Source of the DNA: Verrucomicrobiota bacterium
Lineage (GTDB): Bacteria > Verrucomicrobiota > Verrucomicrobiia > Limisphaerales > UBA11358
Assembly (NCBI GenBank): GCA_028872915.1
Contig: JAGWNY010000011.1
Coordinates: 1 to 64,000 of the forward strand
Length of the DNA: 64,000 nucleotides
Direction: 5' to 3'
Part shown: positions 1 to 64,000 of the stretch, in pieces
Numbering within the stretch: position 1 is the first letter of the stretch
Layout: every line of letters begins with the position of its first letter
Made by a program: the position numbers and the translations under genes
Notes under the pieces: model-generated
The model's database searches: none
The model's input: the letters and a program-made list of their open reading frames with translations, nothing else
Told to the model about the DNA's origin: nothing

Positions 1-355
1 TCCAAAAACGGCGCAAAAATGATTTTTGAGCCTGCGTCAAACCAAACGCCTTAAACTTTTTCAAAACGGCCCCTCCAACCCCACCTGTTTTAATCCCTCC
101 GTCCCGCTTTTCCTCAAAATCAAATCCTACTATGAAATATCCGGGCTAACGCGCCTCAATCGGCGCCTGCTTGCATCTCGTTGCACGAACTGACACCCCC
201 GCGGTGGGTTCGAATCCCTTCGCTCGCTCCATCTATTCGTTGCTTCGCCGCGGCCGGCCGCGCCAGGCCGCCTGCTGCGGCATCGTCCCGAACTTGAGGC
301 CGGAGCTTCCCGGTTTATTCTTTTTTCCGGGGCCGCTCTCATTCAGACTGATGGC
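1..355. other. Intergenic leader region, no gene
   Basis: No convincing coding sequence is seen before the first CNNM gene. The only recognisable element is a short piece resembling the 3' end of a tRNA (see the entry at 203-231). Short ORFs here lack homology I recognise and overlap that piece. Confidence 0.6.
203..231 (+). other. tRNA 3'-end-like fragment
   Basis: The stretch holds a T-arm-like segment (GGTGGGTTCGAATCCC at 203-218) followed eleven bases later by CCA (229-231), as in the 3' part of a tRNA. No matching 5' acceptor strand (expected GCGAGCG) is found within the upstream 200 bases, and the T stem has only three good pairs. It may be an attachment-site remnant left by an old integration, or chance similarity. 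A tmRNA 3' end was considered, but the G-U pair and A73 expected there are absent. Confidence 0.3.
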
Positions 356-1573
356 ATGGGGCCGGAGATCGTGGCGATTGCGATTTTCGCGGGCGCAAGC
401 TTCTTCTTTGCGCTGGCGGAAACCGCCCTTTTTTCGCTCGCCAGATGGCAGGTGGCGCATCTGGCCGAGGCGCATCCCCGCCGCGGAAAAATCGTCGCGC
501 AGATGCTCGAACGGCCCGATGATTTGCTGGCGACCCTCGCGCTGGGCAACACCTTCGCCATTGCCGCCCTGCTCGCCGTGGCCATTCGCATGGTCCTGTA
601 CGGGCGTTGGGAATTGAGCGCCACCATCGTGGCCTTGCTCGTCCTCACCCTCATCGGCGGCGAGGTCATTCCAAAAATGCTCGCCGTCCGCCAGCCGGAA
701 CGATGGGCCTTGCGCACGGGCTGGCTCCTGTTGATGTTTCAAAACACGACCGCGCCCCTGCACCGGGCCGCCGGCTGGCTCGCCAGCCTCATTCTAAAGG
801 GGCTGGCCGTTCGCGCCGCCGCCGAGCCAACCCTCACCGATGGCGAATACCAGGAACTGTTGGAAATGGCCTTTCATCAAGGCACGCTTGACGAGTCCGA
901 AAAGGAAATCATTCTTCAGATCATCAGCCTTGACCGGCGGACGGTGCGCGACGTGATGCGGCCGCGCTCCGCCATGGCCTGCATTTCAGACGATCTCAGC
1001 GTCCATGAAATGATTGGGGCCGCAAAAAAATTCAAGCACCGGCGGCTGCCCGTTTACGATGAAACGCCCGACACCATTGTAGGGGTCCTGAACACCCGGG
1101 CGCTTCTGCTCGATCCCCGGGCCGACCTGTCCGAGGTCATCGAATTTCCGTCCTTTGTCCCGGAAACAATGAATTTGCTCCGCCTCTTCGAGAGCCTTCA
1201 GAAACAGGGCCGCGGGTTGGCCGTGGCCGTGGATGAATTTGGCGGCGTGGCGGGCCTGGTAACCATGGAAGACATCATGGGCCTGATTGTCGGCGCCATC
1301 CGGCCCCCCGCCCAGCCCGAAGGCTTCGTCATGGAAAAGTTGGCGCCGGGCCGCTGGCGCGTCAGCGGCGCCATGCGGCTGGAGGATTTCCGGCGCGAGG
1401 CCCCTTCCCTGGGCGACGTTCCCGGTGTCGAAACAATGGGCGGATTGTTGACGCACTTGCGCGGGGTGGTTCCCGCGCCGGGTGATTCCGCCCTCCATCG
1501 AGGCCTGCGCCTCAAAGCCCGCGAGACGGACGACCGCCGCGTCATTGAATTGCTGGTGGAAAAAGTCAAATGA
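356..1573 (+). CDS. CNNM/CBS-domain transporter (CorB/CorC-like), paralogue 1
   Basis: This 405-residue protein has the layout of CorB/CNNM (hemolysin-C-like) membrane proteins. An N-terminal DUF21 membrane region (about residues 1-165, with the small-residue and ALAETALFSL features) is followed by a CBS pair (about 190-310, including RDVMRPRS and AVDEFGGVAGLVTMEDI) and a C-terminal CorC_HlyC domain (about 320-405). Family members handle Mg2+ or Co2+ export or homeostasis at the inner membrane. It is the first of three such genes in a row; its stop overlaps the start of the next by four bases, so they are likely cotranscribed. The substrate cannot be read from sequence. Confidence 0.9.
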   Translation: MGPEIVAIAIFAGASFFFALAETALFSLARWQVAHLAEAHPRRGKIVAQMLERPDDLLATLALGNTFAIAALLAVAIRMVLYGRWELSATIVALLVLTLIGGEVIPKMLAVRQPERWALRTGWLLLMFQNTTAPLHRAAGWLASLILKGLAVRAAAEPTLTDGEYQELLEMAFHQGTLDESEKEIILQIISLDRRTVRDVMRPRSAMACISDDLSVHEMIGAAKKFKHRRLPVYDETPDTIVGVLNTRALLLDPRADLSEVIEFPSFVPETMNLLRLFESLQKQGRGLAVAVDEFGGVAGLVTMEDIMGLIVGAIRPPAQPEGFVMEKLAPGRWRVSGAMRLEDFRREAPSLGDVPGVETMGGLLTHLRGVVPAPGDSALHRGLRLKARETDDRRVIELLVEKVK

Positions 1574-2553
1574 TGCCCGACCTTCCCACCCTCTTGCTTT
1601 TTGTTCTTTGCCTGGCGCTCTCCTTCTTGTTTTCGGGAATGGAAGCGGGGGCCTTTGCCCTCAACCGCCTTCGCGTCCGCCGCCTCGCCGGCGGCGGCCT
1701 GCCGTCGGCGAAGTTGCTGAACTCCTTTCTCGACAATCCCGAACGGTTTCTGTGGACCATTCTGGTGGGCAATACTCTGGCAAATTTCCTGATCCTCGGA
1801 TTGATCCTTCTGGTCATTCACAATCTCCTCATGTCCAGGCCGGCCTTCATGGCTCTTGCCTTTGGCGCTGCCGTCTTCCTCTTCTATGCTTTGTTCGATT
1901 TGCTCCCCAAAATGCTCTTCCGCGCTTTTCCCAACCATTTGTGCGTCCTGGCGGCGCCTCCGTTCCGAATTGTCAGTTTTGCCCTCCGGCCGCTCGTATG
2001 GGTGGTCGAACGGCTCTCGCGGATGCTCCTCGGTCTCACCGGCGGCCGCGCCTTTACCGGCCGCCTTTTTGGAAATCGCGAGGAAATGCGCGCGGTCATG
2101 CGCGAATCCGCCCCATCCGCCGCCGAACACGCCATGATCAGCCGCGTCCTGGACCTCCAGCACGTCACCGTGCGCCAGGCCACTGTCCCCATTGCCCAGG
2201 TTGTCGCCGTCCATATGCAAACGCCCCTTGAGGATGCCTTGAATCTCGCGCGCGAAAAAAAAATCTTTCGCCTGCCCGTCTGGGAAACCCGCGACGATCG
2301 CAAGCGCATCAGCGGCCTCCTGCTGTTGGGTCCGCTCCTTTTCCGCGACGATTTGGACCGCCAAAAGCCCGTGTCGGCCTATATGAAAGCGGCCCTTTAT
2401 TTCAACGAAAACACCCGCCTGGACGAGGTCCTGCGCCGCCTCCAGCGCGCGGGCGAACGCCTGGCCGTCGTCCTGACGCGGGACGGTGTGGAACTCGGCG
2501 TCGCCAGCCTCGAGGACATTTTGAAAATCGTTTTTGGCGAAATGAAGCTCTAG
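1570..2553 (+). CDS. CNNM/CBS-domain transporter, paralogue 2 (short)
   Basis: This 327-residue relative of the preceding gene starts inside its stop codon (ATGA). It has the hydrophobic DUF21 segments (about 5-150, with SGMEAGAFALNRLR) and a CBS-like region (about 180-325). It ends there: the C-terminal CorC_HlyC domain is missing, and the VDE(F/Y)GG motif of its neighbours is replaced by VLTRDGVELG. A regulatory or heteromeric partner role is possible but is inference. Membrane location is expected. Confidence 0.85.
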   Translation: MMPDLPTLLLFVLCLALSFLFSGMEAGAFALNRLRVRRLAGGGLPSAKLLNSFLDNPERFLWTILVGNTLANFLILGLILLVIHNLLMSRPAFMALAFGAAVFLFYALFDLLPKMLFRAFPNHLCVLAAPPFRIVSFALRPLVWVVERLSRMLLGLTGGRAFTGRLFGNREEMRAVMRESAPSAAEHAMISRVLDLQHVTVRQATVPIAQVVAVHMQTPLEDALNLAREKKIFRLPVWETRDDRKRISGLLLLGPLLFRDDLDRQKPVSAYMKAALYFNENTRLDEVLRRLQRAGERLAVVLTRDGVELGVASLEDILKIVFGEMKL

Positions 2554-2555
2554 CC

Positions 2556-3893
2556 GTGGACCGTAACCACATCATCCTGATTTTGGCCAAGATCGTCGCG
2601 GTGGTGGCGCTGCTCCTGCTCAACGCCTGTTTCGTCGCCGCCGAATTCGCGATGGTGCGCGTGCGGGAAACCCAGCTTGACACGCTCCTCGTCAAGAAAG
2701 TCCGGCGCGCGAAAATGGCCCGGCACATCATCCGCGGCGTCAATTCCTACATCGCGGCCGTCCAATTGGGAATGACGATGGTCAGCCTCGGTCTGGGCTA
2801 TCTCGGCCAGCCGGTTTTCACCGCCATTCTCGACCCATTTCTCAAAGCCCTCGGCGTGGACTCCGTCGCCTGGCAGCATTCCATTTCCTTCGCTGTCGGG
2901 TTTACCGCCTTGACCTTTTTACACATCACCGCGGGCGAATTGGCCCCAAAATGGATGACCATCCAGCGACCCCTGCCGGTGGCTCTGTGGCTCGCGTATC
3001 CGTTGCGCTGGTTTTATCTGGCTTTTTATCCATTCATCCGCCTCCTCAACGCCGCCGTCCGTAGGCTCCTCTCCATGCTTGGCCTGGAGGCCGATGGCGC
3101 AGCCCAGGGCCAATCCGAAGCCGAACTCCGCGTCATTCTGGCCTCGGCCCAGGGCACCGCCGCCGAACGAAACGTCGTTCTCAACGCCCTTGACCTCCGC
3201 CGCCGCACCGTTCGCGAAGTCATGCGCCCCCGCCGGGAAATCGCCCTCTTCCATTCCGACGCTTCCCTGGCCGATTGCATCGCCCTCGCTGAAAAATCCA
3301 GGTATTCCCGCTTCCCTGTTTGCGACGGGGGCGACGTGGACAAAACCCGCGGCATCATCCATATCAAGGACCTCCATTCCCTGGCGCGCGAGGGCCGCGT
3401 CCAGACGGCCCGTGACCTTGTCGCCGCGGCACGCAAACCGATCTACGTGCCGCCGACCGCTTCCCTCGGCCGGACCCTCCAGCTTTTTCTGGAGCGCAAA
3501 TCGCATTTTGCCATGATCGTGGATGAATACGGCGGCGCCCTCGGCATGGCCACCCTCGAAAACGTTCTCGAAGCCCTGGTCGGCCAGATTCAGGACGAGT
3601 TTGATACTGAAAAATCCGAAATCACCGCCATTGCCGAAAACGTCTGGGAAGCCTCAGGAACCATTCCCTTGCGCGAACTCGAAAAAATCACCGGCGACAT
3701 CGAGCACGACGAGACCATCGCCACCGCCAGCGGCTGGATGACGCTCAAATTGGGCGGCTTTCCCAAGGTGGGCGACACTCTGACAGTCGGCGACTGCGAA
3801 ATTCGGGTGGAGGACATGCGCGGCACGCGCGTTGGGCGTATGAGAATCATCAAGCATGGCGCGGCCGCTGACACCGCGATTTTTCAAAGGTAA
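2556..3893 (+). CDS. CNNM/CBS-domain transporter (CorB/CorC-like), paralogue 3
   Basis: This 445-residue protein starts at a GTG two bases after the previous stop. It has the full family architecture: DUF21 membrane domain (about 5-190, with NACFVAAEFAMVRVRE), CBS pair (about 205-335, with VREVMRPRREI and MIVDEYGGALGMATLEN) and CorC_HlyC domain (about 350-435). Same presumed role as paralogue 1, divalent-cation transport or sensing. It is the last gene of the three-gene unit. Confidence 0.9.
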   Translation: MDRNHIILILAKIVAVVALLLLNACFVAAEFAMVRVRETQLDTLLVKKVRRAKMARHIIRGVNSYIAAVQLGMTMVSLGLGYLGQPVFTAILDPFLKALGVDSVAWQHSISFAVGFTALTFLHITAGELAPKWMTIQRPLPVALWLAYPLRWFYLAFYPFIRLLNAAVRRLLSMLGLEADGAAQGQSEAELRVILASAQGTAAERNVVLNALDLRRRTVREVMRPRREIALFHSDASLADCIALAEKSRYSRFPVCDGGDVDKTRGIIHIKDLHSLAREGRVQTARDLVAAARKPIYVPPTASLGRTLQLFLERKSHFAMIVDEYGGALGMATLENVLEALVGQIQDEFDTEKSEITAIAENVWEASGTIPLRELEKITGDIEHDETIATASGWMTLKLGGFPKVGDTLTVGDCEIRVEDMRGTRVGRMRIIKHGAAADTAIFQR

Positions 3894-3970
3894 GGAGCCG
3901 GCTCTTTGCCGGTGCTTTTCGAGTTTTCCATTCGTCTTGGAGGGTGTTTTGCTCTACCGTCTCCATCGGT

Positions 3971-5263
3971 ATGGATGCTTTTCCTGGATTCCGAACCGTG
4001 CCGCGCACGGGCGTGATTTACGTCACGCACGAGGCAACCCAACTCGGTTTTTCCTATGCCAACGCCCAATGGGCCAACCTGGGACAAGGCTCGCCGGAGA
4101 CCGGCGCGATTCCCGGAGCTCCGCCGCGGGTCACCGAAGTGACCATTTCCGAGGCCAGCCGGCAATATGGTCCCGTGGGCGGAAACCGGCTTCTGTGCCA
4201 GGCGGTGGCCGATTTTTACAATGCCAATTATCGGCGCGGAAAACGCTCCCAATACACCGCGGAAAACGTGAGCATTGCGAGCGGGGGACGGCTTGCCCTC
4301 ACCCGCCTGGCCAGCGCCCTGGGCGACATTAACATGGGCCATTTCATCCCCGATTACACGGCTTATGAGGAGCTCTTGAGCATTTTCAAGGCGTTCACGG
4401 CCATTCCAATCCTCCTTGAGGCATCCGGCGGCTACAAGATATCGCCCGATGATTTAAAGGAGGAAATTCTTGGGCGGGGCCTGAGCGCCCTGCTGGTGAG
4501 CAATCCGTGCAACCCGACGGGCCAGCTTGTGCAAGACGACGAATTGGCCGCATGGTGCCGCCTGGCCCGCGACTGCCAGTGCTCCATGATTTTCGATGAA
4601 TTCTACTCCCATTACATTTATACCGCCCCTGCCGATATCGGCAAGCCGCGAATGGTCAGCGCCGCCGAATTTGTGGAAGACGTGGAACGGGACCCCATCG
4701 TGATTGTGGACGGCCTGACAAAAAACTGGCGGTATCCGGGCTGGCGCATCAGTTGGACCCTCGGGCCGCGCCCCGTGATCGAAGCCATTGCGAGCGCCGG
4801 TTCGTTTCTCGATGGAGGCGCGAATCATCCTTTTCAAGACGCGGCCCTGGGACTGCTCAATCCGAACAGCGCCAGGGCCGAAACACTCGCCATACAACGC
4901 CATTTCCGGGAAAAACGCCGGCGGTTGCTCGCCGGGCTGAAAGAACTGGGCATTGGCGTGGATGCCCCGCCGGCCGGCGCCTTTTACGTCTGGGCCAACC
5001 TGGCCACCTTGCCGCCGCCCATCAACGATGGCATGAATTTCTTTCGGGAAGCTTTGAAGGAACGGGTCATCATCGTGCCCGGCGTATTCTTCGACGTGAA
5101 TCCCGGCAACCGCCGCGCCACGGCCCGTTACCAGAACCATTGCCGCATCAGCTTCGGCCCGGAAATGGAAAAGCTGGAACGGGGCCTGGAGGGGCTGGCG
5201 CGGGTCGTCGGCAAACATCGCTCCCGCCCCCGGCGGAAGCCCGCTCAGCCTTTCAAAAAATAG
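3971..5263 (+). CDS. PLP-dependent class I/II aminotransferase
   Basis: This 430-residue fold-type I aminotransferase carries the SNPCNPTGQ motif, the IFDEFYSHY aspartate region, the PLP-lysine motif DGLTKNWRYPGWR and a C-terminal arginine region (NHCRISFG). Members transfer amino groups between amino and keto acids in the cytosol; the specific substrate is not determinable. An in-frame GTG at 3944 would add nine residues, and GGAGG lies directly against it with no spacing, so I prefer the ATG at 3971. Its 3' end overlaps the convergent glycosylase gene by 19 bases. Confidence 0.88.
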   Translation: MDAFPGFRTVPRTGVIYVTHEATQLGFSYANAQWANLGQGSPETGAIPGAPPRVTEVTISEASRQYGPVGGNRLLCQAVADFYNANYRRGKRSQYTAENVSIASGGRLALTRLASALGDINMGHFIPDYTAYEELLSIFKAFTAIPILLEASGGYKISPDDLKEEILGRGLSALLVSNPCNPTGQLVQDDELAAWCRLARDCQCSMIFDEFYSHYIYTAPADIGKPRMVSAAEFVEDVERDPIVIVDGLTKNWRYPGWRISWTLGPRPVIEAIASAGSFLDGGANHPFQDAALGLLNPNSARAETLAIQRHFREKRRRLLAGLKELGIGVDAPPAGAFYVWANLATLPPPINDGMNFFREALKERVIIVPGVFFDVNPGNRRATARYQNHCRISFGPEMEKLERGLEGLARVVGKHRSRPRRKPAQPFKK

Positions 5264-6072
5264 TTGCGCTGTTTTTCGCTGATGGGCATTTGGAGCTTTT
5301 CCATTACCGCCAGCATGTCCTCCCACACTTTCCGTTTTTCGGACATGGCCTGGTTGCGAAGCAAATAGGCGGGATGATAGGTGGGCATGACGGGACGGTT
5401 CCGGTAAACCTGCCATTGGCCGCGCAATTTGGTGATGCCCGCGCCGCGCCCCAGCAAACCCTCCACCGCCGTCCCGCCCAGCGCCACAATCACTTCGGGC
5501 TGGATCAAATCAATCTGCGCTTCAAGAAAGGAAATACATGCCGTCATCTCCAGTGGCGTCGGCTTGCGATTGCCGGACGCTTGGCCCGGCGTATCGGGGC
5601 GGCATTTCAAAATATTTGCGATATAGACATCGGAACGGGAGAGACCCGTGGCCTGAATGATCCGGGTGAGCAATTCACCGGCGCGTCCCACAAACGGTTC
5701 GCCCTGCGCGTCTTCATCCGCTCCCGGCGCTTCGCCCACGAACATGAGCCGCGCAGCGGGATTGCCGACGCCAAAAACCACATTCTTGCGCGAAGCCGCC
5801 AGATGGCTGCATTTTTGACATGCCATGGCCCGTTCGCGCAACGCCGCAAACGCAGCCGCCTTTTCCTGGGGCATTGCGGAGGCTGTCGGCAATTCCGCGG
5901 ATTTTTGTTCCGAAACAGCGGCTCTCATTGGCGGGGGAGCGGATGGAGCCGATGGACGCGCCAGCGCGCGCAAGGTTTCAGGCGAGACGCAAACATGGCG
6001 CGCGCCCCGCGATTTGAGGTCCTGCAGATATTCTATGGATGCGTCCAACAAGGCGGCGGCTGATGTGTTCAT
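5245..6072 (-). CDS. Uracil-DNA glycosylase, family 4 (Fe-S)
   Basis: This 275-residue protein removes uracil from DNA in base-excision repair. It has the family-4 active-site motif [20 protein letters not shown], the second motif HPAYLLRN, and cysteines placed to bind a 4Fe-4S cluster (CQKC, the ILKC cysteine and ACIS). The N-terminal 75 or so residues before the domain look variable, as in related long forms. The longer reading frame runs into tRNA-Arg, so the ATG at 6072, nine bases after the tRNA, is chosen as start. Confidence 0.93.
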
Positions 6073-6080
6073 GGCGATGG

Positions 6081-6157
6081 TGGCGCGTCCGGCAGGACTT
6101 GAACCTGCAACCGTCTGATCCGAAGTCAGAAGCTCCATCCAATTGAGCTACGGACGC
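6081..6157 (-). tRNA. tRNA-Arg (anticodon TCG)
   Basis: On the minus strand the sequence folds as a 77-base cloverleaf. The acceptor pairs GCGTCCG with CGGACGC, followed by G and an encoded CCA. The D arm begins TAGCTCAATTGG. The anticodon stem TCTGA/TCAGA holds loop CTTCGGA, giving anticodon TCG (plus-strand positions 6121-6123). The T loop is TTCAAGTC. It reads CGA arginine codons. Confidence 0.96.
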
Positions 6158-6195
6158 CTGTGCAATTTATCGTTTATGCCCGGGGATTTTACCAG

Positions 6196-6229
6196 AAAAA
6201 AACCGCCGGATGGTCGTCCATCCGGCGGT
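6196..6229 (-). terminator. Intrinsic terminator of the giant repeat gene
   Basis: A perfect 12-base inverted repeat (ACCGCCGGATGG at 6202-6213 and its complement at 6218-6229) encloses a four-base loop. On the minus strand the hairpin is followed by a run of T (complement of 6196-6202). It lies 48 bases past the stop of the 2,279-residue gene, so it should end that transcript ahead of tRNA-Arg. Confidence 0.9.
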
Positions 6230-6277
6230 CTGATGATCCGCAAATTTCCGGCCGGCATTGGGCCGGCGTTGGAACGT

Positions 6278-9200
6278 TTAGTAGTTCGTATTGCTCAGGA
6301 TGAAGAACTGATGCAGGTCGTTCGTGTCAACCAGATTGTTGGTGAACGCGGTGTAACCCGTCGCATCGAACGTATTCGTGAACACCGAGGTCCAGTTCGT
6401 CAACGGCAGGGCGATGTTCGTGCTCGACAGCACGTAATACGTGGCGGGGTTGACCGCGCTGTTATTCGTTGCCGTGAGGGTCAACGCGCTTCCATTGATG
6501 CTGATGCTCTCGATGAGCGGTATCGGCTGCGCCGTCGAGATGGCCAGGATGGTGCCGTTGACCGTCAATTGGGACGTGTCAAACGTCACGCCCGGAACCG
6601 TCGGCAATTGAACCGTCGGCGAGCCGGTATAAGTCCCGGCCGGGAACACACGGAACGAATTGGTTCCCAAGGGCTGGATGTTGAAGGCGGAAATGTTCGT
6701 CACGACGATTGTGCCGCCATAAGTGAGGGTGCCGTTTGTAACCGACAGGACATCACTATTGGTGCTGGCAGGATTGAGCTTGACATAGGTCGTGCCGGCC
6801 AGTGTCGCGTTCGTGGTCACGGTGACCGTGCCGACGGCGCTATTGGTGCCAAGCAGCACGGACGTGCCCACCGGCGAGACGAGACTGCCGGCGATGGTGC
6901 CGCTGCCGGACAACGTCTGGCTGACGCCTGCGTTCAAGGTCAGGGTGTCGTCCTCATTGGTCAGGCCCGTCACGTCAATCGTATGGCCCGCGTCAATGAT
7001 GTTGGTGCTGGTGGCAATGCTTCCATTCAGGACCATGCCGGTGGCATTGGTGGTGCTGATGAGCGTCAGCGTGCCATCGCTTAACAGGGTATCGCCTGTG
7101 TAAGTGTTGGTCGCAGTCAGGGTCAACCGGCTGCCCGATGTGCTCTCGATCAGATTGCCAGGGCCGGATATGACGCCGTCCTCCTCAAAGCTGTTGCCAC
7201 CAATGTTGAACACGCAATTTGCGCCCGCATTGGTTCCCAATGTAATGGCGCTGGCGATGTCATTGGCGCCATGCTGGTTGTACAACGTGGCTCCATCCTC
7301 CAGAACAATTGGCTTGTCGAAGTTTGTGGCAGTGTAGTCATAGAAGTGCAGCACTGCGTTGGTGGAAATCACAAGGTTGTAGTTGGTGTCGCCCAGTGTG
7401 GTATATCCCTGGAGGGTGAATACTCCGCTGCCAATGTCATCCACTTCGCCAAGCGCCGGGTCCACGTTCACACTGACGATGTTGACCTGGCCGTTGGCGT
7501 TCGTTCCCCCTATCGGGTTCACGGTCAGTGTATAGGGATTGCCGCCGGTGGACAGCGTGCAGGTCAGCGTGGCGCTGCGCATATCCATGCGCCCGGTGGC
7601 CCCGATGGTCGTGTTACCCAACATGGTCACCGTATGGAAGTTGCCGTATTGGCCCGGGTATGCGGCATTGGTGCTGAGGTTGGCGATTGCGCCAACTCCG
7701 TTTGCGCCCGCGCCCACCACGGTGATGGGCGTCGTTCCCAGGTTGACCGTGTTGTTTGCCTGGAGGCCGCCGCCGATGTCGAGGGTGGCTCCATTCGCGA
7801 TCGTGATGCTGCTGGCCTCATCCGGCGTGTAGGAATTGGTGTTGATCGTCAAAGTGCCGGCGTTGATGGCGATGGCGCCGCTGAAGGTGTTATCGCGGTT
7901 ACTGAGGTTGAGAATTCCAGTACCGTCCTTTTCAAGGCCGGTGGCGCCGCCGATTCCGCCCGCGCCGGACAGGAGATATGTATTGGTGGTATTATTGAAC
8001 ACCAAACTGTTGGGGTTGACGTTGGTGACGATGGTTATCGTATTGGTCTGCGCGGTGGTCGTCAGGTCGTTAAACGCCAGACTGTCCAGGTTATAGAACG
8101 CAGTGTTGGTATTGGGGCCAACATAGAGCCAATTGGTGGAGGCCGCAACGTCCCACAAGCCATTGGACTGCGCGTTGTCCCATTGCAGGGTGGCCGACAG
8201 AGCGGTGACGTTCAACTGAATCTTCGTTCCAGATGTGCCCAGTGAATAACCATATCGCGATTGGCCCAAGGCCGGATCGGTTGTCACGGTAAAGGAGGCG
8301 ATTGACGGCGCTCCTCCGGTCACGTTGAAGAGGGTGTATGGGCCGGTATTGGTGAGGGGCGCAATGGGATGGATATACACCGCCACAGTTCCCGGAGTCG
8401 GCATCGAGGAGGCATTAACCATGTCATCGCCCGAACTCGTGCTCGTGCCCAATTCGAATATCGCATCGGCCTGGTTGCCGCCCTCGGCCGCCAGATGCAA
8501 TGCGCCCACGGTCAGCGTGCTGGGCGCGCCGCCAATGCTGGGCCAGAGGGTGGCGACGCCAGTGCCAATCTGGGAGTCAACATAGACAGTGCCGTCAAAG
8601 GTTCCGCTGCCGCCCAGATAGACTGGCTCGTGGTTGAGGTTGTTATCATACATATCCAGGAAGCCGGTCGTATCGGAGTTGACGCCATTGACAACCAGGG
8701 TGCCGTCATCCAGATAAATTCCCAGGCCAGTGGTATTGCCGGACCCGTTGAGCACTACAGTGGTGTTGTTGGTTTCGGTCCCGCCATTGATTTCCAATGT
8801 GTCGCCGGAAATAACGTTGGTCACCGGACCATCGAAGGTCAATCCACCGGATGCAACGTCTATGTTCGCCGGGCCGCTCACCGACACGGCGCCAGCCACG
8901 AAGTTGCTGCCGCTCGTATTGGTAATCGAACCAAGCAGGTCAACGGTTTTGTTCAACTGATTGGTTGCGGCATAGAATTCCAGGGCCGCGCCCGATTCAA
9001 TTGTCAGCGTATCGGCCGGATTGCCCAGGCCCGTGGAATTGCCTTCGAAGCCCAGCGTGCCTGCCTGGACATCAATGTTCGCCAACGCCGGGTCTATCGT
9101 CGCGCTAACCAGGGAGATTTGGTTGGCGCCAACTTTTGTGAGGTTATAGGCCTGGCCGCCCGTGCTCAGGCTGGCGAGGCCGCTGCCGGGCCGGAGGTCC

Positions 9201-12200
9201 CAACGCCCGCTTCCACCGATGGTGGTATCGCTGGTCATGACGATGTTGGTCAGGGCGTGAGTCTGGTCGGCTCCGCTGCTGAACAGCGCGCCGAATCCCG
9301 CCGCGCCGGCGTCTATGCCGCTGCCGCCGACGGTCATCTGGCCCAGGCTGGTGAAGTTGTTGCCGCCCATATCAAGCGAACTGCCTGAAGCAATGGTGAC
9401 ATTCGTGCCGGAGCCAAGGGCATTGGCGCTCACGGCCTGCACATAGCTGGTGTTGGTTACAAGCAGCGGCCCGCTGAACGTGTTGTTGCCGCTCAAACTT
9501 ACGGGCGTGCCCGTGTTGCCGCCATTGACGGTCAAGCCGCCGGAGCCGCTGATATTGTTGGGCAGAGACAAGCCGCTGGTCAGCGCAATGATGAGGCTTC
9601 CGTTGTCCGCGATGTTTCCAGTGCCCGGGAAGGCGCCCACGCTGTCAAAATTGCCCACCTGCACCGTGCCGCCGCCGATGTTCATTCCGTTGAATTCATT
9701 TGCGGCCTGATTATCGAGAATCAGCAATCCAGGGCCTTCCTTGTCAACGGTGGGCAGGTTCGTGCTGATGATGGAACCAACACCGGAGAATTTATAGACC
9801 GGCAGGTTGGTGTTGTCCACCTGAACGATGAGAGGGTTGAGGTTGGCAAGCTGCAAGGTCACATTGGTCTGGCTCGCGGAATCGTTGAAGGTGACGATGT
9901 CGCCATCAAGGAAGTTCGTCGGCGCCACGCCGATTTCCCAGTTATTCTCCGTATAGTTCCAGTTGCCGTCCGTGCCGCCAGTCCAGGTGATGGAAGCTGT
10001 GATTGGGCCGTTGGTGATGACCACCTGCACCACACTATCCACGGTATCGTTCGTGAGATAGCCCATGTAATTGGTGGAAGGCAATTCCAAGCCAAGTGTC
10101 AGGAAGTTTGTGTCCGTGCTGCCGGTGTAGTTGATGGCCGTAAACGTGACCGGATACGAGCCTTGCGGCCCAATTCCTTCGACTTGAAGAAGGTTGGTTG
10201 TGCCGCCGGTTTGCACGTGGCTTGTCAGGCCGCCGCCGGCTGCAAGCTGCGCGAATTGAAGAACCCCGTTCGTCATGTTCACGCTTCCGCCGCTGGCAGT
10301 CAAAATACGGAGAGTGGCGTTGTTGACATCAACGACCTGGCTCACGCCAAAGCCATAAGAAGACTCGCCAGAGACGTCGAACGTGCCGCCCTCGATGTCC
10401 ACGACCGGCGAATTGAGAATCGAGCTGGAGCCGACCAGGGCCAACACGCCGTTGCTCACGGTTGTATTTCCGGTGTAATTGTCAATATTGGTCAGGACTT
10501 CGACGCCGGCGCCAATTTTCGCCAGGGCGATATTTCCGCTAATCGCATCGCCGAAGATTCCAGACTGATCGTTGTCGCCAACCGTCAGGGAAGATTGTGT
10601 TCCCACTGAATTCGTGATGAAGCAACGCGCGGCAACCCCGTAGGAATTCAACCCGTTGATGGTTTCGCTATTGCCGTGCAAATCCCAGATGATTTGACCG
10701 GCGTTGCCATTGGTCATGGTGACGTTTCCGTAGCCGATACCGTGGGGAATGAGACCACTCTCATTCTCTCTCAGAGTGCTGCCCGGGCTGCTGCTGCCGC
10801 CGGCGCTCAAAATGGTGTTGCCGGTCCAATTATCCGGATTCAGGAGTTCCTGAGGGCCGCCAAGATTGACGGTGCCAGCGCGGGAGAGAGCGCCAAAAGT
10901 GAGATTATACGGACCGGAGATGCCGTTGCTGATATTAATCGTATCGCAACCGATGGTGGCGTCGCCGATCAAACTTATAGGGCCTACAAAATTCCCGCCG
11001 CGAATGGTGCCGAAGGCCTCTGTGGCATCGCCGCCGCCGGCAACGAAGATATGGTTGGTGATGAGGTCCGCGCCGATACCGCTGGGGAAGAGGTAGCAGC
11101 CGGGCAGGACGTATATGTTCCCGGATCCGCCGCCGTCGCCGTTGGTGGTTGTTGTGACGCTTCCCAATTCAGACCCCGCGAATTGAACGCGGCCCTGCAA
11201 CAGATACAGGCCGCCTGAGAAAGTGTTATGACCATCCAATTTGATGGATGACGGCCCTGTTTTGACAACAGTGACGGGGCCGGTGCCATTGTCCGTGATT
11301 CGCGTCTCGAATATTACGGACCCCGCGCTCTCGCTCGATCCGGTGCCGGCGTCGAGGGCAATGACGATTTCACCTGGTGTATTCAGAGTGGGGCCGCCCG
11401 CCGTCAGGATTCCGTAATCCTGCGAGCCATGCGTGCCGCTGCCGGTTTGCGCGGCGGCATTCGTGCCGCCAATGAAATAAGTGTTGTTTCCGACCGAATT
11501 GAGCAAAATACCGCCGAATTGGCCCAAGCGCAGCGTATTGTTCGTGCCCACGAAAATGCCCGGACCGTTGGCCGTTCCCGACATGGTGATTGTGTTCACG
11601 TCAACCGTGACACCCGAATTGTCGTTGGTCACCGTCAAAACATTCGCGGAGGCGCCATCGAAGTAGATGTTCGTTTCCGGCATCCCGACAAGCTGCTGGG
11701 CCAGCGTTGAGGTATTGGTCGCCACAAACCAGTTGGTGTAATTGACGATGTCGCCGCTGGCATTCACCGCCGCATAGTTGGTGCTGATAAAGACGGTGTG
11801 AGCCAGACCGTTATTGTGGTTGCCGCCGCCGTTGGCTGGTTCCGTATAGAATGTCTCCGTGTTGTGGTCGCCGCTAATCAACGCCCAACCGCCGAGGATG
11901 CCGTTGACGTTGCTTGTGGAGGTATGGACGTGGCCGCCGCCGGAGGCTTCAGGCGTGACAAAGGTCAGCGTGCCGCCCGCTTGATGCGAGAGAGCGCCGA
12001 GGTCGAGGTTCACGGTGCCCGCGCCATTGGTTGCCACGATGAGCGAACTGCCGAACGTCGAAAATGTGCTCGAAAATGCCTGGCTGTCGGCACCCGCGCC
12101 GCCGCCCATGACGAGTTCCGCGACGTTTTCGGCGCCGTTAAGGGCGCCGGCGGCGTTGCCGCCGCCGATTGTCAAGGCCGAACCCGAAGGGATGATGTTC

Positions 12201-13117
12201 CCCGTGGGCGAGGTGGGCATGGTGTAATCAAGCAACAATACGCCAATGCCGTTGGTCGTGGAACCGGAGAACCCGTTTGCCCCAAATAAATCCAATGTCC
12301 CGTAACCAGCCTTGGAGAGGCTGGACGAGCTCGTGCCATTGTTGGTAATCACACCGCCGTAGGACAAAACGTTGCCGGCGTGAACATAGAATCCGCCCCA
12401 ACCGGTCCCGGAGGTAGGCCCAAGGGAAATTCCGCGATTTGGGTTGATCACCAGGTTGGTGACGCGGCCTTCCAAAGAACCGTCGTTAAGGATCAAGCGG
12501 CCCACTTGAGCCACGTTCAAGTCGTTGGTCGTGCCCAGGCTCAAGTCGGCGGCAGGCGCAACCGTGCTGCCATCCACCTCCACACCCGACGTGCCATTGA
12601 AGACGTTGGTTGTAATACCCGTCAAAGCCACTGTGCCGCCTCCGGTGATATCCAACGCGCCATTTGTGCCGGTAACGGTTCCAAGCAAGTCCACTTCACC
12701 GCCGTTGGTGACATTAATGGTAATGAGATTGGTGATGATGAGAGGGACGGTGATGGTTTCAGGCGTGCCGATCTGGCTGTCGGAAATCGCATTGGTCACT
12801 GAAAATTCACGGTTGCCCAAAATGAACGGCCCCGCCGGCGCCTGGAAAGTGATGCTATTGGCGTAACTGCCGAGCGTCAGGTTATTGGAGTTGGCGAGGT
12901 TTGCCGGGCCGGTGAAAATGATGACGGCGCCGTTGGCGGGCACGTTCTGGCCCGACCAGTTTCCAGGGGTGGTCCAAAAAACGTTTGCTCCCTGGCCCGT
13001 CCACGTGTTCGTGACGAGTTGGGCAAAGCCAGTGCCCGCGGCGCATAGGCTGAGCATGGCGGTGACAATGAAGCGAAGAGACGATGATGTTCCTGTGGTT
13101 CGGATGGGAGTTTTCAT
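6278..13117 (-). CDS. Giant secreted autotransporter-type beta-strand repeat protein
   Basis: This 2,279-residue protein starts with a clear signal peptide (basic MKTPIRTTG, hydrophobic core, cleavage near GTGFAQ). It then consists almost entirely of Thr/Asn/Gly-rich repeats of the autotransporter-associated beta-strand type: recurring units such as GTLTLISTTNATG, NAGTLTINTNS and GTVQVGNFDSVG, alternating with TWTGG or WDNAQSNGLWD segments that open new blocks. It likely forms a long extracellular beta-solenoid. I see no C-terminal 12-strand beta-barrel; the end (SSTNIALPLTNWTS...FFILSNTNY) resembles tail domains of other Verrucomicrobia secreted proteins, so export may differ from classical type V. 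Possible roles are surface adhesion or matrix; none is shown directly. It stands alone as a transcription unit with its own terminator. Confidence 0.85.
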   Translation of the reverse strand: MKTPIRTTGTSSSLRFIVTAMLSLCAAGTGFAQLVTNTWTGQGANVFWTTPGNWSGQNVPANGAVIIFTGPANLANSNNLTLGSYANSITFQAPAGPFILGNREFSVTNAISDSQIGTPETITVPLIITNLITINVTNGGEVDLLGTVTGTNGALDITGGGTVALTGITTNVFNGTSGVEVDGSTVAPAADLSLGTTNDLNVAQVGRLILNDGSLEGRVTNLVINPNRGISLGPTSGTGWGGFYVHAGNVLSYGGVITNNGTSSSSLSKAGYGTLDLFGANGFSGSTTNGIGVLLLDYTMPTSPTGNIIPSGSALTIGGGNAAGALNGAENVAELVMGGGAGADSQAFSSTFSTFGSSLIVATNGAGTVNLDLGALSHQAGGTLTFVTPEASGGGHVHTSTSNVNGILGGWALISGDHNTETFYTEPANGGGNHNNGLAHTVFISTNYAAVNASGDIVNYTNWFVATNTSTLAQQLVGMPETNIYFDGASANVLTVTNDNSGVTVDVNTITMSGTANGPGIFVGTNNTLRLGQFGGILLNSVGNNTYFIGGTNAAAQTGSGTHGSQDYGILTAGGPTLNTPGEIVIALDAGTGSSESAGSVIFETRITDNGTGPVTVVKTGPSSIKLDGHNTFSGGLYLLQGRVQFAGSELGSVTTTTNGDGGGSGNIYVLPGCYLFPSGIGADLITNHIFVAGGGDATEAFGTIRGGNFVGPISLIGDATIGCDTINISNGISGPYNLTFGALSRAGTVNLGGPQELLNPDNWTGNTILSAGGSSSPGSTLRENESGLIPHGIGYGNVTMTNGNAGQIIWDLHGNSETINGLNSYGVAARCFITNSVGTQSSLTVGDNDQSGIFGDAISGNIALAKIGAGVEVLTNIDNYTGNTTVSNGVLALVGSSSILNSPVVDIEGGTFDVSGESSYGFGVSQVVDVNNATLRILTASGGSVNMTNGVLQFAQLAAGGGLTSHVQTGGTTNLLQVEGIGPQGSYPVTFTAINYTGSTDTNFLTLGLELPSTNYMGYLTNDTVDSVVQVVITNGPITASITWTGGTDGNWNYTENNWEIGVAPTNFLDGDIVTFNDSASQTNVTLQLANLNPLIVQVDNTNLPVYKFSGVGSIISTNLPTVDKEGPGLLILDNQAANEFNGMNIGGGTVQVGNFDSVGAFPGTGNIADNGSLIIALTSGLSLPNNISGSGGLTVNGGNTGTPVSLSGNNTFSGPLLVTNTSYVQAVSANALGSGTNVTIASGSSLDMGGNNFTSLGQMTVGGSGIDAGAAGFGALFSSGADQTHALTNIVMTSDTTIGGSGRWDLRPGSGLASLSTGGQAYNLTKVGANQISLVSATIDPALANIDVQAGTLGFEGNSTGLGNPADTLTIESGAALEFYAATNQLNKTVDLLGSITNTSGSNFVAGAVSVSGPANIDVASGGLTFDGPVTNVISGDTLEINGGTETNNTTVVLNGSGNTTGLGIYLDDGTLVVNGVNSDTTGFLDMYDNNLNHEPVYLGGSGTFDGTVYVDSQIGTGVATLWPSIGGAPSTLTVGALHLAAEGGNQADAIFELGTSTSSGDDMVNASSMPTPGTVAVYIHPIAPLTNTGPYTLFNVTGGAPSIASFTVTTDPALGQSRYGYSLGTSGTKIQLNVTALSATLQWDNAQSNGLWDVAASTNWLYVGPNTNTAFYNLDSLAFNDLTTTAQTNTITIVTNVNPNSLVFNNTTNTYLLSGAGGIGGATGLEKDGTGILNLSNRDNTFSGAIAINAGTLTINTNSYTPDEASSITIANGATLDIGGGLQANNTVNLGTTPITVVGAGANGVGAIANLSTNAAYPGQYGNFHTVTMLGNTTIGATGRMDMRSATLTCTLSTGGNPYTLTVNPIGGTNANGQVNIVSVNVDPALGEVDDIGSGVFTLQGYTTLGDTNYNLVISTNAVLHFYDYTATNFDKPIVLEDGATLYNQHGANDIASAITLGTNAGANCVFNIGGNSFEEDGVISGPGNLIESTSGSRLTLTATNTYTGDTLLSDGTLTLISTTNATGMVLNGSIATSTNIIDAGHTIDVTGLTNEDDTLTLNAGVSQTLSGSGTIAGSLVSPVGTSVLLGTNSAVGTVTVTTNATLAGTTYVKLNPASTNSDVLSVTNGTLTYGGTIVVTNISAFNIQPLGTNSFRVFPAGTYTGSPTVQLPTVPGVTFDTSQLTVNGTILAISTAQPIPLIESISINGSALTLTATNNSAVNPATYYVLSSTNIALPLTNWTSVFTNTFDATGYTAFTNNLVDTNDLHQFFILSNTNY

Positions 13118-13588
13118 ATTGTAGTTGCGTCAGCCCCTTGCATGGCCCCGCTGAATCGAGGGATGGGCCGATTCCACCCTGTTGCGGTCATGTCCTTGCA
13201 TGGAGACTGTTGCTACTTTGCCAGAAGTCGTTCGCCGGAAGCAATGAACTTTTCCGCCAAAAAAATGGACTTTTCCGCCATATTTTGAACGATGATCTTT
13301 CGATTTAATTCGTGACCTTGCAAATTTCCAGGCGCGGCTGGCGCGGCAACCGCAGCCGTCGTCATCCCGATCGCCGGGTATATGGGCATTGAAGGTGGTG
13401 AAAATGCCCGGCAACCCAAATTCACTGCAAATGCCCCCGGTTGACTGCAAATGGCGAGGGGCGCGAGAGCCGCAGGCGGCGGAGAGGATTTCTTTTGGGA
13501 TAAATTGAGCCGCGGGACCTGCCCAACAGAGTGGCAGCGGCTCGGCCAGTCTCACGGTCTTGATCATGTCAGGCCGGAGCCACGCGGA

Positions 13589-13743
13589 TTCCAACGGCGC
13601 GACTGGCGTGATCCCGGATTCCATCTTGCTCATACCAGGCCGGAAGCGTGCAGTTGGCTCGGTTGGTCCCGGCCAAGCTCCATTAAACCGCCGAGGTTCC
13701 AATGGCGCCACCGGCTCGTGCCCGGATTCCATCTTTCTCATAC
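13589..13743. repeat. Imperfect 47-base direct repeat pair
   Basis: Copies lie at 13589-13635 and 13697-13743 and match at about 39 of 47 positions, sharing CCCGGATTCCATCTT and the CTCATAC end. A shorter AGGCCGGA element also recurs at 13571 and 13637. Read on the minus strand each copy would encode M.KMESG..PVAPLE. Whether this is a decayed repeat protein or a noncoding repeat is unknown. Confidence 0.7.
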
Positions 13744-13783
13744 TACACCTCCATTAAAGCACGGAGATGGGCGGAAATCCACG

Positions 13784-13878
13784 AAAAGTTATTTAACTGG
13801 ATTTATCGCGGAAGTTCCTGCACGGGAACGGGTTCCAAAAAGTTATTTAACTGATTTGGCCCAAGTTGAATAACTTTT
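13784..13878. repeat. AAAAGTTATTTAACTG direct repeats with inverted partner
   Basis: The 16-mer AAAAGTTATTTAACTG occurs at 13784-13799 and exactly again at 13838-13853; the first ten bases recur inverted at 13869-13878 (AATAACTTTT). The AT-rich blocks stand out in GC-rich surroundings. They could be a regulatory cluster or the ends of a small mobile remnant. Confidence 0.65.
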
Positions 13879-13916
13879 CCGGGGAATTTCAACCCGAAAC
13901 AGCGCATTCCACCCCC

Positions 13917-14024
13917 AAGGCACGGAGGACACGGAGGGGGTGGACGGAGATTTTAGACAGGATGAACAGGATGAACAGGATGGCGGAAAGGGCCTCACGC
14001 AAAGGACGCAAAGGGCGGAAAAAT
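13917..14024. repeat. Dispersed low-complexity intergenic module, copy 1
   Basis: Contains block B (ACACGGAGGGGGTGGACGG then TTTTAGACAGGATGAACAGG with a repeated ATGAACAGG unit) followed by block A (GGGCCTCACGCAAAGGACGC). The same blocks appear in the opposite order near 14.99-15.08 kb. Such modules recur between genes in many environmental bacterial genomes, notably in the PVC group; their function is unknown. Confidence 0.75.
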
Positions 14025-14098
14025 GAAGGCGGACGCGACGATTTGACTCGTTGCGTCCGCCCCGAACCGTGTCAGAGAATCACACGGACGTTAACCGA

Positions 14099-14653
14099 TC
14101 AACCTGCCTTTGACTTCAGCCAATTCCAAGCGGCCTCAACTGAAGCCTTCTCCTCATCGTAAGCCTTTTCAAAGCCGGCTTGAGCTTTTCCCCACTGCGC
14201 CTCCGTGGCGTTTCTTACATTGTCAAATTTCCGGTTCAAGGCCCGCCGCCGGGACTTGATGCCTTGCAATTTTTGCCGCGCCTGGGTCTTCAGCGAGCCG
14301 CCCGACCGTCTGGCTTGGGCGGACAACTGGCGGATCCTTGCGTCCAAGCCGTTCAAATCGGCCCTGGCCTTTGCGGTGAACTTGTCCTTTTCCGCATATA
14401 GATAATTGGTACTGGATTCAAACCGCGCCGCAACGTTTGCCCATGCGTTGGAGCCTCCCTGCTTGACTTGTCCCCATGACTGCGTGGCGCCTTGCTCGGT
14501 GCCGCGCCAGACTTGCGAGGCGCCCTGTTTTACTCCCTGCCAAGGCGACGGCGCGGGATTGGTAGCGGCGTCATCGGGCGCGGAGGCCGTCTGCCCGGCG
14601 GCACTTATGGTCAAGGCCGCCAGCAAGGCAATCGTCGGCAGCGGATATTTCAT
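14099..14653 (-). CDS. Small exported Ala/Lys-rich helical protein, unrecognised
   Basis: This 184-residue protein begins with a signal peptide (MKYPLPTIALLAALTISAAG, cleavage likely after the GQTASA region). It continues with a WQGVKQGASQVWRGTEQG-type repeat (about 38-70) in which Trp, Gly and Gln recur every seven to twelve residues, then a basic, probably coiled helix (about 95-180). It resembles apolipophorin- or YtxH-like helical envelope proteins in composition only. The preceding gene on the strand encodes a DUF1328 membrane peptide, suggesting a small envelope-stress unit. The ATG at 14653 is chosen because the signal peptide begins there. Confidence 0.7.
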   Translation of the reverse strand: MKYPLPTIALLAALTISAAGQTASAPDDAATNPAPSPWQGVKQGASQVWRGTEQGATQSWGQVKQGGSNAWANVAARFESSTNYLYAEKDKFTAKARADLNGLDARIRQLSAQARRSGGSLKTQARQKLQGIKSRRRALNRKFDNVRNATEAQWGKAQAGFEKAYDEEKASVEAAWNWLKSKAG

Positions 14654-14664
14654 GTATTCAAAGA

Positions 14665-14829
14665 TCATTGCCGGCGCAGCAATTGGCGGACAAGCGACGC
14701 CAAAAATAGAACGAGGAAAATAACGAACAAAATTTTTGCCATTCCCGCCGCCGCGCCGGCGACGCTGGTAAACCCCAAAAGTCCGGCAATGAGCGCAATA
14801 ATCAAAAAGGTCAAAGTCCAGCCCAGCAT
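14665..14829 (-). CDS. DUF1328 (YtjA-like) small membrane protein
   Basis: This 54-residue peptide has two hydrophobic helices (about 3-21 and 30-50), opens with [20 protein letters not shown], and carries the [17 protein letters not shown] signature of the DUF1328/YtjA family; it ends in RRQ. GAGGAAA lies eight bases before the ATG, a good ribosome binding site. Family members are inner-membrane peptides of unknown function, often near stress genes. The gene lies eleven bases upstream of the exported helical protein on the same strand. Confidence 0.88.
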
Positions 14830-15175
14830 AGTTGTTTCCTCTATAAGCCGGCCAATTCTTTTGCAACAGACGTGCCATTCTATTTATTGCAATATCCGGG
14901 ACAATGACGCGGCGCGGCAATGCAATTTGCAATATGAGGATGCAAATCGCGGTGCGCGGGATTCACCGGAAAGGTGTTCGGAGGCGGGGAAAAGGGCCTC
15001 ACGCAAGGGACGCAAAAATTACCACAGAGACACGAAGGACACGGAGGGGTGGACGGAGATTTTAGACAGGATGAACAGGATTATCAGATTGTCAGATTAT
15101 CAGATTGTCAGATTGCGGCGGGCGAATTGGACGCCCATTTCAGATGGACGCGGAAAAAAACGAAGTCGAAACAAT
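14830..15175. other. Intergenic region with low-complexity modules
   Basis: About 350 bases between lysS and the DUF1328 gene. It probably contains the latter's promoter near its left end and the second copy of the dispersed module, with an 8-base tandem repeat, on the right. No gene is supported. Confidence 0.7.
14990..15115. repeat. Dispersed low-complexity module, copy 2, with 8-base tandem repeats
   Basis: Block A (AAAGGGCCTCACGCAA) precedes an ACCACAGAGACACGAAGGAC segment and block B (GGACGGAGATTTTAGACAGG then ATGAACAGGAT), the reverse order of copy 1. It ends in four tandem 8-base units TCAGATTG/TCAGATTA at 15084-15115. Confidence 0.8.
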
Positions 15176-17056
15176 TCAGCCGCGGGTCACCGTTACGGGC
15201 GAGACGGTTATCTGGCATTCGGGGAACGACTTGCGCAAAAGTTGGGCGAGGGACGTTTCCACCTGGTCCGAGAGGGTTTTGCGTTGCTCCCCGTCGGCGG
15301 CCGGCATTGGCGGTTCGACGCCGATGCCGGCCAGCCGCAGGAGGCTGTTTGGAAAAATTCCTTCAATTTCGACGTGACCGGAGGCGCGCACGCGGCCTTT
15401 CATTGCGCCGTCATTCCATATCCGCAGGCGGGGTTTGAGAGCGAGGTTGCGCGCATGCGGCTTGATAAACCCCTCCTGGCAGAGTGATTGGAATTGTTCA
15501 AACGACAGCACCAAATCTTCGACCGGCGCCACGGAGGGGTCTTCCACGCCGTAAATGGCGGCATTCAAGGGCGAAACAGCCGGGCGCATCATCGGGAAAA
15601 AGATGACATCATCAATGTTTTCCTGGCCGGTGAAAATCATGGCCATGCGTTCCAAACCCGGCCCGATTCCGGTGGCGGGAGGCATTCCATATTCCAAGGC
15701 TTCGATGAAATCGAAGTCCAACGTGTGAAACTTGCCGGCGTCGCGTTCCCCGGCGCGCCAGGCGTTTCGCCACGTCTCCAAAAGGCGCGCGGCATCGTTT
15801 TGCTCCGACCAATTGTCGCCGCATTCCATTCCGGCGATAAAAATTTCGAATCGCTCGGCGAAGCGGGGGTCTTCGGACATCGGTTTGGCGAGTGGGGAAA
15901 TTTCAACCGGGTGCCCGTGGAGCAGCGTGGGCTGGATCAGGTCGGGTTCCACCGCGGCCTCAAAGGCCCTGGCGAGGGCCTCGCCAATGGAAGGCTGCGG
16001 TTCGTAAATTTTCAGGCCGGCCAGTTTTTCATTGGCCTCGCCGACGCTCCGGCACGCGGAAAAATCCACTCCGGTTTTCTCCTTCACGGCGTCCTTCATG
16101 CTGATGCGGCGCCACGGTTTTCCGAAATCAATGGCATGGCCGCGGACCATGAATTCCAACCTGCCAAAAACGTCCGTCGCCACGTGCCGGAACATGTCCT
16201 CGATCAGGTTCATGTTGTATTCGTAATTTTCGTAGGCGGTCATGGTCTCGACCATGCCAAATTCCGGGTGATGGCTGCGGTCAATGCCCTCGTTTCGGAA
16301 ATAGCGGCCGATGGTATAGACCTTGTCGTAACCGGCGACAATGAGGCGCTTAAGATACAACTCATGGGAAATGGCGAGGTACATTTCGCAGCCCAGGGCG
16401 TTGACGTGGGTTTTGAAGGGCTTGGCCGTCCCGCCGCCGTATTGCGGCTGGATGACCGGGGTGACGAATTCCTGAAAGCCGCGTTGGTTCAAGAAAACGC
16501 GGATGGAGGCGGCCATCCGTGAAATCGCGCCGAAACGGTGAAAGGACGGCCGCTCCAAAATTGCGTCCAGGTACCGCTTCCGCAAAACCTGTTCGCGGTC
16601 CTTCAGCCCGGACCACAGGTCGGGCAACGGTCGGACGGCCTTGGCCAGCAAACGCAGCGATTCCACCAGCACGGAAATTTCGCCCCGCTCGGTTTTGACC
16701 ACCTTGCCCGCGGCCTCGATGATGTCGCCGATGTCGAGGAGGTTCGTCTCGGCATAACCGAGCCTGCCATCGGCGGCGTCGGTTTCCCGCACGAGGTTCC
16801 GGCGCAGAAAGAGTTGCAGCCTGCCCGTCTGGTCCTGGATATGCGCAAACGCCAGCGCGCCCTGTTTGCGCCAGGACATCAAACGCCCGGCTACGGTGAC
16901 CGTTTTACCTTCATGGCGGGGAAAATCATCCAGGATGGGCTTCGCGTAATGGGACCGGCGTCCGCGGGATGGATACGGGTTCAGGCCGAGAGAACGCAAC
17001 GCCGCCGCCTTGGCCAGGCGGCCGTCGCGAATTTCGATCAAAGGATTGGATGCCAC
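15176..17056 (-). CDS. lysS: Lysyl-tRNA synthetase (class II) with C-terminal extension
   Basis: The enzyme charges tRNA-Lys in the cytosol. Of 626 residues, about 50-150 form the OB-fold anticodon-binding domain (VTVAGRLMSWRKQG.LAFAHIQD) and about 165-490 the class II catalytic core. Motif 2 is YFRNEGIDRSHHPEFGMVE and motif 3 is GIGPGLERMAMIFTG. The lysine-pocket region GMECGDNWSEQND diverges from the usual G.EIANGFSELND. Typical bacterial LysRS is about 500 residues; here 130 more follow motif 3, starting near VEDLVLSFEQFQ, with a small basic alpha/beta-looking domain. Start is the ATG of MASNPLIEIRDGRLAK. Confidence 0.92.
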   Translation of the reverse strand: MASNPLIEIRDGRLAKAAALRSLGLNPYPSRGRRSHYAKPILDDFPRHEGKTVTVAGRLMSWRKQGALAFAHIQDQTGRLQLFLRRNLVRETDAADGRLGYAETNLLDIGDIIEAAGKVVKTERGEISVLVESLRLLAKAVRPLPDLWSGLKDREQVLRKRYLDAILERPSFHRFGAISRMAASIRVFLNQRGFQEFVTPVIQPQYGGGTAKPFKTHVNALGCEMYLAISHELYLKRLIVAGYDKVYTIGRYFRNEGIDRSHHPEFGMVETMTAYENYEYNMNLIEDMFRHVATDVFGRLEFMVRGHAIDFGKPWRRISMKDAVKEKTGVDFSACRSVGEANEKLAGLKIYEPQPSIGEALARAFEAAVEPDLIQPTLLHGHPVEISPLAKPMSEDPRFAERFEIFIAGMECGDNWSEQNDAARLLETWRNAWRAGERDAGKFHTLDFDFIEALEYGMPPATGIGPGLERMAMIFTGQENIDDVIFFPMMRPAVSPLNAAIYGVEDPSVAPVEDLVLSFEQFQSLCQEGFIKPHARNLALKPRLRIWNDGAMKGRVRASGHVEIEGIFPNSLLRLAGIGVEPPMPAADGEQRKTLSDQVETSLAQLLRKSFPECQITVSPVTVTRG

Positions 17057-17127
17057 AAAATTTATTTACCGCGCCGCGCGGATTTTACCCACTCCCGCGT
17101 GGAAGAACAGCCAAACTCGCGCCAAAC

Positions 17128-17793
17128 TTACTTGAGCGGCTGCAGGAACATCCGCCGGATTTCGATGTCGCCGCCCTCGCTTTGAATGCCCACGCAACCG
17201 GAAGAAACGGAGCAATGGGTGATGCGGTTCATCCATTTGCCGTTCACGAAGGCGTTGACGACGTTATTGGAACAGACGGTCACGCACGTGTTCCATTGTC
17301 CGACGGGCTTTTCATTGGGTTTACCATGCATCCGCACGGGCATGTTTTTATCCATGCCCGCGTGCTCTTTGGCCTCGGCGCCTTCCATGACAAAGATATC
17401 GCCCTGATGCATGTAACGGCCCTGGACCTGGACGCAGAGGGGCCAGACCTTGTCCGGCCCCTGAATATGGACCAGCACGCCCGTATTGTCGGCCTTGGGG
17501 CGGACCTTTAAAAACCGCCAGTCCACGGTTAAAACATAATTGCTGTAAATTTGGGTGGTTCGCAGGTAGCCGATGGGCTTGCCCGTGCAATGAATCACGC
17601 CGTTGGCAATGCTCCAGGTTTTCATGGGGTCGGCGCCATTTTTCATGCAAAAGGCCAACCCGGAGAAATCACGGCCGTCGAAGAGTTGAATGGCGGGCCC
17701 CGTTGCCGGCGGCGGCGACTGAGCTTCAAGGATCGGGCCGGATAAAACGGACGCCAGAACGAGGAAGAAACATGAAATGGGAGCGGTTTTCAT
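17128..17793 (-). CDS. Secreted DUF1080 (3-keto-disaccharide hydrolase-type) protein
   Basis: This 221-residue protein has a signal peptide (MKTAPISCFFLVLASVLSG) and then a single DUF1080 concanavalin-like domain: LFDGRDFSGL, WSIANGVIHCTGKPIGYLRT, NTGVLVHIQGPD, and an ending of GGDIEIRRMFLQPL. The family is greatly expanded in Verrucomicrobia and Planctomycetes; some members cleave 3-keto-glycosides, others merely bind carbohydrate. The ATG at 17793 is chosen because it begins the signal peptide; a longer frame upstream is not protein-like. It follows the PHP-domain gene on the same strand. Confidence 0.88.
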   Translation of the reverse strand: MKTAPISCFFLVLASVLSGPILEAQSPPPATGPAIQLFDGRDFSGLAFCMKNGADPMKTWSIANGVIHCTGKPIGYLRTTQIYSNYVLTVDWRFLKVRPKADNTGVLVHIQGPDKVWPLCVQVQGRYMHQGDIFVMEGAEAKEHAGMDKNMPVRMHGKPNEKPVGQWNTCVTVCSNNVVNAFVNGKWMNRITHCSVSSGCVGIQSEGGDIEIRRMFLQPLK

Positions 17794-17824
17794 GAGGGAA
17801 GCATTGCGGGACGATTCGGGCAAG

Positions 17825-19129
17825 TCAAGCTGGGGCCGCGGCGGATGCAGCGGACAAAACGCCTGGCGGCGAGGCGTCGGGGCGGAGGGCGGCCAGGCGG
17901 TCTTCGGCGAGGGGTTGCAATTGGCGTCCGAGTTGTTCAAAGAATTCGTTTTTTGCGGCAACGGATTTGAAGTTTCGTTTGGCCCATTCGCTGAGGTAAC
18001 CCAGGCCGCAGGCGCGCTGGCAGGCGGCATGGGCATAAATAACGCGCGCTCCCGCCAGGAAGAGCGGCACGAAGGGCTTGAGTTCCGGCGCATCGAAGGA
18101 GTCCACGAATTTGTTTCCCGGCGCGTTCATTTCCGTGCCGACGACAATGGGAAAGCCGTGTTTTTGGGCCCGGGCAATGACGGCGTGAAGATTATCAAGT
18201 TTTTGGTCCTTGACGCCGGCGGTGAAATTGCGGTCGGGAATAATGGCCAGCGCGGCGGCGCCGGCGGCAATATGGGCTTCAAACAGTTCGTCGCCGGCCC
18301 TTTCGCCATCCGTGGCGCCGTCAAACCACGTCAGGGTGGGAATAGCGCCGGAATCCAGAATGAAGCGGTTCATTTCGGAAAGGAGGGGAAAGGAGCCCTT
18401 GTCCGGCTGAACGTAACCCGGACCGCCTTTTTTCATGGTTTTGGCGCGAATGAGCGCCTGAAATTTGGCCGGGTCCGCGGGGCGGTCGCCGATTTTTTGT
18501 TTCCAAAAATTCGCGTTCCCTTTTTTCGAATACGCCTCGCAAATATGGCGTTCGGTGGCGTTGCCGTTGGGCGTGAGCGAGAGCACGTCTTTGTCGTAAT
18601 CCAGGACGACGGGTTGCAGGAACCGGTTCACGCGCCGGACCAATTCGCGATTTCGGGAATCGGCGGTGCGGCGCATTTGGGCCAGCAACGGATGGTGGAC
18701 GGCGCGCGGGAATCCGACGCCCATGTTATAGGCGATGCCCGGCTCGCCGGGCGAGTTGATGACGCGCGAGGCAAATTGTGGAAAATAAGCGCGCGATTCG
18801 AGGCTGGCGCACCGCTTCAAGCCAACGCGCTTGCCGGCATCCCAAAATTCCTCCAGCCCGTCCAGGACATCGAAGTCCACGATGCCGGCCGCCGCCAGGC
18901 CGCGCTTGCGGGCCAGCCAGGCAAATTTGGAGGGCGAATAACCGTAAGCGTTGTATGAAAAAAAGGTGTGGCTGTGGAGATTGACATCCGTGCCGGGAGC
19001 GGGCAGTTGGATTTGGCCGGTTTGGACGAGGTCCCAAAGGCGCGCGAGGGCCTCGTTGCGGAGGGCGGAATCGAAGCTGTCCAATTGCGCTTCGAGTTCG
19101 GCAACGGAAGCGGTGATGGCGGCGGACAT
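17825..19129 (-). CDS. PHP-domain metal-dependent phosphoesterase-like protein
   Basis: A 434-residue protein whose first 50 residues are helical. It is followed by the PHP signature DVNLHSHTFFSYNAYGYSP (His52 and His54 as metal ligands) and LARKRGLAAAGIVDFDVLDG. Later candidate ligands are VGTEMNAPG and IYAHAAC. PHP enzymes hydrolyse phosphoesters (histidinol phosphate, nucleic-acid ends and others); the substrate here is unknown. The C-terminal 20 residues are Ala/Pro-rich. It may share a transcript with the downstream DUF1080 gene (31-base gap). Confidence 0.85.
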   Translation of the reverse strand: MSAAITASVAELEAQLDSFDSALRNEALARLWDLVQTGQIQLPAPGTDVNLHSHTFFSYNAYGYSPSKFAWLARKRGLAAAGIVDFDVLDGLEEFWDAGKRVGLKRCASLESRAYFPQFASRVINSPGEPGIAYNMGVGFPRAVHHPLLAQMRRTADSRNRELVRRVNRFLQPVVLDYDKDVLSLTPNGNATERHICEAYSKKGNANFWKQKIGDRPADPAKFQALIRAKTMKKGGPGYVQPDKGSFPLLSEMNRFILDSGAIPTLTWFDGATDGERAGDELFEAHIAAGAAALAIIPDRNFTAGVKDQKLDNLHAVIARAQKHGFPIVVGTEMNAPGNKFVDSFDAPELKPFVPLFLAGARVIYAHAACQRACGLGYLSEWAKRNFKSVAAKNEFFEQLGRQLQPLAEDRLAALRPDASPPGVLSAASAAAPA

Positions 19130-19229
19130 GAAACCAAAAGTAGCATCAAAGACGGAGCGCGCACGGAATTTTTGATGGGAAAATTATTGTTGATTCTTTT
19201 TCTGGAAAATAATAGAATAATTTCCGTTT

Positions 19230-20051
19230 ATGAAAGGATTCGCCCTGCACCCTGTGTTGTGCATGGGGCTGCTGTTGATCTGCGCGATGCCGGCCGCCGC
19301 GGCGAATTGGGAAGTGAAATGGAATTCCAATACCGGCTTTTCGCCTTCATCAGTGACCATCGCGCAGGGCGACACCGTCATATTTTATGACAACGATTCG
19401 GGCGATTCTCCGGTCGAGATCGTGGCCAATGACAATTCTTTTGATGTCTTTTTGGCGGGAAATGGTTATTACCAAGGCGTTACGTTTAATTCCACGGGCA
19501 CATACGGCTATTACGACAATGTTTACGCTTTTACCGGCAGCATCCAGGTTGTTGTCAATTATCCTCCAACCGTTTCCATTACGGCGCCAACGAATAATGC
19601 CGCTTTTACCGCTCCGGCGAATTTCAGCATCACAGCCGATGCCGCGGACACGGATGGCGACGGCGTGTATGGCGTGGAATTCCTGGTCGGAACAAACGTG
19701 GCCGGCGTTGTTTTTAGTCCGCCATACAACGTGTCCGTGACGAACTTGAACGCCGGAACATATACGTTGTCCGCCATTGCCATGGACAATTTGGGCGCCA
19801 TGGCCAGCAACTCCGTCAGCGTCACGGTTGGCCTTCCGGTCATCGTCCTGGCCCCGCCGCAGTTGAACGGAAACAATATGGTGCTGCTCGCAGGCGGATT
19901 GGTTCCGGGCACGACGAACATTCTGGAGACTTCCAGCAACCTGGTGACCTGGACCATGGTCCAGACCAACATTGTGCCGGGCGGTTCAGCCGGCTTCACC
20001 AATACCGTGTCCGGCGGCGCGAAATTCTATCGCGTTCTTGAATTGCAATAG
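19230..20051 (+). CDS. Secreted cupredoxin-like / Ig-like domain protein
   Basis: This 273-residue protein begins with a signal peptide ending MPAAAA. About 25-112 resemble a plastocyanin-like cupredoxin fold (FSPSSVTIAQGDTVIFYDND and GTYGYYD), but I do not see an intact Cu-site Cys-His pattern, so copper binding is doubtful. About 113-200 form an Ig-like domain (PPTVSITAPTNNAAF...DNLGAMASNSVSVTV). The end (ILETSSNLVTWTMVQTN...FYRVLEL) is a tail domain typical of secreted Verrucomicrobia proteins. It stands alone, transcribed away from the PHP gene. Confidence 0.78.
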   Translation: MKGFALHPVLCMGLLLICAMPAAAANWEVKWNSNTGFSPSSVTIAQGDTVIFYDNDSGDSPVEIVANDNSFDVFLAGNGYYQGVTFNSTGTYGYYDNVYAFTGSIQVVVNYPPTVSITAPTNNAAFTAPANFSITADAADTDGDGVYGVEFLVGTNVAGVVFSPPYNVSVTNLNAGTYTLSAIAMDNLGAMASNSVSVTVGLPVIVLAPPQLNGNNMVLLAGGLVPGTTNILETSSNLVTWTMVQTNIVPGGSAGFTNTVSGGAKFYRVLELQ

Positions 20052-20127
20052 ATTTGGTGCGTTCCGGCGCGTCTGGTTTGCGGTTCGCCCTTGCTTGCGC
20101 CATGCCGCGACGGGCTGGCAGCCCGCA

Positions 20128-20271
20128 GCCCCGCTTTCCGAATGGGTCCCGCGATGGATGGCGGACAAAACCGGCCTGGCGGGTCGTGGCCGCGAAAATC
20201 TGGAACGATTTCGCGCGGGGCAGCCGGCGTCACGCCTCGTTCCCGAACTGCTGGAGCGAAGCGGGTTATGA
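20128..20271 (+). pseudogene. C-terminal remnant of a paralogue of the next gene
   Basis: The translated segment WMADKTGLAGRGRENLERFR then VPELLERSGL matches the C-terminus of the protein encoded at 20325-21341 (WMQQKDNLARLGLENLERFR and VPELLERSGLQA). Only about 48 residues remain and no start or upstream domain precedes them. It is a tail fragment left by deletion or recombination between tandem copies. Confidence 0.75.
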
Positions 20272-20324
20272 TTGGCCCGCTGATGGAAATTGCCTTCCTG
20301 TTAGGAAGCGCATAAAGTCGGCAA

Positions 20325-21341
20325 GTGCCATTTTCAAAACCGGCCATCAACCTGGTTGTCAATAGCAATGATTTGCGGGCGTTCGAGGACTGGATTCTTG
20401 CCCTTATGGGCATGTTCCGCGGGGTGGGCGGGGATGTGTCGCTCGACAACCGGTTTAGGACGGATCGGGTCAATGTCGTCTGGGAATGCTTCAATAAAAG
20501 GGCCATTTGCCAGGAGATTCAGTCGGCGGCAAAACGGGGGTGCAAAATCGTGATCATCGCAACGGAATACGTGACGGGAAACACATTCAACGATTTTTAC
20601 CGTCCGGCTTTTTTTGAGCGCCCGCTGTTGCGAATGGTCCGATGCAAGCAGGTTCGAAGCGTCCTGAAACGGATTTTGCCGCGCCTCTCGCGTCCCTATG
20701 TAGTTCGCGGGACCGACGCGGATTATTTCTCGAAGCGTTTTCGCAATTTTCTGGAAGCGGCCGAGGCCGCGCATTGCATTTGGGTGGCGGAGCCTTTGGA
20801 GATGGCGAATTACAGGCGCCTTCTGGGGCAGGGGAAACGGGTTGTCGAATTTCCGTATTGTTCGTCTGAAACGCTGAACGGAGGGCGGGTCGGCAGCGGG
20901 AAGACGCGCGACCTCTTTTTCAGCGGCGCGCTCACGGATTATCGGCTTGGGGTGATAGGCGAGCTTGAAGCGGCGGGGTATTCCGTTGCCAAACTTCCTG
21001 TCAGCACGCCGCATTCCCTCCGTGACCATTTTGCGGACGTCTCGCGCATCATCCTGGACATCCGCAAACAACCTGACTGGGCCTATATGTCGAATTTGCG
21101 GCTTCATTATCACATTCAACGGGGAGATTTTGTGCTTTGCCAGAAGCGAAAAAACACGAGCTGCCTGGCGCCCTATGTGGCGCAAGCGGATGGGACGTTG
21201 ATCAGTTCGGTGCGGCAGTGGATGCAGCAAAAGGACAATCTGGCACGGCTGGGCCTGGAGAATCTGGAGCGGTTCCGAAGCGAGCGGCCGGCGGCGCGCT
21301 TTGTTCCTGAATTGCTGGAGCGTAGCGGACTTCAGGCTTGA
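20325..21341 (+). CDS. Probable glycosyltransferase of the polysaccharide island
   Basis: This 338-residue protein is not confidently assigned to a family. The start (GTG at 20325) is uncertain. Features seen: an N-terminal NLVVNSND region, VVIATEYV-like hydrophobic strand (KIVIIATEYVTGN, about 75-88), FPYCSSETLNGGR mid-protein, LFFSGALTDYRLGVIGELE as in GT-B acceptor/donor domains, and a C-terminal helix ending FVPELLERSGLQA. The FSGALTDYR / LEAAGY pattern resembles GT4-type or spore-coat-like glycosyltransferases. It converges with and overlaps the GT4 gene by ten bases. Confidence 0.6.
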   Translation: MPFSKPAINLVVNSNDLRAFEDWILALMGMFRGVGGDVSLDNRFRTDRVNVVWECFNKRAICQEIQSAAKRGCKIVIIATEYVTGNTFNDFYRPAFFERPLLRMVRCKQVRSVLKRILPRLSRPYVVRGTDADYFSKRFRNFLEAAEAAHCIWVAEPLEMANYRRLLGQGKRVVEFPYCSSETLNGGRVGSGKTRDLFFSGALTDYRLGVIGELEAAGYSVAKLPVSTPHSLRDHFADVSRIILDIRKQPDWAYMSNLRLHYHIQRGDFVLCQKRKNTSCLAPYVAQADGTLISSVRQWMQQKDNLARLGLENLERFRSERPAARFVPELLERSGLQA

Positions 21342-22531
21342 ACTTTTGCCGGCCTCGTTCCGACGAAGCTTTCGAGAAATTCAACGATGCGGCGGGATTG
21401 CTCCGCCCAACTAAACTGCGCGAGAATCCGGCTGCGGATCATTGCGCCGCGCCTTTGAAGCTCCGGGCGGGGCATCGCGGAAACTTCGCGCAGTTTGTCG
21501 CGGAGAGAATCTCCAAAACTGCCAGTTTCAATATAGATGCCTTCCTCACCAAGGATGGCATCCATGCCCGCGGTGCGTGTGGAAAGAATGGCCTTTCCGG
21601 CCGCGGCATATTCGAACACCTTCGATGGGACGCTATTTTCCTGGCCCCAGAGCGGAAGCCTGACGTTGATCAGGACATCCACTTTCTGCCCCCAAGCAGG
21701 GCAATCGGATTGGCGGGGCAGAAAGCCGTCGAAATGGAAATTCGGATGGCGGGCGGCGAGTTGCTGCAATTCGCGCGAGAGAGGGCCGTGTCCGCAGACA
21801 TGCAAGGCGCCCGGAACATTCGCATCCAAAAACCCGCGCACGAGGGGGAGAACGGATGAATGCTCCGACAAGGCTCCGAAATATCCAAATTGGATCGGTC
21901 CATTTTGGGCGGGGTCGGGTGGCGGAGGGGTATAATCATAATGAAAGGCGCAAGGAATCCAGAGACAAGGGATACCGCGCGGTTCGAAGAAACGCTTTGC
22001 GGACGGACTTGAAACCAGGCACGCATCATAGAGCCGGGCTGCCTGGTCTTCGAGCATTTGCATGGGCTTGAACTTGTAGCGCAGTCGCCGCCGCCAGGAA
22101 ATCGTCTGGCCCAGTCCGCTGTCTCCCAAAAGCAGCACGATGAGGGGGCGGCGCGGCTGCGCGCGGAGCCAGTTCACGAAATAATTGAAAACATGCTGCA
22201 GGTTGCGGACGAGCAAAATATCCGGTGGTCCTTCGCGCTGGCATTTTTCCAGGTAAAAGCCGCGAAGCTTGCGCCAGGAACACCAGCGATGCCAAAGCTC
22301 CGGCTTTCTGTCCCAAATGATCAATTCATGTTCCAAGCCGGGCGAATCATCCATTGGCTTGTCACGGTTCTTCCAAAGATGGTTGGGCAATAGTCCAATG
22401 GTTGCCACATCGGCAAGCTTGGAAAGTTCCTGGATCATGCGGGTCTCACTAATGTGTGAGTTCGCGAAAAACCGGCCCGCCATCCCCGGTGGAAAGGCAT
22501 TGCCCAAATAAAGCAAGCGTAGCCTTGGCAT
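21332..22531 (-). CDS. Family 4 glycosyltransferase (GT-B)
   Basis: A 399-residue GT-B enzyme. The N-terminal domain begins LRLLYLGNAFPPGMAGR. The C-terminal nucleotide-sugar domain shows IQFGYFGALSEHS, LHVCGHGP, and the donor-binding motif PSKVFEYAAAGKAILST (E as catalytic-site anchor). It would transfer a sugar in the cytosol during surface glycan assembly. It is the only minus-strand gene between the plus-strand neighbours in this part of the island. Confidence 0.87.
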   Translation of the reverse strand: MPRLRLLYLGNAFPPGMAGRFFANSHISETRMIQELSKLADVATIGLLPNHLWKNRDKPMDDSPGLEHELIIWDRKPELWHRWCSWRKLRGFYLEKCQREGPPDILLVRNLQHVFNYFVNWLRAQPRRPLIVLLLGDSGLGQTISWRRRLRYKFKPMQMLEDQAARLYDACLVSSPSAKRFFEPRGIPCLWIPCAFHYDYTPPPPDPAQNGPIQFGYFGALSEHSSVLPLVRGFLDANVPGALHVCGHGPLSRELQQLAARHPNFHFDGFLPRQSDCPAWGQKVDVLINVRLPLWGQENSVPSKVFEYAAAGKAILSTRTAGMDAILGEEGIYIETGSFGDSLRDKLREVSAMPRPELQRRGAMIRSRILAQFSWAEQSRRIVEFLESFVGTRPAKVQA

Positions 22532-22602
22532 TTTAATTCTTCGCGACAGGCTGCAAAGTCATCCCATTCTTGTCAAGCCGACCCTGGGCGGCTGCGCGGC
22601 CG

Positions 22603-22671
22603 CTGGAGTTTTTGCATCATCGGCGGTTTGGCCGTTCAACGCTGGGGCGAGCCGCGCCAGACGCGGGACGT
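22603..22671 (+). pseudogene. 69-base duplicate fragment of the nucleotidyltransferase gene
   Basis: 66 of 69 bases match 23785-23853, the part of the nucleotidyltransferase gene that encodes the segment from SFCIIGG to RQTRDV. The flanks do not match. This is a recent partial copy lying just upstream of the DUF433 gene, a scar of recombination about 1.2 kb from its source. Confidence 0.85.
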
Positions 22672-22722
22672 TCGGGTTTGAATCGGCTTTGGCTATTTCC
22701 CGTTTGATGGTAGGATAAAGGC

Positions 22723-22956
22723 ATGAACAAGCTTTTGAAGCGCATTACCGTGAATCCGGCAGTGATGACCGGATTGCCGTGCATTCGCGGCATGAGAATT
22801 CCGGCCACCACCATTCTTGGCCTGCTGGCGGCCGGCGCGACGGAAAAGGAAATTCTGGGGGATTATCCCGATCTCGAACCGGATGACATCAAGGCTTGCA
22901 TGGCTTATGCCGCCTGGCTCACGCGCGAACGCGAAATCGAGCTTCAGCCCGCGTGA
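22723..22956 (+). CDS. DUF433 antitoxin-like protein
   Basis: This 77-residue protein has the DUF433 pattern ITVNPAVMTGLPCIRGMRIP and LLAAGATEKEILGDYPDLEP (a MarR/winged-helix-like fold). In this family it is the antitoxin partner of a DUF5615 PIN-like toxin, as here. Its stop overlaps the GTG of the next gene by four bases, typical of coupled antitoxin-toxin pairs. Confidence 0.88.
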   Translation: MNKLLKRITVNPAVMTGLPCIRGMRIPATTILGLLAAGATEKEILGDYPDLEPDDIKACMAYAAWLTREREIELQPA

Positions 22957-23320
22957 CCATCGTCATTGACAACTGCCTGCCGCTGTCGTGGGTGAAGATC
23001 CATGCCAACACGGGCATGTCGCCCGCCACTGGCGGGAACTTGGGCCGCCCAACGCGCCCGACACGGAAATCATGCAGTGGGCGAGCCAAAACAATGCCGT
23101 GGTCCTCACCCAAGACCTCGATTTCACAAAGTTGCTTTTTCAAAGTCGGGCCGCATTACCCAGCGTCATTCAACTTCGGCTGGACGATGCGCGCCCCAAA
23201 AGCATTGGCGAAGATGTGCTCTTGATTTTGATCCAGCATAGGGAAAGTCTTCAACGCGGCGCGCTGATAACCGTCAAAGGCCACATGTCGCGGCTGCGGC
23301 TCCTGCCTTTGAGCGACTGA
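22953..23320 (+). pseudogene. DUF5615 PIN-like toxin, frameshifted
   Basis: The gene starts at GTG 22953 (overlapping the antitoxin stop): VTIVIDNCLPLSWVK is the expected N-terminus of a DUF5615 toxin. The rest (HGHVARHWRELG, DTEIMQWASQNNAVVLTQD, LDFTKLL, QLRLDDARP) continues in a different frame that joins at about 22995-23005. A single-base change relative to an intact ancestor, or an assembly error, would explain this. If real, the toxin is inactive and the antitoxin is an orphan. Confidence 0.75.
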
Positions 23321-23507
23321 TTTGAGTCCGGGGATTCGGGCGGGATTTGATGCTGCTTTTTCATGACTTGCGACAATTTTCTTCGGCGCACGCGCCATGC
23401 CCGCAAGATCATGGTCTTCTTTCAACGCGGGAGTGGAAATGCTCATGGGGCATTCGGAGGGGTTCTTTTTGCCTGACGTTTCCTGCAAATCCGGCTACAA
23501 TGCCTTT

Positions 23508-23732
23508 ATGAAGCTGGCGACCACTCCCGAAGAACTGCGGCGCTGGATGAAGCACTGGCGCAACGCGGCAATCGTGCTCGAAGAAATGAAACGCCACGAG
23601 CTGCAAACGCTCAGCGAGGAAGAAGCGTGGCGCGAAATCGAAGCGATTCAATCCGCGCCCGAAATCTGGCGCGATCCCGAAACGCCACCCGGATTGATTG
23701 CGCAGCAGGCGTTGTTCCGGAAGCTGCGATGA
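23508..23732 (+). CDS. Small antitoxin-like protein of nucleotidyltransferase pair
   Basis: 74 residues, acidic and helical: MKLATTPEELRRWMKHWRNA then LSEEEAWREIEAIQSAP. I do not recognise a named family. It is directly coupled (ATGA) to a nucleotidyltransferase-fold protein, the arrangement of two-gene nucleotidyltransferase toxin-antitoxin modules, so antitoxin is the likely role. A longer frame to 23397 exists, but the ATG at 23508 begins a plausible protein. Confidence 0.65.
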   Translation: MKLATTPEELRRWMKHWRNAAIVLEEMKRHELQTLSEEEAWREIEAIQSAPEIWRDPETPPGLIAQQALFRKLR

Positions 23733-24328
23733 CCGGACTTTATACCACCGCGTTGGAAGCACAGCAGTTGTGCGAAAGCCAGGGCTGGAGTTTTTGCATC
23801 ATCGGCGGCGTGGCCGTTCAACGCTGGGGCGAGCCGCGACAGACGCGGGACGTGGATTTGACGCTTCTCTCGGGCTTCGGCGGCGAAGAAAAAATCATCG
23901 AAGTCTGGCTGCGCAACCACCGATTTCGCCCGCCAGGGTCAATGGGAATGGCGCTAACCAGCCGCGTGCTGCTATTGGTAGATCGGCGAGGCACGCCGGT
24001 GGACGTGGCCTTGGGCGGCATTGATTTTGAACGACGGTCCATTCAGCGCAGTTCGCTTTGGAAAATTCCCGATGGCGCGCTACGCACGTGTTCCGCCGAG
24101 GATTTGCTGGTCCACAAGGTTTTTGCAGGACGAGAACAGGATTGGGTGGACGTGCGTGGCATCCTCGCCCGCCAAAAAGGCAAACTGGACCTGGCGCTCG
24201 TCCGCTGCGAACTCAAACCGCTGCTCGAACTTCAGGAACAGCCCGACAAGCTGGCGCGCCTGGAGCAAAAAATCCGCGAAAACGACCGGCCCTTTACCAC
24301 CATTCCGCCATCGCCGCTCAAACCCTGA
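23729..24328 (+). CDS. Nucleotidyltransferase-fold (AbiEii/MNT-like) protein
   Basis: 199 residues with the NTase core FCIIGGVAVQRWGEPRQTRD and VDLTLL (GG then DxD-type D-V-D) near residues 20-45, followed by VDVALGG and a helical C-terminus (SAEDLLVHKVFAGREQDWVD). Such proteins are toxins in type IV-like modules, often nucleotidylating tRNA, or aminoglycoside-transferase-like proteins. The ATG at 23729 overlaps the upstream antitoxin stop. A 69-base piece of this gene is duplicated at 22603. Confidence 0.75.
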   Translation: MTGLYTTALEAQQLCESQGWSFCIIGGVAVQRWGEPRQTRDVDLTLLSGFGGEEKIIEVWLRNHRFRPPGSMGMALTSRVLLLVDRRGTPVDVALGGIDFERRSIQRSSLWKIPDGALRTCSAEDLLVHKVFAGREQDWVDVRGILARQKGKLDLALVRCELKPLLELQEQPDKLARLEQKIRENDRPFTTIPPSPLKP

Positions 24329-24343
24329 CGAACCTCCTTCAAA

Positions 24344-25408
24344 ATGACCAGCCGTGCCACTGACTTTTTCGAGAGGACGCAAAATGCCGGCAAGGTCATG
24401 GTTTTGGACCTTGGCTTCCTGGGCGACACCGTTCATTTGCTGCCGGCGTTGTGGATGGTGCGGCAGGCGTATCCACGGGCGCAATTGCATTGCGCGGTGG
24501 GGGAGCACGTGACGTCGCTGATGGATTGCGTTCCGTGGGTGGATCGGGTCTGGGGCTATATGCGGTTTCCGCGCCATGCCACGCTACGCGAAAATTTTCA
24601 GATGGTCCTCCGGCTCCGCCGCGAGAAATTTGACGTGGTGATCAATTTGAACGGTTCGGACCGGTCAAGCTGGCTGACGTTTTTGAGCGGCGCGCGCGAA
24701 CGGCTGGGGCGAATGCCCAATGACGGCGGGCCGCCCTTTTGGAAACGGATGTTCACGGCGCACGTGCATCATCCGTTTGGAGAAGAGCCGATCTATGCGC
24801 AGCGCTGCCATTGCCTCGAAAAGGCGGGTTTTCCGGCCATGCCGCCCGAATTTCACGTGCAAATGCCCAGCGCCGCCCTGGAAGCCGCGCAAATTTCCGC
24901 AAACGACACCGGGACGTATTTCCACGTCAGCCCGTTCACAACCGCCGATCGCAAGGAACTGTCCCCGGACCAATTGGCGCGGCTCATTGGCTCTCTTGCG
25001 GAAAAATTTCCAGAGAAACGCTGGGCATTCTCCTGCGCGCCCACCGACCGTGAGCTGAAGAAGATGGAAGGACTGATGGCGATGTTGCCGGTCAAACCCT
25101 GGCGCGTCTTTGCCGGAAGCCTGACGCTCACGCAACTCGCCGCAGTCATCGCAAACGGCGCGCTGCACCTGTGCGGCGATACGGGGCCGTTTCATTTGGC
25201 TGTCATGACGCAGACGCCCGTTGTTGCCTGGTTCGGGCCACATCCCGGACTCCGGGATTGGGCGCCGCAGGCGCAAAAATGCCGGGTTGTCGTTGGGGCC
25301 GGCGAAGCCGCCAGCCCATTTCTTGGCCAAATCCGAAATGACCAGTTGATTCAGGCCGTGGGGTCCGTTCTGGCCCAGCCGGCAGGGCCGGCGCTGATGA
25401 CAAGATAA
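24344..25408 (+). CDS. Glycosyltransferase family 9 (heptosyltransferase-like)
   Basis: 354 residues in the ADP/GDP-heptose:LPS heptosyltransferase family. The N-terminal domain opens VMVLDLGFLGDTVHLLPALW, and the donor domain holds FHVSPFTTADRKELSP and the family signature LHLCGDTGPFHLAVM followed by TPVVAWFGP. It would add heptose to a lipid-linked glycan, in the cytosol or at the inner face of the membrane. The heptose activation genes 1.4 kb downstream fit this donor. It converges with the GT2 gene, with a gap of 12 bases. Confidence 0.88.
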   Translation: MTSRATDFFERTQNAGKVMVLDLGFLGDTVHLLPALWMVRQAYPRAQLHCAVGEHVTSLMDCVPWVDRVWGYMRFPRHATLRENFQMVLRLRREKFDVVINLNGSDRSSWLTFLSGARERLGRMPNDGGPPFWKRMFTAHVHHPFGEEPIYAQRCHCLEKAGFPAMPPEFHVQMPSAALEAAQISANDTGTYFHVSPFTTADRKELSPDQLARLIGSLAEKFPEKRWAFSCAPTDRELKKMEGLMAMLPVKPWRVFAGSLTLTQLAAVIANGALHLCGDTGPFHLAVMTQTPVVAWFGPHPGLRDWAPQAQKCRVVVGAGEAASPFLGQIRNDQLIQAVGSVLAQPAGPALMTR

Positions 25409-25420
25409 CTTTAGCTTTCG

Positions 25421-26356
25421 CTATTTTTCCATGGGCCTCAATCCCCATCCCGGCGGACATCCGCGCAAGTGCCATTTCCATAAATGAAAGTATTTTTTAA
25501 AGCGGCCGGTGAAAGCGCGCAACCGGAACAAAGTCAGCATGGCCAGGGAAAAAAACCAAATGGTTTTCAGGGCAAAACGCCGGCCTGCCCGTTGAACGGC
25601 GGAGCGATATTCGGCCGCCGGCATATTTTTCCGCCAACTGTAGCGTTCGCTCTCGCAGGATTCAATAATGGCGCGGAGGCTGACAGACTTGCTGCTGCCG
25701 CCGCGGTGATGGATGACCCGAAAGCGCGGACTCCAGCGCAACACGGCCCCCGCTTGCACGGCGCGGGCGCAAAAATCGGCCTCTTCGCCGAAAAAAAAGT
25801 AGCCCTCGTCCATGCCGTTTAGTTTGCGCCAGAGATCGCGGCGCACCACCATGAAGGCTCCCACCACGCCGGAAACTTCCACGAGTTCGCCGGGCGTGTC
25901 GCGAACCAGGTGATAATTGACCAATACCGACGTTTGCAACGAACCATCGGGATTGAGCAATTGCCCTCCCAGCACATCGAGCTTCGGATGCCGGTCAAGC
26001 AAATCGGCCAATGCGGGCATCGTGCCGGGGATCAATTCCGCGTCGGAATTCATCAAGATCAGCCATTCACCGGCGGCCAGCCTCGCGCCGGCATTGTTGG
26101 CCGCGGCGAAACCGCGGTTTTCATCAAGGGCAATGATTTTCAAGCCGGGAAATTCACGACGCAAGCAGGCCACGCTGTCATCCGTCGAATGATTGTCCAC
26201 GAGGATGATTTCGCGTGAAAACGCGGCGGCGTGTTTTGCAATCGAGGAAATCGCAGCCCGTGTCAAGGGCAGTGTGTTATAGGAAACGATGATGAACGAA
26301 AAGCGCGGGCGTCTTGCGGCTGGATTCGCAACCGCGGGATGATCGCTTCCGGACAT
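25421..26356 (-). CDS. Family 2 glycosyltransferase (rhamnosyltransferase-like)
   Basis: Of 311 residues, about 20-240 form a GT-A domain: FSFIIVSYNT, IILVDNHSTDDS, ENRGFAAANNAG (family-2 signature) and LMNSDAEL (metal-binding D-x-D analogue), with MDEGYFFFGEEADFC as the ED-type acceptor motif. The C-terminal 70 residues hold a hydrophobic helix (TIWFFSLAMLTLFRLRAF) anchoring it to the membrane. It resembles rhamnosyltransferases of O-antigen synthesis. A start 13 codons upstream (26395) is possible. Confidence 0.87.
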   Translation of the reverse strand: MSGSDHPAVANPAARRPRFSFIIVSYNTLPLTRAAISSIAKHAAAFSREIILVDNHSTDDSVACLRREFPGLKIIALDENRGFAAANNAGARLAAGEWLILMNSDAELIPGTMPALADLLDRHPKLDVLGGQLLNPDGSLQTSVLVNYHLVRDTPGELVEVSGVVGAFMVVRRDLWRKLNGMDEGYFFFGEEADFCARAVQAGAVLRWSPRFRVIHHRGGSSKSVSLRAIIESCESERYSWRKNMPAAEYRSAVQRAGRRFALKTIWFFSLAMLTLFRLRAFTGRFKKYFHLWKWHLRGCPPGWGLRPMEK

Positions 26357-26777
26357 GAACGGCCACGAGATTACCATCCGCCGGTTCAAGAGCAACCCTT
26401 GTTCAATGGGACGATTGCGAAATTAGAGCGGTTTAAAAAATACTGCAGCCATTCGGGAAGAAAAGGATGGGAAGCGGTCTTTTTGGGTTTTGGCGTCGTT
26501 TCGGCTCAGTCACAGGGTTTTCAAACATGCTCCTTCGCCGAAGCCTTGCCAAAACCCAAAAATCCTCGCTCCGAACGGCCACATTATTTCTTAAAACGCT
26601 CTTAGAGCCGCGCAGTCCGCAGCTTTGCCTCCGGCGGATCATGGGTCGAAATTTTTTGGATGCGGCCCGGAACGATCTTCATTAGGATTTGACCGAATTT
26701 GAAATGAAAATCCCGATTCAACGGCCGTCTCCGATTGGTTTTTGCAAGGGCGCGTTTGCGCCTTGATTTTTTCCGCC
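26357..26777. other. Intergenic region with an inverted repeat
   Basis: About 420 bases between divergent GT2 and GHMP kinase genes. It should hold both promoters. It contains a perfect 15-base inverted repeat with a 53-base loop, described separately. No gene is supported. Confidence 0.6.
26480..26562. repeat. Perfect 15-base inverted repeat
   Basis: TTTTTGGGTTTTGGC at 26480-26494 and its exact complement at 26548-26562 flank 53 bases. It is too widely spaced to be an intrinsic terminator. It may be a small mobile (MITE-like) remnant or an RNA structure. Confidence 0.7.
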
Positions 26778-27761
26778 ATGATCATCTCCCGCGCACCTCT
26801 TCGCGTCACCCTGGGCGGCGGCGGCACGGATTTGCCGTCCTATTACGAAAAATTCGGCGGTTTTTTGATTGCGGCGGCGATTGACCGGTATGTTTATATC
26901 ACGCTTCACGAAACATTCGTGCCGGAGTTGATCGTCAAGTATTCGGAATTGGAACGGGTGGGAGAGGCGGCAAGCCTCAAACATCCCATTATTCGGGAGG
27001 CGTTCCAAATGCTGGATATTTCCGGGCATTCGCTGGAACTGACCTCGATGGCGGACATTCCGGCGGGAACGGGGCTGGGATCATCGGGCAGCTTTACCAT
27101 CGCGCTGCTGAAGACGTTGCACGCGCACAAGAAAAATCTCGTCCATCCGTCCGAACTCGCGGCGCAGGCGTGCGAGATTGAAATTGGGCGGCTCAAGGAA
27201 CCGATTGGCAAGCAGGACCAATACATTGCCGCTTACGGCGGCATTACGTGTTTCAAATTCACGGAAAGCGGAGAGGTGGAAGCCTGGCCTTTGAAACTTT
27301 CCCAGGAGACACGGGACAATCTTGAGGACAATCTGCTCCTGTTTTTCACGGGCTATTCGCGGAGCGCCTCGGCCATTTTGAAGGAGCAGGATCGGAAATC
27401 GCGGTCGGACGACCGTTCGATGATCGAGAATTTGCATTTCGTCAAGGACCTTGGCCTGCAAAGCCAGGCGGCCCTGGAACGGGGCGATCTGCCCGAATTT
27501 GCGCGCCTCATGGACGTGCATTGGCAGCGAAAGAAACAACGCAGCGGCGGCATGAGCAATCCCAGGATCAATGAATGGTATGACATGGCGATGGCCAATG
27601 GCGCGCTGGGCGGAAAATTGATCGGCGCCGGCGGCGGCGGATTCCTGATGTTTTACGCGGAAGAAAAAACCCGCCTCCGGCATTCGATGACCCGGAACGC
27701 GGGTTTGCAGGAGGCGCGCTTCCGTTTCGATTTCGAGGGCGCAAAACTCGTCATTTCATAG
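26778..27761 (+). CDS. hddA: GHMP kinase, D-glycero-D-manno-heptose 7-phosphate kinase-like
   Basis: 327 residues with GHMP motifs: RAPLRVTLGGGGTDLPSYY at the N-terminus, the phosphate loop PAGTGLGSSGSFT, and the C-terminal GGKLIGAGGGGFLMF. This is the HddA-type kinase, which phosphorylates heptose 7-phosphate at C1 in the GDP-heptose pathway. The next genes encode the guanylyltransferase, isomerase and phosphatase, which supports this role over other GHMP substrates. The ATG at 26778 begins the conserved MIISRAPLR. Confidence 0.85.
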   Translation: MIISRAPLRVTLGGGGTDLPSYYEKFGGFLIAAAIDRYVYITLHETFVPELIVKYSELERVGEAASLKHPIIREAFQMLDISGHSLELTSMADIPAGTGLGSSGSFTIALLKTLHAHKKNLVHPSELAAQACEIEIGRLKEPIGKQDQYIAAYGGITCFKFTESGEVEAWPLKLSQETRDNLEDNLLLFFTGYSRSASAILKEQDRKSRSDDRSMIENLHFVKDLGLQSQAALERGDLPEFARLMDVHWQRKKQRSGGMSNPRINEWYDMAMANGALGGKLIGAGGGGFLMFYAEEKTRLRHSMTRNAGLQEARFRFDFEGAKLVIS

Positions 27762-27763
27762 CC

Positions 27764-28480
27764 ATGCCATTGGAAATTCCCGTGGCGATTCTGGCGGGCG
27801 GCCTGGCCACCCGGCTGCGGCCCCTCACGGATACAATCCCTAAATCCCTGATTTCCGTGGCCGGACGGCCCTTTCTGGCCCATCAATTGGAATTGCTCCG
27901 CTCCCGCGGCATCCGCCGCGCGGTTTTGTGCGCGGGTCATTTGGGCGAAATGATTCAGCGCGAGTTTGGCGACGGCGCCGCGTTCGGAGTGAAACTCGCG
28001 TATTCGTTTGACGGCCCGGCTTTATTGGGCACGGGCGGCGCCATCCGCCGCGCCTTGCCGCTGCTCGGAAGTGAATTTTTCGCGCTTTATGGCGATTCCT
28101 ATCTTCCCATCGAGTACGCCCCGATCGCGGACTTTTTCCATCGCAGCAGCAGGGCCGGCTGCATGACGGTCTATCGCAACGAAGGCAGGTACGACCGAAG
28201 CAACGTTGTCTTTCAAAACGGGGAAATCGTTGTCTATGACAAGAAGAACAGCTCCGCCAACATGGAACATATTGATTATGGCCTGAGCCTGTTTCGGGCG
28301 GCGGTTTTCGAGAAACACCAGGCGGAGGAGAAATTCGATCTGGCATCCGTCATGGCCGGGCTGGTGGCCGAACGGCAACTGGCCGGTTATGAGGTCCGGG
28401 AACGATTTTATGAGATTGGCTCCCCATCGGGATTGGCTGAACTCGAAAATTTACTCAAGCCCGGCGGCGGGAGCCGCTGA
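27764..28480 (+). CDS. hddC: Nucleotidyltransferase, probable heptose-1-phosphate guanylyltransferase
   Basis: 238 residues with the sugar-nucleotidyltransferase signature VAILAGGLATRLRPLTDTIP (GG and RxRP), KSLISVAGRPF and the metal-binding GDSYLP region. It would convert heptose-1-phosphate and GTP to GDP-heptose. It sits two bases after the kinase stop in the same operon and shows the size and motifs of HddC; a mannose- or glucose-type uridylyl/thymidylyl transferase of similar size is the alternative. Confidence 0.8.
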   Translation: MPLEIPVAILAGGLATRLRPLTDTIPKSLISVAGRPFLAHQLELLRSRGIRRAVLCAGHLGEMIQREFGDGAAFGVKLAYSFDGPALLGTGGAIRRALPLLGSEFFALYGDSYLPIEYAPIADFFHRSSRAGCMTVYRNEGRYDRSNVVFQNGEIVVYDKKNSSANMEHIDYGLSLFRAAVFEKHQAEEKFDLASVMAGLVAERQLAGYEVRERFYEIGSPSGLAELENLLKPGGGSR

Positions 28481-28542
28481 ACCAGGGCTGAATTCGGGCT
28501 TTCTTTAATGAGCGCCGGTGGTTTAATGTGCGCCACCGAACC

Positions 28543-29139
28543 ATGAGTTTTGCCAAAGAATTTCTTGCCGAAGCGCAACAAGTTGTTGCCGGGTTAAATG
28601 CCGAATCCATCGAACGTTGCGCGACTGAACTGGCGCGCGTGCGTGAACGGGGCGGACGCCTGTTCATCCTGGGCGTGGGCGGCAGCGCCGCGAACGCCAG
28701 CCACGCCGTCAATGATTTTCGGAAAATCTGCGGCTTCGAGGCTTATGCGCCAACGGACAACGTGTCCGAACTGACGGCCCGGACCAACGACGAAGGCTGG
28801 GCCACCATCTTTGCCGAATGGCTCAAAGGCAGCCGGGTGGGGTCGAAAGACGGGTTGCTCATTTTTTCCGTGGGCGGCGGCAACCTGGAAAAGAACGTCA
28901 GCCCGAATCTTGTCAGCGCCATTCAAACGGCGAAAAAGGCCGGGGCATCGGTTGTGGGAATTGTCGGGCGTGACGGCGGTTACACCGCGAAGGAAGCGAC
29001 CGCGTGCGTCATTGTGCCGACCGTCAATCCGGCACACGTCACGCCGCACAGCGAGGCATTTCAGGCGGTGATCTGGCACCTGCTCGTTTCCCATCCGGCC
29101 TTGAAGAGCGGCCAGACCAAATGGGAATCAACAAAATGA
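28543..29139 (+). CDS. gmhA: SIS-domain isomerase, probable sedoheptulose 7-phosphate isomerase
   Basis: 198 residues in a single SIS domain: LFILGVGGSAANASHAVND and LLIFSVGGGNLEKNV, with THxPxxx-like phosphate contacts at NPAHVTPHSEAFQAVIWHLL. GmhA converts sedoheptulose 7-phosphate to heptose 7-phosphate, the entry step of this pathway. The conserved HSE.FQ glutamate/histidine region fits. A possible alternative is a phosphosugar-binding regulator. Start ATG at 28543; a GTG 15 bases upstream is in frame. Confidence 0.82.
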   Translation: MSFAKEFLAEAQQVVAGLNAESIERCATELARVRERGGRLFILGVGGSAANASHAVNDFRKICGFEAYAPTDNVSELTARTNDEGWATIFAEWLKGSRVGSKDGLLIFSVGGGNLEKNVSPNLVSAIQTAKKAGASVVGIVGRDGGYTAKEATACVIVPTVNPAHVTPHSEAFQAVIWHLLVSHPALKSGQTKWESTK

Positions 29140-29295
29140 TGGGCGAAGTTGCAGCACGGAGGAACAGAGGCCGCGGAGAAAGAAGCGCGAAATTCACGAT
29201 GGGAATCCGAATCAAACCTTTCGGCCATGCACGAAACCGGACGGGATGGCATTAAGTCAAGAGAGTTTGCGCTTTGACCCCCGTGCTTCCTGGCG

Positions 29296-29877
29296 ATGAC
29301 GCTTTCCCAAAACAAAATTCACGTTCCCGCGCGCGCGCGCGCCGTTTTTCTGGACCGGGACGGGGTGATTAATCGCGCGCTGAAGCGGGATGGCAAGCCG
29401 TATCCGCCGCGGAACCCCGGGGAATTTGAAATACTGCCGGGAGTTCCGGCAGCACTCGCCAAATTGAAGGCGGCGGGCTTCCTGCTGATCGTGGCCACGA
29501 ACCAGCCGGACGTGGGGCGCGGTTCGCTCGCGCGCGAGGCCGTGGAAGCGATCCACCGCGAAATGCTGCGGCAACTGCCGATTGACCGCGTCGAGGTCTG
29601 CTACCATGCCGGGCGCGGCGATTCCGAATGCGATTGCCGCAAACCCAAGCCTGGAATGTTGCTGCGGGCGGCTGGTGAGTTGGGCATTGACCTGGCGTCC
29701 AGCTGGATGATCGGCGACCGGTGGCGGGACGTGGATTGCGGGCGGGCCGCCGGCTGCCGGACGATATTTATTGATTGCGACTACGCGGAAGAACTGAGGC
29801 AGCAGCCGGATTATCGGGCGCGGGACCTGCTGGAAGCCGCGGGAATGATTCTGGCGGCTTCCGCAAAGACCGGTTGA
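29296..29877 (+). CDS. gmhB: HAD phosphatase, heptose 1,7-bisphosphate phosphatase-like
   Basis: 193 residues of HAD type IIIA with VFLDRDGVINRAL (nucleophile and acid aspartates), TNQPDVGRG, and the zinc-binding CYHAGRGDSECDCRKPKPGM that marks GmhB. It removes the C7 phosphate after the kinase step. The 155-base gap to gmhA suggests a separate or readthrough transcript; the gap contains GCACGGAGGAACAGAGG-type low-complexity sequence. Confidence 0.9.
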   Translation: MTLSQNKIHVPARARAVFLDRDGVINRALKRDGKPYPPRNPGEFEILPGVPAALAKLKAAGFLLIVATNQPDVGRGSLAREAVEAIHREMLRQLPIDRVEVCYHAGRGDSECDCRKPKPGMLLRAAGELGIDLASSWMIGDRWRDVDCGRAAGCRTIFIDCDYAEELRQQPDYRARDLLEAAGMILAASAKTG

Positions 29878-29933
29878 TGGGCACAAATTTCTTTATTCCC
29901 CCGCCCGCGTTCTGTAATCTACCCGTCCAATCC

Positions 29934-30653
29934 ATGCGAACGTTAAAAGATTTAAAGGTAAAAATTTTCGCGGATGGCGCCGACAAGACGGGCATGCTGC
30001 AGCTTGACGCCAACCCGCTCATTCAAGGCCTTACCACCAACCCCACGCTGATGCGGAAGGCGGGTGTGACTGAATTCGAAACGTTTGCGCGCGATATATT
30101 GGAGAGCATCACGCAAAAGCCGGTATCGTTCGAGGTTTTTTCGGATGATTTTCCGGAGATGAAGCGGCAGGCGCTGAAAATCAACGGCTGGGCGAAGAAC
30201 GTTTACGTGAAAATTCCCATTACGAACACGCGGGATGAATCGTCGTTGCCGCTGATCCGGGGCCTGGCCGGCGAAGGCGTAAAATTGAATATCACCGCCA
30301 TCCTGACCTTGAACCAGGTCGAGGGCGTCGCCGGAGCATTGAACCCGAAGGCCCCGTCGTTCGTCTCGGTTTTTGCCGGGCGCATCGCGGACACGGGCGT
30401 GGACCCCATTCCGCACATGAAAGAATGCAAAAAGATTCTCAAAGGATTGCCGTCCGCGGAATTGCTATGGGCGAGCGTTCGCGAGGCGCTCAACATTTTT
30501 CAGGCGAACGATTGCGGCTGCGAAATTGTCACCGTCCCGCATGATATTTTGAACAAGGCTCTCAAGCTTGCGGGAATGGATTTGAAGGAATTATCGCTGG
30601 ACACCGTCAAGATGTTTGCAAACGACGCGAAAGCCGCCGGGTTCGCGCTGTAG
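29934..30653 (+). CDS. tal: Transaldolase (small, fructose-6-phosphate aldolase type)
   Basis: 239 residues of the short transaldolase class with IFADGADKTGML, DANPLIQGLTTNPTLMRKAG, and the catalytic-lysine strand YVKIPITNT. It transfers dihydroxyacetone units among sugar phosphates, making or consuming sedoheptulose 7-phosphate, the starting substrate of the heptose genes just upstream. The ATG at 29934 is chosen over an in-frame start 53 codons upstream that overlaps the phosphatase gene. Confidence 0.9.
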   Translation: MRTLKDLKVKIFADGADKTGMLQLDANPLIQGLTTNPTLMRKAGVTEFETFARDILESITQKPVSFEVFSDDFPEMKRQALKINGWAKNVYVKIPITNTRDESSLPLIRGLAGEGVKLNITAILTLNQVEGVAGALNPKAPSFVSVFAGRIADTGVDPIPHMKECKKILKGLPSAELLWASVREALNIFQANDCGCEIVTVPHDILNKALKLAGMDLKELSLDTVKMFANDAKAAGFAL

Positions 30654-30702
30654 CGCGCCCGGCTCGGCCCGCCAAATCCCGATTGCGTCCGTGCTCCAAA
30701 AA

Positions 30703-31596
30703 ATGAATCATGGGGCCATGCGCCCCGTTCGCGCGCTCATCATTTATCTGGCCATTGTCTTCCTGGGCGGCGCCCTGGCGGCGCCCTGGCTGTGGCACCT
30801 GGGCCGGCTTGTGCCGATTGCCAAAATTGCCAATGCTCCATTCCACCGCTATCTCGACCGCGCATTTTTAATCCTGGCCGTGTTGGGGCTTATTCCGCTC
30901 ATGCGCGGCCTCGGCGCCAGGTCCCTGCCCGAAGCGGGCATTGTGCCGCCTTACGGCCAGTGGAAAAAATTGCTGGCCGGCGCCGGTTTGGGCGTCGCCT
31001 CGCTCGCCCTGGTCTTCGTCATCGAACTGGCCGCCGGACCGCGCCACTTTGCGCCGGGCATCGGCGTGGAAGGGGTTGCTTACGCCACGGCCTCGGCCCT
31101 GGGCACAGCCATGGCCGTGGCGGTGGTGGAGGAGATACTTTTTCGCGGCGGTATTTTTGGCGGCCTTCGCCGTGTGTTCAACTGGCCCGTGGCTCTTGCA
31201 GCGAGCAGCGTGATCTATTCCCTCGCTCATTTCCTGCATCCCCAGGGCATTGCCGGTCCGGTCCGTTGGGATTCGGGACTTCTTCCACTGCCGCACCTCT
31301 TGAGCTTCCATGCGTTCATCCCGGCGTTTTTGAGCCTCACCCTCGCCGGAATCGTGCTGGGTCTGGGCTATCAGCGCACCGGAAACCTTTATTTTTCCGC
31401 GGGACTGCATGGCGGCTGGGTTTTTGTGCTAAAGCTCTGGGCGGCGCTGACCGTTGAAACGCCCGGCGCGGCCGAATCGTTTTGGGGCAGCAACAAAATG
31501 GTGGACGGCTGGCTCGCGTTTTTGGCCCTGGCCGCCGTGCTCGGCGTGTTCAACGCCCTGCCGTTGCAGCAGCGCCCGCCTTACACCATCCCATGA
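30703..31596 (+). CDS. CPBP family intramembrane metalloprotease
   Basis: 297 residues with about seven hydrophobic helices and the CPBP motifs EEILFRGGIFGGLRRVF (EExxxR, metal-site glutamates), SLAHFLHP (histidine) and ATxxGLxxGxxxxxTGNLYFSAGLHGGW (Asn and His). Such proteases are CaaX-like or bacteriocin-immunity-type membrane peptidases. An ATG at 30718 is equally plausible as start. The stop overlaps the ComF start (ATGA), so the two are coupled. Confidence 0.85.
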   Translation: MNHGAMRPVRALIIYLAIVFLGGALAAPWLWHLGRLVPIAKIANAPFHRYLDRAFLILAVLGLIPLMRGLGARSLPEAGIVPPYGQWKKLLAGAGLGVASLALVFVIELAAGPRHFAPGIGVEGVAYATASALGTAMAVAVVEEILFRGGIFGGLRRVFNWPVALAASSVIYSLAHFLHPQGIAGPVRWDSGLLPLPHLLSFHAFIPAFLSLTLAGIVLGLGYQRTGNLYFSAGLHGGWVFVLKLWAALTVETPGAAESFWGSNKMVDGWLAFLALAAVLGVFNALPLQQRPPYTIP

Positions 31597-32345
31597 CGCG
31601 CGCGGGAAGAATCAAGGAATGCATTCGGGGCTGGCTCAACACGGCGCTTGGATTTTTTTATCCGAAAATATGCCAGCTTTGCGGCTTCAAACCCGCCGCT
31701 CCCGCCGACGGTTTCGTCTGCGCCGATTGCCGCGGGGAGGTCCGGTTTATTCACGCGCCGTTTTGCCGGCGTTGCGGCCTGCCTTTCGACGGGAGCCTGA
31801 CGACACCATTCGAATGCGCCAACTGCCGTGAAATGGACCTGCATTTCTCCACGGCGCGCTCGGCGGCGGTGGCCCGGACAACGGTGCTGGAGGCCGTTCA
31901 CCGCTACAAATACCGCCGCCATCTCTGGTTCGAGCCGTTCCTGGCCGGCCTGTTGGTGGACGCCGCCTTGCCCGCGTTGCGCGCTGAAAAGTGGGACGCG
32001 ATTGTGCCCGTGCCGTTGCATCCGTTGAAGGAGCGCGAACGCGAATTCAACCAAGCCGTCCGGTTGGCGGGCCATTTAAGCCGCGCTTCGGCCATACCCA
32101 TGCAAACCGGCTGGCTGCGCCGCGCCCTGCCCACGACCACCCAGACGCGGCTGAGCCGGCAGGAACGCACGGCCAACGTGCGCGGCGCGTTCGTTGCCCG
32201 TTCCGGAATCAAGTTGAACCGGGAACGCGTGGTCCTGGTGGATGACGTGTTCACGACCGGCGCCACCACGAGCGCCTGCGCCAGGGCGTTGCGCCAGGCC
32301 GGCGCGGGGGAAGTCTGCGTCTGGACAGTTGCACGCGGGCTGTAA
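31593..32345 (+). CDS. comF: ComF family phosphoribosyltransferase-like protein
   Basis: 250 residues with an N-terminal zinc-binding region (CQLCGF, CADCRGE, CRRCG, CANCRE) and the PRPP-binding motif VVLVDDVFTTGATTSACARAL. ComF acts in DNA uptake for natural transformation and related roles. The spacing of Cys pairs and length match the family. It is coupled to the CPBP gene upstream and followed 20 bases later by accD. Confidence 0.92.
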   Translation: MTRAGRIKECIRGWLNTALGFFYPKICQLCGFKPAAPADGFVCADCRGEVRFIHAPFCRRCGLPFDGSLTTPFECANCREMDLHFSTARSAAVARTTVLEAVHRYKYRRHLWFEPFLAGLLVDAALPALRAEKWDAIVPVPLHPLKEREREFNQAVRLAGHLSRASAIPMQTGWLRRALPTTTQTRLSRQERTANVRGAFVARSGIKLNRERVVLVDDVFTTGATTSACARALRQAGAGEVCVWTVARGL

Positions 32346-32365
32346 ATCGAATATGCTGGCAGCCC

Positions 32366-33310
32366 ATGGACACCACGTCGTTCGTTAAAAAGACGATTGC
32401 TTTTGAAACGGTCGAGCCAAGCCTCACCCCGCCGCCCATCAAGGCCAGCTTGCTGAAAAAACCGCGTCTGGCGGGCGGAAAATCCCGCAAGCGGGACATT
32501 CCTGAAGGTTTGTGGACCCGATGCCCCGGCTGTAGCGAGATGATTTTTGACAAGGAACTGGATGAAAATCTGAAAGTTTGCCCCAAATGCGGCCATCATT
32601 TCCCCATCGGCGCCCACGAACGAATCCATTCAATGGTGGAAACCTGCACGTTCGAGGAAATGGACGCCGAGATGACCAGCGTGGACGTTCTCAATTTCAA
32701 GGGCGTGGCCACCTACAAATCCAAACTCGAAGCCTACAAAAAAAACACAACGCTCAAGGACGCGGTGGTGACCGGCCTCTGCAAAATCGGCCCGCATCGC
32801 GTGGCCCTGGGCGTGATGGATTTCAATTTTTTGGGCGGTTCGATGGGTTCGGTCGTTGGCGAAAAACTGGCCCGCCTGATCGAGCGCGGTTCCGAGAAAG
32901 AATGCCCGGTTGTCATTATCTCCACCAGCGGCGGGGCGCGCATGTACGAAGGCATGTTCAGCCTCATGCAAATGGCCAAAACCGCCGCCGCCCTGGCCTA
33001 CCATGCCCGGCGCCATCTGCCCTATGTCAGCGTTCTGACACATCCGACCACCGCGGGAGTGATGGCCAGTTACGCCAGCCTGGGGGATTTGATGCTGGCC
33101 GAACCGGGCGCCATGATCGGGTTTGCCGGTCCCCGCGTTATCAAAGACACCACGCAAGCCGAGTTGCCCCCCGGCTTTCAAACGGCCGAATTTCTTTTGG
33201 ACCACGGTTTGATTGACGCCATCGTTTCCCGCAAGGAGATGAAACAACAACTGATCGAATACCTGAATTTCCTGGGCGCGGGACATAAACCGGCGGCCGC
33301 CGCCTCCTGA
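32366..33310 (+). CDS. accD: Acetyl-CoA carboxylase carboxyltransferase subunit beta
   Basis: 314 residues that join the alpha subunit to transfer carboxyl to acetyl-CoA in fatty-acid synthesis. It shows the four-Cys zinc ribbon (TRCPGCSEMIF and VCPKCGHHFP), then the crotonase-like core with VIISTSGGARMYEGMFSLMQ and the SYASLGDLMLAEPGAMIGFA region. Length matches the family. Cytosolic. Confidence 0.95.
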   Translation: MDTTSFVKKTIAFETVEPSLTPPPIKASLLKKPRLAGGKSRKRDIPEGLWTRCPGCSEMIFDKELDENLKVCPKCGHHFPIGAHERIHSMVETCTFEEMDAEMTSVDVLNFKGVATYKSKLEAYKKNTTLKDAVVTGLCKIGPHRVALGVMDFNFLGGSMGSVVGEKLARLIERGSEKECPVVIISTSGGARMYEGMFSLMQMAKTAAALAYHARRHLPYVSVLTHPTTAGVMASYASLGDLMLAEPGAMIGFAGPRVIKDTTQAELPPGFQTAEFLLDHGLIDAIVSRKEMKQQLIEYLNFLGAGHKPAAAAS

Positions 33311-33432
33311 ATTATTGTCCTGTTTCGGAACAGGCTGTCTAATTGAAGCGGTATTGAACGGCCCTTAACTACTTTGCAACCAGCCTTTTTCAGCGGGACT
33401 GATGCCGGTTTTTTATTTGACACCATTGGCCT

Positions 33433-33780
33433 GTGAATTGCTTCGGAGCGGGCGTGTCCTTTGATTCCATTTACAAGAAGCTGGCTTCCTCAATCGAGCC
33501 GGGCGCTGCCACAGAGGCATTCGACCCAAATTTCGACCCCGGACGTCATATCTCGCCCGTGGTCGCGCACGAATTGAATAATATCCTGGCCATTATCCAA
33601 GGCTACGCGGATCGCCTGCTGCTCAGGCACGAAAAGGACGCCACCCTCGAGCCGCATCTCAAGCTCATCTCCGAAGCCGCGCGGCGCGCCACCACCATCG
33701 TGCATGCGGCCACGCCGTCCAATAATCACAACTCCGTCATCCACCCTGCCCACGCGTCCTCCCCGCCGCCCGCGGCGTGA
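33433..33780 (+). CDS. Orphan histidine-kinase dimerization (HisKA) domain protein
   Basis: 115 residues whose only recognisable part is the H-box SPVVAHELNNILAIIQGYAD (about 42-61), followed by the second helix of the dimerization domain. No ATP-binding domain follows: the protein ends in a Pro/Ala tail and a stop. It could be a truncated kinase, or a stand-alone phosphotransfer-like helix pair. The start is uncertain (GTG at 33433). Confidence 0.65.
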   Translation: MNCFGAGVSFDSIYKKLASSIEPGAATEAFDPNFDPGRHISPVVAHELNNILAIIQGYADRLLLRHEKDATLEPHLKLISEAARRATTIVHAATPSNNHNSVIHPAHASSPPPAA

Positions 33781-33916
33781 GGCCGTTTTGGCCCGCCGTT
33801 TTCCAATTTGATGAAAGGGCTGCCGGGCGCTCCGGCAAGCTCGCCGATCGTAAATCTGCTTTGACGCTTCGCCTTGCTTCGCGTAGCGTGCCAGACGCTA
33901 TTTTTCAAGAATTGTC

Positions 33917-36900
33917 ATGACTGGATTGATCAAAATGGTCTTTGGGTCGAGAAAGGACCGCGAAGTGCGAAAGCTCCGCCCATTCGTCGCCAAAATCAGG
34001 GAACTGGAGGCCGGACTTCAAACGCTTTCCGACGAACAACTGGCCGCCAAAACCGTTGCATGGAAGGACGAACTCTCGAAAATCCAGGACAAGGCCCAAC
34101 TGGCCGCCCGGCTCGATGAAATCCTTCCCGAAGCCTTTGCCGTTGTAAAAAGCGCCTGCCGCCGGATGGTCGGGCGGGAAATTGTCGTTCGCGGCCATCC
34201 GTTGAAATGGGAGATGATTCCCTTCGACGTTCAACTCATCGGCGGCGTCGGATTGCACGAGGGCAGGATAGCGGAAATGGCGACCGGCGAGGGCAAAACG
34301 CTCGTCGCCACCCTCCCGGTCTATCTCAACGCCCTTGCCGGCCGCGGCGTCCACGTCGTGACGGTCAACGATTATCTCGCCGCGCGCGATTCCGAATGGA
34401 TGGGCGCCGTCTATAAATTCCTCGGCCTGACAGTCGGTTGCATCCTCCATGACCAGCCGCCCAAAGTCCGCCGCGAGCAATACGCGTGCGACATCACCTA
34501 CGGCACCAACGCCGAATTTGGCTTCGATTACCTCCGCGACAACGGCATGGCTGTCCGCAAGGAGGACCAGGTCCAGCGCGGCCATTATTTTGCCATTGTG
34601 GACGAAGTGGATTCCATCCTCATTGACGAAGCCCGCACGCCCCTCATCATCAGCGGCCCTTCCATGCACACGTATGACGAGCAATACGACCAATGGAAAC
34701 CGGCGGTCGAATCGCTCGTCCGCGCCCAGCAACAACTCTGCAACCGCTTTCTCAAGGAAGCGGAGGACTGCATCAAAAAGCTGAATCCGCCGGATGATGG
34801 GAAGGTGGAAAACGGCGCAGACCTCGAAAAGGAAATCGGCACCCTCCTGTTTCGCGTGAAGACGGGGCAGCCGAAGTCGGAGGGATTGCTGCGCCTGCTC
34901 GAAAATCCTGAAAACGCGCGCCTCATGAACGAGGCCGAACTCGAATTACACAAGGACCAGAAGAAAGTGGACCTCTACCGGGAAAAGGAGGAATTGCTCT
35001 TTGCCATTGATGAAAAGAGTCTTGACGCGGATTTGACCGAAAAGGGCCGTAATCACATCAGTCCCAAGGACCCGGAAGCCTTTGTGCTTCCCGATCTGAC
35101 CACCCTGCTCCAGGAAATTGACGCCAGCCCCGAAGCCGACACCCGCAAACGGATGGAAGCCAAGACGAAATTGCAGCAGGATTTCGAGGGCAAGGCCCAA
35201 AAAATCCACGCCATTTCCCAGTTGCTCAAGGCCTATTCACTCTATCAAAAGGACGTCGAATACGTCGTCCAGGAAAACAAGGTCATCATCGTGGATCAGC
35301 ACACGGGCCGATTGATGCCCGGCCGGCGTTGGAGCGACGGCCTTCACCAGGCGGTCGAAGCCAAAGAAGGCGTGGAAATCGAGCGCGAAACCCAGACATT
35401 GGCCACGATCACCATCCAGAACTATTTCCGCCTTTACACGAAGCTTGCCGGCATGACCGGCACCGCCGAAACGGAGGCCACCGAATTTCTCGACATCTAC
35501 AAACTCGGCGTCCTGACCGTTCCCACCAACAAACCCAACATCCGCCAGGACTCGCACGATTCCATCTATAAAACCAAGCGCGAGAAATTCAACGCGGTGG
35601 TACAGGAAATCAAGGAACTCCATGCCCGCGGCCGTCCCATTCTCGTGGGCACCATTTCGGTGGAAACCAGCGAAATGCTCTCGCGCATGCTCAAACGCGA
35701 GGGTCTCGTTCATTCCGTTCTCAACGCGAAATATCACCAGCAGGAGGCTGAAATTGTGGCGCGCGCCGGCCAGCGCGGCTCCATCACCATCGCCACCAAC
35801 ATGGCCGGCCGCGGGACGGACATCAAACTGGGCGAGAGCGTGGCCGACGTGGCCGGCCTGCACGTCCTGGGCACCGAGCGCCACGAGGCCCGCCGCATTG
35901 ACCGCCAGTTGCGGGGCCGTTGTTCCCGCCAGGGCGACCCCGGCTCGTCCCATTTTTTCATCTCATTGGAAGACGATCTCATGCGCCTCTTCGGCTCGGA
36001 CCGCATCGCAAAAATGATGGAAAAAATGGGCTTCGGCGAAGGCGAGGAATTGAGGCATCCCTGGCTGAACCGTTCCATTCAGAGCGCGCAAAAGAAAGTC
36101 GAACAGCACAATTTCCAAATCCGCAAGCGCACGCTCGAATACGACGACGTGATGAACAAGCAGCGGGCGGTCATTTACGGTTTCCGCAACGAAATTCTTC
36201 ACAGCGAGGACGTGCGCGACCGCCTCATGGACATCATGGAGGAAGTTGTGGTGGACAAGGTCGCCCAATTTACCAACGCCGAATCTGAATATGGCGAATG
36301 GAAAGTGCGCGCGCTGGCCGACTGGGTAAACCTGAATTTTCCCCTGGGCATGCCCGAAGCCGAAATCATCAAGGCCGCCGACTCCGGCAAGGAAACCCCC
36401 GTGCCCGGTTCGCTCTTTGACGGATTAAGCGCGGCCCAGTTCGCGGTCTGCCACTTCATCTCCGGCAGCATCCGCAAGGCCTATGTGGTTAAAATCAGTT
36501 TCGAGGACCCCCAGGCGCTCAAGGAAGTGGAACGGTTCACCATCCTCGCCGCCATTGACCGGCTGTGGCAGGAGCATCTTTACGACATGGACAGCCTTCG
36601 TTACAGCATCGGTCTGCGCGGCTACGGCCAGCGCGATCCGCTCGTGGAATATAAAGCCGAAGCCTTCAAAATGTTCGACGAACTCATGGTGAACATCAAG
36701 ACGCGCATCTGCCACAATATCTTCCGCAGCGCCTCCTCGATGATGGCCTTTGAAAATTTTCTGAAAAATGTTCCGCAACAAACGCTCCATCAAAGCGCCA
36801 GCGCCTTCGGCGGCGGCGCCACCAATGCCCCGCCAGCCAGCGAGACTGCCAGGGGCAGCGACATCGTCAGCGAAGCCGCGGCCGCCGAGGAAAAGGCCCG

Positions 36901-36988
36901 GCCCGTTCGCACCGGTCCCAAGGTGGGGCGAAACGATCCCTGTCCCTGTGGCAGCGGGAGAAAATACAAACACTGTTGTGGAAAGTAA
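33917..36988 (+). CDS. secA: Preprotein translocase ATPase SecA
   Basis: 1,023 residues. It powers protein export through SecYEG. Motifs are MATGEGKTLVATLPVYLNAL (Walker A, about residues 120-140), the DEVD-type IVDEVDSILIDEARTP, IATNMAGRGTDIKLGE, and RQLRGRCSRQGDPGSS. The C-terminus is the zinc-binding CPCGSGRKYKHCCGK. It is somewhat longer than the 900-residue E. coli enzyme because of an insertion at about 270-470, as in other PVC-group SecA. ATG start preceded by a weak ribosome site. Confidence 0.97.
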   Translation: MTGLIKMVFGSRKDREVRKLRPFVAKIRELEAGLQTLSDEQLAAKTVAWKDELSKIQDKAQLAARLDEILPEAFAVVKSACRRMVGREIVVRGHPLKWEMIPFDVQLIGGVGLHEGRIAEMATGEGKTLVATLPVYLNALAGRGVHVVTVNDYLAARDSEWMGAVYKFLGLTVGCILHDQPPKVRREQYACDITYGTNAEFGFDYLRDNGMAVRKEDQVQRGHYFAIVDEVDSILIDEARTPLIISGPSMHTYDEQYDQWKPAVESLVRAQQQLCNRFLKEAEDCIKKLNPPDDGKVENGADLEKEIGTLLFRVKTGQPKSEGLLRLLENPENARLMNEAELELHKDQKKVDLYREKEELLFAIDEKSLDADLTEKGRNHISPKDPEAFVLPDLTTLLQEIDASPEADTRKRMEAKTKLQQDFEGKAQKIHAISQLLKAYSLYQKDVEYVVQENKVIIVDQHTGRLMPGRRWSDGLHQAVEAKEGVEIERETQTLATITIQNYFRLYTKLAGMTGTAETEATEFLDIYKLGVLTVPTNKPNIRQDSHDSIYKTKREKFNAVVQEIKELHARGRPILVGTISVETSEMLSRMLKREGLVHSVLNAKYHQQEAEIVARAGQRGSITIATNMAGRGTDIKLGESVADVAGLHVLGTERHEARRIDRQLRGRCSRQGDPGSSHFFISLEDDLMRLFGSDRIAKMMEKMGFGEGEELRHPWLNRSIQSAQKKVEQHNFQIRKRTLEYDDVMNKQRAVIYGFRNEILHSEDVRDRLMDIMEEVVVDKVAQFTNAESEYGEWKVRALADWVNLNFPLGMPEAEIIKAADSGKETPVPGSLFDGLSAAQFAVCHFISGSIRKAYVVKISFEDPQALKEVERFTILAAIDRLWQEHLYDMDSLRYSIGLRGYGQRDPLVEYKAEAFKMFDELMVNIKTRICHNIFRSASSMMAFENFLKNVPQQTLHQSASAFGGGATNAPPASETARGSDIVSEAAAAEEKARPVRTGPKVGRNDPCPCGSGRKYKHCCGK

Positions 36989-37009
36989 TTTGCTCGGATT
37001 GGTTCCTGC

Positions 37010-38254
37010 ATGAACAAACCCTGGCGCAGCGGCATCATTTTCACCGCAATCAATTTTCTGACCGGCTTGGGAAACTTGGCCTTCCAGATTGTGCTGGGCC
37101 ATCATTTAAAAGCCCAGGGCCAATACAGCCAGGCCAACAGCGCGATCAATGGCCTCATGCCCATGCTGAGCCTCGTGCCCCTGGTCGCTGTTTTCACCGT
37201 TACCCATTACATCGCCCATTTCAAGGCCATCGGCGACAGCGGCAGATTGCAAGGCCTGCTGGCTGGCTGCCGCCGGTTCTTGTTCCACGTCACCCTCATC
37301 GGTTCAGCCCTGGCCGTGGCCGCCATAAAGCCTCTCAGCATCTTTTTCCACTACAGCCTTGGCTTGATGCTCGCAACCCTCCTTTTCACCCTCGTAGGTC
37401 TTTGGACGTCCCTCGCCACCGCCCTCTGCCAGGGTTTGGCCTGGTTTTATCGCCTGGCTCTCCTGGGCTTTCTCGCCATGCTGCTGCGCGTCTCTTTTGG
37501 ATGGCTCATTACCCTCCACTGGCCCTCGCCGCAGACGGCCGTTCTGGCCTCCACTTTCGGATTGCTGGCATACGTGCTGCTTCTGGCGTGGCGGAGGGAG
37601 ATTGCCGTCAAAGCCGAACCCGTTTCCCCATGGAACCATGAATTCATCCTCTATCTGGTCGTTTCGACGGCTGTCGTTGTCGGCCAGTATTGTTTCATGA
37701 ACAGCGACCTCATGGTCATGCAACGCTATTTCACGGCCGCCGACGGCGACGCCTACGTCGGCGCTGAGCGCCTCGCGGTTTCCCTCCCCATAACCGTCGC
37801 CCCGCTCCTGACCGTTCTGTTCACCCATCGTTCCTCCGGCCACACTTCCAGGGCCTTGCGCGAACAGTTGGAACTGGTCGGACTTTACACCTTCGGCCTC
37901 ACCTGCGGCGCCGTTTGCCTCCTATTCCTGCGCACGTTTTGCCTCAAACTCATTTTCGGGGGCCATGTGCCGCCGGCGGCGGCTGCCATGATCAAGCCAT
38001 TGGCACTGACGATGGTGTTTGTCGGCTTGCTCCAAGCCATCAGCACCTGGGCGCTGGCCAGCCGTTGGTCCAAAGTGGCCGTCACCTTCGGCATCCTCGG
38101 CCTGATTTATTGGATTGTCATCCTGACCGCGGGCCGGACCCCGGCATCGCTACTTCGCGCCATGCCCATCGCCTCCGCCATCGCCTTGCTCATCCTTGCC
38201 GTCGTCTGGTTCTATACGCTGAAACGCCATTCCAAAATCGCGCAGCCTGTTTGA
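37010..38254 (+). CDS. Multi-pass membrane protein, flippase-like
   Basis: 414 residues, strongly hydrophobic with about 12 helices, in the style of MOP/Wzx polysaccharide flippases (NSDLMVMQRYF then AAVGAERLAVSLP-like core). It may export lipid-linked sugars. It follows secA with a 21-base gap. No catalytic motif identifies a substrate, so assignment rests on topology and the NSD(L)MV pattern. Confidence 0.7.
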   Translation: MNKPWRSGIIFTAINFLTGLGNLAFQIVLGHHLKAQGQYSQANSAINGLMPMLSLVPLVAVFTVTHYIAHFKAIGDSGRLQGLLAGCRRFLFHVTLIGSALAVAAIKPLSIFFHYSLGLMLATLLFTLVGLWTSLATALCQGLAWFYRLALLGFLAMLLRVSFGWLITLHWPSPQTAVLASTFGLLAYVLLLAWRREIAVKAEPVSPWNHEFILYLVVSTAVVVGQYCFMNSDLMVMQRYFTAADGDAYVGAERLAVSLPITVAPLLTVLFTHRSSGHTSRALREQLELVGLYTFGLTCGAVCLLFLRTFCLKLIFGGHVPPAAAAMIKPLALTMVFVGLLQAISTWALASRWSKVAVTFGILGLIYWIVILTAGRTPASLLRAMPIASAIALLILAVVWFYTLKRHSKIAQPV

Positions 38255-38410
38255 TTTTAGATACTCCCGCGGCTTGAGGTTTGCCCCTCTCGGAGCATGG
38301 CCAATAATTGTCCAAACTTGGCCAGAAAATGTGGAGCGAAATGACCCGCTGTGAGGCATCCTGCGCTTGCCGATTTTCAACCAATTCATTACGCTCAAAT
38401 TAACCATATT

Positions 38411-39124
38411 ATGGCAAAAGAAATTCTGGAAATGCCCGTCGAACTGACGACGATGGAGCTGCCCGACACCAAAACCATCCGCCTCAAATGGCCCGACGGC
38501 CACAACCCCGATTTCAAGACCGGCCAGTTCATCACGCTTTATTGGCCTGATACGCCCAACTACAAGCGCGCCTATTCCCTGTCATCCTGCTGCCTCGACC
38601 GCGGCTTTTATGAAGTGACCGTCAAACGCGACGGCAAAATGGGCACCCGCCTCGTGGATTGGGCCAAGGTGGGCGACAAATTATTCGTCATCCCGCCGGT
38701 CGGCAAATTCCTGCCCGTTTATGAGCCACAGAAACATCTTGTCTGCATTGCCGGCGGTTCGGGAGTGACGCCCTTTCGCGCCTATGTCCGCGAAGCCACC
38801 CGCCGGAAATTGGAAACCAAAATCACCATTCTTTACAGCGTGCGCCAGCCCAAGGACATCATCTTCAACAGCGAATTTCGCGAATTGGAAACGCAAAATC
38901 CGCATTTCAAATTCCACGTCACCTGCACCCGGGCCAAACCGGAGGACAATTGGACGGGCCGGACTGGTCGCGTGGACGCCGCATGGGTCAGGGAGCACGT
39001 CGCCGATTTGGCCAATACCTTCTTTTACGCGTGCGGGCCGAATCCGCTCGTCGAATTTGCCGAAGCCGTTGTCTTTGAATTCGGCGCGCCCAAGGAACAA
39101 ATGAAAACGGAAAAATGGGGATAA
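38411..39124 (+). CDS. Ferredoxin/flavodoxin--NAD(P)H reductase-like protein
   Basis: 237 residues with the FAD-binding RAYSLSSCC (RxYS) motif, a strand-turn for the flavin phosphate, and the NAD(P)-binding CIAGGSGVTPFRAYV and FYACGPNPLVEFAE motifs. It shuttles electrons between NAD(P)H and a carrier. No iron-sulfur domain is attached. The ATG at 38411 is chosen; an upstream frame to 38351 is less protein-like. Confidence 0.85.
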   Translation: MAKEILEMPVELTTMELPDTKTIRLKWPDGHNPDFKTGQFITLYWPDTPNYKRAYSLSSCCLDRGFYEVTVKRDGKMGTRLVDWAKVGDKLFVIPPVGKFLPVYEPQKHLVCIAGGSGVTPFRAYVREATRRKLETKITILYSVRQPKDIIFNSEFRELETQNPHFKFHVTCTRAKPEDNWTGRTGRVDAAWVREHVADLANTFFYACGPNPLVEFAEAVVFEFGAPKEQMKTEKWG

Positions 39125-39179
39125 GGCGGCGTTCGCAAACGCCCATCGTCCCCGTCGGACCGTCCCGGCGCAACTTTTC

Positions 39180-40322
39180 ATGCTCAAACGCACCGCCCTC
39201 TTTTCCGCGCATCAAACACTCGGCGCGCGCCTCATTGATTTCGGCGGCTGGGAGATGCCGGTCCAATACAGCGGCATTGTGGCCGAACATCTGGCCGTCC
39301 GCCACGCCGCCGGCATCTTCGACATATCGCACATGGGCGAAATCACCGTCAGCGGCGCCGCCGCCGCCGATTTTCTCAATCACGTTCTCACGAACGATGT
39401 CCGCAAACTTGCGCCTGGCCGCGGCCAATACACGCTGCTCTGTAACGAACGCGGCGGCGTGATTGACGATCTTTACGCCTACCAGCTTTCCCAGGAAGTG
39501 TATCTGCTCATCGTGAACGCTTCGCGCACGGAGGCCGACGTTGCCTGGCTCAAATCGCGATGGAACGACTTTCCGCATCGAAATGACGTTCTGCTCACCG
39601 ACGCTTCCCACAATTATTCCGCCGTAGCCGTTCAAGGCCCTCGTGCAAAGGAATTCATTTCAGCCTGCGTAGCCGGCCCGTCCATATCCGCAATGCGCGT
39701 CAACCATGTGACCGACCTGCAAAAAAATCAAATTGCCGGTTTTCAGTTCGATCACGGCGGCGTTTTCGTTTCCCGCACCGGTTACACCGGCGAAGACGGT
39801 TTTGAAATCACCGGTTCGGACAAGGCCATTGAACATGCCTGGAACGCCATTCTCCAAACCGGCCAGCCTTTCGGCATCAAACCCTGCGGCCTGGGCGCCC
39901 GCGATACTCTCCGCACGGAAGTTTGCTATCCTCTCTACGGCCATGAATTGGACGAGAACACGACCCCGCCAGAGGCAGGCTTGGGCTTTTTCGTTGCGTT
40001 GGACAAGGGGCAATTCATCGGAAGCGCGGCGTTACTGCGACAAAAGGCCGAAGGCGCCGGCAAAAAATTGATCGCATTTAAAATGACGGAAAAATCCGCC
40101 CCGCCGCGGCCGCAGTATGCGATTCGCGCCGGCGGCGCATCCATCGGCACCGTCACCAGCGGCACCCAAAGTCCTTCGCTCAATGTCGGCATCGGCATGG
40201 GCTATGTTCCGCCGCATTGCGCCAGGCCGGACACAACCATCGAAATCGAAATTCGCGGCAAATCATTTCCGGCCATCGTTGTTCCCAAACCCATCTACAA
40301 AAGACCGTCCGCCGCGAACTGA
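39180..40322 (+). CDS. gcvT: Aminomethyltransferase of the glycine cleavage system
   Basis: 380 residues. GcvT transfers the methylene unit from lipoylated GcvH to tetrahydrofolate. It has the N-terminal FDISHMGEI pattern and the folate-binding region with TRTGYTGEDGFEI (here VSRTGYTGEDGFE). ATG start at 39180. gcvH follows in 57 bases, so the two are one unit; gcvP is not in the window. Confidence 0.95.
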   Translation: MLKRTALFSAHQTLGARLIDFGGWEMPVQYSGIVAEHLAVRHAAGIFDISHMGEITVSGAAAADFLNHVLTNDVRKLAPGRGQYTLLCNERGGVIDDLYAYQLSQEVYLLIVNASRTEADVAWLKSRWNDFPHRNDVLLTDASHNYSAVAVQGPRAKEFISACVAGPSISAMRVNHVTDLQKNQIAGFQFDHGGVFVSRTGYTGEDGFEITGSDKAIEHAWNAILQTGQPFGIKPCGLGARDTLRTEVCYPLYGHELDENTTPPEAGLGFFVALDKGQFIGSAALLRQKAEGAGKKLIAFKMTEKSAPPRPQYAIRAGGASIGTVTSGTQSPSLNVGIGMGYVPPHCARPDTTIEIEIRGKSFPAIVVPKPIYKRPSAAN

Positions 40323-40379
40323 AACCCGTTGAATTTTCTTTGCGTCCATCTCTCTTGCTGGTGAAATGAACGAAATTTT

Positions 40380-40772
40380 ATGAGCAACGTTCCCGCCGAC
40401 CTGAAATATACCAAATCCCACGAATGGACCCGCGTCACGGCCGATGTGCCCGGCATCGCGACGGTCGGCATCACCGACCACGCCCAACACGAACTCACCG
40501 ATATCGTGTTCGTTGAATTGCCCGAAATTGGCCGGCGGCTCAAAGCCGGCGAAGCGTGCGCCGTGGTGGAATCGGTCAAGACGGCGAGCGACATTTATTG
40601 TCCGCTCAGCGGCGAAATTATTGAAGTCAACAAAAGCATTGTGAACGATCCGGCGCTGGTGAACCGCGAGCCACATTCGGGCGGCTGGTTTTTCAAGATC
40701 AAGTTCAGCAACGCGGCCGAACTCGATTCGCTGCTCACACCGGAAAGTTACGAGGCACAGATTAAGGGTTGA
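40380..40772 (+). CDS. gcvH: Glycine cleavage system H protein
   Basis: 130 residues, the lipoyl carrier of glycine cleavage. The lipoyl-lysine motif is [13 protein letters not shown] (Lys67), with the HEW and [11 protein letters not shown] signatures at the N-terminal side. It forms an operon with gcvT. Confidence 0.96.
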
Positions 40773-41057
40773 GGGAAGGAGGGTCTCGTTTCTTTTGGGG
40801 GCAACTACTTTTTTACACAGCATGGGACAGTTTTGGAGCTTTTGCTGGAGGTGTAAGAACGGCTGATCTCGTCACTTTGAGCTGAGATTTTCAGGTTTCA
40901 GCGAAGGCAAACCCTTGCCATCATCGGTGAAAGAGCCGATTTCTCTAATTTTTAGAGATGATTTTTTCATGCCGTTCCACATTTAACCAGCTCTCATGCC
41001 AACAGTTCGGCTCGGATCAATTTTTTGACCACAAGGGCGGTGATGTAGCAAAGTAAA

Positions 41058-43226
41058 TCAGCGTCTCCGCCGGTGGCGGCCGCTCCCATGATGGCGGGAC
41101 AAAACGGGAGCCTGGAAACGTTTGAGGCTGAATTTTGATTTGGAGATTTCCCTGAATTTCGTTGTGAGGCGAAAATCCACCTGTTTCTTGAATGTGTCCA
41201 CCTTCGCAACCTGAACTTCCACCTTGTCGCCAAGCCGGATCATCCGGCGCGTGCGCCGGCCCATGAGATGGCTTCGTTGTTCATCGTAAATATAGAAGTC
41301 GTCCGTGATGCTGGACAACGGCACCAACCCGCCCAGGGCGAGGCCGGGCACGTCCACGAAGAAACCAAAGTTTCGCAAGTCCGTCACCAGCGCCGGATAA
41401 CGCGTCGGTTGGCCGGACGCGAGTTGCGTCTTGAGGAAGGCGAACAGTTTCACGTCTTTGCTGTCGCGCCCGGCGTCGGCGGAATTGCGTTCCGTCTCGG
41501 AGATATGCTCGGCGGTTTCCTTGAGTGATTTTGCCGCGCCGAGGTTGTGCTGGAACAGCGCGCGATGCACCACAAGGTCGGCATAACGGCGGATGGGCGA
41601 GGTGAAGTGCGTGTATTTCTGCTTGGCCAGCCCGTAATGGCCGAGTGGTTCCACGTCGTAGCGCGCCCGCATGAGCGATTTCAAAAGTCCAATCTTGAGC
41701 GCCTGGCCGATGGGCAGCGCGCCGAGTTTTTGCAGAAGCTTTTGAACCTCCTGCGGCTTGCTCAAATTGCCGCAGGGCACATGATGGCTCAAGACTTCCT
41801 CGCGATATTCGCGCAACCGCCGTTCATCCGGCGGCTCGTGAACGCGGTAAATCGCCTTCAGATTCCGGCTCATCAGGCGCGCCGCCACGGCCTCGTTGGC
41901 CAGCAGCATGAATTCCTCAATCAGCTGATGCGAAATGTCGTTCTCGACCTTTTCGATGCGCGCGATGCGGCCGTTTTCATCGAGCTGGATTTTGCTTTCA
42001 GGAAAATCAAGGTCAAGCGAACCGGCCTTGAACCGCAGGCGGCGGATGCGTTGGGCGAGTTCATTCGCGTCATGCAGCATCCGTTCGATATGGCCCGCCG
42101 GTTTGCGCTGCAATATCTCCAGCACCATGCGGTAGGTGAAGCGCCGTTGCGAATGGATGACCGCCGGATAAAATTTCGTCGCCAGCACGCGCCCGTCGTG
42201 CGACACGAGAAATTCCACGCACCTGGTCAGGCGGTCCACGTTGGGTTTCAGCGAACAGAGTTCGTTGCTCAAGGCTTCCGGCAGCATCGGAATCACGCGG
42301 TCCACGAGGTAGGTCGAGTTGCCGCGTTTGCCGGCCTCGTCGTCCAAGGCGGTGCCGGGTTTGACGTAATGCGACACGTCGGCGATGTGAACCCACAACT
42401 GCCATCGTTCCGCGGAAATCCGCCGCAGACAGATCGCGTCGTCAAAATCCTTTGCGTCGTCGGGATCAATGGTCACGACAGGATGGCTCCGGCAATCCTC
42501 GCGTCCGTGCAGTTCGTGCGGTTTCACCTCGCCCCCGATTGCCCGCGCTTCGGCCAAGACGATTTTCGGAAAGTGGAGCGGCAGATTGTATTCGCGCAAC
42601 ACAGAAAGCATGTCCACGCCCTCTTCGCCAGGGGCGCCGAGGACCTCAATAATTTCGCCTTCGGGACTGGCATGGCGCGATTTCCATTCGCGCAATTCGA
42701 CGACCACCTTGTCGCCAATCCGGGCGCGGCGTCCAACATCGCGCGGCTCGGGCACATAAACGTCGTGCGGAATTTGCGGGTCATCGGGAATGACAAAAAG
42801 AAATTGGCTGCTCTTCTGCAATGTGCCGACGATCTTCGTCCGGCGGCGTTGGAGCACGCGAACGACCGTGCCGGTGTTTCGCAATTCGGGACGGTCGCGC
42901 CGGACCAGCACGCGATCTTCGTGGAACGCCGTGAACGTGGCATTTTCCGGGATGGCAATTTCCTTGATCGTTGAATCATCGGGTTGCAGAAATCCCTTGC
43001 CCGCGCGGTTGATGTGAATGCGGCCGGGAATCAAGTCCGCTTCGCCCGGCAGGATGTAGCGGTTGCCCTTGATGCGGGCAATGCGGCCGGCCTGTTCCAA
43101 AACGCGCAGCACGTGTTGCAATTCCTGCTGCCGGTTCGGCGCCAGGCCAAGCTGATGGAGCAGTTCCGGGACGTTCGCGGCGACGTAATTGCCGCGACCG
43201 AGATGCTTTAAAATTTGGCTTTCCAT
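41058..43226 (-). CDS. rnr: Ribonuclease R (RNB family exonuclease)
   Basis: 722 residues. It degrades structured RNA 3' to 5'. An N-terminal winged helix and cold-shock domains lead to the RNB core with VVTIDPDDAKDFDDAICL (the metal aspartates) and the HFTSPIRRYADLVVHR motif. A C-terminal S1 domain (VPGLALGGLVPLSS) and a basic tail ending GSGRHRRRR follow. The first ten residues of the open frame are not conserved, so the ATG at 43226 is chosen. Confidence 0.93.
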   Translation of the reverse strand: MESQILKHLGRGNYVAANVPELLHQLGLAPNRQQELQHVLRVLEQAGRIARIKGNRYILPGEADLIPGRIHINRAGKGFLQPDDSTIKEIAIPENATFTAFHEDRVLVRRDRPELRNTGTVVRVLQRRRTKIVGTLQKSSQFLFVIPDDPQIPHDVYVPEPRDVGRRARIGDKVVVELREWKSRHASPEGEIIEVLGAPGEEGVDMLSVLREYNLPLHFPKIVLAEARAIGGEVKPHELHGREDCRSHPVVTIDPDDAKDFDDAICLRRISAERWQLWVHIADVSHYVKPGTALDDEAGKRGNSTYLVDRVIPMLPEALSNELCSLKPNVDRLTRCVEFLVSHDGRVLATKFYPAVIHSQRRFTYRMVLEILQRKPAGHIERMLHDANELAQRIRRLRFKAGSLDLDFPESKIQLDENGRIARIEKVENDISHQLIEEFMLLANEAVAARLMSRNLKAIYRVHEPPDERRLREYREEVLSHHVPCGNLSKPQEVQKLLQKLGALPIGQALKIGLLKSLMRARYDVEPLGHYGLAKQKYTHFTSPIRRYADLVVHRALFQHNLGAAKSLKETAEHISETERNSADAGRDSKDVKLFAFLKTQLASGQPTRYPALVTDLRNFGFFVDVPGLALGGLVPLSSITDDFYIYDEQRSHLMGRRTRRMIRLGDKVEVQVAKVDTFKKQVDFRLTTKFREISKSKFSLKRFQAPVLSRHHGSGRHRRRR

Positions 43227-43316
43227 CCTGGCTGTATTCCTTCGGCAGGTCTGCATCCTAGCTCGGAAAAATCGCCTGTCGAATGAAAAGGGAGTTTACT
43301 CCGCGGACTTCTCGGT

Positions 43317-43751
43317 TCACGGCTCCAGTTTGGCGTTCATCGAGACATTGGCGCGCAACAACCGCGACACCAGGCAACCCGTCCTGGCGCGGACGGTCGC
43401 ATCAATGAACTCGCTCTGGGTGACTTTGGGCAGCCGGGCGATGACATTCAGATGGATATTCATGATCGTCCAACCGGCGGCCAGGTGTTCCAGCGCCACC
43501 GTCGCGGTGATGAAGATGTCGCCCGACGCGGAACCTGCCAGCCCCAATTCTTTCGACAGGGCCAGGGAGAAACTGGCGGCGTGGGCGGCGGCAATCAGTT
43601 CGGCCGGATTGGTTCCGGAGTTTTTTGTGAAAGGAATGCCCAGGGAAAAGACGGCCTCTTTCAGCGCGCCGCTTTCGGTGGACATGGCCCGGGTGCCGCC
43701 TTTGGTTCCGCCCCGCCACCGGGCCGACGCCTTCTGGATGATGAGTTTCAT
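43317..43751 (-). CDS. osmC: OsmC-family protein lacking the peroxidatic cysteine
   Basis: 144 residues aligning end to end with OsmC peroxidases: ARWRGG at the N-terminus, then GTNPAELIAAAHAASFSLAL, then ATVRARTGCLVSRLL. The peroxidatic cysteine of the ACFSMAL motif (E. coli Cys59) is Ser60 here; the codon reads AGT. The resolving Cys is retained as Cys126. Without the first thiol it should not reduce organic hydroperoxides. The start at 43751 matches the family length. It is transcribed divergently from a LysR gene. Confidence 0.88.
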   Translation of the reverse strand: MKLIIQKASARWRGGTKGGTRAMSTESGALKEAVFSLGIPFTKNSGTNPAELIAAAHAASFSLALSKELGLAGSASGDIFITATVALEHLAAGWTIMNIHLNVIARLPKVTQSEFIDATVRARTGCLVSRLLRANVSMNAKLEP

Positions 43752-43921
43752 CGGGACACCATGCTGTGAAACCAGAAGACATGCCAATACTTCGTTGCTG
43801 TGTTTGCCATACCTTCCAGCTATGGACGAAAGGCGCCCATCATTTTCAGCCGCGCGCTTCGCCTGTCCTTGTTCGTTCCAGTTTGTCAAACGGATGATGG
43901 ACAGCTACACTGCGGCTGAAC

Positions 43922-44824
43922 ATGGAACTACGCCATTTGCGTTATTTCGTCGCCGTGGCTGAGGAACTAAACTTCACCCGGGCGGCGGAAAAACTGCGCC
44001 TCGCGCAACCCTCGCTCACCCGCCAGATTCACAACCTGGAGGAGGAACTGGGGGTGCGGCTGCTGGACCGGACCCGTAATCAAGTTTCATTAACGGAAGA
44101 GGGCAAAAGCTTTCTATTGGATGCACGGCGGCTTGTGGCGTTGAGCCTGGAGAGCGTGAAAGCCGTGCAACGGTTCAGCCGCGGCGAATCCAGCCAACTG
44201 AACTTGGGCTATCTGTTCAAATTTAATTTCGATCTCCTGCCGGCAACGCTGGCGGCATTCTATCAAACCTGTCCCGAAATCGCCGTGAACCTGTTCGACA
44301 TGTCTCCGGCAGAACAGCTTCGCGCCCTGGAAGCACGGAAAATTGATCTGGGCTTTGTCGGTCTGCGCCCGTCTGGTGCCAAGAAGAACCTGGCGGCGTT
44401 GAGCTGGGAGTGTGTGGCCCGTCACAATGTTGTCGTCGTTTTGCCGGCCCGTCATCCATTGGCGAAGAAGAGCAAGATTCTGGGGCGGGATCTCAAGTCG
44501 TTGTTCTTTGTCGCGATGTCCGAACAAACTCATCCCGGCTCGCGTGACTGGTTGACCGGCCTGTGCCAGCAGGCGGGCTTTACTCCGAGGATATTGCAGG
44601 ACGTGGAGTTGGAATCCGGCATCATGACGTTCGTTGCAGAGGGTTTGGGGGTGACGCTGGCGCGCGAGCAGTTCAAGAATTTGCCGCACCCTGGCGTGGT
44701 TTTTCGTCCACTGGCGTTGGCGGCAAAGGCGGATTACTGGATTGCGTGGCACCGCGAGAACCGATCCAAGGCACTGGGCCGATACATAGAGATTGTAAAA
44801 CGACAGGCAGCATTCTCGCATTGA
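43922..44824 (+). CDS. LysR-family transcriptional regulator
   Basis: 300 residues. The helix-turn-helix is NFTRAAEKLRLAQPSLTRQI (about 18-37), and the C-terminal effector-binding domain shows RRTxxxF...VALPARHPLAKKSKI-like periplasmic-binding-protein features. The 170-base space to the divergent OsmC gene is where a LysR operator would be expected, so OsmC is a likely target. Confidence 0.93.
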   Translation: MELRHLRYFVAVAEELNFTRAAEKLRLAQPSLTRQIHNLEEELGVRLLDRTRNQVSLTEEGKSFLLDARRLVALSLESVKAVQRFSRGESSQLNLGYLFKFNFDLLPATLAAFYQTCPEIAVNLFDMSPAEQLRALEARKIDLGFVGLRPSGAKKNLAALSWECVARHNVVVVLPARHPLAKKSKILGRDLKSLFFVAMSEQTHPGSRDWLTGLCQQAGFTPRILQDVELESGIMTFVAEGLGVTLAREQFKNLPHPGVVFRPLALAAKADYWIAWHRENRSKALGRYIEIVKRQAAFSH

Positions 44825-45568
44825 ATCTGATCGGCGCAGTTTATTACTCCGTTCCTATTGTCTTCGTCTGCAAGTGCTGAAAGAGTTTGCAATGCTCTTC
44901 CGATTTTCTCCGACAGGATTGCCAGCCCGTCAAAACTTGATAGCCACAGGCTACCCTCGCGGCCATGCTCCCGAACGATTAGGAACCGCGATTTGTGGAC
45001 ACGAATGTGGAACGGTTGAAAGACAGCCATCTGCGTTGGGCGGATTACGTGATGATTTCCGTCGCGTGGCGAGCAGTCTTTGAGCTGGCACACGGACCCG
45101 TGCGTAAAGCTTCATAGCCGCACGCTATCGGCACGATGCAAACAAAGTATTGGCCGTCTTCATCGTTGGGGGAGACAATGCATCATGGATGAATTCATGA
45201 ATCCTTCCGACGAATCCCGTTTGGCCGAACCTCGCGGCCAACCGAACATCGCCGTCCCATCCACATTACAATGCTCGAAAGCGGATCCCATCGTAATGAT
45301 TGTGACCTGCTTTGAGCTTGACCAAGCGCTGCACAAGGCCGAGTTAAACTGCACTTCCCGACGTCCGATTATCGTTTCCCTTTATGCTCATGGCCACCGA
45401 CTGGGGATTGGTCTTGGCATGCGGATTAGCTTTGTCAGCCCCCAACGCTGCAAGCCCACTCCCGGACCCAAACTCATTACTGTCGGTGATACGCGTACCA
45501 AGCGTGGGGCTGTTTTCTTCTTCCCGGGCTGGCGTCGCACTGAAATACCACGACGCAATGTTCTGTTG
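44825..45568. other. Intergenic region without recognisable genes
   Basis: About 740 bases between the LysR gene and the bL35-like ORF. Reading frames are present but codon use and composition are unlike neighbours and no family resemblance is seen. The upstream in-frame extension of the bL35-like ORF passes through it. It may be decayed coding DNA. Confidence 0.5.
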
Positions 45569-45871
45569 ATGACCAAGGCGCGTGAAATTCTTAGAGAATT
45601 CTTTGAAACTGGTGTTCGTGCCACAACTGCCGCGTGGAAAGTGTTGGGAGCGGAGGCACTTGAAACTCGTTGGGGTGCATTAAGCAACGAACCGTCAGTG
45701 TCCAAACGTTTCAAGATAACCGGCACCGGTAAAGTGCTGTTCCGGGGCGCCGGCCGGCGCCACCTGCTGCAGGGCAAAAGCCCCAAGCGCCGACGCTCGT
45801 TGCGCAAAGCCAGTGTCCTCGGACCCACCGATGTTTATCGTATCAAACAGAATCTGCCATTCAGTCATTAA
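45569..45871 (+). CDS. bL35-like ribosomal protein, atypical or decayed
   Basis: The 100-residue frame ends with SVSKRFKITGTGKVLFRGAG, then HLLQGKSPKRRRSLRKASVL and IKQNLPFSH, which is bL35 nearly in full. Instead of the usual MPK.KT start it has a 42-residue leader (MTKAREILREFFETGVRATT and more) that I do not recognise. It is not next to infC or rplT. It may be a second, remodelled copy or a pseudogene that lost its own start; the former should carry a matching ribosome binding site, which I do not see. Confidence 0.6.
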   Translation: MTKAREILREFFETGVRATTAAWKVLGAEALETRWGALSNEPSVSKRFKITGTGKVLFRGAGRRHLLQGKSPKRRRSLRKASVLGPTDVYRIKQNLPFSH

Positions 45872-45896
45872 CCCCCGCTTTTTACGACACAAAGTC

Positions 45897-46949
45897 ATGA
45901 AACACGAAACTATTTCCTCCCCGCCACGCGCTGCATTGGACGTTCCGAACTGGAAACCGATTGTCGCCCGATATCAACAGCCGTCGCCGGGCCGGGCGCT
46001 CTGGCAAGTGGCGAACACGCTGGTTCCTTATGCGGCGCTTTGGTATTTGATGCACTTGAGCCTGGCGATTTCCTGGTGGCTTACCGTGCCGCTGGCGATA
46101 CTGGCCGGTGCGTTTCTGGTGCGGGTGTTTATCATCTTTCACGATTGCGGGCACGGATCGTTTTTCAAAACAACGGCTGCCAATCATACTTTGGGCGCAA
46201 TCACCGGCGCGTTGACCTTCACGCCGTTCTATCATTGGCGATGGGAACACGCCATTCATCACGCCAGCGCCGGTGATCTGGACCGGCGCGGCACGGGGGA
46301 TGTGTGGACGCTGACCGTGCAGGAATATCTGGAGGCATCGCGATGGAAACGATTCGCGTATCGGCTGGCGCGCAATCCGGTAGTGCTGTTCGTTCTGGCG
46401 CCACTGTTTCTATTTCTGGTCAAACAGCGGGTGCCCTCGCTCAAGGCGCCGTTGCGCGAGCGTTACTCGGTCTATTGGACAAATCTTGCAGTGGGGGCCA
46501 TGATAGCCGGGTTGATTTGGATTTTCGGCCTCAAGGCTTTCCTGATCATTCAGTTGACAGTGGTGATGACGGCTGGATCAACAGGGGTGTGGTTGTTCTA
46601 CGTGCAACACCAATTCGAGGGAGTGTATTGGGAACGCCAAGATGAATGGGATTACGCCGCGGCCGCGTTGAAGGGCAGTTCGTTCTACAAACTGCCCAAG
46701 GTGCTGCAATGGTTTTCCGGCAACATCGGGTTTCATCACATCCATCACCTCAGCCCGCGAATTCCGAATTACCATCTGGAAAAATGCCACCAGGCCGAGC
46801 CGCTGTTTCAGACCGTGAAGCCCGTCACACTGTTCTCCAGCTTCAAATCCTTCACCTTCCGTCTCTGGGATGAACAGCGGCGCAAACTGGTGGGCTACCG
46901 CCACGTCAGAACCATGCTCCGACAACAACAGCGAACTGACCGGTGCTGA
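45897..46949 (+). CDS. Fatty-acid desaturase (membrane, three histidine boxes)
   Basis: 350 residues with hydrophobic helices and three histidine boxes: FHDCGHGSFF (about 81), HAIHHASAGDLD, and FHHIHHLSPRIPNYHLEKCH. It introduces double bonds into acyl chains with diiron chemistry at the inner membrane. The ATG at 45897 is chosen as it lies 25 bases after the bL35-like stop. It is not obviously linked to the flanking genes. Confidence 0.9.
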   Translation: MKHETISSPPRAALDVPNWKPIVARYQQPSPGRALWQVANTLVPYAALWYLMHLSLAISWWLTVPLAILAGAFLVRVFIIFHDCGHGSFFKTTAANHTLGAITGALTFTPFYHWRWEHAIHHASAGDLDRRGTGDVWTLTVQEYLEASRWKRFAYRLARNPVVLFVLAPLFLFLVKQRVPSLKAPLRERYSVYWTNLAVGAMIAGLIWIFGLKAFLIIQLTVVMTAGSTGVWLFYVQHQFEGVYWERQDEWDYAAAALKGSSFYKLPKVLQWFSGNIGFHHIHHLSPRIPNYHLEKCHQAEPLFQTVKPVTLFSSFKSFTFRLWDEQRRKLVGYRHVRTMLRQQQRTDRC

Positions 46950-47045
46950 CCGGTGCTGGAATTGGTTCTTGGTGAAAGCAACCGCGTGGCGTATTATCGG
47001 AATTGACCGCATAGGCAAATCTGCCCGTGCTTTCACCAATGATTC

Positions 47046-49328
47046 ATGCAGTCCGTCTCTGGCATCCGCAAAGTTGCTTTTCTCGGCGATTATCTGCCGA
47101 GGAAATGCGGCATCGCGACGTTTACGACGGATTTGCGCTGTGCCATGGCGGCGGAATTTCCGGCGATGCAGTGCCTCGTGGTGCCGGTCAATGATCTCGC
47201 CGAAGGCTACGATTACCCGGCGGAAGTGCGCTTCGAGATTGCGGAACAGGACCTGCCGTCCTACCTGCGCGCGGCGGATTTTCTGAACATCACCGACGTG
47301 GACGTGATCTGCCTGGAGCATGAGTTTGGCATTTTTGGCGGACCGGCTGGCAGCCACGTGCTGGCGTTGCTGCGCGAACTGCGGATGCCTATCATCACCA
47401 CCCTGCACACCGTGTTGCGCGAGCCAAACCCGGAACAGCGGCGCGTGATGCGCGATTTAATCCAGCTCTCGACGCGGCTGGTGGTCATGAGTGAACGGGG
47501 CCGGGAATTCCTGCGCAACATTCATCAGGCGCCGGAGACGAAGATTGACCTTATCCCCCACGGCATTCCCGACATGCCGTTCGCAGACCCGAATTATTTC
47601 AAGGACGAGTTCAATGTGGCCGGCAAGCAGGTCCTGCTCACGTTCGGTTTGCTCTCGCCGAACAAGGGCATCGAGTTCGCCTTGCGCGCCTTGCCGGACA
47701 TCATCCGGGAATTCCCAAAGGTCGTCTATATCGTGCTGGGCCAGACGCATCCTCATCTGCTGCGCGAGGAAGGCGAGGTTTACCGCCTGAGCCTGGAACG
47801 GCTGGCCAAAGACCTGGGCGTGCAGAAACACGCCGTCTTTTTCAATCGCTTCGTCGAAGTGGAGGAATTGATGCGGTTCATCGGCGCGGCGGACATTTAT
47901 CTCACGCCTTACCTGACCGAGGCGCAAATCACTTCGGGCACGCTGGCCTATGCCTTCGGCGCGGGCAACGCCGTGGTGTCCACGCCTTATTGGCACGCGG
48001 CGGAGTTGTTGACCGCGCAGCGTGGCAAACTCGTGCCGTTCCGCGATGCCCGGGCCATCGCCGCTGCCACGGTCGAATTGCTACGGGACGAACCGCTGCG
48101 CCACACCATGCGGAAAAATGCCTACAAACTGGGACGCGACATGGTGTGGAGCCGGGTGGCGCAATTGTATGGGAAGTCCTTCGCGCAGGCGCGGCTGGAA
48201 CACAGTTTTGTCGGGCGAAAATCGTCGCCCATCAAGACGCTCGACGAACAGCCCGGCCAGTTGCCGCAATTGAAGCTGGATCATCTGTTTCGGATGAGCG
48301 ATTCGACCGGAATCTTCCAGCACGCGAGTTTCACGGTGCCGAATTTTGCCGAAGGTTATTGCACGGACGACAACGCCCGCGCGCTTGTGCTGGCGCTGAT
48401 GCTGCAAAAGCTGGGTCACGGCTCGCCCCGCCTCGCAACCCAGGCTGCCGCTTATGCCGCATTCCTGAACCACGCCTTCGACCGCGGGCGCGGGCGTTTC
48501 CGGAACTTTATGAGCTTTGACCGTCATTGGCTGGAAGAGGTCGGCTCGGAAGACTGCCAAGGGCACGCGCTCTGGGCGCTGGGACTGTGCGTGGCGCAGG
48601 CCGGCCAGGGCAGTTTTCAGATGCTGGCGGCGGAATTGTTTGAACAGGCGCTGCCCGTGGCTGCGGAGTTCACGTCACCGCGCGCATGGGCGTTTACGCT
48701 CATCGGCATTGATGAATACCTGCGGCGGTTGAGCGGCGACCGGCGGGCGAACCACATTCGCGAGTCGCTTACGGCAAAGCTCATGCAACGATTCGCCGAC
48801 GCCGCCACCGGGGATTGGCAGTGGTTTGAGGACGTGGTTTCCTACACGAATGCCAAACTGCCGCACGCGCTGATTCTCAGTGGAAGTTGCCTGGGCAACG
48901 GAGCGATGCTGGAACTCGGCCTCAAGACCCTGCGCTGGCTCATCAAGATTCAAACTTCGGAGGCCGGCGCTTTCCGGCCCATCGGTTCGAATGGATTTTA
49001 TCCGCGCGGCAAGGAACGCGCGCTCTTTGACCAGCAACCCATCGAGGCCCAGGCCACGGTGTCGGCCTGCATCGAAGCGTATCATGCCACGAGCGACCTG
49101 TTCTGGGTGGCTGAAGCGCGCCGTGCGTTTGAATGGTTTCTCGGGCGAAACGATTTGGGCATGGCGCTCTACGATCCGGGCACCGGCGGTTGCCGCGACG
49201 GTTTGCACGTGGATCGTCTGAGCCAGAACCAGGGCGCGGAATCCACGCTGGCGTTCCTGCTGGCGCTGGCGGAAAAGCAGGCGCTGCAAAACACGCTCGC
49301 CAGCTTCAAGGAACCTGCGGGCGAATAG
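47046..49328 (+). CDS. GT4 glycosyltransferase fused to a helical glycosidase-like domain
   Basis: 760 residues. About 1-390 form a GT4 domain (KVAFLGDYLPRKCGIATFTT at the start, VLLTFGLLSPNKGIEFALRA, and TEAQITSGTLAYAFGAGNAV for donor binding). About 395-755 are helical with alpha-barrel features (DDNARALVLALMLQ, YTNAKLPHALIL, RPIGSNGFYPRG and DQQPIEAQATVSACIEAYH), resembling (alpha/alpha)6 sugar-processing enzymes. The pair with the GH130 gene 35 bases downstream suggests a mannan-like glucan made and turned over by the same operon. The acceptor is unknown. Confidence 0.82.
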   Translation: MQSVSGIRKVAFLGDYLPRKCGIATFTTDLRCAMAAEFPAMQCLVVPVNDLAEGYDYPAEVRFEIAEQDLPSYLRAADFLNITDVDVICLEHEFGIFGGPAGSHVLALLRELRMPIITTLHTVLREPNPEQRRVMRDLIQLSTRLVVMSERGREFLRNIHQAPETKIDLIPHGIPDMPFADPNYFKDEFNVAGKQVLLTFGLLSPNKGIEFALRALPDIIREFPKVVYIVLGQTHPHLLREEGEVYRLSLERLAKDLGVQKHAVFFNRFVEVEELMRFIGAADIYLTPYLTEAQITSGTLAYAFGAGNAVVSTPYWHAAELLTAQRGKLVPFRDARAIAAATVELLRDEPLRHTMRKNAYKLGRDMVWSRVAQLYGKSFAQARLEHSFVGRKSSPIKTLDEQPGQLPQLKLDHLFRMSDSTGIFQHASFTVPNFAEGYCTDDNARALVLALMLQKLGHGSPRLATQAAAYAAFLNHAFDRGRGRFRNFMSFDRHWLEEVGSEDCQGHALWALGLCVAQAGQGSFQMLAAELFEQALPVAAEFTSPRAWAFTLIGIDEYLRRLSGDRRANHIRESLTAKLMQRFADAATGDWQWFEDVVSYTNAKLPHALILSGSCLGNGAMLELGLKTLRWLIKIQTSEAGAFRPIGSNGFYPRGKERALFDQQPIEAQATVSACIEAYHATSDLFWVAEARRAFEWFLGRNDLGMALYDPGTGGCRDGLHVDRLSQNQGAESTLAFLLALAEKQALQNTLASFKEPAGE

Positions 49329-49363
49329 CGCCAACGCGAGCTAAAACCTCAACAGAAAGAAAG

Positions 49364-50833
49364 ATGATCACCAACACACGAACTGTCCTGCACACCAAAC
49401 GCATCGGGCCGACATTGACCCCGGATCGCTCGCGCGTGCTGATGCGCCCGTTTTGCCCGACCACCGACGACATCTCGCGACGAATCGTCGCGCGCGTCAT
49501 GGCCCTGCCGGAGGAGGAAGTCACCCGGTTGCTGGGCCAAGTGCTCGGTGAATTTTCCAACCGGCATGAGCAGGTTGAAGAGGTTTTCTGGAAACGTTTT
49601 GAACAGGTAAACATTTACCTCGAACCGGGCGCGCAACTGTCGTCCGAACGGCGGATGCTCATCGGCGCTTACTTTACGCACGAATATTCGCCGGAGTCCG
49701 CGGCGTTGTTCAATCCGTCCATCGTGCCGCACCCTGACCAGTCCGGGCTGCCGAAGGGCGCGCTGCGTTTCATCTTAAGCCTGCGCGCCACGGGCGAAGG
49801 ACACATTTCCTCCATCACCTTCCGCACCGGCGTGGTCAGCGCGCATCATCGCATCACGCTCACGCCACCCGTGCCGTTTGTGACGGAGCCGGAACGGGTG
49901 CCCAACGCCGCCTACGTCAAAGGATTGTTCATCCACAAACTTGAGGAGGCGGGAGTGCAAAATGATTTTTGCCGGCGCGTGCTGGACCAGCTTCACGAAG
50001 ACTTCACGCTGAAGGAACTGCGCCAGGTCCTGCTGGCCTCGGGCCTGACGACGGACACCTCCGACGCGACGGCGGCCCGGGCCGCGCGCGGCCTCCTGCT
50101 GCTGGCGGAATCGAATTACGAAGTGAACTTTGCGCCCGACAGTCATGTTTCGCAGCGCGTCCTCTTTCCATCCACGCCCAGCCAAAGCAACGGCATTGAA
50201 GACGCGCGCTTCGTCCGGTTCCAGAACGACGACGGCAGTTTCACCTACTACGCAACTTACACGGCCTACGACGGCAAGATCACGTTGCCGCAGTTGCTGG
50301 AGACGCCAGACTTCGTGCATTTCAAGTTCAGCACGCTCAACGGCCCCGCGGTGCAGAACAAAGGCATGGCCCTGTTCCCGCGCAAAATCAACGGCCAATA
50401 TGCAATGCTTTCGCGCCAGGATGACGAGAACATTCTCCTGATGTTCTCGGACAACATACGTTTCTGGCAGACGCCAAAAATGTTGTTGTCGCCCGCGCAA
50501 CCCTGGGAATTCTTCAAGATCGGCAACTGCGGTTCACCGATTGAAACGGAGGCGGGTTGGCTGGTGTTAAGCCACGGCGTCGGCGCGATGCGAAAATATT
50601 GTCTGGGCGCGTTCCTGCTCGACCTGAACGACCCTGCACGCGTCATCGGACGCCTGCGCGAGCCGCTGCTGTCGCCAAACGAAACCGAGCGTGAAGGTTA
50701 TGTGCCGAATGTCATTTACACCTGCGGCGCGCAATTGCACGGACGCGAACTCATCATCCCCTACGCCATGAGCGATTCCGCCACCAGCTTCGCCACTGTT
50801 TCCCTGGATGAACTACTGGCCGCGATGGAGTGA
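49364..50833 (+). CDS. GH130 family (mannoside phosphorylase/hydrolase) protein
   Basis: 489 residues with a five-blade beta-propeller. The family motif is SNGIEDARFVRFQND, preceded by an N-terminal region with FNPSIVPHPDQSG and followed by FKIGNCGSPIETEAGWLVLS. GH130 enzymes phosphorolyse or hydrolyse beta-mannosides. The ATG at 49364 follows the GT4-fusion stop by 35 bases, so one transcript is likely. Reported GT-GH130 neighbours in other bacteria make or recycle mannosides. Confidence 0.87.
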   Translation: MITNTRTVLHTKRIGPTLTPDRSRVLMRPFCPTTDDISRRIVARVMALPEEEVTRLLGQVLGEFSNRHEQVEEVFWKRFEQVNIYLEPGAQLSSERRMLIGAYFTHEYSPESAALFNPSIVPHPDQSGLPKGALRFILSLRATGEGHISSITFRTGVVSAHHRITLTPPVPFVTEPERVPNAAYVKGLFIHKLEEAGVQNDFCRRVLDQLHEDFTLKELRQVLLASGLTTDTSDATAARAARGLLLLAESNYEVNFAPDSHVSQRVLFPSTPSQSNGIEDARFVRFQNDDGSFTYYATYTAYDGKITLPQLLETPDFVHFKFSTLNGPAVQNKGMALFPRKINGQYAMLSRQDDENILLMFSDNIRFWQTPKMLLSPAQPWEFFKIGNCGSPIETEAGWLVLSHGVGAMRKYCLGAFLLDLNDPARVIGRLREPLLSPNETEREGYVPNVIYTCGAQLHGRELIIPYAMSDSATSFATVSLDELLAAME

Positions 50834-51054
50834 AACCTTTCGTGAAGAGCAGCCGATCCGAACTGTTTGTGGTCTTCCAGCCTGGTGCGTTCTTCCTTTT
50901 CCAGATCGGCCAGCTTCAACTTGGCGACACTGAGACCGTGGTTTCGAGGGAACAGCGAATCAACTTGCCGCAGGCACGGATTCCGGCAAGGATGTTTCCG
51001 CTTTGTCAATTCGGAACGTTTACCGCGTCGGCAAGCAATTGTGAATAAATGAGC

Positions 51055-51144
51055 GGAAGGGTGGCTGAGTGGTTAAAGGCACCTGACTCGAAATCAGGCG
51101 TACGGGCAACCGTACCGTGGGTTCGAATCCCACCCCTTCCGCCA
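51055..51144 (+). tRNA. tRNA-Ser (anticodon CGA)
   Basis: A 90-base cloverleaf: acceptor GGAAGGG with CCCTTCC, discriminator G, and encoded CCA. The anticodon stem CTGA/TCAG has the loop with CGA (51089-51091). The long variable arm GTACGGGCAACCGTAC marks serine tRNA, and the T loop is TTCGAAT. It reads TCG codons and is the likely integration target of the downstream element. Confidence 0.96.
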
Positions 51145-51170
51145 TCCTTAATGTGTTTGTTTTCAACAGG

Positions 51171-51364
51171 ATGGCAAAATCAGAGGAGGCAAGTGCCAGT
51201 GAAAGTGCCAGTGAAATCAATACCGGTTTACCACCGCTCAACTACGGGTTGAATACTGGCCGACCACTGGAAATGACGGGATTCGCCGCCCGTCTGGTGT
51301 AGCTGATACACCAAAAGCCGCGCGCAGCTTCGTAACTTCGGACAGGAAAAAGTCTGAGTTATGA
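51171..51364 (+). pseudogene. Small ORF with frameshift, coupled to the integrase
   Basis: The first frame runs from ATG at 51171 (MAKSEEASASESASE) to a stop at 51300 after FAARLV. A second frame begins immediately after (ADTPKAARSFVTSDRKKSEL) and ends in TGA that overlaps the integrase ATG. Removing two bases in the GTGT run at 51297-51300 would join the frames as RLVADTPKAA. It is a small gene with a two-base insertion, or translation slips here. Function unknown. Confidence 0.5.
51193..51216 (+). repeat. Tandem 12-base repeat between tRNA and integrase
   Basis: Two exact tandem copies of GTGCCAGTGAAA at 51193-51204 and 51205-51216, inside the coding part of the small ORF. The location between tRNA-Ser and the integrase fits an arm-type binding site for the recombinase; it could equally be a slippage expansion. 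Confidence 0.7.
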
Positions 51365-52428
51365 AACGCCGTTACATCCTTTACCGCCGCAAGCTGGGCG
51401 GGATGTTCTACGTTGAGGACACCGAGACCCGCAAACAGGAGAGCCTGGGGACCAAAGACCGCGCCGAGGCCACGGCCCTGCTCAACGCCCGCAACGAATC
51501 CGTCCGACAACCGCAACTGAACCTCCAGATCGCCAAGGCCTATCTCGCCGGAACCGATTCGGGGGTTTCAAAACGGACCTGGCAGGATGCGTTCAACGCC
51601 ATTATCGAAAACAAACATGGACCAACCAAGGAGCGCTGGCAGCGCGCCGTCAAACAGGAGGCATTTGATCTGATTCTTCCGCTGATCATTATCGAGACGC
51701 AGGCGGAGCAACTGTTCGCCTGCCTCAAGGCAGGCACGGTCAGCACGAATGTTCATCTGCGTGAGTTGCACAACTTCTGCATTTCGATGAACTGGCTGGC
51801 CTGGCCGATCATCCCCAAACGGCTTTGGCCCAAAATCGAATACAAGCCCAAACGGGCCATCAGGGCGGACGAACATCAAAGGATTATCGAACGGGAACCC
51901 AATCCCGAAAACCGGAGTTTTTATGAACTGTGCTGGCACCTGGGCGGTTCACAAACGGATGTCGCCAACCTAGAGGCGGAGAACATTGATTGGAATGACC
52001 GCGTCATTTCCTATGCCCGCCGAAAGACCGGCAGCCGGGCGTTCATTCATTTTGGGCCGGCGGTGGAAACGATCCTCCGTTCGTTGCCGACCCAAGGTTT
52101 TCTGTTTCCGAGGCTCGCTTTGCTGAAGGAAAAGTATCGGGGGCAGGAATTCAGACGCCGCTGCGCCGGTCTGGGGATTACCGGCGTCACTCTGCATTGT
52201 TACCGCTATGCCTGGGCGGAGCGGGCGAAAATGTGCGGCTATCCCGAGCGATTCGCGCAGGAGGCGCTCGGCCACAACAGCAAGGCGGTGCATCGCGCTT
52301 ACGCGCGCCGGGCACAGGTAAAACTGCCGTCACTGGAGAGCTACGAGCGGCAGGCGGCGGAAGGTTGCATCATCCAACTTCCGCAGTTCTCCCCGGAAAA
52401 GCATGGCAACGGGCAGAAGGTTGGTTGA
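51361..52428 (+). CDS. int: Tyrosine recombinase/integrase of the element
   Basis: 355 residues. The catalytic region carries LHCYRYAWAERAK (His279-x-x-Arg282) and LGHNSKAVHRAYARR (His305, Tyr314 nucleophile). The first catalytic arginine, usually in a G-R-x-E context, is not found: the aligned segment is WHLGGSQTDVANLE, with Ser-Gln in its place. The start overlaps the small ORF's stop (ATGA). It likely inserts the element into the tRNA-Ser 3' end. Variants of this kind exist in Verrucomicrobia; activity is uncertain. Confidence 0.88.
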   Translation: MKRRYILYRRKLGGMFYVEDTETRKQESLGTKDRAEATALLNARNESVRQPQLNLQIAKAYLAGTDSGVSKRTWQDAFNAIIENKHGPTKERWQRAVKQEAFDLILPLIIIETQAEQLFACLKAGTVSTNVHLRELHNFCISMNWLAWPIIPKRLWPKIEYKPKRAIRADEHQRIIEREPNPENRSFYELCWHLGGSQTDVANLEAENIDWNDRVISYARRKTGSRAFIHFGPAVETILRSLPTQGFLFPRLALLKEKYRGQEFRRRCAGLGITGVTLHCYRYAWAERAKMCGYPERFAQEALGHNSKAVHRAYARRAQVKLPSLESYERQAAEGCIIQLPQFSPEKHGNGQKVG

Positions 52429-52483
52429 ATGAACCCGATCACGTTTCAACTTCGCAGGGCCGAAATAAATGGGAAAAAAGTGT

Positions 52484-52549
52484 TTGACCATGTTCACGAA
52501 ATATGCCATGTTCACGACATCGTGAACATGGCAGTTTCCGTGAACAATC
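52484..52549 (+). promoter_or_regulatory. Four-half-site operator of the AbiE module
   Basis: Two direct half-sites TGTTCACG at 52491-52498 and 52509-52516, and two inverted CGTGAACA at 52521-52528 and 52539-52546, are placed 18 bases apart on each side and exactly symmetric about 52518.5. The inner pair forms 13-base perfect arms (GCCATGTTCACGA and complement) around two bases. A -35-like TTGACC at 52484 precedes them. The antitoxin ATG (52528) sits in the inner right half-site. This is the expected place for antitoxin autorepression. Confidence 0.8.
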
Positions 52550-53652
52550 AGGAATTGAAGGGCGCTGTCTTGGAGCGGGCGTTGGCGCAACGGCTGCGTG
52601 AACTCCTTTCCGGCGTAGCCTGGCTGAAGGGCTGGGAAGTCGAAATCGATCCGGCGGAATACCGGACGGGTTTCGACATTAAAGCCACGCTGCCGCTGCC
52701 GAAGGGCGGCAAGGCGGAGTTGTGGGTGGTATGCAAGTCCAATCCTCGGCCTCATCAAATTGCCTATGACCGAACTCAAGACTTTCCTTCTCCGCAGAGA
52801 AATCCGAACCGGGTGTGGGTCTTGGCCGCCCCGTTCATTTCGCCGCGCATGGCGCAATTATGCCAGGAACTCAAGTGGGGTTGGTTCGATCTGGCGGGCA
52901 ACTCCCATCTAAGCGTGCCCGATGCCTTTCAATTGGACCGCACGGGACAACCGCCAATCCATCGGGTTCCCAAGGCTGGTGCCAATTTAAGCACGCCGGA
53001 AGCGGCGCGTATTGTCCGCGCGTTGCTCGCCCCGGAGAATGCGGGGCGGAAATGGACGCAGCGGGACTTGCAAGCTCACGCCCGGCCAAACGTCAGCCTT
53101 GGTTTGGTAAATAAAGTGGTGCGCCATCTCCACGACCAAGCATTCATTGAGGGTCTGCCGGATGGCGGATTCAAATTGCGCGCGCCGGTTGAATTGTTGA
53201 CGGCATGGCGGGACGCTTACCGTTTTGACCGTCACCAGCGCCGCAGCTATTTCACGTTGTTGAAGGGCCGGCGTTTGCAGGAAGCGTTGTGGAAGCTCGA
53301 ATCCCTGACGGGCGGGCACGCGGCGTATGCGGCGTTTTCGGCGGCGGATTTTCAAGCACCGCATGTCAGGCAACCCAAGACCTGGCTTTACGTCGCCGCT
53401 GATTGGGAAGAAAGGCTTCGCGACGTGTCCGAGGCCAAATTGGTGGATTCGGGTGAAAACCTGGTGCTCCTCATTCCTGACGACGATGGTGTGTTCTACC
53501 TTCAGGAATCAGAGGCTGACCGGCTGGCTTGTACCAACCCGGTGCAGACTTACGTGGACCTGTTTCACTGCGGCGGGCGGGGCGAAGAAGCCGCCGAAGC
53601 GTTGCTGGAACAGAATCTCAAACGCGCCTGGAAGCAGCGAGGTCTATTGTGA
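52528..53652 (+). CDS. AbiEi-type antitoxin with HTH/winged-helix domain
   Basis: 374 residues. An N-terminal restriction-endonuclease-like region (VLERALAQRLREL and GFDIKATLPLPKGGKAEL) is followed by a winged-helix region with STPEAARIVRALLAPENAG and the FYLQESEADRLAC part near the C-terminus, as in type IV AbiEi antitoxins. The frame is open from 52429, but the operator sits inside that extra part, so the ATG at 52528 is preferred. The stop overlaps the toxin GTG (GTGA). It should repress its own promoter through the operator. Confidence 0.82.
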   Translation: MAVSVNNQELKGAVLERALAQRLRELLSGVAWLKGWEVEIDPAEYRTGFDIKATLPLPKGGKAELWVVCKSNPRPHQIAYDRTQDFPSPQRNPNRVWVLAAPFISPRMAQLCQELKWGWFDLAGNSHLSVPDAFQLDRTGQPPIHRVPKAGANLSTPEAARIVRALLAPENAGRKWTQRDLQAHARPNVSLGLVNKVVRHLHDQAFIEGLPDGGFKLRAPVELLTAWRDAYRFDRHQRRSYFTLLKGRRLQEALWKLESLTGGHAAYAAFSAADFQAPHVRQPKTWLYVAADWEERLRDVSEAKLVDSGENLVLLIPDDDGVFYLQESEADRLACTNPVQTYVDLFHCGGRGEEAAEALLEQNLKRAWKQRGLL

Positions 53653-54482
53653 ATCCCGAACCCCGCCAGCGGGAAGATTACAGCCCGCGCCAAGTCGAAG
53701 CCGCCCGTCGCGTTCTGGTTGACCTTGGGCAGGTGCTGGCGGCGTTTGAAGACTGCCTGGTGGTCGTGGGCGGCTGGGTGCCTGATCTCCTGCTGGAACA
53801 AGCCGACGAACCGCACGTAGGCAGCATTGACGTGGACTTGGCGCTCGATGCGAAGAAACTCGCGGAGGGCCGGTATGCCGACCTGCTCAAACTGCTGCTG
53901 GCAACCGACCGTTACAAGCCGGGCGACAAACCGTTCCAACTGGTGGTGCAAGTGGATTTGAAGGACGGCGAAAAGCCGGTGGAAGTGGAAGTGGAATTCC
54001 TGGCGGCAAGGGAAGTGAAACTGAAAAAGAACCGGCCAAAACTTCTGGAGGGCTTCCGGGTCTTGCAGGCGGACGCCTGCGGCACGGCCTTCCACGCGCC
54101 GGTCAGCATGGAAGTTTCAGGCAAGACGGTGCGCGGGGCGAATAACAAGGTGCGCCTGCGCATTGCATCGCTGCCCGATTTTTTGGTGATGAAAGCCCAT
54201 GCGTTGGCCGGACGGGACAAGCCCAAAGATGCCTACGACCTTTGTTATTGCCTCGAACATTTCCCGGACGGCATGAAGTCGCTGGCGGCGGTTTGGCAGA
54301 GACGCCGGAAAGAGAAGGACGTGGCCAAGGCAATCGAAATCCTGCGCGAAAAATTTGCCGGCATTGACGCATTTGGGCCGCAACAAGTCGTGGAATTTCA
54401 TGGTGCGGTTGACGCGGAGACACAGGCTATGCACGCGCGCCGAGCCTTTGAACTCATGCAGCAATTTTTGAATTTCCTTTGA
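53649..54482 (+). CDS. AbiEii-type nucleotidyltransferase toxin
   Basis: 277 residues of NTase fold with DCLVVVGGWVPDLLLEQADE and HVGSIDVDLALDAKKLAEG (GG and D-x-D), and PDFLVMKAHALAGRDKPKDAYDL in the mid region. AbiEii toxins transfer nucleotides to cellular targets to halt growth until neutralised, in defence against phage. The GTG at 53649 overlaps the antitoxin stop. It converges with the minus-strand gene at 54454, overlapping by 29 bases. Confidence 0.82.
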   Translation: MNPEPRQREDYSPRQVEAARRVLVDLGQVLAAFEDCLVVVGGWVPDLLLEQADEPHVGSIDVDLALDAKKLAEGRYADLLKLLLATDRYKPGDKPFQLVVQVDLKDGEKPVEVEVEFLAAREVKLKKNRPKLLEGFRVLQADACGTAFHAPVSMEVSGKTVRGANNKVRLRIASLPDFLVMKAHALAGRDKPKDAYDLCYCLEHFPDGMKSLAAVWQRRRKEKDVAKAIEILREKFAGIDAFGPQQVVEFHGAVDAETQAMHARRAFELMQQFLNFL

Positions 54483-54789
54483 AACCGGACAACTTCCCAT
54501 TCCGGGAAGCCGCTTTGCGGGCATTGCTTTCCCGCCAATAAGCGCAAATGGCGTCGCTGGCGCGGGCCAGCCACTTCTCGTCGCGCCGGAATTGTTCCAG
54601 CGTCTCGGTGGCAAAGAATTTCGTGCTGTTGCGCGGCGGGTGGCCAAGCGGTTTCAACAGCCCCGCCGCAACCAGCAGTGGAATCTCTTCTGGTTTGAAG
54701 CCAAGAAACCACGCGGTTTGGGTTGCCGTCAGTCGGGCGGGAACAATTTTCCAGCCCAAAAAATCGGTTTGCTGCGATGTCTCATTCAT
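54454..54789 (-). CDS. Small winged-helix/excisionase-like protein
   Basis: 111 residues: RLTATQTAWFLGFKPEEIPL (helix-turn-helix-like), then LVAAGLLKPLGHPPRNSTKF, FATETLEQF and a basic end. The pattern resembles MerR/AlpA-type DNA-binding small proteins. The ATG at 54789 (MNETSQQ) is chosen. It lies beside the antitoxin-toxin module and the XRE gene; control of excision or transfer is possible but unproven. Confidence 0.6.
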   Translation of the reverse strand: MNETSQQTDFLGWKIVPARLTATQTAWFLGFKPEEIPLLVAAGLLKPLGHPPRNSTKFFATETLEQFRRDEKWLARASDAICAYWRESNARKAASRNGKLSGFKGNSKIAA

Positions 54790-54841
54790 AATGGGGCGTT
54801 TATTTGAAAGTGGGTTTAGATGGGTTTTTATGTGAAGCAAT

Positions 54842-55165
54842 TCAATGGATAGTTGCCGTTTCGGTTGCCACAGGCTGCGCAACGACCTGCTTGGATGCCT
54901 TTGGCATGACGTGTCTGGCAATCACCTCTTTGAAGGTCAGGTCGGGGAGAATGTCCGAGACTTTGACCTGGAGCGAATGGGCAATCAGTTGGATGCAAAA
55001 GGCGGGCACATCGCAGCGCCCGGTTTCCCAATTCGCAACCATGTTGCGAGTTATCGGCGGGTGCAAGGCGTGCAACCATGCCGCGAGTTCTTCCTGCGTC
55101 AGGCGGTGCCGTTTGCGAATATCACGGATACGCCGTCCGACTTGTGCCTGGATGATTGGTTTCAT
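54842..55165 (-). CDS. XRE-family helix-turn-helix regulator
   Basis: 107 residues with IRDIRKRHRLTQEELAAWLH and ITRNMVANWETGRCDVPAFC (HTH of the Cro/CI type) and a C-terminal tail ending VATETATIH. The start ATG overlaps the stop of the methylase-helicase gene by four bases (ATGA), so they form an operon and it may act on that operon's promoter. Confidence 0.88.
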   Translation of the reverse strand: MKPIIQAQVGRRIRDIRKRHRLTQEELAAWLHALHPPITRNMVANWETGRCDVPAFCIQLIAHSLQVKVSDILPDLTFKEVIARHVMPKASKQVVAQPVATETATIH

Positions 55166-58100
55166 ACGGTGACGGCCGCCCGCCGAGCGCGTGCGGGCGA
55201 ATGGGTTTGAGACTGTTTTCGGGATTTGTTCTCCGCGTTTTCGTCGGCAGATTCGGTTTCAACCTGGCTTGGGGCTTGGTTTTTGGTCAGGTCGAGTTTC
55301 TCCTCAATTTCCGCCTGGCGTTTTGAAAGCTCGTGGTAACGCTCCTCCCGGTCAAACGGCGCGCCCACTTTGCGTTCCAACTCCGTCGCCCGCTTATGCG
55401 AGTCGGCAATGTCGGATTCAAGCCGCTTGGCGCGTTCCTCGAAACCCTGCGCCATCAATTCGAGCGAGCGGATGGTGCCTAATGCCGTCTCCATGACGCG
55501 CGTGCTGTAACTGTTCTTGCCGCGCAAAACCAGTTCGGCGGTGTTGTTGTAGCTGGAACGAATGAACAGGTCGAAACCGGCAAACCGTCCGATGCGAACG
55601 TCCTCGCCGAAACGAAATTTCAACTTTTGCGCCTGCCGCACGATCAGTTCACCGGCGATGCCGCGATTGTCGAGTGTCTGTCCGTCCAGTTCGATGCGGA
55701 ACTTGTCGCCGGCGGTGTCCTGCCGCACCGTCAAGTCCTGGCGCAGATTAACCAGCCGTTCGGTGTAGGTTTCGGCTTCCTCACGCGCTCGACGCAGATT
55801 CGAGCGAATCCGGTATTGCTCCTCGGCATGGGCGGAACGTAGCCGCGTGAGCCGCATGAGTTCGGCGTCCACCTGGGCTTTCTCAATCACCAACGGATTG
55901 CCGGAAGCGATGGCCTTGACTTCGGCGTAAGTCAGCGCGGCCGAGTCGAGGTCTTCCACGCGGCGGACGGTCATATCCCCGCTCATCACCTGCGCGATGA
56001 ATTTGGCCTTCGTCTCCAAGGTCTGCCACATATAGGCGTCAAATGAACCCTCTGTCACATATCGGAAAATCGAGATGACAGGGTTTTTGTTTCCCTGCCG
56101 GAGAATTCTTCCCTCCCGTTGTTCCACATCCGCCGGTCGCCACGGGGCGTCAAGGTGGTGCAAGGCAATCAACCGTTCCTGAACGTTCGTGCCCGAACCC
56201 ATTTTTTGTGTGCTGCCCAAAAGAACCCGAACCTTCCCGGCGCGCACGTCGCGAAACAGTCCCAGCTTTCCCGCGTCGGAATCATAATCCTGGATGAAGG
56301 CGATTTCACCGCCCGGCACACCGAGCCGTTGCAGCTTGTCGGCCATGTCGCGATACACGGAAAATCCCCGGTCCTGGGGCGTGGACAAATCGCAAAAAAC
56401 AAGCTGCGTCAGGCGGTCATCCTTTGTCGTCGCCCAAATTCGATGAATGTTTTCCACCGCCAGATTGACTTTGCTTTGCGGATCGTCCGGCAGACCGGGT
56501 TTCATCAGCCGCAAATCCAGCGCCGCCTTGCGTCCCTCGGTGGTGATTTTGAGCATGTTGTCCTCGCGCGGATCAATCCGCCCGCGCTTCAACGCTTCGG
56601 CGCGTTTGGCGAGGCTCTCGACAAACTTCTTCAATTGTTCCGATGCCGGGGCGTTGCGGATGGCCGGTTTTTCGCCGTCCAATTTCGGGCGCGGCAGATT
56701 GAGCATCTGCGCCGTCCGCACGTCCGCCGTTTGCCGGAAAATCTGCATCAATTCCGGGACATTGATGAACCGGGCGAAGCGCGTATTAAGCCGGTAACCC
56801 GCGCCATCGGGCGAAAGCTCCATTGCCGTTACCGGCTCGCCGAACGTGGCGGCCCACGAATCAAAGTGATGGAGGTTGTGCTTCTTCAATTCGCCGTGCT
56901 GAAGATACCGTTGCATGGTAAACATCTCGGCCATGCTGTTGGCGATGGGCGTGCCGGTGGCGAAGACGACGCCTCCGCCGCCGTTGACGGACTGGACATG
57001 ACGCACCTTGAGGAACATATCAAATGCCCGTTCACTGGCCGTTTGCGGCAGGCCGGCGATGCGCGTCATTTTGGAGACGTAAAACAGGTTTTTGAAAAAG
57101 TGCGCCTCGTCCACAAAAAGCCGGTCCACACCGAGTTCCTCGAAGGTGAGCGTGTTGTCCTTCTTGTGCTCGGCGGCTAGGGCTTGCAAGCGGGCTTCGA
57201 GACGTTTCTTGGCCTTCTCCAATTCTTTCACCAGACGACGGTTTGAACTGTCCGCGTGCGAGCGTTTTACTTCCTCCAGTTCGGCCAATTGTTCCTTGAA
57301 GAATCGCACCTGGGTTTCTTGCGACAGTGGGATGCGCTCGAACCCGGAATGGGTGACAATGACGGCATCCCAATTGCCGGTGGCAATGCGGCTGAACAGC
57401 CTTCGGCGATTCTTTGCTTCAAAATCCTCCTTGCCCGCAACCAGGATGTTTGCACCCGGATACAGCGTGAGCAACTCGCTTGAGAACTGGCCAAGCATGT
57501 GGTTGGGCACGGTGAACAGCGGCTTGCGCGCCAGCCCCAGCCGTTTCAACTCCATCGCGGAAGCGACCATCGTGTAGGTCTTGCCCGCGCCGACGACATG
57601 GCCCAGCAACGTGTTGGGCGTTTGCAGAGTCCGCCAGACGCCGGCTTTCTGATGGCCGTGGAGGTCAATCACCCCGCTGGCGCCGGGCAACGTCAGGTGC
57701 TCGCCGTTGAAGGTGCGAAGCCGGGAATGGTTGAACGTGTCGTTGTAAAGGCGGCAAAGCCGTTCGCGCCTTGCATCGTCCAGCCAGACCCATTCCTTGA
57801 ACCGTTCCTTGATGCGCTCCTGCTTTTCCCTGGCGGCTTCGGTCGCCTCCGCGTTGACGACGGGCTTTTTGTCCACGTAATCATAAACGGTCGGGGTTTT
57901 GAGATTGAGCGTTTCCTCGACCAGCTCCAGCCCGGTGTAACGGTTGGTTCCCCAATCGGTGGTGTTGGCCGTCTGCCGTTTCACTTCCCAATCGCCGGTC
58001 ACATGCCACGAACCGAGCAGGTGGATGTGGTCCACCTCGACACCGGAAGAAACGCCCAGCAGTTCATGGACGAACTGTTTCACGTCTTCCGGTGGCAGCC

Positions 58101-60318
58101 AGGATGCACCGAGCCGCACGTCAATTTCGGTGGCAGGCAAATCCTCCGGTTGAACGGATTTGAGCGCCTCGACGTTGTCGCGGAAGCGCGGGTCGGTGAC
58201 ACTGGCGGCGTCGGCGACAACAAGTTTCTCGCGGACATTGCCCGAAAGATATTGGTCGTCGGTTTCCCATTGTTGCGTCTGTGGGTTGAGAAAAATCATT
58301 CCCCTCAAATCCGGCAGAAATTCCTCCACCGGGCGGGACAGCAATCCGGCCATGTGTTCCAAATCCACACGGCCTTTTTCGTTCAGCGACACGAGCAGAG
58401 CTTCCTTGGGCGATTCAGCGGACTCGACGGGCCGCTTGTGATGAATGGTGCGTTCGCGGAAAACAGCGGCTTTGGCCGCGACGCTGGTTTCCTCGTCGTA
58501 ATGCTCCAAGGACAAGAGCAATGGCAAATCGGGATCGCCGTCGAAGGCGTTTTGATTGACGCGGGCATTGATGGGACCGAACCGGGCGACGAAACGGTCG
58601 TAGGCGAAGTTGAGCTTTTCCCTGGCCTCAACCACCTGGTCTTCGCCGCTGCCGTCAAGTTGTGAGCGCAGACAAACCCGCACGGCGTCCCGGACTTCAA
58701 TCATGCGCCGGATACGCGAGCGCGTTTCGGCGGGCAAATCGTCGAGCGGTCGGAGAACGCCGTCTTCGTTGATGCAAACCCGGCCGTCTTCGTGAACGCA
58801 GTAGGCGTTGGGTTTGATGAAATCCGGCGCGGGAATGCCCGGATCAAACTTCTGCCCGGCGACAGCCTGAATTTGCAGTTGGTAAATGTTCTGGGGCAGC
58901 TTCTGAACCGCTTCTAACAACGCCTCGCCCAAATCACGGCCATCCGGCTCCAGTGTCGGTTCGTTGTCCCGATACATCCGGCCTGTCAGCCGCATCTTGC
59001 CCAGCATCATATCGGGATGGGCGACAAAGTATTCGTTGAGGTTGAATTCCTCCTTGAGGTCGTTCGTATGATTCACCGCCGCTTTCCACGCTGCTCCTGA
59101 AGGCGATTCTCCAGTGCGCAATTTGCGAAGCATCACAATGTCGGCGGTGACTTCGGTGCCGGCGTTGCGTTTGAAGGCGTTGTTGGGCAGCCGGATTGCG
59201 CCGAGCAACTCGGCTTTGTCGGAAAGCAACTCGCGCAAGGTCGAATCGAGTTTGTCCATCGTGCTGTGCGTGGTGACAAACAGGACCAGCCCGCCCGGAC
59301 GCACCTTTTCCAGCGTCGCAGCGAAGAAATAATCGTGGATGGAAAACTTGTAGGAATTCCAGCGCGGGTCATGGACGGTGTAATCGCCGAAGGGCACATT
59401 GGAAATGGCGAGGTCGAAAGATCCGTTGGCGAGCCTGGATTTTTCAAAGGGCTGCTCGCGGATGTCGGCGTCGGGATAAAGCGCCTTGGCAATGCGCGCC
59501 GTCAGCGGATCAATTTCAATGCCGGTGATGGCCGAGGCGCGGAGCATGTCCTCGGGCATGAGACCGATGAAATGGCCAATGCCGCTGGCGGGTTCCAAAA
59601 CCTTGCCACCCTGAAACCCGAACCGCTTTGCCGCCTGATACATGGCGCGGATGACGACCGGGGCCGTGTAATGGGCGTTGAGAGTCGTGGCGCGGGCGCG
59701 TTCGTATTCCTCGTTCGTCAGTTGGCCTCGCAACACCTCGCCTTCCTTTGCCCAATCAGGATTGGTCTCGTCAAAAATCTGTGGCATTGCACCCCAGCCG
59801 ACGTATTTGACCAGGAGGGCTTTTTCGTCCGGCGTCGCGGTGCGCTCCTCGGCATCCAAAGTCCGCAGCGTGGCGATGGCTCTGAGGTTCTGTTGAAATT
59901 TCTGCTTGGGACCACCCGCGCCCAGGTGATCGTCGTCGGTGATGCGATAGCAGTTGAGATTGCCGGGTGATGTTTCGGTTGCGGACGAGCCTTCCGTCAC
60001 GCCTCCGGCGGCAGCAGGATGTATTTCTCCCGCACCATTTCCCAAGCCTGGTCGTGGGCTTGCTGCGCCGTCTTGCCTTGTTTCATCAATTCGAGGCGAA
60101 GTGTGGCCATTTCGTCCTTCGTTTTCTGTTCGGCTTCTAACAGCATCTGATGCAGGATTCCCTTCCGTTTCAATTCCCGCACCATTTTCGGGCAATGCTC
60201 GCGCCAGTGTTTCTCGGCCATTCGGCCGTATTGAGTTAGTGTGTTCATGTGTCGGCCTTCGCGCAGTAAAGAGGTCAAGCTGCCGGTCTAAATCTTGGTT
60301 GTTGCGTCGGACAGCCAT
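55162..60318 (-). CDS. DarB/N12-type adenine methylase-helicase, antirestriction-like
   Basis: 1,718 residues. The low-complexity N-terminus (about 1-120, with LDLFTARRPTHEHTNSIRPN) is followed by an adenine-methylase domain: EPASGIGHFIGLMP (motif I, about 242-255) and DLAISNVPFGDYTV (an NPPY variant, about 303-316). A helicase part follows: GHVVGAGKTYTMVAS (Walker A, about 905), FVDEAHFFKNL (DEAH, about 1067), ATGTPIANSMAEMF and DVEQREGRILRQGNKN (motif VI, about 1400). The C-terminal 120 residues are coiled-coil-like and basic. This layout matches phage P1 DarB-type and plasmid N12-methylase proteins that protect incoming DNA from restriction. Start ATG at 60318 is preceded by the second XRE gene. 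Confidence 0.9.
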   Translation of the reverse strand: MAVRRNNQDLDRQLDLFTARRPTHEHTNSIRPNGRETLARALPENGAGIETEGNPASDAVRSRTENEGRNGHTSPRIDETRQDGAASPRPGLGNGAGEIHPAAAGGVTEGSSATETSPGNLNCYRITDDDHLGAGGPKQKFQQNLRAIATLRTLDAEERTATPDEKALLVKYVGWGAMPQIFDETNPDWAKEGEVLRGQLTNEEYERARATTLNAHYTAPVVIRAMYQAAKRFGFQGGKVLEPASGIGHFIGLMPEDMLRASAITGIEIDPLTARIAKALYPDADIREQPFEKSRLANGSFDLAISNVPFGDYTVHDPRWNSYKFSIHDYFFAATLEKVRPGGLVLFVTTHSTMDKLDSTLRELLSDKAELLGAIRLPNNAFKRNAGTEVTADIVMLRKLRTGESPSGAAWKAAVNHTNDLKEEFNLNEYFVAHPDMMLGKMRLTGRMYRDNEPTLEPDGRDLGEALLEAVQKLPQNIYQLQIQAVAGQKFDPGIPAPDFIKPNAYCVHEDGRVCINEDGVLRPLDDLPAETRSRIRRMIEVRDAVRVCLRSQLDGSGEDQVVEAREKLNFAYDRFVARFGPINARVNQNAFDGDPDLPLLLSLEHYDEETSVAAKAAVFRERTIHHKRPVESAESPKEALLVSLNEKGRVDLEHMAGLLSRPVEEFLPDLRGMIFLNPQTQQWETDDQYLSGNVREKLVVADAASVTDPRFRDNVEALKSVQPEDLPATEIDVRLGASWLPPEDVKQFVHELLGVSSGVEVDHIHLLGSWHVTGDWEVKRQTANTTDWGTNRYTGLELVEETLNLKTPTVYDYVDKKPVVNAEATEAAREKQERIKERFKEWVWLDDARRERLCRLYNDTFNHSRLRTFNGEHLTLPGASGVIDLHGHQKAGVWRTLQTPNTLLGHVVGAGKTYTMVASAMELKRLGLARKPLFTVPNHMLGQFSSELLTLYPGANILVAGKEDFEAKNRRRLFSRIATGNWDAVIVTHSGFERIPLSQETQVRFFKEQLAELEEVKRSHADSSNRRLVKELEKAKKRLEARLQALAAEHKKDNTLTFEELGVDRLFVDEAHFFKNLFYVSKMTRIAGLPQTASERAFDMFLKVRHVQSVNGGGGVVFATGTPIANSMAEMFTMQRYLQHGELKKHNLHHFDSWAATFGEPVTAMELSPDGAGYRLNTRFARFINVPELMQIFRQTADVRTAQMLNLPRPKLDGEKPAIRNAPASEQLKKFVESLAKRAEALKRGRIDPREDNMLKITTEGRKAALDLRLMKPGLPDDPQSKVNLAVENIHRIWATTKDDRLTQLVFCDLSTPQDRGFSVYRDMADKLQRLGVPGGEIAFIQDYDSDAGKLGLFRDVRAGKVRVLLGSTQKMGSGTNVQERLIALHHLDAPWRPADVEQREGRILRQGNKNPVISIFRYVTEGSFDAYMWQTLETKAKFIAQVMSGDMTVRRVEDLDSAALTYAEVKAIASGNPLVIEKAQVDAELMRLTRLRSAHAEEQYRIRSNLRRAREEAETYTERLVNLRQDLTVRQDTAGDKFRIELDGQTLDNRGIAGELIVRQAQKLKFRFGEDVRIGRFAGFDLFIRSSYNNTAELVLRGKNSYSTRVMETALGTIRSLELMAQGFEERAKRLESDIADSHKRATELERKVGAPFDREERYHELSKRQAEIEEKLDLTKNQAPSQVETESADENAENKSRKQSQTHSPARARRAAVTV
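59997..60248 (-). CDS. 83-residue gene nested in the methylase-helicase N-terminus
   Basis: The frame (MNTLTQYGRMAEKHWREHCP then MATLRLELMKQGK, AWEMVREKYILLPPEA) is an acidic-basic helical protein of a type I recall as a conserved small protein of conjugative elements (sometimes annotated TnpV). It lies within codons 24-107 of the 1,718-residue gene in another frame on the same strand. Both frames look coding: the host protein's N-terminal 120 residues are also typical. An ORF start ten codons upstream at 60278 is possible. No ribosome binding site is clear. Confidence 0.65.
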   Translation of the reverse strand: MNTLTQYGRMAEKHWREHCPKMVRELKRKGILHQMLLEAEQKTKDEMATLRLELMKQGKTAQQAHDQAWEMVREKYILLPPEA

Positions 60319-60357
60319 GAAAATGTGAATCGTTTTGGCGCATTGGGCAAGCAGTGC

Positions 60358-60669
60358 CTATTTCTGTGAAGCAAGGGATGGGCGGCGTTGCCGGGTAAAA
60401 TCATGTAGTTTAATGGAATCCTCCTTGCCGACGAAATGTCGTTTCTTGGGAAACAAGTCCTGTTCCTTGATGCCGAAGACTTCCGCAAAAAATTCAATTT
60501 GTTTGCAGGTGGCGACACAACGCTGTATTTCGATGTTGGCAAGTTTGTCTCGCGTCATGTTAATGTCACCCAGCAATTGCAATCGCGTGACGAGTTCGCT
60601 TTGCGACCAGCCCCGCTGGTTGCGCCACCACGCGACGTTTCGCCCGATAACATTTGCATCGTTGGGCAT
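60358..60669 (-). CDS. XRE-family regulator of the element
   Basis: 103 residues: VAWWRNQRGWSQSELVTRLQ and NMTRDKLANIEIQRCVATCK form a helix-turn-helix, followed by a basic tail. It lies 39 bases upstream of the methylase-helicase gene and divergent from 60949. It probably controls the divergent promoter region (60670-60948). Confidence 0.88.
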   Translation of the reverse strand: MPNDANVIGRNVAWWRNQRGWSQSELVTRLQLLGDINMTRDKLANIEIQRCVATCKQIEFFAEVFGIKEQDLFPKKRHFVGKEDSIKLHDFTRQRRPSLASQK

Positions 60670-60948
60670 TGGGTCCTCCCATCGTTATCATGGCCGGCAA
60701 TTCAACATCCGGCCCGGCAAACGGGCGGGGACAACTTGAGACGAGGGGTTTTCATGTGGTATATTCTTCCGACAATCGCAACCGTGAAGTCGGGCGCGGG
60801 CACGCTGCGTTGAAACAAGACACAATCCTGGAAATTGGGTCGTCTTCATAAAGCAACGAGCGGATTCTAGGCGAAATCGGATTGACGGATTTAGAAGTCG
60901 AAATTTGTTTCTGCGGAAACCGAATTTCGTTTCCAAATTGTAACCGTG
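60670..60948. promoter_or_regulatory. Divergent control region between XRE gene and orphan gene
   Basis: About 280 bases between two divergent genes. Near 60905-60935 the AT-rich segment has two GAATTTC/GTTTC-like units and a GGAAAC ... GTTTCC inverted repeat, a possible operator for the XRE protein. No -10/-35 pair is strong enough to name. Confidence 0.45.
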
Positions 60949-61761
60949 ATGCAGTTGCCCTTGGAAATTGCGCCCGAAATTGATATGGTCGCGGTGGTCA
61001 ACGGGCAAAAATTCATGCAATTCCACCGCTTTGCGTATTCGACGCCGCTTCGCTACGGCGAGGAGCCGAATCTTTCCAAAATTCGCGACGGCGCGGCTTT
61101 CGGCGAACTCACCGCACCGTTGACCAAGCTCGGCTACGAATACGGCCACATCGTTTTCAACGCCCCATTCAACCCACGCAAAAAGGCCGGATTGGGCAGG
61201 GAAAACTTTAATTTCATCAAGCCGGATGATCTGATTGTGCTGACGACGCGACCGCCGCTGGATGACAAGGAACACGGCGACAAGAAACTGGTGCTTCCGA
61301 GCGGCACACATCTGGAAAAGCAGATTTTCGATGAGTGCAGAAAATTTCTCGCTGTTTGCGCCCGGTCTCACGTTAAGCTCACCGAAACAGTGGGCGCGAA
61401 AACCAAGCGGGCAGAGCTGGTATTCCACCAACACAAGGGTGCCCGGCTCAAGAATTACAGGGGACTGAAGGACTTTCGTTCCAAGGACGTTCCCAGGAAT
61501 TCGGACATTTCCATCGGTTTCTTCCTGCGCGTCAGAGCCATCCCCGAATACGGCTGCGGGTTGCTGGCCTCGTTTGGCATGGGAGGCAGGGAAACGTTGA
61601 TCTGGAATCGAATTGTCCGAACCCGCCACGCCGATTGGCTGAACCGATGCGCCTTCATCGTGGCCGAGATGAATCTCGCCAAAATTCCCGAAACCCCGCT
61701 TACACTGGAGTTTGTGGACCAGATTAAAGTGAAGGTTCTGGTGGAGCATCATATCGAGTAG
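60949..61761 (+). CDS. Unrecognised cytosolic protein, cargo of the element
   Basis: 270 residues. I recognise no family. Visible features are an N-terminal beta-rich part (DMVAVVNGQKFMQFHRFAYS), LPSGTHLEKQIFDECRKFL in the middle, and a C-terminal LTLEFVDQIKVKVLVEHHIE. It has no signal peptide or obvious catalytic motif. Divergent from an XRE gene and alone on the plus strand inside a mobile element, it may be a defence or regulatory cargo. The ATG at 60949 is chosen over a GTG one codon earlier. Confidence 0.6.
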   Translation: MQLPLEIAPEIDMVAVVNGQKFMQFHRFAYSTPLRYGEEPNLSKIRDGAAFGELTAPLTKLGYEYGHIVFNAPFNPRKKAGLGRENFNFIKPDDLIVLTTRPPLDDKEHGDKKLVLPSGTHLEKQIFDECRKFLAVCARSHVKLTETVGAKTKRAELVFHQHKGARLKNYRGLKDFRSKDVPRNSDISIGFFLRVRAIPEYGCGLLASFGMGGRETLIWNRIVRTRHADWLNRCAFIVAEMNLAKIPETPLTLEFVDQIKVKVLVEHHIE

Positions 61762-61819
61762 CTGTTGCCCCGGCCCGGACTCCGTTAAGAATCACGAGCC
61801 GGGGTTGCACGACCGGACT

Positions 61820-62377
61820 TCAAGCCGCAACCGCCTCCCCTCTGGCCTGCCGCTGGCCTTGCGAGCGCGACACGACCCGCTGGGTCTGCCGGGCAAGCTG
61901 GGTCATGACTTCCTCGCGCTGGTCTTCGGGCACGTTCTTGACCAGCGTTTCGTAAGCCTGTTTGAGTTCGGGACTGGTGTTGATGCGCTTCATGATGCCC
62001 TCGCGCATCCGCTGCTGGCGGTCAATCTGACGCACTTCATTCAGGACGACCGTGCGTTCGAGCCGCTCACGGGGCATGGCTTGGAGGTAGGCCCAATACT
62101 TGGGATTTTCCTTGATGTAACTGTCAATCTTGGCTTCCACCTCTGGATTGACGCGATAGGTGGTGGGTTCAGGGGGCGCACTTGCGCCGGGAGCGCCATT
62201 TGGCGGTGATGTTTTCTTTGTGCTCATAATGAGGTTTTCAGTTGTTGTGTTTATGTTTTGTTGACGGTTCGGGGCGTGCGCCGGGCACACCAGGAAACCG
62301 CGTTGCTGGTCGAAGACGGTGGCGGGCCTACGACAGACCCGGCCATCTTCAGTGTATGCCCAGCAAATTGCTTTCAT
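61820..62377 (-). CDS. Conjugation-operon protein with zinc-finger-like N-terminus
   Basis: 185 residues: AICWAYTEDGRVCRRPATVF and GFLVCPAHAP hold Cys-Cys and Cys-His pairs (a possible small zinc site). This is followed by a Pro/Ala linker and a helical C-terminus (about 70-185, VNPEVEAKIDSYIKENPKYW). Its ATG overlaps the stop of the next gene up (ATGA). The function is unknown; MSTKK about 52 codons in is a possible alternative start. It lies in the secretion operon. Confidence 0.6.
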   Translation of the reverse strand: MKAICWAYTEDGRVCRRPATVFDQQRGFLVCPAHAPNRQQNINTTTENLIMSTKKTSPPNGAPGASAPPEPTTYRVNPEVEAKIDSYIKENPKYWAYLQAMPRERLERTVVLNEVRQIDRQQRMREGIMKRINTSPELKQAYETLVKNVPEDQREEVMTQLARQTQRVVSRSQGQRQARGEAVAA

Positions 62378-62943
62378 GGGGTCAAAGAACCGGGCGGTTC
62401 ATTCGTTGGTGAAATCGTCGGCGCGGGAGGTCTCTCCATTTCGCCTTCGAGCGCGTCGAGCCGTCGGTTCATCTTTGTGACTGCGGCGCGCAGCATCGCC
62501 GTTTCCTGCAAATTGGTTTTGGCCTGCTGCAACGCCTTCTGAAACTGTGCCAGGGCCGCCGACAACACCCGCGCCTGCGCCGTGATTTCGGCGGTGGCAA
62601 TTCTTTGCGAATTGACCTGGGCCAGAATGTCGTTATTGACCGGGACAGGCGAAAACGCGGCGTCACGCGCCGGCGGCGGTGTGAGGACATCGCCATCTGC
62701 CGGGCCGGGATGAAAATTCCAGCGGGTGTTTTCCTCGACGCGATAGACGACGTGCTGCTCGTGCATCACCAAATCGTCATTGGGATCAACGTAACGTCCG
62801 ATGTGGTAGGCGCGGACGACTTCGGGATAGCGAATGCCGGAATCATCTGTCGCCGCCGCCGGTGGAAGCGGTTGCAGCGTGAGTTTGGGCGCGGTGGAGC
62901 ACGCCGGGAGAAGAATCAGCGGAATCAGATAGTATGGCTTCAT
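62374..62943 (-). CDS. Lipoprotein of the conjugation operon
   Basis: 189 residues with a lipoprotein signal (MKPYYLIPLILLPACSTAP; Cys15 in an LPAC lipobox), then an extended Pro-rich part and a predicted coiled coil (about 105-175). It is the kind of small outer-membrane lipoprotein found between VirB/Trb genes. Its start and stop overlap the neighbours on both sides (ATGA), so translation is coupled. Confidence 0.75.
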   Translation of the reverse strand: MKPYYLIPLILLPACSTAPKLTLQPLPPAAATDDSGIRYPEVVRAYHIGRYVDPNDDLVMHEQHVVYRVEENTRWNFHPGPADGDVLTPPPARDAAFSPVPVNNDILAQVNSQRIATAEITAQARVLSAALAQFQKALQQAKTNLQETAMLRAAVTKMNRRLDALEGEMERPPAPTISPTNEPPGSLTP

Positions 62944-64000
62944 TGTTTTGGTGTGGATGCGGGTGGTTCGTTTTGTTGTTGGGCCAAACCCACGCCGCCA
63001 AAGGAGGCGTCGGCGCGGTCAATGGTTTGAAGGACGTAAAGGTAAAACTGTGTGCCGCTGGGCACGCGAACGTAGAATCCATTCTTCTGAATCGAATCGT
63101 AAATCTGTTGTGCGTAGGTTTGCAGGACCGCCTGCGCCCCGGCAAAGGGCGCGTTGTTGAGCGTGGGACTGTTGATGGGGCCAAAGATGGTCTGCTGTTT
63201 TTCGGTCAGCGCGCTGGCCGCGCCGGACAGGAACGTGGCGGCAAAGAGTTTGATGTCGGCCAGGTTGTCGGACTTGATGAGTTCCCCGTGCAAACCGGCG
63301 CTGCCGTCGGTGATCCCCCAGCCGGATTGATTGGTGTTGTTGTCAAACTCGCGGTCCAGAATGACGGCTTTGAGTTGCATCTCCTCGCCGTCCTGCCAAA
63401 CCAGCGTCCAATTGTTGCCCCCGGCGATGCGGTTGCGCTGTCGGTCGGTCTGGGCCATGCCGTGAATTTCGGTTCCGGCGGGAATCACCAGCTTGCCGCC
63501 AAAATAAACATTTTCGGTGACCAACCCGATGATGGGGGTTTCCAGCGATGACGAGTCCACCGTGATGACTGTTTCGCACTGGATCAACCGGCCAAAGGGC
63601 GCATACACCGCGCTCAATTTCTTGGGCTGCGGCCGGCCCGCCGTGCTGTCGGCGAAAAGGCTGATGGGAGCCAACGGCAGTATTTGGCGCGGAGGAACGG
63701 CGGGTAACGGTTGTGGCGGCAGATGGGAAGCAGGCCGATTGGAAACGGCAGCTTGTGGTGGTGGCGGCTCGGGTTTGGGCTGCGGCGGACGGAACACTTG
63801 CATTGGCAACTCAACTGACTGGACGATTTGCGGCTGGCCGATTGAGTTGGTGGCAAGCGGCACGACCGTCATGGTATCCTCGGCGGGGGTGTGATGTTTG
63901 CGGATGACGCTGAAGATCGTCAGCCCGGCGCCAAACAACGCCGCAAAGGTGACGAGCTTGCCGCTTTTGGTCTTGAAGAAGTTGAGAAAATCGCGCGGTT
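62940..64000 (-). CDS. TrbI/VirB10-like type IV secretion protein, partial
   Basis: At least 353 residues, cut by the window edge at its N-terminus. Visible order: a hydrophobic anchor (KLVTFAALFGAGLTIFSVI), a proline-rich segment (PPQPKPEPPPPQ), then a beta-barrel-like domain with TENVYFGGKLVIPAGTEIHG, GRQRNRIAGGNNWTLVW-like pattern, DRADASFGG and a NGFYVRVPSGTQFYLYV end, typical of VirB10/TrbI/TraB channel proteins spanning both membranes. Its frame continues upstream past 64000 without a stop. It couples to the lipoprotein gene downstream. Confidence 0.85.
   Translation of the reverse strand, partial: PRDFLNFFKTKSGKLVTFAALFGAGLTIFSVIRKHHTPAEDTMTVVPLATNSIGQPQIVQSVELPMQVFRPPQPKPEPPPPQAAVSNRPASHLPPQPLPAVPPRQILPLAPISLFADSTAGRPQPKKLSAVYAPFGRLIQCETVITVDSSSLETPIIGLVTENVYFGGKLVIPAGTEIHGMAQTDRQRNRIAGGNNWTLVWQDGEEMQLKAVILDREFDNNTNQSGWGITDGSAGLHGELIKSDNLADIKLFAATFLSGAASALTEKQQTIFGPINSPTLNNAPFAGAQAVLQTYAQQIYDSIQKNGFYVRVPSGTQFYLYVLQTIDRADASFGGVGLAQQQNEPPASTPKQ

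Follow-up and report, generated by a model that had tools for sequence, protein, structure and literature searches.

The window, a 64,000-nucleotide stretch of a Verrucomicrobiota contig, carries a two-gene module whose products match the profiles PF09952 (AbiEi_2; 35.6 bits against a cut-off of 21) and PF08843 (AbiEii; 37.2 bits against a cut-off of 22.5), which bears out the AbiEi/AbiEii identity proposed in an earlier sequence-only reading. The module and the features around it, on which the following analysis draws, are:

51055 to 51144, + strand: tRNA-Ser(CGA), a possible integration target of an element carrying the module
51361 to 52428, + strand: tyrosine recombinase (Phage_integrase) by profile match, directly upstream of the operator
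52484 to 52489, + strand: putative -35-like element TTGACC; TTG is enriched at the same place in homologues (sequence logo)
52490 to 52547, no strand: predicted operator with four half-sites; its 54-bp core, GTTCA-N13-GTTCA-N8-TGAAC-N13-TGAAC, lies at 52492 to 52545, and the geometry is conserved in relatives
52491 to 52498, + strand: half-site 1, TGTTCACG, inside the spacer that separates the -35-like and -10-like elements
52507 to 52512, + strand: putative -10-like element CATGTT, placed from the logo, 17 bp after the -35-like element; TATGTT or TATTTC in relatives
52509 to 52516, + strand: half-site 2, TGTTCACG, overlapping the -10-like hexamer
52521 to 52528, - strand: half-site 3, an exact TGTTCACG in the reverse direction
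52539 to 52546, - strand: half-site 4, an exact TGTTCACG in the reverse direction, with the probable GTG start codon inside it
52540 to 53652, + strand: AbiEi_2-type antitoxin/repressor, 370 aa from the GTG; the frame is open from 52429, with an alternative ATG at 52528
52561 to 52944, + strand: N-terminal alpha/beta domain, residues 8 to 135 (model, alignment and Mrr_cat matches); the E of its E-x-K motif is lost
52996 to 53178, + strand: winged helix-turn-helix (wHTH), residues 153 to 213 (model pLDDT over 90; helix conserved in the alignment)
53176 to 53619, + strand: AbiEi_2 domain PF09952, residues 213 to 360, by profile match
53649 to 54482, + strand: AbiEii nucleotidyltransferase toxin (PF08843), 277 aa; its GTG start and the antitoxin stop overlap by 4 bp

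The toxin retains the GG...DxD signature and the C-terminal K and D of AbiEii proteins, in the stretches VVGGW...SIDVDL and VMKAHAL...KPKDAYDL, and the residues concerned (G41, D61, D63, K182, and D194) are almost invariant across 50 relatives. In a Pfam scan of 50 operator-linked members, the gene after the antitoxin encodes AbiEii in 31 and NTP_transf_8 in eight. The antitoxin gave no match to the AbiEi_3 or AbiEi_4 profiles, and the N-terminal wHTH of COG5340 AbiEi proteins was not found in it. Its AlphaFold2 model (mean pLDDT 91) places an alpha/beta domain first, then a wHTH with helices at residues 153 to 163, 174 to 180, and 187 to 199 and wing strands at 203 to 213, and then the AbiEi_2 domain; sequence comparison with solved structures returned weak matches only, the best of them covering the wHTH stretch. 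The order of elements, a D...E-x-K motif (VECK/ECK) in homologues, and weak Mrr_cat profile matches in two of 52 members together point to a restriction endonuclease-like fold for residues 8 to 135. Because VECK is VCK in the window protein, the domain looks inactive here.

The four half-sites lie exactly where the sequence-only reading had placed them, with TGTTCACG twice per strand and the whole symmetric about 52518.5. The octamer occurs 10 times in the window, where 2.3 copies are expected, and four of these copies fall within 56 bp. The arms 52491 to 52517 and 52520 to 52546 match at 24 of 27 positions, and with 28-base arms the palindrome score is 24/28, making this the sole place in the window to score at least 22; 12 Markov-1 control sequences of the window's length reached 17 to 20. 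A palindrome at the centre was likewise found, with a length of 30 rather than the claimed 28 nucleotides (52504 to 52533): its perfect 14-nucleotide arms read TGCCATGTTCACGA-CA-TCGTGAACATGGCA. In a pattern search of the organism's own 3.19-Mb genome, the exact central site occurs only once, as fits autoregulation.

To establish whether the arrangement is shared, we searched 195 related genomes for close homologues of the antitoxin and recovered them at 58 to 61% identity. The layout GTTCA-N13-GTTCA-N8-TGAAC-N13-TGAAC recurs with identical spacing at five of these loci (L002, L003, L005, L006, and L007) as in the window, and the flanking DNA of these loci has otherwise diverged around the constant 54 bp; a further close homologue (L198) carries it as well. 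Left out of the comparison were L004, whose upstream DNA is cut by a contig end, and L008 and L009, whose genes are broken. The half-sites thus stand, with the same spacing, upstream of every close homologue with intact upstream DNA. Homologous modules without the repeats would have counted against an operator; the opposite was seen among the close homologues, and in many phyla the layout is linked with AbiEi_2 genes.

A logo of 71 operators shows TTG enriched eight to six bases before half-site 1 and, 17 bp on, a hexamer YATGTT that overlaps half-site 2; TATTTC is the -10-like hexamer in TTTCA-class examples such as L263. A simple consensus promoter scan found no promoter at the operator, and we infer a weak one, its hexamers based on the logo. 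Homologues have an RTG start, ATG or GTG, within half-site 4, giving proteins that begin M-N, and an in-frame start falls exactly within this half-site in 51 of 69 operator-linked genes when starts are sought from that point on. Read from GTG 52540, the window protein begins MNNQELKGAVLERALA, which aligns with MNTAILSGTALEKALA and similar sequences in homologues. Because homologous proteins start inside half-site 4, the antitoxin here probably begins at GTG 52540 rather than at ATG 52528. The start codon would still lie inside the predicted operator, as the sequence-only reading had proposed; the ATG it had in mind probably gives way to this GTG. The same comparison bears on the notion that the repeats are coding, as in-frame duplications (HVHEICHVHD) of a longer antitoxin starting at ATG 52429. 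The frame is indeed open from that ATG, which overlaps the integrase stop, and an 18-bp period preserves it, but homologous proteins can be aligned only from half-site 4 on, and several relatives have a stop-free frame that begins at or after half-site 4 and yet keep the DNA layout, so that we give this idea hardly any credence.

Our preferred explanation, to which we assign a probability of roughly 0.88, is that the repeats form the operator by which an AbiEi of the COG4861/PF09952 type would repress its own abiEi-abiEii operon. The four-half-site layout is very probably the site at which the antitoxin binds and shuts down its own genes. One wHTH would occupy each TGTTCACG, so that four antitoxin protomers could load: two as a mirror-image pair in the middle, and one more at each outer half-site, which lies 18 bp from the half-site in tandem with it. 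Half-site 1 would sit in the promoter spacer, half-site 2 would overlie the -10 region, and the start codon, together with the predicted transcript start between half-sites 2 and 4, would be covered by half-sites 3 and 4. Because the half-sites cover promoter, transcript start, and start codon, an occupied operator would exclude RNA polymerase and repress the operon; a drop in antitoxin level would reopen the promoter. Binding may be cooperative, and the antitoxin would presumably also neutralize the toxin.

To gain insights into how widely the layout is used, we searched 85,000 genomes (257 billion bases) and a viral collection for its 20 fixed bases, a pattern expected by chance 0.07 to 0.35 times in the 257 billion bases. 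It was found in 111 genome stretches and in 16 stretches of the viral collection, and at 71 of 131 places iterated HMM searches identified an AbiEi-like gene directly downstream (68 genome loci and one viral). These AbiEi-linked layouts span at least 13 phyla, and PF09952 matches 48 of 52 layout-linked proteins; PADLOC matched one of 52 antitoxins. The operator is also present with certain shorter AbiEi_2 members (about 230 aa) in which the N-terminal domain is missing, so the layout does not depend on that domain. The layouts without an adjacent AbiEi-like gene include GTTCAA-type repeats, locus ends, broken AbiEi genes, and sites with other genes downstream. The GTTCAA-rich imperfect repeats (L048, L054, L072, L080, L084, L090, L094, L106, L116, L118, and L157), many of them from one deltaproteobacterial assembly, probably are an unrelated repeat family that matches the pattern through repetition. 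In three cases, Prevotella among them, two complete GTTCA-class operators stand 78 bp apart before one AbiEi gene (L105:5963-6094, L146:4575-4706, and L069:3039-3170, the last stopping at a contig edge).

More distant AbiEi_2 genes keep the geometry and change the word. We scanned blindly for four similar 7-mers in the tandem-and-mirror layout, with no sequence assumed and a cut-off score of 13. Upstream of AbiEi_2-type ORFs of the same order, 38 of 53 regions reached the cut-off, against none of the 53 Markov versions of the same regions. The branches use GTTCAC(G), TTTCA(N)C, TTTACTG, ATTTTAG, and a TTTTACT form with 19-bp spacing; TTTCA is the chief half-site besides GTTCA. A weaker ACTTGAC signal in L012 to L014 and L017 stayed below the cut-off and is excluded from the count, and the scan found no such operator at L022 to L024, L027, L016, L188, and L190. 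The layout is present in all 12 plasmid-borne relatives, which come from Agrobacterium, Sphingobium, Variovorax, Mesorhizobium, Cupriavidus, Haematobacter, Polymorphum, Klebsiella, another Enterobacteriaceae, and Deinococcus; prevalence was measured mainly within the one order and these plasmids. Doubling of the operator is common in the TTTCA class, where the two copies lie 66 to 71 bp apart, often about 67 bp; on two plasmids the distance is 98 to 99 bp, about three helical turns more. As a control, AbiEi_4 (PF13338) genes of the same order, three of them at loci cut by contig ends and with approximate start positions, gave scores of 13 to 14 in two of 30 cases, with unrelated sequences, a chance-like outcome. 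The suggestion of a distinct AbiEi specificity is supported, with the distinction lying between families, the four half-sites of COG4861-type AbiEi_2 proteins versus the long inverted repeats of COG5340; within AbiEi_2 there are several half-site classes.

This distribution also bears on whether another DNA-binding protein mainly reads the sites, for example the upstream integrase, which would use them as recombination sites (arm-type or accessory), or the HTH_31 regulator encoded at 54842-55165 in the window. The integrase gene ends 63 bp upstream, the module adjoins tRNA-Ser, and some copies of the layout, such as those at hsdR, have no AbiEi gene beside them. The layout nevertheless goes with AbiEi_2 genes in different phyla and on plasmids that are unrelated to each other, with no constant integrase, and the half-site class varies with the AbiEi branch; we regard a different main reader as improbable.

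Among 345 alignment columns, residue 175 (codon 53062-53064; arginine in the window protein), located where the second HTH helix begins, has the highest normalized mutual information with half-site class. Of 71 GTTCA-class proteins, 69 carry arginine there, whereas none of the 26 TTTCA-class proteins does. The exceptions are valine in L102, histidine in L136, and serine in L254, a Deinococcus plasmid protein with GTTCAC half-sites around a centre that differs slightly. It is natural to propose that Arg175 reads the initial G of GTTCA, but the proposal is not proved, because a test of this link on the tree counted two to three independent changes, which is not significant, and because of the three exceptions.

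Variation among the operators themselves speaks to the alternative that the palindrome works in RNA, as a hairpin in the 5′ transcript that hides the start codon or terminates transcription. The central 30 nucleotides could form a strong hairpin, and a scan flagged a terminator-like stem on the minus strand. Across 70 operators, where half-site bases vary they match one another at a given locus (position pair 6/47 agrees in 43 against 22.4 expected, and pair 24/29 in 50 against 30.2), whereas in the spacers most positions match their mirror counterparts at chance level, which argues for a DNA site read by a protein rather than a hairpin. Direct repeats spaced by 18 bp would moreover be useless for a hairpin, and the -35- and -10-like hexamers keep a constant register with the half-sites, which puts the predicted transcript start within the repeats. 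A role in RNA is, in our judgment, highly improbable.

The Streptococcus agalactiae abiE operator consists of two 23-bp inverted repeats, TGTTGCTTTTATACCACAAATAT-N3-AAAATTGTAGTGTAAAAGCAACA (PMC3985639), and that of Mycobacterium tuberculosis Rv2827c of four 23-bp repeats in two pairs over about 130 bp, bound with negative cooperativity (PMC7319586). Both antitoxins belong to COG5340 (PMC3985639; PMC7319586), which shares no sequence identity with COG4861; COG4861-COG4849 is a second pair type (PMC3985639). PF09952 has been equated with COG4861 (PMC7251935), and the window proteins match PF09952 and PF08843, as do COG4861-COG4849 pairs. Rv0837c is a COG4861 protein (PMC7319586) and would be a nearer M. 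tuberculosis relative of the window antitoxin than Rv2827c. The module resembles S. agalactiae abiE in being an antitoxin-first bicistronic AbiEi/AbiEii operon with a wHTH antitoxin, in repeats that overlap the promoter, and in the expected function of negative autoregulation. It differs in that the S. agalactiae operator lacks the four-fold repeat (best scan score 9), whereas four half-sites lie within 56 bp here, and in that the wHTH is N-terminal in the COG5340 antitoxin and mid-protein in ours. With Rv2827c-rv2826c it shares four binding sites, predicted ones here, in the promoter of an AbiEi/AbiEii-type pair; those are 23-bp repeats over about 130 bp, unlike the short half-sites within 56 bp. 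We found no operator or DNA-binding study of the COG4861 branch among the open-access literature that we searched. The module belongs to a known family, and the new element is its operator architecture.

DUF1814 toxins are widespread, and the partners named for them are of two kinds, one of which is the COG4861 antitoxins. The fixed layout with branch-specific words supplies a DNA tag for finding modules where protein models fail, as the single PADLOC match illustrates. It also predicts the base read by each antitoxin and suits the study of cooperative repression by four or eight protomers. A bolder generalization, which we put forward tentatively and consider rather doubtful, is that COG4861-type antitoxins may form a repressor family of their own, in which a four-half-site operator, at times doubled to eight sites, is nearly universal and has its word set by the wHTH through residue 175 and the recognition helix, and that some may control restriction systems in trans via identical operators at hsdR.

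The layout stands alone directly before hsdR at L109:2850-2903, L122:5244-5297, L138:2282-2335, and L144:3358-3411. These operons encode type I restriction systems in members of the Bacteroidota and Verrucomicrobiota; no AbiEi gene is adjacent, and three of the copies lie between hsdS and hsdR. Possible cross-talk of a toxin-antitoxin repressor with restriction systems becomes testable through them. Lone layouts also occur in Verrucomicrobiota loci at L081:5386-5439, L095:2171-2224, and L126:898-951; the L095 locus encodes a D12-class DNA adenine methylase, with a near-identical gene in L081, and a RyR-domain protein, and the L126 copy adjoins an AbiEii/DUF6088-AbiEi_4 pair. At L091:1010-1063, L130:6987-7040, and L154:7367-7420, a GTTCAA/GTTCAC layout lies about 220 to 260 bp upstream of a serine recombinase/resolvase gene, and these copies could be resolution sites of similar symmetry.

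A search of contig C66 for a further copy of the tRNA-Ser 3′ end, which could have marked the far end of the element, found none. Just upstream of the homologous modules L002 (positions 1-30), L003, and L005 there is a tRNA-like 3′ end (TTCGATTCCCTTCACCCGCTCCA), located about 220 to 370 bp upstream of abiEi in L003 and L005, a position that would suit the border of an integrated element; ARAGORN detected no complete tRNA next to the modules in L035 (the contig of L002), L036 (the contig of L003), and L005. Downstream in the window, the minus strand at 55162-60318 encodes a 1718-aa protein with weak methyltransferase and SNF2/helicase profile matches, which resembles the cargo of integrative elements or large plasmids.
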